DNA from: Hyphomicrobiales bacterium
Lineage (GTDB): Bacteria > Pseudomonadota > Alphaproteobacteria > Rhizobiales > JAJFHC01
Assembly: GCA_021775835.1 (NCBI GenBank)
Contig: JAJFHC010000051.1
Span: 1 to 27,017 of the forward strand
Reading direction: 5' to 3'
DNA length: 27,017 nt
Shown: positions 1-27,017 of the stretch, piece by piece
How positions within the stretch are numbered: position 1 is the stretch's first letter
How the letters are laid out: every line of letters begins with the position of its first letter
Position numbers and translations under genes: made by a program
The notes under the pieces: model-generated
The model's input: only the letters and a program-made list of their open reading frames with translations
What the model was told of the DNA's origin: nothing
Database searches by the model: none

Positions 1-370
1 TTCAAGGTTGAATTCGTAGAAAAGCTGTTCCTGACCTCGTGTCTGACGCCCCATCATCACACCGTCTCCAAAGCTGATGCACTAGGGAAATAGAATCACT
101 GTTCGCAAAAATGCTCAACCGACTTTTGCAACACAATCGGACACAAAACAGCCGTGTTCACAAGACGTTCGATGGTTCTGCTAAGTGCCGTCAACCGACA
201 CTTGGGTTGGCGCAAGAAATGGCGATATTCAGCGAATCGCGATGCCGGCGGAGGAGCCGTCCACAGCATCAGAGATGGAAGTGCCCCGGGCCTTTCAAGC
301 AGGACAACTAACCTCAATACTTGGAATTGAGCCCCCGGATGTAATTTCCGTTATCTCTGCCGGGCCTCGC
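1..370. other. Unassigned region left of the csp promoter
   Basis: I see no convincing gene in this stretch. The open frames here are short, overlap each other on both strands, lack good ribosome binding sites and resemble no family I recognise. Base composition is more mixed than in the metabolic genes further right. It may hold decayed mobile DNA or the tail of a gene outside the window, but nothing in the sequence decides this. Confidence 0.5.
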
Positions 371-376
371 AGATCA

Positions 377-404
377 TTGACTTTTCCGGGATTTTCTATA
401 TATG
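377..404 (+). promoter_or_regulatory. Candidate sigma-70 promoter for the cold-shock gene
   Basis: TTGACT (377-382) is followed by TATATG (399-404) at a 16-base spacing; TATGTA (401-406) at 18 is an alternative. The stretch is locally AT-rich. It would give a leader of roughly 140 nt before the csp start, in keeping with the long structured leaders of cspA-type genes. This is a consensus match only. Confidence 0.4.
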
Positions 405-503
405 TAAACCTTACGTGCTACATTCGTTTTGGTGCGACCTGGACAACCGGTACGCCGATTAGCTTAGTTATTCCCTGACAATGTGAACGTGAATATCAAC
501 CGC

Positions 504-520
504 CGTCGCATGATGCGACG
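504..520 (+). promoter_or_regulatory. Perfect hairpin in the csp leader
   Basis: The 8-base arms CGTCGCAT and ATGCGACG flank one central base, so a short stem-loop can form about 32 bases upstream of the csp start codon and before the Shine-Dalgarno (about 540-546). Leader hairpins of cspA-type mRNAs are known thermosensitive elements. A role here is inferred from position alone; a protein operator is an alternative. Confidence 0.4.
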
Positions 521-552
521 CGCGGCATCAACTCCTGTTAGAGGACATAACT

Positions 553-762
553 ATGACTACTGGTACCGTAAAATGGTTTAACCCGGCCAAGGGTTTCGGC
601 TTCATCGAACCTGAGGATGGCTCGAACGACGCTTTTGTCCACATTTCCGCTGTTGAGCGCGCCGGACTGAGCGTGCTGAATGAAGGACAAAAGGTTTCTT
701 ACGAACTTCAGCCCGGACAAAACGGCAAATCGTCCGCGGAGAGCCTGTCTATCGTCGAGTAG
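553..762 (+). CDS. CspA-family cold-shock protein
   Basis: This encodes a 69-residue single cold-shock domain, the usual family size. It is a small cytoplasmic beta-barrel that binds single-stranded RNA and DNA and acts as an RNA chaperone. The RNP1-like motif KGFGFIEP (about residues 14-21) and RNP2-like FVHIS (about 29-33) carry the aromatic nucleic-acid-binding residues, and the N-terminus TGTVKWFN is typical. The ATG start has an AGAGGAC Shine-Dalgarno at good spacing. A promoter candidate lies about 150 bases upstream and a hairpin terminator directly downstream, so the gene is probably monocistronic. Whether it is cold-induced or constitutive cannot be told from the protein. Family assignment is very secure. 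Confidence 0.96.
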
Positions 763-775
763 TCAGGTAGGGAAA

Positions 776-801
776 CCGCCTCCGACTGTTGTTGGAGGCG
801 G
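776..801 (+). terminator. Hairpin terminator after csp
   Basis: CCGCCTCC (776-783) pairs perfectly with GGAGGCGG (794-801) around a 10-base loop, starting 14 bases after the csp stop codon. There is no clear T tract, so intrinsic termination may be weak, but position and stem strength fit a transcript end. Confidence 0.55.
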
Positions 802-993
802 ACCGTTCCGCGCCTATCCCTTCGACTCCCTTCGACTTTCAATGAACGACGACCTGCGGAGTCCGGCTTTTCGTTCTATGCCACCGCTCATCGCGGCTTT
901 GCAAGCGGCCCGAAGATGCCGAGCACTGGCTTGAAGGATATCGCAAGTCTGGTTTGATCCAATGAACCAGAGATGAGCCCCATGTCCGATAAT

Positions 994-1070
994 GGGATGG
1001 ACCGGCTGCTCCACTGAGCCAGTAGGTTAGGCTTTGCGCCTTCAACCTGCAAACACAGGAGCAGCATCCC
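994..1070 (+). promoter_or_regulatory. Transposase leader stem that buries the ribosome binding site
   Basis: GGAGCAGCATCCC (1058-1070), which holds the Shine-Dalgarno and abuts the ATG, can pair over 13 bases with GGGATG (994-999) plus CTGCTCC (1006-1012), leaving GACCGG as a bulge. A second stem (1022-1028 with 1044-1050, one G-U pair) sits inside. The left terminal repeat is therefore part of the stem. Transcripts entering from outside the element would hide the start site; transcripts starting inside would not. The function is inferred by analogy with other insertion sequences. Confidence 0.6.
997..1010 (+). repeat. Left subterminal inverted repeat of the IS1111-type element
   Basis: ATGGACCGGCTGCT here is the exact reverse complement of 2359-2372. 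It lies a few bases inside the inferred left end, as IS1111-group repeats do. Confidence 0.9.
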
Positions 1071-2135
1071 ATGACCAGGTCATCCAATAAGTCTCCAACA
1101 GAACTTGCTGTTGTCGGCATTGATATCGGCAAAGATGTCTTCCATCTCGTCGGCTTTGATCCGAACGGCAAGATTGTTCTACGGCGCAAGATCAAGCGTA
1201 TGGCGCTTGTGGCAGCCTTCGAGAAGTTGCCGCGAGGTATCGTCGGCATGGAGGCGTGTCTCAGTGCTCACTTCGTCAGTCGCACGTTACGCATGCTGGG
1301 CTTCGAACCCCGTATCATTCCGGCAAAATACACCAAGCCCTTCGTAAAGGGGCAGAAGAACGATTACAACGATGCGGAGGGTATTGCTGAAGCCGCATTA
1401 CGCCCGAACCTGAAGTGCGTCAGCGAGAAGTCGCAGGATCAACTGGATCTGCAGGTGCTTCATCGCGTGAGATCACGGCTGGTCTCACGACGCACGGCAA
1501 CGATTAATCAGATCCGAGCCTTTCTTATTGAACAAAATATTACGGTCCGCACGGGAGCAAGTGCGCTGCGGAACTCGCTGTTTGTTATTCTGCAAAATCG
1601 TGAGGATGAGATCTCACCACGCATGAGCGATATCATCGTTGGGCTCTATGAAGACTGGCTCTGGCTTGATGAGCGGATCGAGGGGATCACGAACCAGATC
1701 GAAAAGATCAGCCGAACAGAAGACAATTGCGAACGTCTCATGAGCATCCCAGGCATCGGTCCCATGATCTCGACAGCTATGGTCGCAGCGATCGGTACAG
1801 GCGAAGCGTTTGATCGAGGCCGCGACTTCGGTGCCTGGTTGGGGCTCGTTCCACGGCAATACAGTACAGGCGGCAAACCGGTCCTCGGACGTATCTCCAA
1901 ACGAGGCAATCGATATCTGCGGACACTGTTCGTGCAAGCAGCCCATGTCATATTGATGCGACCAAAGAACTGGGAGAAGTTCAGCTTCGGTCCCTGGCTT
2001 GAGCAAGCGCAGGGGCGAATGCACAAGAACAAGCTTGCCGCGGCCCTCGCCAACAAACTAGCGCGCATTGCCTGGAGCGTTCTGAGCAACGGAAAGAAAT
2101 TCGACACACACAGAATTGAGGCGGTATCAATCTAA
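1071..2135 (+). CDS. IS110-family (IS1111 group) transposase, DEDD type
   Basis: This 354-residue protein appears intact and full length. The N-terminal RuvC-like DEDD domain shows GIDIGKD (first Asp, about residue 18), GMEAC (Glu, about 59-63) and DYNDAEG (two Asp, about 97-103). The C-terminal transposase_20 domain shows PGIGPMIS, the RGRDFGAWLGL stretch and STGGK followed by GRISKRGNRYLR, as in IS4321/IS5075-like IS1111 members. The C-terminal domain carries the family's conserved catalytic serine; I did not pin the residue. The enzyme is an RNA-guided recombinase that excises a circle and inserts it without target duplication. The start ATG has an AGGAG Shine-Dalgarno (1057-1061) lying in a possible stem. 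Codon use and composition look less GC-rich than the metabolic genes, as expected of mobile DNA. Confidence 0.95.
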   Translation: MTRSSNKSPTELAVVGIDIGKDVFHLVGFDPNGKIVLRRKIKRMALVAAFEKLPRGIVGMEACLSAHFVSRTLRMLGFEPRIIPAKYTKPFVKGQKNDYNDAEGIAEAALRPNLKCVSEKSQDQLDLQVLHRVRSRLVSRRTATINQIRAFLIEQNITVRTGASALRNSLFVILQNREDEISPRMSDIIVGLYEDWLWLDERIEGITNQIEKISRTEDNCERLMSIPGIGPMISTAMVAAIGTGEAFDRGRDFGAWLGLVPRQYSTGGKPVLGRISKRGNRYLRTLFVQAAHVILMRPKNWEKFSFGPWLEQAQGRMHKNKLAAALANKLARIAWSVLSNGKKFDTHRIEAVSI

Positions 2136-2197
2136 CAGACACCTTCTCGACGGAGTTCGCGACTGAGAACACTGCATGGAACGGATCAAGAAACGCC

Positions 2198-2320
2198 CTC
2201 AAAGTCTGATGACCCAACTGGCTGTAGAGCAGTCTGTCCGATAATGAGACCACTGGAGCGGGCGTATTCCCATCAAGGCCACGGCCCGCGTGCCGATCAA
2301 ACAGGCCGGATACATATGAG
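2198..2320 (+). ncRNA. Candidate seekRNA (bridge-RNA-like guide) of the IS1111-type element
   Basis: In the non-coding right part of the element, two internal-loop-like units can be read. Target unit: 2209-2217 is the reverse complement of the right flank (2376-2384), while 2235-2246 equals the left flank plus junction (983-994). The two strands face each other between a base stem GTCT/AGAC (2204-2207 with 2247-2250) and an apical hairpin (2218-2223 with 2228-2232, one bulged G). Donor unit: 2268-2273 is the reverse complement of the left element end (992-997) and 2310-2315 equals the right element end (2371-2376). Strand polarity is the same in both units, as known for seekRNA and bridge RNA. 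The donor matches are only 6 bases, and the RNA ends are a guess. Confidence 0.7.
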
Positions 2321-2358
2321 CGACTTCCAATATCCAAGCACAAAACTCACTTGCGTCC

Positions 2359-2372
2359 AGCAGCCGGTCCAT
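2359..2372 (-). repeat. Right subterminal inverted repeat of the IS1111-type element
   Basis: AGCAGCCGGTCCAT is the exact reverse complement of the left repeat at 997-1010. About three bases separate it from the inferred right junction, matching the asymmetric placement known for IS1111 elements. Confidence 0.9.
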
Positions 2373-2529
2373 ACATTGGGTCATTAGGAGACCAACAGGC
2401 ACGTCTTCCGCAGTGTCCGCTAATGATGCGTGAGCAGACGAACCGGTGAGGGAGCGAACATCGCCCCTCCATTGTCAGTTGTCGGTGTTACTGGACACGA
2501 ACTTGGCGCCCGAGCATTGGCCGGGATGC

Positions 2530-3462
2530 TCAGCCATAGTCTATCATCGTTGCATCGCGGCGCTCGCGGTGCCACTGCCAGTAAGTATCTTTCAGACGCA
2601 CCGAAATTGGCCCCGGTCGATCGTTCGAAAGGATGGTTCCGTCAATGCGCGCGGCCGGCATGATGCCGCCGGCTGTGGTCGACGTGAAGATCTCATCCGC
2701 TCCGCGCAATTCGTCCGCAGTGATAGGGCGGATTTGAAAGGGAATGCCCAACGCGTCGCAGAGATCAAAGACCGTCTGTCGTGTGATCCCCTCCAGGGCG
2801 CCGCGATCGGGTGAAGAAACTTTGCCGTCACTAACCAGGAAGACATTGAAACCAGGTCCTTCGGTCACAAACCCGTCCCGATCCAGCAAAACGGCGTTGT
2901 CGGCTCCCGCATCCTCGACCTCAAACAGGGCGCCTATCATGTCGCCCCAATGATAATTCTTGATGGTCGGGTCAACGCTCTCGGGCGGAATACGCTCGGT
3001 CTTGGCGATGATCAGGTGCGCGCCGCGCGACTGTACCTCGGGCGAGATCACATCAATCCACGGTATCGCATAAGCATAAAAGCGGTTGGTGAGAAGGCTG
3101 GGTGCCCGGGGCATCCCCGGCAGCGGCACCCCACGGGTTGTTAACATTGCCACATAGGCGCATCGCAACCCGCTGAGACGGACACACGTTGTCAGGATTT
3201 CGCCAAGCTCACTCCGGTCGTAGGGGATTTTCATCCTCAATCCGGCCATCGAACGCTCGAACCGGCTGAGGTGCTGGTCTAGCCGAAAGAACGCACCGTC
3301 CCAGACATGGACGACGTCATAGGTCACGTCAGACTTGTTGAATCCCCAGTCCATAACCGAGATCGACGCTTGGTCAGCCGGAACATATGCGCCCATGGCG
3401 AAGGCTGCGCCTTTGGAAAAATCATGGTCGGCAATCGTCTGTGGTGAGTTCAGTTGGTTCAT
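2530..3462 (-). CDS. PLP fold-type IV aminotransferase, (R)-selective amine transaminase-like
   Basis: This 310-residue class IV aminotransferase transfers an amino group using pyridoxal phosphate. Numbering from the TTG three bases further up (3465), the PLP lysine is K169 in VDPTIKNYHWGD, E202 lies in the cofactor motif TEGPGFNVF, and the phosphate loops LEGITRQTV and TTAGGIMP follow. The N-terminal stretch SDVTYDVVHVWDGAFFRLDQH and the motif around YVAMLTTRG (104-112) closely resemble the (R)-selective amine transaminase ATA-117 from Arthrobacter. The branched-chain and D-alanine aminotransferase signatures at the same place are different. The ATG at 3462 is preferred over TTG because of the AAGAAGG upstream. 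The natural substrate is unknown. It is divergent from the next gene across about 250 bases. Confidence 0.85.
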   Translation of the reverse strand: MNQLNSPQTIADHDFSKGAAFAMGAYVPADQASISVMDWGFNKSDVTYDVVHVWDGAFFRLDQHLSRFERSMAGLRMKIPYDRSELGEILTTCVRLSGLRCAYVAMLTTRGVPLPGMPRAPSLLTNRFYAYAIPWIDVISPEVQSRGAHLIIAKTERIPPESVDPTIKNYHWGDMIGALFEVEDAGADNAVLLDRDGFVTEGPGFNVFLVSDGKVSSPDRGALEGITRQTVFDLCDALGIPFQIRPITADELRGADEIFTSTTAGGIMPAARIDGTILSNDRPGPISVRLKDTYWQWHRERRDATMIDYG

Positions 3463-3710
3463 CAAATCGCCTTCTTCCGATCACTTTCAAAAAGCCTGTC
3501 GCGATACCTGCCGATCTCAATTTGTATTGTCATGAAAACAGGCCGGCAAAGCAAGAAACGCTTGCCTGCTTCTGGTTCAACTCGGACGCTGAATTTCGCC
3601 GCAACTGACCGCACTGAAGTCTCCAACCCGCTGAACGTCGCGCCCTTCCAGCCGCTCACGATCTCGGTTATCGTTCCAGCTCACTGACACAAATTGGTCG
3701 GGAGGTGAAC

Positions 3711-4607
3711 GTGAGCAGATACGACAGGTTGATGAGCCGGATAGCAGACGGCCAGCGCATTCTGATCGATGGCGCCACGGGCACGGAGATCGAAAGGCGC
3801 GGTGTGCCGCAACTGGAGAATGCGTGGAACGGCGGTGGTGCGCTAAGCCATCCGGATGTCCTTCGAACCGTGCACGAGGACTACATCCGCGAAGGTGCGG
3901 AGATCGTCATCGCGAACACTTTCGCCACCCACCGCCAGGCCTTGCGTGAGGCAGGCGTCGAAGATCGGTTCGAGAGCCTCAATCGACGCGGTGTTGAACT
4001 GGCGGCCAAGGCCCGTGACCGCATGGAGACCCCTGACGTCCTTGTGGCGGGTGGAATATCGTACTGGTCCTGGGCAGGAGACTGGATCTCGGCCGCAGAG
4101 TTGTCAACCGATGCGGAAGAACAGGCAGCGATCATGGCCGACGCCGGCGCCGACCTGCTCATGCTCGAGATGATGATTGATATCGAACGCACGCTGGTGA
4201 CCCTTGAGGCCGCACAAAAGAGCGGGTTGCCCGTGTGGGTCGGTTTTTCCTGCAAGGCCAGTGAGGGTGGTGAGCCCGGTGCCATGAACTTGCGTGACGG
4301 TGAACCCCTCGCCGACGCCTTGGATGCTCTTGCAGACAGAAACGTGCCGCTGGTCAATATCATGCACACGGTGATTGAGGACATCGGCCTCTGCCTCGAT
4401 GTTGTTGAAGATCACTGGTCGGGCCCGGTCGGCGTCTATGCCCACTCAGCCCGTTGGGTGAACCACGTTTGCTACTTTGACGTGTCGGTATCGCCTGAGG
4501 ACTATGCGTCGCAATCGCAAGCCTGGCTTAGCCGCGGCGTCCAGGTCATAGGCGGCTGCTGCGGATTGGGGGTCGACCACATCAACGCCTTGAAGCCGCT
4601 CGTGTGA
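3711..4607 (+). CDS. Homocysteine S-methyltransferase family protein with altered zinc site
   Basis: This protein of about 298 residues has a TIM-barrel homocysteine-binding domain, as in MetH, MmuM and BHMT, which move a methyl group to a zinc-bound thiol. Numbering from a GTG six bases further up (3705), the start motif DGATGTE (22-28), the Asn-Thr-Phe motif (71-73) and the C-terminal zinc pair GGCCG (C285, C286) are present. The third zinc Cys, normally in an Asn-Cys motif (BHMT NCH), is replaced: here the motif reads VNIMHT (N218, I219, H221). Zinc binding is therefore changed, perhaps with H221 as ligand, and the thiol substrate may differ. GTG 3711 is preferred because GGAGG (3701-3705) is correctly spaced from it and overlaps the earlier GTG. 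No B12 or folate domain is attached. Confidence 0.85.
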   Translation: MSRYDRLMSRIADGQRILIDGATGTEIERRGVPQLENAWNGGGALSHPDVLRTVHEDYIREGAEIVIANTFATHRQALREAGVEDRFESLNRRGVELAAKARDRMETPDVLVAGGISYWSWAGDWISAAELSTDAEEQAAIMADAGADLLMLEMMIDIERTLVTLEAAQKSGLPVWVGFSCKASEGGEPGAMNLRDGEPLADALDALADRNVPLVNIMHTVIEDIGLCLDVVEDHWSGPVGVYAHSARWVNHVCYFDVSVSPEDYASQSQAWLSRGVQVIGGCCGLGVDHINALKPLV

Positions 4608-4615
4608 AACATATG

Positions 4616-4633
4616 CGCCGCGCGACAGCGGCG
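4616..4633. terminator. Short hairpin between convergent genes
   Basis: CGCCGC (4616-4621) pairs with GCGGCG (4628-4633) over a 6-base loop, between the convergent ends of the methyltransferase-like gene (4607) and the small secreted-protein gene (4661). There is no T tract. It could act as a weak bidirectional terminator. Confidence 0.3.
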
Positions 4634-4660
4634 GTGGGTCAATAGTCGTCACCGTTGGTG

Positions 4661-5002
4661 TTACCGGCCAAACACGTTGGCGGCGACTTCGCGGACGGCA
4701 TCAATAAAGAGGTCGTCTTCGTTGCCGTCACATTGCGGTACCAGGTCATCGTATAGGGATTTGGCATCGCTGAACGGTTCCGGAGACTCCCCATCCAGCC
4801 CGGCGCCCTGATCGCTTCGCCCGGTCACATACCCCATCGCCCATTCAAGGAATTTCGTGGTGGCGGTCTGGTCCCCCCTCGCCACAGCATCATTGAAAGC
4901 CTTGCATGTGGTTGTCCCAACCCCGAGTGGCATTTGTCCGGTCTGTGCCTCCAGTGCCGTGGGCAACAGGAGAACCGTTGCAACAAAAAACCATTTTGCC
5001 AT
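4661..5002 (-). CDS. Small secreted protein of unknown function with two cysteines
   Basis: This 113-residue protein has an N-terminal signal peptide (K3, hydrophobic core about 4-16, likely cleavage near residue 19) and so should be periplasmic. The mature part has two cysteines (C33 and C91) that could form one disulfide, and an acidic C-terminal half. The layout (early Cys, then FLEWAMGYVTG, then a late Cys) recalls small periplasmic alpha-helical proteins such as the HdeA or Rap1a/Tai types, but I cannot assign a family. The ATG start has a strong GGAGGGA site. It is divergent from the glycosyltransferase gene and convergent with the methyltransferase-like gene, so it is probably transcribed alone. 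Confidence 0.75.
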   Translation of the reverse strand: MAKWFFVATVLLLPTALEAQTGQMPLGVGTTTCKAFNDAVARGDQTATTKFLEWAMGYVTGRSDQGAGLDGESPEPFSDAKSLYDDLVPQCDGNEDDLFIDAVREVAANVFGR

Positions 5003-5106
5003 TTATGCCCATCCCTCCGTTGCTGTCGCCCGGCGTATAAGCTTGCATGCGGCTGCCCGCCGCCGCAAGGTAGCATCCATTGCCCGTCATCAATTTCGGA
5101 AAAATC

Positions 5107-6201
5107 ATGGCTGACGTAACCATAATATGTATTGTCCGGCATGGTTACGCGACGACGGCGATGACCATAGAAAACCTCTATGCCAGCTCCGAGATCCCTT
5201 TCAATCTGATCTTCGCCGATATGGCGTCTCCGCCCTCGACCAGGGCCTATCTCGAGGAACAGGCAGCAGGGCGCGACAACTTCGTTCATCTGCGATTCGA
5301 CGAATTCCGGTCGCGCCAGTCCGCCAGACTTGAAGCGCTCAAACTGGTGGACACCCGATATGTTGTCCTCATCGATAACAACATACTGTGCGAGCGGGGA
5401 TGGCTTGAAAACCTGATTGGTGCCCAGCAGGAAACCGATGCGGACATGGTTTCGCCTCTAATATTGACGCACGGTGGAGACGTGCACTTCAGTGCCGGTC
5501 TCGTGGTGCGCGAACCGGCCGAGAAGTGGTGGCAAAAGCCACAGGTGGAACGCCCCCACCAACAACCGGGAGTACGGGCGGCGACCAATTTCACGGAAAA
5601 CCAGTTCGTGCAAATCGACATTGATTTCGTGGAAAGCCATTGCTGTCTCGCGCTGACCGACAGCCTTCGTCTGCCGCGTGTCCTCGTGGAGAAAATGCAC
5701 AATGCCCAGACGACGGCCTACGCCTCCTATCGCCTGAAGTTCAAGCACGGAAAGCGCCTGGTGCTCGAACCGTCGGCGGTCGTCTCCATTGTGCCGATCG
5801 GCTTCGGCTATGACTTGCCGTGGGTCTGCACCTGTTACATGGACCTGGAAATGCTCAAGGGATCGTACCGCCGGTTTGAAGCCCTGATCGGCAAAGGGCC
5901 GGGCACCGACGTCAACCGAAGCCTGAAGTGGCACGCCCATCATCTCAAGCACATCCTGCTGTCCATGCTGGAAGACAATCGGCTCGACAGAACTGACCAG
6001 ATCGACATCGCCGAGGTGCCCGCTTACATCAGGGGATACGATCACCAACTGCCACAGGACGCCGACATCCGCATCAACGATACCATTCGGCCCTTTGTTG
6101 AAAAGAAATATCCCGAACTGCGCGACCTCATGGACCTGTGGCTGAGCGGGGCCGCTCCCCAGGCCACGAAACTTCAACGGTTGGTCCCGGCCTGGGCTTG
6201 A
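5107..6201 (+). CDS. Glycosyltransferase, GT-A fold (family 2-like)
   Basis: This cytoplasmic protein of about 364 residues begins with a nucleotide-sugar-binding GT-A pattern: beta strand VTIICIVRHGY, then SEIPFNLIFAD, a helix of the LEALKLV type, and strand YVVLIDNN, where D90-N91-N92 occupies the place of the usual DxD metal motif. GW(LE) follows, as in many family 2 enzymes. The C-terminal 130 residues are not recognisable. No membrane segment is evident. Sugar donor and acceptor are unknown. ATG 5107 is chosen over an in-frame TTG at 5080 because the fold starts immediately after it. The stop codon lies inside the end of the convergent MATE gene (28-base overlap). The incomplete DxD motif leaves some doubt about metal dependence. 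Confidence 0.75.
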   Translation: MADVTIICIVRHGYATTAMTIENLYASSEIPFNLIFADMASPPSTRAYLEEQAAGRDNFVHLRFDEFRSRQSARLEALKLVDTRYVVLIDNNILCERGWLENLIGAQQETDADMVSPLILTHGGDVHFSAGLVVREPAEKWWQKPQVERPHQQPGVRAATNFTENQFVQIDIDFVESHCCLALTDSLRLPRVLVEKMHNAQTTAYASYRLKFKHGKRLVLEPSAVVSIVPIGFGYDLPWVCTCYMDLEMLKGSYRRFEALIGKGPGTDVNRSLKWHAHHLKHILLSMLEDNRLDRTDQIDIAEVPAYIRGYDHQLPQDADIRINDTIRPFVEKKYPELRDLMDLWLSGAAPQATKLQRLVPAWA

Positions 6202-7613
6202 TCTCCTCCGTGGTCCTCCAGACCTGACGTTGTTTTCGCCGATAGCCTGACAAAGCGCCGTGTCAGCATGAGGGACGTCGCGGAAAGGCCGATGGCCAGT
6301 CCCCACCACAGTCCGGCCGCACCGTACCCGAAGACGAAGCTCAGGAGATATCCGCAAGGGATGCCAAAGACCCAGTAGCCCAGGGCGGCAATCCACATCG
6401 GCACAAATGTATCCCGCATGCCCCGCAGCGCACGCACCGAGATTGCGCCCATGCCGTCAAAAATCTGAAACACGCCGGCGATAACGAACAGGCTCGCGAC
6501 GAGCTTCAGGACCTCCTGGTTGGCCGGGTCGTCGACATCGATGAACAGGGCCGCCAGCAACTCGGGCACGGCAAGAAAAACGCAAGCGGCGGCAGACATG
6601 AACATGATCCCACTGCCCAGGCCCAGCAGTCCGGCACGCCGCGCCTGAGCAGGCTTGCCTTCACCGAGACTCAAGGCAACCCGGATGGCGGTTGCCTCGC
6701 CGATGGCCATTGCAACCACAAACGTAATCGCAATAGTGGAAATGACGATCTGGTTGGCGGCCAGGGCAACAGCGCTGATGGTGCCCATGAGAATCGCGAT
6801 CACGGCGAACAGACCCTCTTCCAGCATGGCAAGTCCGCCAAGCGGCGCACCCAGAGTGAGCACTTGCCAACAGTCGGTCAAAGTTCCCCGGCGGCGCCAT
6901 TTGAGAAGCGGGAACGGTCGGTAATATTCCGCGCGAAGGATGTGCCACAAGAGAGCGCCGAACATGGCCCAGCAGACGATACTGGTGGCCCACCCCGCAC
7001 CGCTCACGCCCAACGCCGGCAGTCCGAAGACGCCGAACACAAGCCCATAGCTGAGCACGGCATTCAGTCCGACGGCTGCAATTGTGATGACCATCACCGC
7101 ACCCGGCCGTGACAACGCTGCCACAAATTCGCGCAACACGACAAACCAGATGCTGGGAAGAAAACACCAGACGGCTGCGTGCAGGTACATTTCTCCGTAG
7201 ACGAGTACCTGCGGGTCCTGGCCCGTCAGCGACAGAAGTGGCGCCAGGAACCAGATCAGGGCCATGCCGGGTACCGCCAACGCGACGCTCAGCACAAGTC
7301 CCACCTGGACCTGGCGTGCCGCAGACGGCTTATCGCCTGCCCCGATGGCTTCCGCGACCAGCACGCCGATCATCGAGATCGCCGCCATGCAGAAGAGCAT
7401 GATCGCAATCATCAGATCTCCTGCCAGGCCGACCGCCGCCAGTTGCAAAGTTCCCAGTCGGCCGACAATGGCCAGGTCCGTCAGCATCATGGCGATCTCG
7501 GCGAGGTAGGCTGCAGCCAGGGGAGCGGCGACAATCAGAAGAGACTTCAGCTCCGTAATCAGGGTCGACGAGCGTTGCCCGGCGCCGGGAGAGGGTTTTT
7601 GATCGGCATTCAT
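6174..7613 (-). CDS. MATE-family multidrug/metabolite efflux transporter
   Basis: This 479-residue inner-membrane protein has about 12 predicted hydrophobic segments in two similar halves, the usual MATE (NorM/DinF-like) size and plan. It would export cationic drugs or metabolites in exchange for Na+ or H+. Typical stretches include LTDLAIVGRLGTLQLAAVGLAG in the first two helices and LALSLGEGKPAQARRAGLLGLG-like sequence in the second half (seen as VALSLGEGKPAQARR). An N-terminal soluble segment of about 30 residues precedes the first helix. ATG 7613 is preferred to an upstream start 78 bases earlier because the family homology begins after it. Its 3' end overlaps the convergent glycosyltransferase gene. 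Substrate unknown. Confidence 0.92.
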   Translation of the reverse strand: MNADQKPSPGAGQRSSTLITELKSLLIVAAPLAAAYLAEIAMMLTDLAIVGRLGTLQLAAVGLAGDLMIAIMLFCMAAISMIGVLVAEAIGAGDKPSAARQVQVGLVLSVALAVPGMALIWFLAPLLSLTGQDPQVLVYGEMYLHAAVWCFLPSIWFVVLREFVAALSRPGAVMVITIAAVGLNAVLSYGLVFGVFGLPALGVSGAGWATSIVCWAMFGALLWHILRAEYYRPFPLLKWRRRGTLTDCWQVLTLGAPLGGLAMLEEGLFAVIAILMGTISAVALAANQIVISTIAITFVVAMAIGEATAIRVALSLGEGKPAQARRAGLLGLGSGIMFMSAAACVFLAVPELLAALFIDVDDPANQEVLKLVASLFVIAGVFQIFDGMGAISVRALRGMRDTFVPMWIAALGYWVFGIPCGYLLSFVFGYGAAGLWWGLAIGLSATSLMLTRRFVRLSAKTTSGLEDHGGDQAQAGTNR

Positions 7614-7888
7614 CGTGGTTTCCCGGTCACCGTCGTGAAGTGGGTTTGGGCGGAGGCGCAGAGAGTTCTGAAGTCGTCGGACGATTGGCATTCAGCTCCG
7701 GCTCTCCATGCCCGATTGCGCGGCAAGGATCAACCGGGCAGATCGGCCGGTTCGGGTGGGTCGGATTGACTCGCTTTATCGGGAACGCAACAGTGCATGA
7801 TGCAATCTCGCCGCAGGCGGTGGAATGACATGATGACAGGATCAGCAGTCTCGGTGCAGGATGTCAGCGATGTCGAAGGAGAACCCCG

Positions 7889-8689
7889 ATGTTCGTGTAC
7901 ACCCGTGAAGACGTTGAAGCGGCAGGACGGCTGAAACTCCAGCGCGACGGCAAGATACGTTCCGCGCGCTATTTGACGGCGGCCGATGGCATGGGGTTCT
8001 CATTGCATCTCAACGTTACCTGCTCCCTGCCGCCGGTGGACCTCTGGTACAAGAACCATTGGGAGGCTAACTACGTTCTTGACGGGGAAGCCCAGATCGG
8101 CGACCTGGCATCCGGCGATATCGTGCCGGTTGCCGTGGGGGAGGCCTACCAGGTGGGCCCCAAGGACCGACATACTTTCGGTGTGAAGGACAAAGCCAGC
8201 CACATTAGCGTCTTCAGCCCGGCCCTGAGCGGCGAGGAAGCCCACGACGAGGACGGCGCCTATGCGGCGAACGGTCCGGTGCCGCCCAACGACGGCCGCA
8301 TGTTCGTGCGCCGTGCTGAACAGATGCGCCAGGCGGGTCACGAAATGGTTGTGGCGAACGGCCAGGCGCGCACTATCCGCATGATCACGGCAGCCGATCA
8401 AGTAGGCTTCAGCCTCTCCGACGTCCATCTCGCAGCCGGCGTCGCCACCGACCTCTGGTACAAGCATCACCAGGAAGCGAATTTTGTGATCTCAGGCAGC
8501 GGTCAAGTCGAAGACCTGACGACCGGTGAGGTCTGGGCGCTCGCTCCCGAGACGGTTTACTGCGTCGGTCCCGAGGACCGTCATCGCCTCAGCGCGACAT
8601 CCGACCTGCATCTTCTGAGTGTCTTCTGCCCGCCGTTGCGAGGCGACGAACAGCACGACGCCGACGGTGCCCTGGCGCCAAGCGACTGA
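7889..8689 (+). CDS. Tandem EctC-like (ectoine synthase-like) double cupin protein
   Basis: This 266-residue protein consists of two similar EctC-like cupin units (about 1-127 and 138-262), each twice starting with MFV at a period of 137 residues. EctC closes N-gamma-acetyl-diaminobutyrate to ectoine using an iron bound by Glu, Tyr and His (E57, Y85, H93 in the Paenibacillus lautus enzyme, as I recall). Here unit 1 has E59, Y87, H95 and unit 2 has E196, Y224, H232, all with the same 28- and 8-residue spacing. Motifs LWYKNHWEAN/LWYKHHQEAN, GPKDRH/GPEDRH and SVFSPALSG/SVFCPPLRG repeat. Normal EctC is about 130 residues with one unit. No ectA or ectB is nearby, so a different cyclisation or hydrolysis reaction is possible. 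ATG has a strong AAGGAGA site. It is divergent from the MATE gene. Confidence 0.85.
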   Translation: MFVYTREDVEAAGRLKLQRDGKIRSARYLTAADGMGFSLHLNVTCSLPPVDLWYKNHWEANYVLDGEAQIGDLASGDIVPVAVGEAYQVGPKDRHTFGVKDKASHISVFSPALSGEEAHDEDGAYAANGPVPPNDGRMFVRRAEQMRQAGHEMVVANGQARTIRMITAADQVGFSLSDVHLAAGVATDLWYKHHQEANFVISGSGQVEDLTTGEVWALAPETVYCVGPEDRHRLSATSDLHLLSVFCPPLRGDEQHDADGALAPSD

Positions 8690-8770
8690 TCCGCGGATTC
8701 AATTTTTCGTTCGCCGGACATGATCCGGGGTCCATCGCCGGTGCGATCAGGCGTGGCGGTCGCGAGTAGG

Positions 8771-8789
8771 TCCCGACTCGAGGTCGGGA
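8771..8789. terminator. Perfect 7-bp hairpin between convergent genes
   Basis: TCCCGAC (8771-8777) pairs with GTCGGGA (8783-8789) over a 5-base loop. A shorter stem CCGGA/TCCGG lies at 8714-8728. Both are in the 155-base gap between the convergent cupin and amidotransferase genes. They lack T tracts, so a role as a bidirectional transcript end is only likely by position. Confidence 0.4.
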
Positions 8790-8844
8790 AACGGGCAGGT
8801 CTTTGACTTCGGGGCTGGTGGAACAGGTGCAGCCTCCGAAGTGC

Positions 8845-9582
8845 TCAGCCTACTCTGGTCACCAGGTGCAGAAAGTTTTCGACCAACTGGTCGCCGGATT
8901 CCTTGTCGTGATAATTGCTCATCAGCTCCGGATCTGAGTTCTTCCATCCAACGCTCAAGGTCTCCCACGTGGCCTCGGGATGAAACTGGGTGGAGTAGCA
9001 GTGATCTCCGAAATCGAGGGCAGCGACGGGAACCTTGCCGCTTTGGGCCAGCAACGTCGTGCCCGTCGGCACCGAGGTGACGTGTTCTGTGTTGGCATAC
9101 TGGAACCCCGCCTGATCGGCAATCGACGCCATGATGGGGGAGGCCTTGCCGGCTTCCGTAAGATTTGTGGGGAACGTCCCGGCATAGGGTCCATCCTGGA
9201 ATTTTTCGACACCGGCGCCCAGCATGTGAGACAGCAATTGATGGGATCCGCAAATCGCCAGTATAGGAATTTTATGGGTGCGCATGACCGGCAGCCAGGC
9301 CCGAACCTGCTGTTGCCACGGTGTGTGGTCGTGAACCGAGTTGTAGCTGCCGGCGAGCACCAGCCCGTCGACCTCCGCCGCCTCCGGCAGCACTTCACCG
9401 ATACACACATTGCAGGTGCTGATCGATATCCCGCCCACGTGCCCGAAGCGTTTCTGGAACCAGACGCCTTCCTTGTCCTTGTCTTCAAAGTCGTCGTAGA
9501 CCGAGGCATCGTAGCTGCCGGGGGCGCCCATCATCTCGACATAGCAGACCCGTTTTGGTCCTTGTGAATTCGTCCTGGTCAA
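8845..9582 (-). CDS. Class I glutamine amidotransferase-like protein
   Basis: This 245-residue protein has a complete class I (triad) glutamine amidotransferase fold. The nucleophile is C111 in the elbow LAICGSHQLL, the oxyanion region is LAGSYNS (77-83), and the catalytic His-Glu pair is H201/E203 in TQFHPEA. Such domains hydrolyse glutamine and pass ammonia to a partner, or cleave gamma-glutamyl compounds. No synthetase domain is fused or adjacent, so it may be a GuaA-like stand-alone hydrolase. The start is TTG with GAGGGG about 10 bases upstream; a start further in would cut the first beta strand (RVCYVEMMG). It lies 90 bases downstream of the co-directional LysR gene and could share its transcript. 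Confidence 0.85.
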   Translation of the reverse strand: MTRTNSQGPKRVCYVEMMGAPGSYDASVYDDFEDKDKEGVWFQKRFGHVGGISISTCNVCIGEVLPEAAEVDGLVLAGSYNSVHDHTPWQQQVRAWLPVMRTHKIPILAICGSHQLLSHMLGAGVEKFQDGPYAGTFPTNLTEAGKASPIMASIADQAGFQYANTEHVTSVPTGTTLLAQSGKVPVAALDFGDHCYSTQFHPEATWETLSVGWKNSDPELMSNYHDKESGDQLVENFLHLVTRVG

Positions 9583-9672
9583 ATCTGACTGCCCCTCTTG
9601 AGTGTAACGTCAATATTTAGGGGGCGGACTTTAGAGCATAATCCGTCCTCGTTGAATCACTTTGCGACAGTG

Positions 9673-10566
9673 TCATCGCGTCGCGTGATTATCGACCACC
9701 CACTTCTCGAACAGGATTGCCTCGGGTTTCCGGCGTTCGGCATTCTGGGGGCGCAGGAGATAGATGGCCTCTTCGGTTGCCAGTCGGTCGTCTGACGCAA
9801 AGACCAGCCGGCCCGACCGGACATAGTGCGCGGCAAAACGGTCGTGGATCAGTGCCACCCGGTTGCTCACAGCCGCCTGTTCGCAGGCTGTCAGCGACGA
9901 ATCGACCCGGATGTCCGAGCGGTGCTTGCCTCGGTCGACCCCGGCCAGGCCGAAGAACCGGCTCCAGTTGTCCTCGGCTCCCATCACATGCAAAAGCGGG
10001 TGGGTGGCCAGGTCGGTCGCTGCGGCAGGGACCCCGATGGTCCGTGCCGTGTCGGGTGAGCAGACCGCAACCAGCCGGTCGCTGAACAGGAATTGCGCAT
10101 CGTGGTCCGGCCATTTGCCGAAGCCCAGCCGGAACTCCACATCCGCTTCTCCGCTTGCGGTCCGGTCGGCCCAGATCGTGCTGGTGAGCTGGATCTCGAT
10201 TTGCGGGAAGGTCTGCTGAAAGGGGTCCACGAGTCCGGTCAGCCAAAGGGCGGTGTAGCTGATGGGCGCGCGGATGTTCAAAACAGCGGCGCCGCTCTGA
10301 CCGAACACACCGGTTGTGGCCCCGAGGATATCCTCGAACGCTTTTCGCACGGTTGGCAGATAGGCTTTGGCGGCCTCGGTCAGGCGCAGGCCCCGGGGCA
10401 GCCGTTCGAACAGGGAATGGCCGATATGCCGTTCCAATCCACGCACGCGATGGCTGACTGCCGACTGCGAGAGATTCAATTCCTTGGCGGCAGCTGCGAA
10501 ATTCTCGTACCGGGCGGCGGCCTCGAACGCCTGAAGAGCCAGCAACGGGGGCAGTCTTTTGGGCAA
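9673..10566 (-). CDS. LysR-family regulator, GcvA-like
   Basis: This 297-residue transcription factor has an N-terminal winged helix-turn-helix (about residues 6-65; NFAAAAKELNLSQSAVSHRVRGLE) and a periplasmic-binding-protein-like effector domain. The PPLLALQAFEAAARYENFAAAA opening is typical of the GcvA/AmpR branch. The start is TTG with GGAGA seven bases upstream, and no in-frame ATG exists near the start. It diverges from the dehydrogenase/dioxygenase gene pair across 121 bases, the classical arrangement in which a LysR protein controls its neighbour and itself. The effector is unknown, but it may be a substrate of those enzymes. Confidence 0.92.
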   Translation of the reverse strand: MPKRLPPLLALQAFEAAARYENFAAAAKELNLSQSAVSHRVRGLERHIGHSLFERLPRGLRLTEAAKAYLPTVRKAFEDILGATTGVFGQSGAAVLNIRAPISYTALWLTGLVDPFQQTFPQIEIQLTSTIWADRTASGEADVEFRLGFGKWPDHDAQFLFSDRLVAVCSPDTARTIGVPAAATDLATHPLLHVMGAEDNWSRFFGLAGVDRGKHRSDIRVDSSLTACEQAAVSNRVALIHDRFAAHYVRSGRLVFASDDRLATEEAIYLLRPQNAERRKPEAILFEKWVVDNHATR

Positions 10567-10687
10567 TCTGTTTCTCCGGAATATTCTAAGCCGCGAATTA
10601 AAATGGGTCTAACGACCTTAAGAATGCATTTGATATATCCATACAGCAGAGCGACCATACCTGCCAGATCAAACAAGGGGTTGTCAC
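10567..10687. promoter_or_regulatory. Divergent control region with LysR-type operator candidates
   Basis: The 121-base gap between lysR and the dehydrogenase gene is AT-richer than its surroundings. TCTAACGACCTTAAGA (10608-10623) has near-symmetric arms around a short centre and fits the LysR T-N11-A pattern; the palindrome GAATATTC lies at 10579-10586 close to the lysR start. Sites of this kind usually bind the divergent LysR protein. The assignment rests on symmetry and position. Confidence 0.45.
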
Positions 10688-11656
10688 ATGCAGGTAGGAT
10701 TCATCGGTCTCGGCAATGTCGGGGCAAAGCTTGCCGGAAGTCTGGTGCGTAACGGGTTCGATGTCCTGGTCCGCGATGCCGACCGCACCGCGGCAGAGCC
10801 GTTGTTGCAGGCAGGCGCACGGTGGTCGGAGTCCGGCAAGGCACTGGCCGAGGCCAGTGAGATTGTCATCACCTGTCTGCCGTCGCCAGCCGTGTCGGCA
10901 CAGGTTCTGGAAGAACCGGACGGTGTGCTGGACGGGTTCGCCGATGGCAAGATCTGGCTGGAAATGTCGACCACGGAAGCCGAGGACGTCAGAAGGCTGG
11001 GTGCCCTGGTTGACGCCAGGGGCGGTATTGCCATGGACACGCCGGTCTCCGGCGGATGCCACCGCGCCTCCACCGGCAACATCGCGATTTTTGCCGGCGG
11101 CGAGCGCGCAGCCTTCGAAAAGGTCCTGCCGCTGCTCGCGACCATGGGCCGACAGGTCGTCCACACGGGCAAGCTGGGTACCGCCTCGGTCCTGAAAGTG
11201 ATCACCAACTATCTGGCCGGTGTACAGCTGGTGTCGACCGGCGAAGCCTTCATGGTGGCGAAGAAGGCCGGGATCGATCTGGCGGTTGCCTACGAGGCAA
11301 TCCGCGTCAGTTCGGGCAATTCATTCGTGCATGAGACAGAAGGCCAGGTGATCCTGAACGGCAGTTACAACATCAATTTCACCATGGATCACGAAGTCAA
11401 GGACCTGACCCTTTTCAACGAACTCGGCAAGGGTCTGGGCGTGCCGCTGGAGTTGTCGCCGGTCTGTGTCGACATCATGCGGGACGGCCTGAAACGCTAT
11501 GGCCCCCGTGTCTGGTCCAGCCAGGTGGTCAAGCGTCTTGAGGACGATTGCGGCGAGGCCTTGAGGGCGCCCGGATTTCCCGAAGAACTTGTCGACCATG
11601 AGCCCGAGGGAGAAGGCGGCGAAGTGGTGATCGAACACCGCAACGGCTACGAGTGA
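10688..11656 (+). CDS. NAD(P)-dependent beta-hydroxyacid dehydrogenase (3-hydroxyisobutyrate dehydrogenase family)
   Basis: This 322-residue enzyme has the Rossmann motif GLGNVG (7-12), the substrate motif DTPVSGG (117-123) and the catalytic lysine K170 in LKVITNYL with N174, as in 3-hydroxyisobutyrate, tartronate semialdehyde and glyoxylate/succinic semialdehyde reductases. It oxidises a beta-hydroxyacid or reduces the matching semialdehyde in the cytosol. The C-terminal tail (about residues 290-322) is acidic and longer than usual. ATG has an AAGGGG site. Its TGA overlaps the GTG of the next gene by four bases (GTGA), so the two are probably translationally coupled. The divergent LysR is the likely regulator. 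Exact substrate not decided. Confidence 0.9.
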   Translation: MQVGFIGLGNVGAKLAGSLVRNGFDVLVRDADRTAAEPLLQAGARWSESGKALAEASEIVITCLPSPAVSAQVLEEPDGVLDGFADGKIWLEMSTTEAEDVRRLGALVDARGGIAMDTPVSGGCHRASTGNIAIFAGGERAAFEKVLPLLATMGRQVVHTGKLGTASVLKVITNYLAGVQLVSTGEAFMVAKKAGIDLAVAYEAIRVSSGNSFVHETEGQVILNGSYNINFTMDHEVKDLTLFNELGKGLGVPLELSPVCVDIMRDGLKRYGPRVWSSQVVKRLEDDCGEALRAPGFPEELVDHEPEGEGGEVVIEHRNGYE

Positions 11657-12681
11657 ACTCAGATGGGATCGACAATGCCATGACAGGTGCAACACATTCC
11701 GCTTTGAACGCTGAACAACTGGACGCCTTCGAAAGAGACGGTTTTCTGGCAATCGAAAGCCTGGTCGATCCTGAGGACCTGTGCCCGATCGAGGACGAAT
11801 ACGCCGCCTTGTTGGATGATCTGGCAAACGAGTTCTACGTCCAGGGACGCATTTCAGACCGATTCGCCACTCTTTCGTTCGGTGAGCGCTATTCATGCAT
11901 TATCGCCGAGTTTCCCGACCTGCACCGCTATTTCAACATTTCGCTGCCCTTGCTGAACGGGGATATCGATCCTGACAACTTCAACATGCATGGCGGCCCG
12001 GCTGTCTTCAATCTGATGCGGCATCCGAAGGTGCTCGATGTTGTCGAGGCCATCGTCGGCCCGGAGGTCTACTCCAGCCCCGTGCAGCAAATGCGTATGA
12101 AGCCGCCGGCGAAAACCGTCCACGGCGACTTAAAAGGCCATTCCAATGTGGGGGCCACCACATGGCATCAGGATATTGTGGCGCTGCTGCCGGAAGCCGA
12201 CGACACCCGGCAGCTTACGGTGTGGCTGGCGATCACCGCGGCGACGGTCGAAAACGGGTGCCTCGTCTCGGTTCCAGGCTCCCACCGCGAGGGACCGAAG
12301 GTGCATTGCTCGAACCTGGCCATTGCCTCCGAACCCCAGGTTCCTGAAAAGGTGATGGCCGGGCGCGACGCTGTGCCGCTGCCGGTCGGCAAGGGTGGCG
12401 CGGTTCTCTTTCACAAGATGAACGTTCACCGGGCCTTGCCCAACCTGTCGGACGACCTGCGCTGGAGCATGGATTTGCGCTACCACCCGACCGGCGAGGC
12501 GACCGGACGCCCGGCCTTCCCGGGCTTCGTCGCCCGCAGCCGCGCCAATCCCACAACCGAACTGCAAGACCCGGCGGCCTGGGCGGCTTCCTGGGCTCAG
12601 GCCCGAAACGACATTCTGTCCGGACGCTACCGGGGGCGTTTGTTCGAAGACACAAGGTGGAACGATGCGGCCGTGTGCTGA
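11653..12681 (+). CDS. Phytanoyl-CoA dioxygenase (PhyH) family Fe(II)/2-oxoglutarate oxygenase
   Basis: This 342-residue double-stranded beta-helix oxygenase has the iron triad visible as H172-x-D174 (TTWHQD) and H259 (MNVHRALPN), with R270 or R276 as the candidate 2-oxoglutarate-binding residue. VENGCLVSVPGSH (199-211) is typical of PhyH proteins. It would hydroxylate a small molecule. It is related at family level to ectoine hydroxylase EctD, but it lacks the EctD signature (FxWHSDFETWHxEDGMPRMR), so EctD is not proposed. The GTG start overlaps the dehydrogenase stop; ATG 11680 is an alternative lacking a clear Shine-Dalgarno. A hydroxylation by this enzyme followed by oxidation by its partner dehydrogenase is a plausible two-step path. 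Confidence 0.88.
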   Translation: MNSDGIDNAMTGATHSALNAEQLDAFERDGFLAIESLVDPEDLCPIEDEYAALLDDLANEFYVQGRISDRFATLSFGERYSCIIAEFPDLHRYFNISLPLLNGDIDPDNFNMHGGPAVFNLMRHPKVLDVVEAIVGPEVYSSPVQQMRMKPPAKTVHGDLKGHSNVGATTWHQDIVALLPEADDTRQLTVWLAITAATVENGCLVSVPGSHREGPKVHCSNLAIASEPQVPEKVMAGRDAVPLPVGKGGAVLFHKMNVHRALPNLSDDLRWSMDLRYHPTGEATGRPAFPGFVARSRANPTTELQDPAAWAASWAQARNDILSGRYRGRLFEDTRWNDAAVC

Positions 12682-13002
12682 CCGCCAGCCACGCTCAACA
12701 CGAGAGACGCCGTCAGCGATCTCATGGTCAGCGACCTGAATCGGCTTCGTCCCGCCTAGCCGGAGAACGATGAAGGGGTGGTGGGATACTCAACCATTTC
12801 ATCGTCATCCTTGCCCGCGTGAAACGGGGGCGAGGATCCAATCGCCATGGCATAGTCAGCAGGAATGCCCATGGATTCTCGATCCCGCCGCCGGCGTGAC
12901 CAAGAATGACTCGGTTGGGCTGGTTATCAAACGAGAGCAAAAGTACAGATCAACGGATACGGCCCATAACCGCCCGTGAGTCCCTTACGGAAACCGGTTT
13001 GT
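12682..13002. other. Intergenic region between convergent genes holding a palindromic repeat
   Basis: No gene is supported in this 321-base stretch. It contains the 107-base palindromic element at 12804-12910, described separately. The remaining bases show only weak inverted repeats (for example GCTGAC and GTCAGC near 12680-12718) that might help end the dioxygenase transcript. Confidence 0.6.
12804..12910. repeat. Large imperfect palindrome, dispersed intergenic repeat type
   Basis: The left arm (12804-12852, starting GTCATCCTTG) and right arm (12866-12910, ending CAAGAATGAC) are imperfect reverse complements, both with CCATGG close to the 13-base centre. The start GTCATCCT, internal GAGGATCCA / TGGATTCTCG and end GAATGAC match the style of dispersed palindromic repeats common between alphaproteobacterial genes. 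As RNA it would form a long hairpin between two convergent genes. Copy number outside the window cannot be seen. Confidence 0.7.
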
Positions 13003-13473
13003 CTATGAGGCAGCCGGGTAACGGGTGAAAATCTCGCTCGCCCCATCCTGTCTGAACAGGAAGACGTTGTAGGCTTCACGCTCGGATTCAGGCCCCATGC
13101 CGGGTGAGCCGTAAGGCATTTCAGGCACCGCCAGTCCAAGCGCATCCGGTTTTTCGGATATCAGTCGCCGGATATCTGCCGGGGGCACATGACCTTCGAC
13201 AAGATAGCCTTCAATCATGGCGGTGTGGCACGAGATCAGGTTCTGGGGCACTCCCTTCGAAATTTTCAGCTTCACCAGTTCGGCGGGATGAAGCATTTCG
13301 TCAGTAACCGCAAACCCTTCGCTCTTCAGGATTTCGACCCAGGCGGTGCAGCATCCGCATCCGCGCCCCTTGATGACATGGATGGCGGGGCCTGGTTGCC
13401 CGAACGCCGGCAGGGTCATCACACTAGGCAACAAAACCGCACCAGCAAGGAGACGGCGACGGGTGAGTTTCAT
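13003..13473 (-). CDS. DUF411 periplasmic metal-binding protein
   Basis: This 156-residue protein has a twin-arginine-like export signal (TRRRLLAGAVLL, residues 4-15; likely cleavage after about 25). The DUF411 hallmarks are all present: GCGCC (38-42; C39, C41, C42), SCHT (81-84; C82, H83) and GLAVPEMPYGSPGM (113-126). Proteins of this family occur in copper and other metal resistance or assembly contexts, and the Cys/His/Met set fits binding of a soft metal such as copper. No copper pump or oxidase is adjacent here. ATG with GGAG upstream. Family assignment is strong; biochemical role not firmly known. Confidence 0.93.
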   Translation of the reverse strand: MKLTRRRLLAGAVLLPSVMTLPAFGQPGPAIHVIKGRGCGCCTAWVEILKSEGFAVTDEMLHPAELVKLKISKGVPQNLISCHTAMIEGYLVEGHVPPADIRRLISEKPDALGLAVPEMPYGSPGMGPESEREAYNVFLFRQDGASEIFTRYPAAS

Positions 13474-13712
13474 GGTGTTTTCTCCAGGTTTCCCGATAAC
13501 ATTTTGAACGTTATCTGACTTCTCGTCAGAGTGTGTCTGGTGCAGATGTCATCTATGAGGCAAAAACAGGTATTCAGCAACACCGGTGTATGATTGGAAC
13601 CGGCCTTTCGATGGTTCACGAAATTGGCTGTTTTGGAGTGTCGAGACAAACGCTATTGCAGTAACGCGGATCACAAACCCGGTCGCCCACAGCCCGGATC
13701 GCAGAGGATTTC

Positions 13713-14321
13713 ATGGACACAACCGCACTGGTCATTTTCGCCGGCGCCCTGGCCGTCACCGCAGGCTCGCCCGGACCGAGCATCGCGGCCCTGGTCGCGC
13801 GCGTTCTGGCGCGCGGGCCCCGCGATGTCCTGCCGTTTCTGTCCGCCATGTGGATAGGTGAGGCCATCTGGCTGACCTGCGCGGTCTGGGGACTGGCGTC
13901 GATCGCCACGACCTATCAGCTTGTCTTTTCGATCATCAAGTGGGCCGGCGTTGTCTATCTCTTTTTCCTTGCCTGGAAAATGTGGACCGCACCCGTCCAA
14001 ACCGGCCAGGAAGACCTGCCCAGGGGATCGTCGGCAAAACTGTTCGCCGCCGGCCTGACCGTGACACTCGGCAATCCGAAACTGGTGGTCTTCTATCTGG
14101 CGCTGCTGCCGGCCATCATCGATCTGAACACGCTCACCGTCTGGGGCTGGGGTCAGCTGGTCGCGACCATGCTTGCGGTATTGATTGCCATTGACCTGGC
14201 GTGGGTGCTGCTGGCCGCGAGAGCACGGTTGTTGTTGAAGAGCGAACGCGCCGTCCGGGCCGCAAACCGCTGCAGTGCCGGTATGATGGCGGCTGCCGCG
14301 TCGGCCATTGCAGCGCGGTAG
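13713..14321 (+). CDS. LysE/RhtB-family amino-acid exporter
   Basis: This 202-residue inner-membrane protein has about six hydrophobic segments and the LysE family signature near the first helix (AVTAGSPGPSIAALVARVLARG, where the N-P-G-P-type motif appears as SPGPS). The central TLGNPKLVVFYLALLP (about 114-130) is the second conserved family motif. It exports amino acids or related small zwitterions using the proton gradient. ATG 13713 has AGAGGA five bases upstream. It is followed after 105 bases by the class V aminotransferase gene on the same strand, so both may be one unit. The substrate cannot be told from sequence. Confidence 0.92.
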   Translation: MDTTALVIFAGALAVTAGSPGPSIAALVARVLARGPRDVLPFLSAMWIGEAIWLTCAVWGLASIATTYQLVFSIIKWAGVVYLFFLAWKMWTAPVQTGQEDLPRGSSAKLFAAGLTVTLGNPKLVVFYLALLPAIIDLNTLTVWGWGQLVATMLAVLIAIDLAWVLLAARARLLLKSERAVRAANRCSAGMMAAAASAIAAR

Positions 14322-14426
14322 CAGGTGTTGTCCCGGACAAGTCGACATTGTGGATCAACTCGAACAGAGTGGATTTCTCCGGTAGGTTTCACCAACAAAC
14401 GCATCAAAAAGCCAATGAGGTATTGA

Positions 14427-15569
14427 ATGACAGACCGTCTCGGATCAATCGACGTCTTCCCGCCAGCGGGCCAGTATGTCTACATGGATGCGGCCTCTGT
14501 GGGGCTCAGCCATGCCAAGGGTGCCGCCGCGATATCTGACTGGCAACGCGCCTTGGCAGAACGAGGGACCGTCGCCTTTACGGAACAGGACGAAGTCGAC
14601 TGTCTGGATGGTCTCAACAATGCCACCGCCAGGCTCTTCAACGCCGGGGTTGACGATATTGCTACCGCGTCCAGCGAAACGGTGCTGATGTCCTCGCTGG
14701 CCTGGGCCGTCATGCCGCCGGCGGGGACCACCGTCGTTTCGACCGAAACGACCCATCCCAGCACGGTTTATCCCTGGATGCGCGTGGCGCAGCACACCGG
14801 TGCCGAGGTCCGCTGGGCCAAGGCCAATGAGCGGTTGTCCATCGACCCCGATGAACTCGAAGACCTGATCGACGACTCAACATCCGTCGTCTGTCTGTCG
14901 CATGTGGAATGGGGCACAGGACAGGTCTTCGATCTGAAAAGGTTCTCGGATGCCGCCCACAGGCACGGAGCAATCTGCGTCGTCGACGCCACCCAATCCG
15001 CCGGCCAGATACCCATCGATGTCAAGGCGAGTGGCGTGGATGCCGTGGCGACGTCGACCTACAAGTGGCTGTGCGGACCGTTCGGCACGGGCATGATGTA
15101 CGTATCGCCGGTACTCCAGTCCCTGAGTCCCGGCATTGTCGGCTGGCGGTCCCACAAGGACATGTGGGATTTTCAGGCGGACCGTCTTGAGTACACCGAC
15201 AGTGCGAAACGCTATGAGTTCGGAACGATGGCGTATGGAACCGCATTCGGGGCAACCGAGTCGTTGAACTATCTGCTCGACATTTCGATCGGGAGAATTG
15301 CGGAACACAATCGACGGCTATCCGGCCATTTGATCGAAGGGCTGGGAGACTTGGGCGCGATGGTACTGGGACCGGAAGACAGTGCCCAACGTTCGGCGAC
15401 CGTCGCCGCCCGGTTTCCAGGCAAAGACAGTGCCGATTTTGCAAGCACCCTCAAGCAGGCCGATGTGATCGCTTCATTGCGCCGTGATTTTATCCGCTTC
15501 TCGCCGCACCTCTACAATTCGATCGACGATATTGACCGGGGTTTAAGCGCGATGAGGGGAGCGCTCTGA
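14427..15569 (+). CDS. Class V aminotransferase, cysteine-desulfurase-like fold
   Basis: This 380-residue fold-type I PLP enzyme has the Schiff-base lysine K213 in STYKWLCGPFG, the pyridine-nitrogen aspartate D187 with Q190 in VVDATQSAG, and ETTHPSTVYPW (107-117) in the substrate-binding region. This is the NifS/SufS/isopenicillin-epimerase-like group, which includes desulfurases, kynureninase-like and aminotransferase enzymes. No cysteine-rich active loop of the SufS or IscS type is evident near the C-terminus, so sulfur transfer is doubtful. No suf or isc genes are nearby, which also argues for a catabolic role. ATG with TGAGG upstream. The gene is convergent with the LysR gene at 15648. 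Confidence 0.87.
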   Translation: MTDRLGSIDVFPPAGQYVYMDAASVGLSHAKGAAAISDWQRALAERGTVAFTEQDEVDCLDGLNNATARLFNAGVDDIATASSETVLMSSLAWAVMPPAGTTVVSTETTHPSTVYPWMRVAQHTGAEVRWAKANERLSIDPDELEDLIDDSTSVVCLSHVEWGTGQVFDLKRFSDAAHRHGAICVVDATQSAGQIPIDVKASGVDAVATSTYKWLCGPFGTGMMYVSPVLQSLSPGIVGWRSHKDMWDFQADRLEYTDSAKRYEFGTMAYGTAFGATESLNYLLDISIGRIAEHNRRLSGHLIEGLGDLGAMVLGPEDSAQRSATVAARFPGKDSADFASTLKQADVIASLRRDFIRFSPHLYNSIDDIDRGLSAMRGAL

Positions 15570-15647
15570 CTGTTGAACGCATGTGCATTTGAATTTCGGC
15601 GGCAGGGTCCACCGACCTTAACGTTGTCGCGAGCCCTTCGAAAAGAT

Positions 15648-16589
15648 TTATCGTTCTTGAGGTGTGTCACCGGGACCAAACGTGCCGGCGGCCCTGAGCA
15701 ACTCTTCTGATTTCACGGCGCTCGCCTTCAGCGACTCGATAAGTGTCTGGGCCAACAGCGAGACCGGCTTGTAGGACGATCGCATCAACGCGATATCGAA
15801 GGTTATGGCGGGCTGGAACAGGCGCCATTCCAACCCCTGGCCGGCGTAGTCGATGGCGGTGAGCGCATCGATGATCGCGATGCCGACACCCCGCATGACA
15901 AGTTCGCAGGCCACCTGGGTCGTGAATGTATCGACCCGTCGAACCGGACGGGCATCGCTGCCCTCCAGCGCTGTCTCGACGGTCAGCCGCCATTGATCGA
16001 AATTGGACAGGGTGATCAGGGTATGCGGCGCCAGATCCTTCGCAGCGACGACGGATGCCCGGGCCAGGGGGTGGTCCTGCTTCATCACACAGACCAGCGG
16101 GATGCTCATGATGTGCTCATGCTGAAGGCCCGGCGTGTCCGCCATCTTGAGGCCAACGCCAATGTCGACCTGGCCGGTGGATATCGCGTCGACAATCCAG
16201 CCTGAACTGCGGATCGGCAAGGAAAGGGAGACATTGGTATGTTCGTTGAGAAACGGTCCAAGCGTTTCAGGCAGCCAGCTGCGCGCCAGCAGGGGCATGG
16301 CGGCGACCGAAATCTCGCCGGCCGGGTGGTGTTTCAGGCCGGTGACGAAACGCGAAAGATGATCCAGCCCCCGGTAACTGCGTTCCACCTGGTCGTACAG
16401 GGTCGTGGCTTCAAGGGTCGGCAGCAGCCGGTTTCCGGTCCGCTCGAACAGTTTCAGTTCGATGTCTTCTTCCAGCAGCTTGAGATATTTGCTGACGGCC
16501 GGCTGGGAAATGTGCAGCCGCTGGCTTGCGGCCGTGACCGAGCCTGATTCCATAACAGCTTTGAAAATCTCAATCTGGCGGATGTTCAT
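15648..16589 (-). CDS. LysR-family regulator of the hydrolase/TRAP operon
   Basis: This 313-residue regulator has an N-terminal helix-turn-helix (SVTAASQRLHISQPAVSKYL, about residues 16-35) and a LysR substrate domain ending in a variable tail. It is transcribed away from the M24/TRAP operon across 126 bases, so it most likely controls that operon in response to the transported compound. ATG 16589 is chosen; an in-frame TTG six bases earlier is possible, and GAGAGG upstream could serve either. The tail is convergent with the class V aminotransferase gene, leaving a 78-base gap with no strong terminator. Its branch looks different from the LysR at 9673. Confidence 0.92.
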   Translation of the reverse strand: MNIRQIEIFKAVMESGSVTAASQRLHISQPAVSKYLKLLEEDIELKLFERTGNRLLPTLEATTLYDQVERSYRGLDHLSRFVTGLKHHPAGEISVAAMPLLARSWLPETLGPFLNEHTNVSLSLPIRSSGWIVDAISTGQVDIGVGLKMADTPGLQHEHIMSIPLVCVMKQDHPLARASVVAAKDLAPHTLITLSNFDQWRLTVETALEGSDARPVRRVDTFTTQVACELVMRGVGIAIIDALTAIDYAGQGLEWRLFQPAITFDIALMRSSYKPVSLLAQTLIESLKASAVKSEELLRAAGTFGPGDTPQER

Positions 16590-16715
16590 AGGCAATTTAC
16601 CTCTCGAACCACCATAACTAATTTTAAGAGCAGATGAAGATTTTCGTATTTGTGGCTATGTTGCCAACCCGTCATACTTCGCTTCCCGACGTCCCGGTCA
16701 AACAGGCGCACTTGC
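16590..16715. promoter_or_regulatory. Divergent promoter region, LysR and hydrolase/TRAP operon
   Basis: This is a 126-base AT-rich gap (about 16605-16660 is richest) between divergent starts. It must hold the promoters of both the LysR gene and the M24/TRAP operon. I see no clean operator palindrome; GAAGATTTTC (16636-16645) is a weak candidate. The call rests on gene arrangement. Confidence 0.5.
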
Positions 16716-17915
16716 ATGAGTATGACGAGCCAGCACTCCTCCCAGCCCTCTCAGGCCAAGGCGCCCGATTACGGTCTGCTGCCGGCGCCGCTCAGCGTCT
16801 ACCGGGAACGCCTGGCCTGGCTGCAGGGTGACCTGCGCCAACGCGGCCTGAAAGGTGCCCTGTTGTTCGATCCGGAAAACCTGTTCTGGCTGACGGGCTA
16901 TCAGACCATCGGGTATTTCACGTTTCACGCGACATTCATCGGGGTGGATACAGGACCGGTGATCATCGCCCGCATTGTCAACCGGGACCTGGCGCTGGCC
17001 TACGAGACCATCGCGGGCTTCGAAGCGATCGTTGATACGGCCGATCCGATTGAAATTCTGACCGGTTTTCTCCAGACAGCCGCCGGTGACGGGATAATCG
17101 GACTCGAGACCGGCAGCCGCAATCTTTCGGTCGCCGATCATGCCAGGCTCTGCAGTGCCGCCCCGTGCTCGTTCCAGGACTGGAACGGGGTAATCGAAAG
17201 CCGGCGCCCGGCCAAGGACACCTGGGAAATCGACTGCATGCAACGCGCCGCACGCGCAGCTGAGGCCGGTTTGCAGGCGGCCATCGACGAAGTGGCGCCG
17301 GGCAAGACCGAAAACGATATTGCCGCGGCCATGCATGACGCCAGCATTCGTGCGGGCAGTGAGTATCTCGGCCACGCCCCGTTGGTTGTCGCGGGCGAAA
17401 CCACAGCACTTTGTTTTGCAATGTGGCGCAGGCGCCAGATCGCACACGGCGACGTTGTTCTGCTGGAGGCTGCCGGGTGCGTCGACCGGATGCACGCTAT
17501 GTTGTCGCGTCCGGTCGTCGTCGGCAAACCGACCGACGAACACGTGGAAGCCGCCGATGCCTTGCAGGGCGTACTGGAATCCGCCATCGAGGCCATCCGC
17601 CCCGGCCTGACCGCCGGCGACGTCGACCGGCAGTGCCGCAGCGTCGTCGAAGAACGCGGACTCGGCAGCTTTTTCCGGCATCGCGCAGCCTACGGCATCG
17701 GCATCGGGTTTCCGCCCAATTGGTCGGAAGGCCACATCTACGCCATCCGCCCGGGCGACCCGTTGGTGCTGCGGCCCAACATGACCTTTCACGTCATCCC
17801 AACCCTTTTCAAAAAGTCCTTCGGCATGTGTTTCAGCGACAGCGTGCGCGTGACCGAAGACGGCTGCGAACTGCTGACCAATTTCCCCCGGCGCCTGTTC
17901 AGCGTCGGGGCTTGA
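16716..17915 (+). CDS. M24-family hydrolase resembling ectoine hydrolase DoeA/EutD
   Basis: This 399-residue protein has a creatinase-like N-terminal domain (about 25-165; FDPENLFWLTGYQT) and a pita-bread M24 domain (about 170-399). The two metal-binding aspartates of normal M24 peptidases are not there: the segment reads VVLLEAAGCVDRMHAMLSRP (E251, H260). This is the pattern I recall for ectoine hydrolase (DoeA/EutD), which opens the ectoine ring and is thought to work without the usual metals. GIGIGFPPNW (327-336), RPGDPLVLRPNMTFHV (345-360) also match that group. It is therefore probably not a peptidase but a hydrolase of a small cyclic amidine or amide. ATG 16716 is chosen over a TTG at 16650. 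It is first in an operon with dctPQM (41-base gap). Confidence 0.82.
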   Translation: MSMTSQHSSQPSQAKAPDYGLLPAPLSVYRERLAWLQGDLRQRGLKGALLFDPENLFWLTGYQTIGYFTFHATFIGVDTGPVIIARIVNRDLALAYETIAGFEAIVDTADPIEILTGFLQTAAGDGIIGLETGSRNLSVADHARLCSAAPCSFQDWNGVIESRRPAKDTWEIDCMQRAARAAEAGLQAAIDEVAPGKTENDIAAAMHDASIRAGSEYLGHAPLVVAGETTALCFAMWRRRQIAHGDVVLLEAAGCVDRMHAMLSRPVVVGKPTDEHVEAADALQGVLESAIEAIRPGLTAGDVDRQCRSVVEERGLGSFFRHRAAYGIGIGFPPNWSEGHIYAIRPGDPLVLRPNMTFHVIPTLFKKSFGMCFSDSVRVTEDGCELLTNFPRRLFSVGA

Positions 17916-17956
17916 TTCACTGAAGCCAACAGAAAACCAACAGAGGGAAGAAGCTC

Positions 17957-18958
17957 ATGACCAATCAGAACATTTCTCGCCGACGCGTACTGCAGACCGG
18001 AGCCATGGGATTTGCGACTGTTTCGCTGATACCCGGCGTGTCGCTTGCCGCGACCGCGTGGGACATGCCGAGCGCCTACGGTGCCGGCAACTTCATCTCG
18101 AAATCCTACGTCGCCTTTGCCGAGGACGTGAAGAAGCGCACCAATGGCGGCCTGGAAATAAAGGTGCATCCCGGTGGCTCCCTGTACAAGGGTTCGGACA
18201 TCCTGCGCGCCGTCCGGGAGGGCCAGGTGCCGATTGGCGCACGTTTCCTGGGCGCGCATACCAAGGAAGCGCCAATGCTGGGTCTCGACACGGTGCCTTT
18301 CCTGGCAACCAATCGCGCCCAGTCGAAGAAGCTTTACGACGTCTCCCGGGGCGAACTCGATGCGGCTCTCGCAGAACGCGGCCTGAAGTTGATCTTTGCG
18401 CCGGCCTGGCCACCGCAGGGCCTGTTCTCGAAAAAACCGGTTGCCAGGGTCGAGGACATGAAGGGCGTAAAATTCCGTGCCTACAACGCGTCGACCACGC
18501 GGCTTGCGGAACTCATGGGTTCCGTGCCAACCAAGACCGAAGCCAGTGAAATTGCCCAGGCCTTCTCCACCGGTGTCGCCGAAGCGATGATGGCATCGGG
18601 GGCAATCGGCCTCTGGCAGAAGATCTGGGACTATTGCGACTACTATTACGAGGTCAACGCGTGGCTACCCAAGTCCGGCGTGATCGTCAACGCCGACGCT
18701 TGGAAGGGTCTCGATGCCGCCACCCAGGGCGCCGTCATCGAAGCCGCTTCTGCCGCGGAATCTGCTGTCTGGGATGAGATGGAAGTCCAGAATGCCGGGT
18801 ACATCAAGACCATGAAGGAGAACGGTATGAAGGTGGAAGCACCGTCGGCAGAACTTCTCACCGGCCTCCAGGCGATTGGCGACAAGATGGCTGAAGAATG
18901 GGTCGCCTCCGCCGGTGACGCCGGCGCCAAGGTCATCGCAGCCTACCGCGCGGCCTGA
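17957..18958 (+). CDS. dctP: TRAP transporter substrate-binding protein (DctP family)
   Basis: This 333-residue periplasmic protein has a twin-arginine-type signal (SRRRVLQTGAMGF, residues 7-19; cleavage near 31). The DctP fold is supported by the conserved segment GVKFRAYNAST with R174, the arginine that normally binds a ligand carboxylate, and by the E-x-AQAFSTGVAEAMMASG stretch (about 195-215). Tryptophans and tyrosines at 219-236 could form an aromatic cage for a cationic or zwitterionic group, as in ectoine-binding TRAP proteins, but this is inference. Strong AGAGGGAAG site; 41 bases after the hydrolase gene and 14 before dctQ. It delivers ligand to the DctQM membrane complex. Confidence 0.93.
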   Translation: MTNQNISRRRVLQTGAMGFATVSLIPGVSLAATAWDMPSAYGAGNFISKSYVAFAEDVKKRTNGGLEIKVHPGGSLYKGSDILRAVREGQVPIGARFLGAHTKEAPMLGLDTVPFLATNRAQSKKLYDVSRGELDAALAERGLKLIFAPAWPPQGLFSKKPVARVEDMKGVKFRAYNASTTRLAELMGSVPTKTEASEIAQAFSTGVAEAMMASGAIGLWQKIWDYCDYYYEVNAWLPKSGVIVNADAWKGLDAATQGAVIEAASAAESAVWDEMEVQNAGYIKTMKENGMKVEAPSAELLTGLQAIGDKMAEEWVASAGDAGAKVIAAYRAA

Positions 18959-18972
18959 AACCGGATCCTGAC

Positions 18973-19518
18973 ATGAAACCCGCGCTCGCAGTTCTGGATC
19001 GCACACTCGACAGGCTCTACCTGTTGTGCGGTGTCATTGCTGCGGGCGCGATTGTCGTCATCGCGATACTGGTGGCGCTCAGCATCCTGTCCCGCCTGGC
19101 AGGGATCTATGTGGGCGGGCTGACCGAGGGCGCGGGCTATGCCATGGCTGCGGCAGGCACCTTCGGACTGGCCTACACGTTCGGTGCCGGCGGGCACATC
19201 CGGGTCGACCTGGTCCTGAACCTGCTGCCGGCGAAACCAAGAGCGGGCGTAGAACTGCTGGCGCTGGCTGTCACAACCGCGGTCATCGTCTTTCTTGCAT
19301 TCTATTTCCTGCGCATGGTGTCGATTTCATGGGAGTACGGCGACCTGAGCGACGGTTCGGACGAACTGCCCCTCTGGATACCGCAACTTCCCGCCGCAAT
19401 AGGTATTGCCATTTTTGCACTGGCTCTGTGCCATCATCTGACCCGGTATGTCCTGACCAGGGAAGTCACCTGGGTGTCCGGTGAACGCAATCTGCTCGAC
19501 GACGGCAAGGGAGATTGA
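18973..19518 (+). CDS. dctQ: TRAP transporter small membrane subunit (DctQ family)
   Basis: This 181-residue membrane protein has four hydrophobic segments (about 15-40, 52-75, 88-110 and 135-155), the normal DctQ plan. It pairs with DctM in the inner membrane. GAGGHIRVDLVLNLLP (about 75-90) is the usual conserved stretch after helix 2. It starts 14 bases after dctP with only a weak Shine-Dalgarno, and ends three bases before dctM, so translation of the three is probably linked. The C-terminal tail (TWVSGERNLLDDGKGD) is cytoplasmic and charged. Confidence 0.92.
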   Translation: MKPALAVLDRTLDRLYLLCGVIAAGAIVVIAILVALSILSRLAGIYVGGLTEGAGYAMAAAGTFGLAYTFGAGGHIRVDLVLNLLPAKPRAGVELLALAVTTAVIVFLAFYFLRMVSISWEYGDLSDGSDELPLWIPQLPAAIGIAIFALALCHHLTRYVLTREVTWVSGERNLLDDGKGD

Positions 19519-19521
19519 GCG

Positions 19522-20829
19522 ATGGATTCCGGTACGATGGCCCTCCTGTTCATGGTAATTCTGGTCGTGGTCCTGGCGCCGGGCGTGTGGATCGGTGCGG
19601 CACTGCTGGTTGTCGGTATCTTCGCCATGATGCTGGGGTCGCCGCGTCCAATCGGCCCGGCCATGGCGACCACGGTCTGGTCCCACATATCGCTCTGGGG
19701 GCTGGCCTCCTTGCCCCTATTCATCTGGATGGGTGAAATCCTGTGCCGGACACGATTGTCCGAGAACCTGTTCAACGGCCTGTCGCCTCTTTTTCGGCGT
19801 CTGCCTGGCGGGCTGCTGCACGTCAATGTCGTGGGTTGCACGGCGTTTTCGGCGATCTCGGGCTCCTCGGCAGCCACTTTGCTGACGGTCGGCAAGATCA
19901 CCATGCCCGAGCTCAAGCGACGCGGATATCCGGACGCCATGGTTGGCGGCACGCTCGCGGGCGCCGGCACGCTCGGGTTGCTGATCCCGCCGTCAATCAC
20001 CATGATCATCTACGGCATCATGGTCGAGGAATCGATCGCCAGGCTGTTCATGGCCGGCTTGTTGCCCGGCCTGATGCTGGCCGGCCTATTCGTGCTCTAC
20101 AACATCGGCTGGGGCGTCCTGACCGCCCAGGGCCGCGCCATGCGCGAAGACCCGGCAGACTGGCGGGAGAAACTTTCCGGACTGCTGGAATTGTTCCCGA
20201 TTGTCGCTCTCATCGTGGGGGTCATCGGGTCGATCTACGCCGGCATCGCCGCACCGACCGAAGCCGCGGTCCTGGGCGTGACCGGCGCTTTGATCCTCGC
20301 TGCTTTCCAGGGGTCTCTCACGCTCACGACCTTGTCTGAATCCCTGATGGGAACCGTCAAGACCACCGCAATGATCACCCTGCTCCTGGCCGGGTCCGCG
20401 TTCCTGACCCTGGCCATGGGGTTCACCGGGCTGCCACGCGCCCTGGCCGAATGGATTGGCGCCATGGAGTTGTCGGCAACCGCGCTCATCATCGCGTTGA
20501 TGGTGCTCTACATGCTTCTGGGGTGTTTTCTCGACGGCATCTCGATGATCGTCCTGACCATCGCGGTGGTGGAACCGCTTGTGCGCGCGGCCGGCATAGA
20601 CATGATCTGGTTCGGCGTGTTCGTGGTTCTGGTCGGCGAAATGGCCCTGATCACGCCGCCAATCGGTTTCAACCTTTTTCTGGTCCAGGGCATGACCGGA
20701 CGCGACATCGGTTTTGTCGCCCGGGCGGCCGCGCCGATGTTCGCGCTCATGATGCTCGGCGTCGCGATCCTGATTGCCTTCCCTGAAATCGCCTTGTGGT
20801 TGCCCGAGGCAATGAGTTCCCGGAACTGA
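19522..20829 (+). CDS. dctM: TRAP transporter large membrane subunit (DctM family)
   Basis: This 435-residue inner-membrane protein has about 12 hydrophobic segments. It contains the canonical DctM motifs SGSSAATLLTVGKITMPEL, GTLGLLIPPSITMIIYG and ITPPIGFNLFLVQ, which form the Na+- and substrate-binding helical hairpins. The protein moves ligand handed over by DctP, driven by a sodium gradient. ATG has AAGGGAG eight bases upstream and lies three bases after dctQ. It is the last gene before a strong terminator, closing the hydrolase-dctPQM operon. The length is normal for the family. Confidence 0.95.
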   Translation: MDSGTMALLFMVILVVVLAPGVWIGAALLVVGIFAMMLGSPRPIGPAMATTVWSHISLWGLASLPLFIWMGEILCRTRLSENLFNGLSPLFRRLPGGLLHVNVVGCTAFSAISGSSAATLLTVGKITMPELKRRGYPDAMVGGTLAGAGTLGLLIPPSITMIIYGIMVEESIARLFMAGLLPGLMLAGLFVLYNIGWGVLTAQGRAMREDPADWREKLSGLLELFPIVALIVGVIGSIYAGIAAPTEAAVLGVTGALILAAFQGSLTLTTLSESLMGTVKTTAMITLLLAGSAFLTLAMGFTGLPRALAEWIGAMELSATALIIALMVLYMLLGCFLDGISMIVLTIAVVEPLVRAAGIDMIWFGVFVVLVGEMALITPPIGFNLFLVQGMTGRDIGFVARAAAPMFALMMLGVAILIAFPEIALWLPEAMSSRN

Positions 20830-20833
20830 ACAC

Positions 20834-20877
20834 CGGCGTCCATCAACAGGCCTTGCGTCGATGGACGCCGTTTTGTT
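20834..20877 (+). terminator. Strong intrinsic terminator of the hydrolase/TRAP operon
   Basis: CGGCGTCCATC (20834-20844) pairs perfectly with GATGGACGCCG (20860-20870) over a 15-base loop, followed at once by TTTTGTT. It starts five bases after the dctM stop. The opposite strand has no T tract, so it serves the plus-strand operon. Confidence 0.88.
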
Positions 20878-20889
20878 CTGACTCTGCCT

Positions 20890-22422
20890 CTACTCGGACT
20901 TCATGGGTGGAAACCGGTATCGTTCCGCAGCGACCGTCCAGTCCATGTGGTTGCGCACATATTGCTGGCTGGCATCCGATGGTGGGTTGTAGTCCCAGTG
21001 TTCTCCGGCGCCGGCCTCCATGGCCGCATGCAACGCATGGCGGGATTTTTGCGTGACCATGACATTGGCCCGCAATTTTTCGCTGTCCCAGCGGTCAGCC
21101 ACTTCTGCCGCGAAGGCTTCAGCCGCCTCGCGGTAGGCAGGGTCGGCCGCCACGTTGTGTTTCTCAAGCGGGTCCTTTTCCAGGTCGTAGAGTTGCGGCG
21201 GATCAGGATCACAATGAATGTATTTCAGCGGACCGCGCCGGATCATGAACACCGGGTAGGGCGTCATCTCGGCGCAATACTCGCCTATCGCTTCGTCCAC
21301 CGGGTCTTCTTCACCACGGGCCAGGGGCATCAGGCTGCGCCCGTCTACCGGCTCGCCGAGGATTGTGTCATCACCACCGGCGATTTCGATGAATGTCGGC
21401 AGAAGATCGATCAATGAGCAGGCATTCCCCGCAGTACCGTTTTCGATGCCGGGTCCGGACATCACGAGCGGCACCCGTGCCGAATTCTCAAAGAAATTCA
21501 TCTTGTACCAAAGACCGCGTTCCCCCAGCATGTCGCCGTGATCGGCGGTCACCATGACAACGGTGTTGTCCAACTCGCCGATGTCTTCCAGGGTCTTGAC
21601 CAGTTCGCCGATCTTGCTGTCGAAATAGCTGACATTGGCCAGGTAGGCGCGACGGGCGCGGCGTACTTCTTCGTCGGTCAGAGGCACATAGCTGGCCTCG
21701 ATTCCATCCATGACACGGCGCGAAAACGGGTCCTGCTCCTCGGGCGACAGCACGTATTCCGGCATGTCGACGTCGTCGTCCGAGTAAAGATTCCAGAACT
21801 CGGGCTTGGCAACGTAGGGGTCGTGCGGGTGTATGAAACTGGCGATCATGGCAAACGGCGTTTGGTCGCCCGTGGCGCGGTCCCGTGCCCGGTCGATCAG
21901 CCAGCGGCGCGCGGCAAAACCAACCTCGTCGTCATAGTCGGTCTGGAATGTGGCAACCGCCATGCCGCTTTCCTTGACCGTCTGCATGTTGTGATACCAT
22001 TTGTCGATCCGCTCGTCCGGGGCTTCCCAGTCCGGGGTCCAGGCGAAATCGGATGGGTAAATGTCTGTCGTCACGCGGTCCTGAAACCCGTGTTTCTGGT
22101 CCGGGCCGACGAAGTGCATCTTGCCGGAAAGACAGGTGCGGTATCCGAGCGCCTTGAGATAGTGCGCGAAGGTTGGAACCGTTGCGCGGAATTCAGCGGC
22201 ATTGTCCCAGGCCGCGATCCGGCTGATCAACTGCCCTGACATGAAGGCAAAGCGCGAAGGCGCACAAAGCGGTGAGTTGCAATAGGCCGCATCGAAACGC
22301 ATGCCTTTAGCGGCTAAAGCGTCAAGATGGGGTGTTTTGGCGGTTTTGTGTCCGTAGGCACCGGTGAAATGCGGTGCAAGCTGATCGGCCATGATCAGCA
22401 CGATGTTAGGCTGACGTGTCAT
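20890..22422 (-). CDS. betC: Choline-sulfatase (BetC-type sulfatase)
   Basis: This 510-residue sulfatase is close to the length of the Sinorhizobium BetC enzyme. The formylglycine signature C53-A-P-S-R57 lies in NSPLCAPSRFAF; NIVLIMADQ carries the first metal ligand (D13), and TADHGDMLGERG and the KMHF region are further active-site parts. The C-terminal block with YVRNHMDW and RYRFPP is typical of choline-sulfatases. It releases choline and sulfate from choline-O-sulfate in the cytoplasm. ATG 22422 with AAGGAA upstream is chosen over an upstream extension of 42 codons. No betA, betB or betI is adjacent. An anaerobic or FGE-type maturase must act in trans. It is convergent with the TRAP operon. 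Confidence 0.88.
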   Translation of the reverse strand: MTRQPNIVLIMADQLAPHFTGAYGHKTAKTPHLDALAAKGMRFDAAYCNSPLCAPSRFAFMSGQLISRIAAWDNAAEFRATVPTFAHYLKALGYRTCLSGKMHFVGPDQKHGFQDRVTTDIYPSDFAWTPDWEAPDERIDKWYHNMQTVKESGMAVATFQTDYDDEVGFAARRWLIDRARDRATGDQTPFAMIASFIHPHDPYVAKPEFWNLYSDDDVDMPEYVLSPEEQDPFSRRVMDGIEASYVPLTDEEVRRARRAYLANVSYFDSKIGELVKTLEDIGELDNTVVMVTADHGDMLGERGLWYKMNFFENSARVPLVMSGPGIENGTAGNACSLIDLLPTFIEIAGGDDTILGEPVDGRSLMPLARGEEDPVDEAIGEYCAEMTPYPVFMIRRGPLKYIHCDPDPPQLYDLEKDPLEKHNVAADPAYREAAEAFAAEVADRWDSEKLRANVMVTQKSRHALHAAMEAGAGEHWDYNPPSDASQQYVRNHMDWTVAAERYRFPPMKSE

Positions 22423-22825
22423 TTTCCATATTCCTTGAATTACGATGAGAGGTCGAATTCGCAGCAATACGGAGGCGGTTGCCACGCAACCGGCTTGATT
22501 CTTTTTAGTGTGAAAGTTCTCGTCCCCATGACGAGCGCACGTTAACACGAATTACGGAATGTGAGGCAACAATGACAAACCTGAATGCGAAGATATTTTC
22601 AGGCTGGAGGTCCCCGAAATCTGTCAACGGGCCTATGTGTTCGGATAACGCGCAGCCGGTTTTGACTCGAACCGGGCTTGGCTGTTTCCTTTTCGTGGCT
22701 CGTTGTGATGGTTCTCTATACAAACTGGACTTTGGCGCGGCCCAAAACCTGTGTACCCTGATCTGTCTCGGCCACACGTCGCAGCGACATGCTTGGCAAG
22801 AGATTTGCTAATCCGAGGAAGTGGC
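22423..22825. other. Divergent intergenic region with no supported gene
   Basis: This 403-base region separates the divergent sulfatase and SET-domain genes and should hold both promoters. An open frame at 22572-22811 (79 codons, with a GTGAGG-like site) exists, but its protein matches nothing known and has no clear domain, so I leave it out. Composition drops toward AT from here through the SET gene. Confidence 0.5.
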
Positions 22826-23359
22826 ATGGTGACCGACAAGAAGAACGGATTTTGCTTCCCGTACGTTGTCAAGAAAACGACGGATAAGGGGCAGGGCGTA
22901 TTTGCGGGTGAAACGATAAAAAAGGGAAGCATCGTCTGGCGCCATGTTCCCGGCCAGTACGTTGTCTACGATGAGCAAACGTTTAAAGCAGCGATAGAAA
23001 AAATGACGCACGCCGAAGTCGTCTACGAGCTAACCCATGTATTTGGACTGAAGGATCTGCCGGGTTGCCTCATCAGGATTTATGACGACGGCGTGCTGAT
23101 CAATCATTCGAGCAATGCGAACCTGGCCACGAACACTACCGTTGCAATCGGTACATCGCTCGATGTGACGTCAATCCATTATATTCAAGATGCGACCAAG
23201 GCGCTCCTTGAAGCCCGGTATGCCCTGGTAGCAACCCGCGATATCGAAAATGGCGAAGAATTTACGAACGACTATGCAGCCGAAGTTGTTGACCCTCCTT
23301 TCTATGACATTCTCTACGAGCAATATGGAGTGAGCGAGGATTATCTGGATGGCCGTTGA
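22826..23359 (+). CDS. SET-domain protein, putative lysine methyltransferase
   Basis: This 177-residue single SET domain has the opening motif KGQGVFAGETIKKG (21-34), the SAM-binding pseudoknot motif INHSSNANL (92-100) and the closing ATRDIENGEEFTNDY (136-150) with the conserved Asp-Tyr. Such proteins transfer methyl groups from SAM to lysines; in bacteria their targets are mostly unknown. There is no cysteine-rich post-SET region and no extra domain. ATG 22826 has GAGGA upstream; an upstream in-frame start at 22751 would add 25 residues without similarity. Codon use is clearly AT-richer than in neighbouring genes, which suggests recent transfer. The gene stands alone between betC (divergent) and polB (convergent). 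Confidence 0.88.
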   Translation: MVTDKKNGFCFPYVVKKTTDKGQGVFAGETIKKGSIVWRHVPGQYVVYDEQTFKAAIEKMTHAEVVYELTHVFGLKDLPGCLIRIYDDGVLINHSSNANLATNTTVAIGTSLDVTSIHYIQDATKALLEARYALVATRDIENGEEFTNDYAAEVVDPPFYDILYEQYGVSEDYLDGR

Positions 23360-23455
23360 CGGTGCTTCGCTTGCTGCCCCAAACACTCCGCATTGAGCAA
23401 AAATATTAATGTGACGGGCGTGATGCAGCGTCGACCGCACTCAATGACACAATCC

Positions 23456-25768
23456 TCAGAACAGCTGCATTTGTGCCCCGGTGAGTTCACTGAAGCTTGT
23501 ATCGAGAAACTGCAGGATGCCGTCGGCCACGGGGGCAAGCTGCTTGTCGAGATAGTGCTGGTGATCAGGAGCAGACTTCAGGGCATCGACCGGTTCCGGC
23601 CCGTTACGGGTAATGACATAACTGATCCAGCGTCCCTCGCGCCCGAGCTTTCGGGCGGCCTGTACGTGCGGAGGCACGTTGCGCTTGTACTCATCCAGCC
23701 GGCGGCGCAACCGTTTTCGGTAGACCAGGGATTCATCAAGGTCACCACGCCGCAATGCCTCCGCGGTATCGCGAACGAAGCTCTCGAAGGGCAGGTCGAG
23801 GAACACGCGCCGCAACAGCTCTCTCTGAAACTCGCGGGCCAAAGGCGTCCAGTCGGTCCGCGCCGCCTCCAGACCTTTCACGATCAATTGCGGTTTGCCA
23901 TCCGATCCGGTGACCATTCCGGCATAGCGCTTCTTGCTGCCCGTTTGCATGCCGCGCACGGTCGGCATCAGGAAACGCGTGTAGTGAAGTTCAAACTCCA
24001 CTTCGAGGTGACATTCGATGCCGTAGGTATCGGCCAGGGTTTGTTTCCACCATGTGTTCAAGTCATTCATCAGCCCGTACCCGATGCGTTGAGCGCTTTG
24101 ATTGTCGTGTGATGGGCCGAGCAATACAAACAGCGAATCTGTATCGCCATAGATGACCTGGTGGCCGAGCGCTTCGATCTTGTCGCGGGACTGCATGATG
24201 ATTTCATGGCCCCGCCGGGTGATGCTGGACGCCAGTTGGGGCGAGTGGAAACGGCAGCCACTGGAACCCAGGACGCCATAGAACGAATTCATGATGATTT
24301 TGATTGCTTGCGAAAGCGGCGCGTTCTCGTCGCGTTTGGCTGCATCGCGGGCCTGCCAGAGTTCTTCGATCAGACCGGGTAGGATGTGCCGGTCTCGTGA
24401 GAATGTGGCATCGAGGAATCCCGGTACGGGGTTGTCTCCCGGTTCCGCCAGGCCAAGCGGATCGATGAAAAACGTTCGAATGATGCTCGGATACAGACTC
24501 TTGAAATCGAGCACCAGGACGTTTTCATACAGGCCCGGCATGGAGTCGAGGACATAGCCGCCGGGACTGCCAAGCCCGCCGCTGTCTTTGTGCACATCTG
24601 GGGCCACAAAACCCTGCCGGTGAAGGCGCGGCAGATACAGGTTATCGAGGGCGGCCACCGAACCGCCCAGGCGATCGACGGCAAGGCCCGTCAGGTTGGC
24701 ACGCTGTACAGCAAACGCGATGAGGTCTGCCTTGATGAAGATCTCGTTGACCAGCGTGCAATCGCGCATGTTGTAGTCAGCCAGCATGGGCTTGTCGTCG
24801 CGAAACTGGCGGTTGATTTCCGCCACTTTGTCTTGCTTCGATGTGATCAACTTGCCTTGCCCGAGCAGTTGATGAGCAACATTGTCCAGGGAGAAACTTT
24901 CAAACGCCCAGAAACCGGCTTTGAGCAGATCTATGCCGTCGAGAACACCACGGCCGGGGAGCCGGGCCACGCGCGGTTGGCCGGGGTTGCCGGGTTGTAG
25001 AATTGCAGCCGGTTCCCGCCCGCGTCCCATGGCGAAGGGAATTCCCAATGAACGGCATTTGCGATCCAGAAAGTTGAGATCGAAATTCACCACGCTCCAA
25101 CCGATGATCAGGTCGGGGTCGACGATCTCAAGCCAGTTGAAAAAGGCAGTCAGCAGGTCACGTTCATTCTGGCAGTAATGCAGGGTGTAACCGTCGCGCA
25201 ATTCGTCCTCTGCGGCACCGATCATGAAGACACAACAGTCCGCCCCCGGATCACCCGGGTGCATGGTCGCGCCAGCGACCGAATACAGCTGGTCGGAACT
25301 GCCGCGGGTTTCGATATCCAGTGACAGTGCCGTCAGGTCAGGCTGGACATCGGCTTTGCGCAGGCGGGGATTGAACAAGGTGCGCACGCCATCCTTATCC
25401 ACAACGTCGCCAGTGGCTTCGAATCCGGCACTCACAAAACGTTCCATGAGATACCGGTCGGCCGGCCTGACATCCGACTCCGCCAGCGTGACGCCAGAGT
25501 CTCTCAGCGCTTTCATGTCCCGCTGTTGTCGGAAGTAGAGCGCATCCACGGCGTCGCCGCCGAGCAGCTTGAGTTCGCGGGGCTCGCGGCGGGTGTTGGT
25601 CGACAGGGACAGCGGCTGGGAGCGGTTGACGAAACACACGGACTCCTGTTCTTCAATCACCAGGCGGACAGGCCCCGTGTCGGACGCGCCCCAGAACGTG
25701 AGTTCAACGCCGCGCGGTGTATCGCGCCACCCACGTGTCAGCAAATAGCCTGTGATGGAATCACTCAT
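23456..25768 (-). CDS. polB: DNA polymerase II (family B)
   Basis: This 770-residue family B polymerase is about the size of E. coli Pol II (783). The 3'-5' exonuclease motifs are intact: Exo I DIE (151-153), Exo II NFDLNFLDR (228-236), Exo III YNMRD (332-336). Polymerase motifs are intact too: A DFKSLYPSI (421-429), B K490 to NSFYG (494-498), C YGDTDS (540-545). It is a proofreading polymerase for replication restart and damage bypass, often under LexA control in other bacteria; I see no clear SOS box here. The start ATG has a strong GGAGG. The gene is convergent with the SET-domain gene (96-base gap) and divergent from the AEC transporter gene. Confidence 0.96.
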   Translation of the reverse strand: MSDSITGYLLTRGWRDTPRGVELTFWGASDTGPVRLVIEEQESVCFVNRSQPLSLSTNTRREPRELKLLGGDAVDALYFRQQRDMKALRDSGVTLAESDVRPADRYLMERFVSAGFEATGDVVDKDGVRTLFNPRLRKADVQPDLTALSLDIETRGSSDQLYSVAGATMHPGDPGADCCVFMIGAAEDELRDGYTLHYCQNERDLLTAFFNWLEIVDPDLIIGWSVVNFDLNFLDRKCRSLGIPFAMGRGREPAAILQPGNPGQPRVARLPGRGVLDGIDLLKAGFWAFESFSLDNVAHQLLGQGKLITSKQDKVAEINRQFRDDKPMLADYNMRDCTLVNEIFIKADLIAFAVQRANLTGLAVDRLGGSVAALDNLYLPRLHRQGFVAPDVHKDSGGLGSPGGYVLDSMPGLYENVLVLDFKSLYPSIIRTFFIDPLGLAEPGDNPVPGFLDATFSRDRHILPGLIEELWQARDAAKRDENAPLSQAIKIIMNSFYGVLGSSGCRFHSPQLASSITRRGHEIIMQSRDKIEALGHQVIYGDTDSLFVLLGPSHDNQSAQRIGYGLMNDLNTWWKQTLADTYGIECHLEVEFELHYTRFLMPTVRGMQTGSKKRYAGMVTGSDGKPQLIVKGLEAARTDWTPLAREFQRELLRRVFLDLPFESFVRDTAEALRRGDLDESLVYRKRLRRRLDEYKRNVPPHVQAARKLGREGRWISYVITRNGPEPVDALKSAPDHQHYLDKQLAPVADGILQFLDTSFSELTGAQMQLF

Positions 25769-25963
25769 GCCTCCAGTTTACTGGATTACGCGTTTCAGTC
25801 GCAGCCTCGTTTGCTGCCATGGCGTCCGCTGTTGGAGGTTATTTCACCGTGGAAGTGGCGAGTAGAATGCGGGGTTAGTAACCCCTTTCGGACATCGCCT
25901 GGGGGGGCGATACTCATCCACTGAGACCGTTCTGGTCATTCATTCCCACCCAAGGCCAAATAC

Positions 25964-26830
25964 ATGTTGAACGTATTTCTGGATGCCGTGCTGCCCGTCT
26001 TTGCCGTTGTTGCAGCCGGGTATGCCTTTGGCCGGACCGGGCTTTTTGATTTTGCGGCAGCAACGACCATCAACCGGTTCGTCTTTTATCTCGCCGGGCC
26101 ACTCTTGCTTTTCCGCCTGATCGCAAAGGCACCGTTTGAAGAATATGACTGGCTGTTGAGCGTGGGGTTCCTGCTGGCCGAGCTCATCACATACCTTACC
26201 GGTTACTTGGTTGCGCACCACGTTTTTAGGCGGTCCAAGACGGAGAGCCTGCTCCTTGGATTGTCCACGGCATTCGCCAACCAGGTCTTCTTTGTCCTGC
26301 CTATTGCCCGGCAGCTTTACGGCGACACAGGGGCGCTGCCGGTGGTCGCCTTGACCACGATCGATATTGTCGTTCTTTTTGGCGGAACCATTTTTGCGCT
26401 CGAACTGACGACTGGGAAAGGAGCAGAAGCCTCATCTCTTCGTTTGCTGCGGTCTTTCATGGGCGTGCCACCGGTGTTCGGCATCGCCGCCGGAGTGATC
26501 GCTAATCTGACAGGCTTTCCAGTGGTCGGAGGCCTCGACTTTTTTACCCGTTTTGTTGGTGAAACCGCCGCGCCGGTTTCGCTGTTCGGCCTCGGCCTCG
26601 TCCTGGTCCTGCGACAGGACAGATCCACTATTGGCCTCCCTTTATCCATGACGCTCTTGAAGCTTTTGTTCCTGCCGTTGGTGGCCTGGTTGCTGCTTTA
26701 TCAGGTGCTCAAAGTTGATCCGGCATGGGCTGGGCCGGCCATGCTGGTTGCCGCCGGCCCGGCCGGTGCAATGCCGTTTGTCCTGGCATTGCAGTATAAA
26801 GTCCCCTGTGAAGAATTCCTAAGCCTTTGA
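25964..26830 (+). pseudogene. AEC-family (auxin efflux carrier-like) transporter, probably 3'-truncated
   Basis: This 288-residue membrane protein has 8-9 hydrophobic segments. It belongs to the AEC family (MdcF/YfdV type), which carries malonate or other organic acids; FFVLPIARQLYGD, a GLGLVL motif and PAGAMPFVLALQY are typical. Family members normally run about 300-320 residues and continue for one more helix after the last motif. Here the reading frame ends with the unrelated tail CEEFLSL just after it. An IS5-family transposase begins 134 bases downstream, so insertion probably removed the last helix. ATG has AAGG upstream. A naturally short but working protein cannot be excluded. Confidence 0.65.
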
Positions 26831-26935
26831 ATTGGCGCCCTTCACGGATTTCTGTCCGTATTTGTTTTTGCAGGAAAAGCCCGTTAGTCAGGCTGTTTCC
26901 TTGCAATTTGATTTTGTGAATTTGGTGTGATTCAC

Positions 26936-26959
26936 TCCTCCAAACGGTGATTTGGAGGA
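26936..26959 (+). promoter_or_regulatory. Perfect stem burying the IS5 transposase ribosome binding site
   Basis: TCCTCCAAA (26936-26944) pairs perfectly with TTTGGAGGA (26951-26959) over a 6-base loop. The right arm contains the GGAGGA Shine-Dalgarno for the ATG at 26964. The stem would hold down translation of the transposase; the role is inferred. Confidence 0.65.
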
Positions 26960-26963
26960 CGCA

Positions 26964-27017
26964 ATGAAGCCGAAGGAACCGATCAGGTCAGGCCAGCACG
27001 ATATGTTCCGCTCCCGG
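26964..27017 (+). CDS. IS5-family transposase, N-terminal fragment
   Basis: The first 18 codons are visible before the window ends. The opening MKPKEPIRSGQHDMFRSR has the pattern MxPKExxxxGQxDxFRxR that starts many alphaproteobacterial IS5-family transposases (DUF772/DDE type), and a strong GGAGGA site precedes the ATG. The catalytic DDE residues lie outside the window, so I cannot judge whether the gene is intact. The element appears to have interrupted the AEC transporter gene upstream. Assignment rests on a short but characteristic motif. Confidence 0.7.
   Translation, partial: MKPKEPIRSGQHDMFRSR

Follow-up and report, generated by a model that had tools for sequence, protein, structure and literature searches.

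A predicted guide RNA in an IS1111-type element whose target and donor guides change together with flanks and element ends among relatives

How an IS110-family transposase and the non-coding stretch downstream of its gene could select an insertion site is the question raised by a locus in a 27,017-nucleotide stretch of DNA from a Hyphomicrobiales bacterium (contig JAJFHC010000051.1, positions 1 to 27,017, the whole of which is called the window here; features of the element are on its plus strand). The transposase gene (1071..2135) encodes a protein of 354 aa, which in a profile search matches the RNA-guided DEDD transposase family NF033542 with 317.5 bits and also PF01548 and PF02371, the make-up of a DEDD (RuvC-like) plus a Transposase_20 part. 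The motif GL-P----S(T)G, described as the C-terminal signature of the IS1111 group (PMC11187229), is present in the translated transposase as GLVPRQYSTG. The gene lies between subterminal inverted repeats that match perfectly over 14/14 bp, ATGGACCGGCTGCT on the left (997..1010) and AGCAGCCGGTCCAT on the right (2359..2372); in the IS1111 group such repeats are reported to be usually 11–13 bp long and perfect or near-perfect, with extensions of 7 bp on the left and 3 bp on the right outside them (PMC11187229). The location of the repeats and this published end rule place the whole element at 990..2375, from the left end extension TAATGGG (990..996, the left donor) to the right end extension ACA (2373..2375, the right donor), and at the level of sequence the rule brings the target motif and the donor guides into register across the clade. 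The element is bordered by a left target half, TGTCCGA (983..989), and a right target half, TTGGGTCAT (2376..2384), both of which match the RNA and covary with it among relatives, and its downstream non-coding region of 240 bp (2136..2375) holds the predicted guide RNA.

The empty site of the window element is expected from its flanks to read TGTCCGATTGGGTCAT; a right-flank query in one genome (G001) gave no such empty site. Upstream of the element, 553-762 encode a cold-shock protein, and downstream of it, after 154 bp, comes a class IV aminotransferase gene on the opposite strand (2530-3465). Further along the window, a gene for a small SET-domain protein (PF00856; 22751-23359) is found on this bacterial contig, and a family B DNA polymerase gene of the DNA polymerase II type is at 23456-25768. 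A comparison of plasmid records with window positions 1-5000 gave 578 records with a match, and among the ten matches listed only the transposase region was involved and none spanned 80% of the query. No family reached its gathering score in an Rfam scan of the window. The preliminary description had spoken of the same polarity in two units, and this part fell away, as a tblastn search of the window with the transposase returned this copy and four other hits with E > 1, leaving no second IS1111 unit.

The core of the predicted seekRNA/bridge RNA, conserved and covarying over 58 sequences, has approximate bounds of 2196..2325 and contains four stretches that match the flanks and ends of the element. 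The right-target guide ATGACCCAA (2209..2217) is exactly antisense to the right flank (2376-2384), the left-target guide (2235..2241) is exactly the sense sequence of the left flank (983-989), the left-donor guide TCCCAT (2268..2273) is exactly antisense to the left end (992-997), and the right-donor guide ATACAT (2310..2315) exactly equals the right end (2371-2376). Every one of the four matches claimed from the sequence alone was thus exact, and the order of the target guides is that of the IS1111 type, with the top-strand complement first, followed by the bottom-strand match. The left match had been given as 12 bases of left flank and junction, and the identity of 2235-2246 (TGTCCGATAATG) with 983-994 over 12 letters does hold; since the element occupies 990-2375 by the end rule, seven of these letters are target (983-989) and the other five (TAATG, 990-994) already belong to the left end of the element, which leaves seven as a target match. 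Among 4,000 positions drawn at random from the window, the element region excluded, a left-junction match of at least 12 was found 0 times and a right match of at least 9 was found 28 times, in line with the earlier estimate that the flank matches are rare by chance, and the abutting 7-mer was present somewhere in the non-coding region at 70 of 4,000 such positions. With these counts, the evidence from the single copy is good but short of overwhelming, and we regard the sequence comparison with relatives as what decides. A further site, TGTCCGCTAATG at 2414-2425, stands 38 bp beyond the right end of the element and is one mismatch from the guide at 2235-2246; it is one of three sites in the window within one mismatch of this guide (the guide itself, the left junction and 2414-2425), where shuffles expect 0.1. 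In many relatives the same letters make up the left target half and the left end together; here no element comes after them, and the site is possibly a trace left by an earlier insertion or a nearby sequence that resembles a target.

Among genome contigs, 190 stretches encoding relatives were detected and the 80 best retained; in 71 of these 80 the two ends were located, and nine loci with an end missing or not found were dropped (L008, L009, L015, L031, L032, L035, L044, L045, and L048), so that the comparisons use 71 relatives and the window (n = 72). The transposases of the relatives are 69–95% identical to that of the window, and their hosts belong, by record title, mostly to Alphaproteobacteria, the MAG carrying L018 being titled Gammaproteobacteria. 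The aligned non-coding regions consist of a constant scaffold and two variable stretches. The right guide agrees with its own right flank at a mean of 7.58/9 positions against 5.83 (SD 0.12) for permuted flanks, and the left guide agrees with its own left flank at 4.58/6 against 3.07 (69 of the 72 loci; L013, L027, and L036 being too short), levels that 0 of 10,000 flank permutations reached on either side when relatedness is ignored. The expectation of the preliminary description that flanks change together with the guides is therefore borne out on both sides, with the exceptions described below. Own right flanks score at least 8/9 in 57% of cases, and random positions in the same loci do so in 0.15%. 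Guide classes are shared, and in just 29/72 copies does no other flank match the guide better than the copy's own.

Three main classes are seen, in which guide GATGACCCAAA pairs with flank TTTGGGTCA, guide GACGGCCCAAA with flank TTTGGGCCG, and guide GAGAGCCCAAA with flank TTTGGGCTC. Retargeted copies include L005 (guide GAGGCGGCAAA, flank TTTGCCGCC) and L018 (guide GAGCAGAGAAA, flank TTTCTCTGC), both scoring 9/9, as well as L070 (ATTGTCCCA; 9/9), in which a rare-class guide GATGGGACAAT is found with flank ATTGTCCCATC, and L078 (AATGTCCCA; 7/9), and the rare-class guide GACAGCCCGAA of L059 and L072 matches the flank TTGGGCTGG at 7/9. The nearest relative of the window element, L001 (95% protein identity), has the left guide GTTCCGA and the left flank CTTCCGA where the window has TGTCCGA for both, and guide and flank agree at 6/6 of the last six letters in each of the two; on the right side L001 scores just 6/9. 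Relatives have landed elsewhere with matching different guides, in agreement with the mechanism of RNA-guided insertion described in 2024.

In all, ten right-guide classes were distinguished; the best transposase tree (63 distinct rows) needs 15 changes between them, and the class word is present in the own flank in 59/63 rows. Of the rows with a TGAC guide, 10/10 have a GTCA flank, and GTCA is present in 0/53 other rows; the class word of the CGGC guide is found in 24/26 own flanks and in 1/37 other rows, and that of the GAGC guide in 13/14 own flanks and in 0/49 other rows. In a tree-based independent-pairs test, the agreement was 1.9–2.0 of 2 on average, but each class had just two supported pairs, a number too small for significance; when only supported branches are counted, 1–3 changes per class are forced, well below the 15 of the best tree. 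These data bear on the alternative that the site is read by protein–DNA contacts of the transposase and that the RNA serves something else, such as stability or regulation. The GGG kept in the right half of most relatives is in keeping with such contacts, but transposases that are 69–95% identical to that of the window carry ten guide classes whose reverse complement is in the own flank in 59/63 rows, and ISEc11 was reported to be reprogrammed by changes in RNA and flank (PMC11187229), which together leave protein-only recognition very improbable.

Not every copy conforms. The right-side fit is poor in L041, L066, and L067, the left flank matches at 3/6 or fewer letters in L041, L042, L055, L067, L068, and L073, and the class word is absent from the own flank in L022, L039, L065, and L069. 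The RNA of L013 is without the stretch that holds the left-target guide and TAATG, yet its target site is fair, and L013 is probably a copy that decayed after insertion. In L041 (Roseovarius), the right end meets, to the right of position 4276, a second inverted right end, TTATGTATGTACCGGCTGCC, tail to tail. Between the right end and a TTGGGCTC target, there are two extra TACA units in L066 and one in L067, as slippage or repeated use of the right end might leave. Some of the misfitting copies look like decayed, nested, or mis-inserted ones.

The fold of the RNA was derived from an alignment of 58 of the 72 sequences, from which near copies, L001 (a longer hairpin), and L013 (a deletion) were left out. 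With no structure supplied, RNAalifold returned an internal loop that has the two target guides as its sides, closed by a stem of 2204-2206 with 2248-2250, taken here to span 2204..2207 with 2247-2250, where GC/AU and UA/CG exchanges occur, and topped by an apical stem of 2220..2223 with 2231-2234, where GC/AU, UA/CG, and CG/UA exchanges occur; this covarying fold agrees with the arrangement first proposed, with the target strands opposed, a closing stem on one side of them and an apical hairpin on the other. A second hairpin (2277..2307; 2277-2280 with 2304-2307 and 2282-2285 with 2292-2295) stands between the donor guides. Seven of the 16 counted pairs changed on both sides, and 99.2% of cells are paired, against 15–47% in controls slid by 1–3 columns. 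Four of five shuffle measures, the covariation score among them, were reached by 0/500 shuffles; the fifth, further pair types, was not above the shuffles (13 vs 14.1). The single-sequence stability of the window RNA is unremarkable (z = 0.28 for 2190-2330 and z = −0.68 for 2200-2256).

The ends of the clade vary too little for a good test of the donor guides, and 24 plasmid loci with transposase identities of 36–74% were therefore added; ends were not found in two of them (L087 and L088), which left 22 and a total of 94 elements. In the alignment, 90/94 elements have a right-end guide identical to their 3-bp extension, with the guide/end pairs ACA/ACA in 78, AGA/AGA in 7, ACG/ACG in 4, and CTA/CTA in 1, and mismatches in L004, L018, L064, and L071. 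The left-end guide agrees with left-end letters +5 to +7 in 80/94; all five letters from +3 to +7 agree in 44/94, and 28 others differ at +3 only. With one row for each of 18 families, 54/54 letters agree on the right, where the permuted mean is 37.9 (0/20,000), and 46/54 on the left, where it is 36.4 (2/20,000), figures that are not strict probabilities, as the families were hand-chosen and are related by descent. Joint changes of left donor and guide include ATGAG/CTCAT, ATGGA/TCCAT, ATGTA/TACAT, and ATGGT/ACCAT. The left-end guide is less strict than the right-end guide, and the donor matches, though short in the single copy, gain weight in that they covary with the ends. An extraction of donor guides by regular expression mis-parsed several elements (518/20,000 and 1,388/20,000 for the left donor) and was given up in favor of the alignment. 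In the diverged families, the right flank matches its best place anywhere in the non-coding region at 8–9/9 in 15/22 elements and at just 6–7/9 in the other seven (L092, L097, L098, L102, L104, L105, and L106).

Joining of the two ends in a circle would create a promoter-like sequence. A −35-like TTGCGT (2351..2356) would be followed, after a 17-bp spacer, by a −10 CATAAT arising where 2374-2375 joins 990-993. The junction −10 is at most one mismatch from TATAAT in 71/72 elements, compared with 1/72 at the same position when inserted; the junction −35 has two mismatches in 66/72 and three in 6/72, with the spacer fixed at 17. Promoters at the circle junction have been reported for other IS1111 members (PMC11187229).

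Taken with published experiments on other members, the following course can be proposed for the window element. The transposase would cut the element out as a circle, the joined ends would form a promoter that reads the transposase gene and, downstream of it, the non-coding RNA, and the transposase would bind that RNA. Base pairing would tie the 5′ guide (2209-2217) to the right target half, on its top strand, and the 3′ guide (2235-2241) to the left target half, on its bottom strand; 2268-2273 and 2310-2315 would pair likewise with the left and right ends of the element, whereupon the complex would recombine the circle with the target at TGTCCGA/TTGGGTCAT. Observed here are the exact matches, the covarying fold, guides that change along with flanks, donor guides that change along with ends, and the promoter-like junction; RNA production, binding, circle formation, and insertion are carried over by analogy with the other members. 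On this sequence comparison, we put the probability that the element moves by the published IS1111 seekRNA/bridge RNA mechanism at about 0.95; the relatives, the donor covariation, and the fold all support the guide-RNA reading with which the analysis began.

A different origin of the matches would be that the non-coding region took up a copy of part of the site of insertion, a captured target with no guiding function. The exact matches in this copy are what a fresh capture would leave, but many relatives match imperfectly at the same two loop positions, in opposite orientations and within a compensatory fold. Four copies on one contig (L038, L040, L046, and L047) have one guide in common although they sit at separate places; GGGCTC is on the right of every one and GGTAGG on the left of three, and some host genomes have unoccupied copies of the GGGTCA motif, so that capture carries only a slight probability. 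The reading of the matches as chance, for which the 28 of 4,000 right matches can be cited when this copy is taken alone, is more improbable still given the 0 of 4,000 for the left junction and the joint change of guides and flanks in relatives.

Among eight host genomes examined, the target motif GTCCGCTNTGGGTCA was found unoccupied 12 times in that of L080, five times in that of L004, and once in that of L014, with 0 in the other five; its reversed control occurred once, in the L003 genome, and the GGGTCA motif was present in only 3/8. In 7 genomes with a TGAC-guide element, GTCCGSTNTGGGTCA occurs 23 times and GTCCGSTNTGGGCCG five times, and in 12 genomes with a CGGC-guide element they occur two and eight times. 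Guide class goes with host motif class over these 19 genomes (Fisher p 0.0009, with 14 of the 23 GTCCGSTNTGGGTCA copies in G008). Backward controls in the 19 genomes gave 2 occurrences for the GGGTCA pattern and 4 for the GGGCCG pattern, and the 13 copies of the GGGCCG motif therefore hardly exceed background. These counts speak against a strong reading of the target as a REP-like repeat, which holds in a few hosts only.

The five letters TAATG at 2242..2246 carry the left guide on into the left end of the element. TAATG is present in both RNA and left end in 62/72 elements, and the left end begins with it in 70/72. A family test was compiled by eye from 17 families with one row each, L098 entering with a 6-bp left extension and L102, in which the left guide was not located, being left out. 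Permutation over the 17 families gave a total p of 0.08 for agreement with the left end and 0.009 for agreement with the right target half, the nominally significant positions being +2 of the left end (p 0.04) and +2 and +5 of the right target (p 0.01 and 0.02). The sequence evidence on the role of TAATG thus appears split between the left end and the right target half. The identity may be clade-wide because each of the two is conserved for a separate reason, the left end in forming the −10. In IS621, handshake guides of 2 nt are described as pairing with the exchanged strand (PMC11208158), and it is conceivable, though we consider it rather unlikely, that the 3′ target guide of this clade runs on for 5 nt and reads target-left and then donor-left as in the recombined product, as an extended handshake guide of the IS621 type. 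If this were true, the extended handshake would keep the left junction stable once strands are exchanged, and recognition by the element of its own integrated copy for excision could be accounted for in this way.

The mechanism as such is already published, as seekRNA for IS1111 (PMC11187229) and as bridge RNA for IS110, and the window element is no new kind of system. As in the published accounts of ISEc11, ISKpn4, ISPst6, and ISPa11, the transposase is of the DEDD type (330–350 aa there and 354 here), and the IS1111 seekRNA elements described there likewise have subterminal repeats, 7-bp and 3-bp extensions, a downstream non-coding region, the top-strand complement 5′ of the bottom-strand match, and a joined-end promoter (PMC11187229). 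Unlike those elements, the window element has the target TGTCCGA/TTGGGTCAT and a left guide that extends 5 nt into the left end, the present comparison being sequence-based. IS621 and the IS110 group are likewise described as having one RNA with target- and donor-binding stretches (PMC11208160; PMC11208158), but in most IS110-group members, as characterized there, the RNA is encoded at the left end and the order of the target strands is reversed, and IS621 has a simple internal donor loop, whereas the donor guides of the window element flank a second hairpin. IS4321/IS5075 and ISKpn2 (L109, L096, and L106), with transposase identities of 36–40%, share RNA layout and donor-guide rule with the window element in the alignment but have other targets, that of IS5075/IS4321 being reported as the Tn21-type terminal repeat (PMC11187229). 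Bridge RNAs have been predicted in 93.0% of IS1111 elements, and base pairing was inspected by hand in six diverse IS110/IS1111 elements (PMC11208160); ISEc11/ISXne4 is a published case of natural redirection (PMC11187229). As far as titles and the beginnings of abstracts among the papers listed indicate, this clade with ten right-guide classes is new, and so are the counts of donor-guide covariation between IS1111 families.

For an entire clade of IS1111 elements, mostly of Alphaproteobacteria, raw sequence is thus enough to read off guide RNA, target, and donor. This gives a comparative map of the target-guide, donor-guide, and scaffold bases in IS1111 RNAs, of the kind that reprogramming of such recombinases requires, and the role of the five bases after the left guide becomes directly testable.
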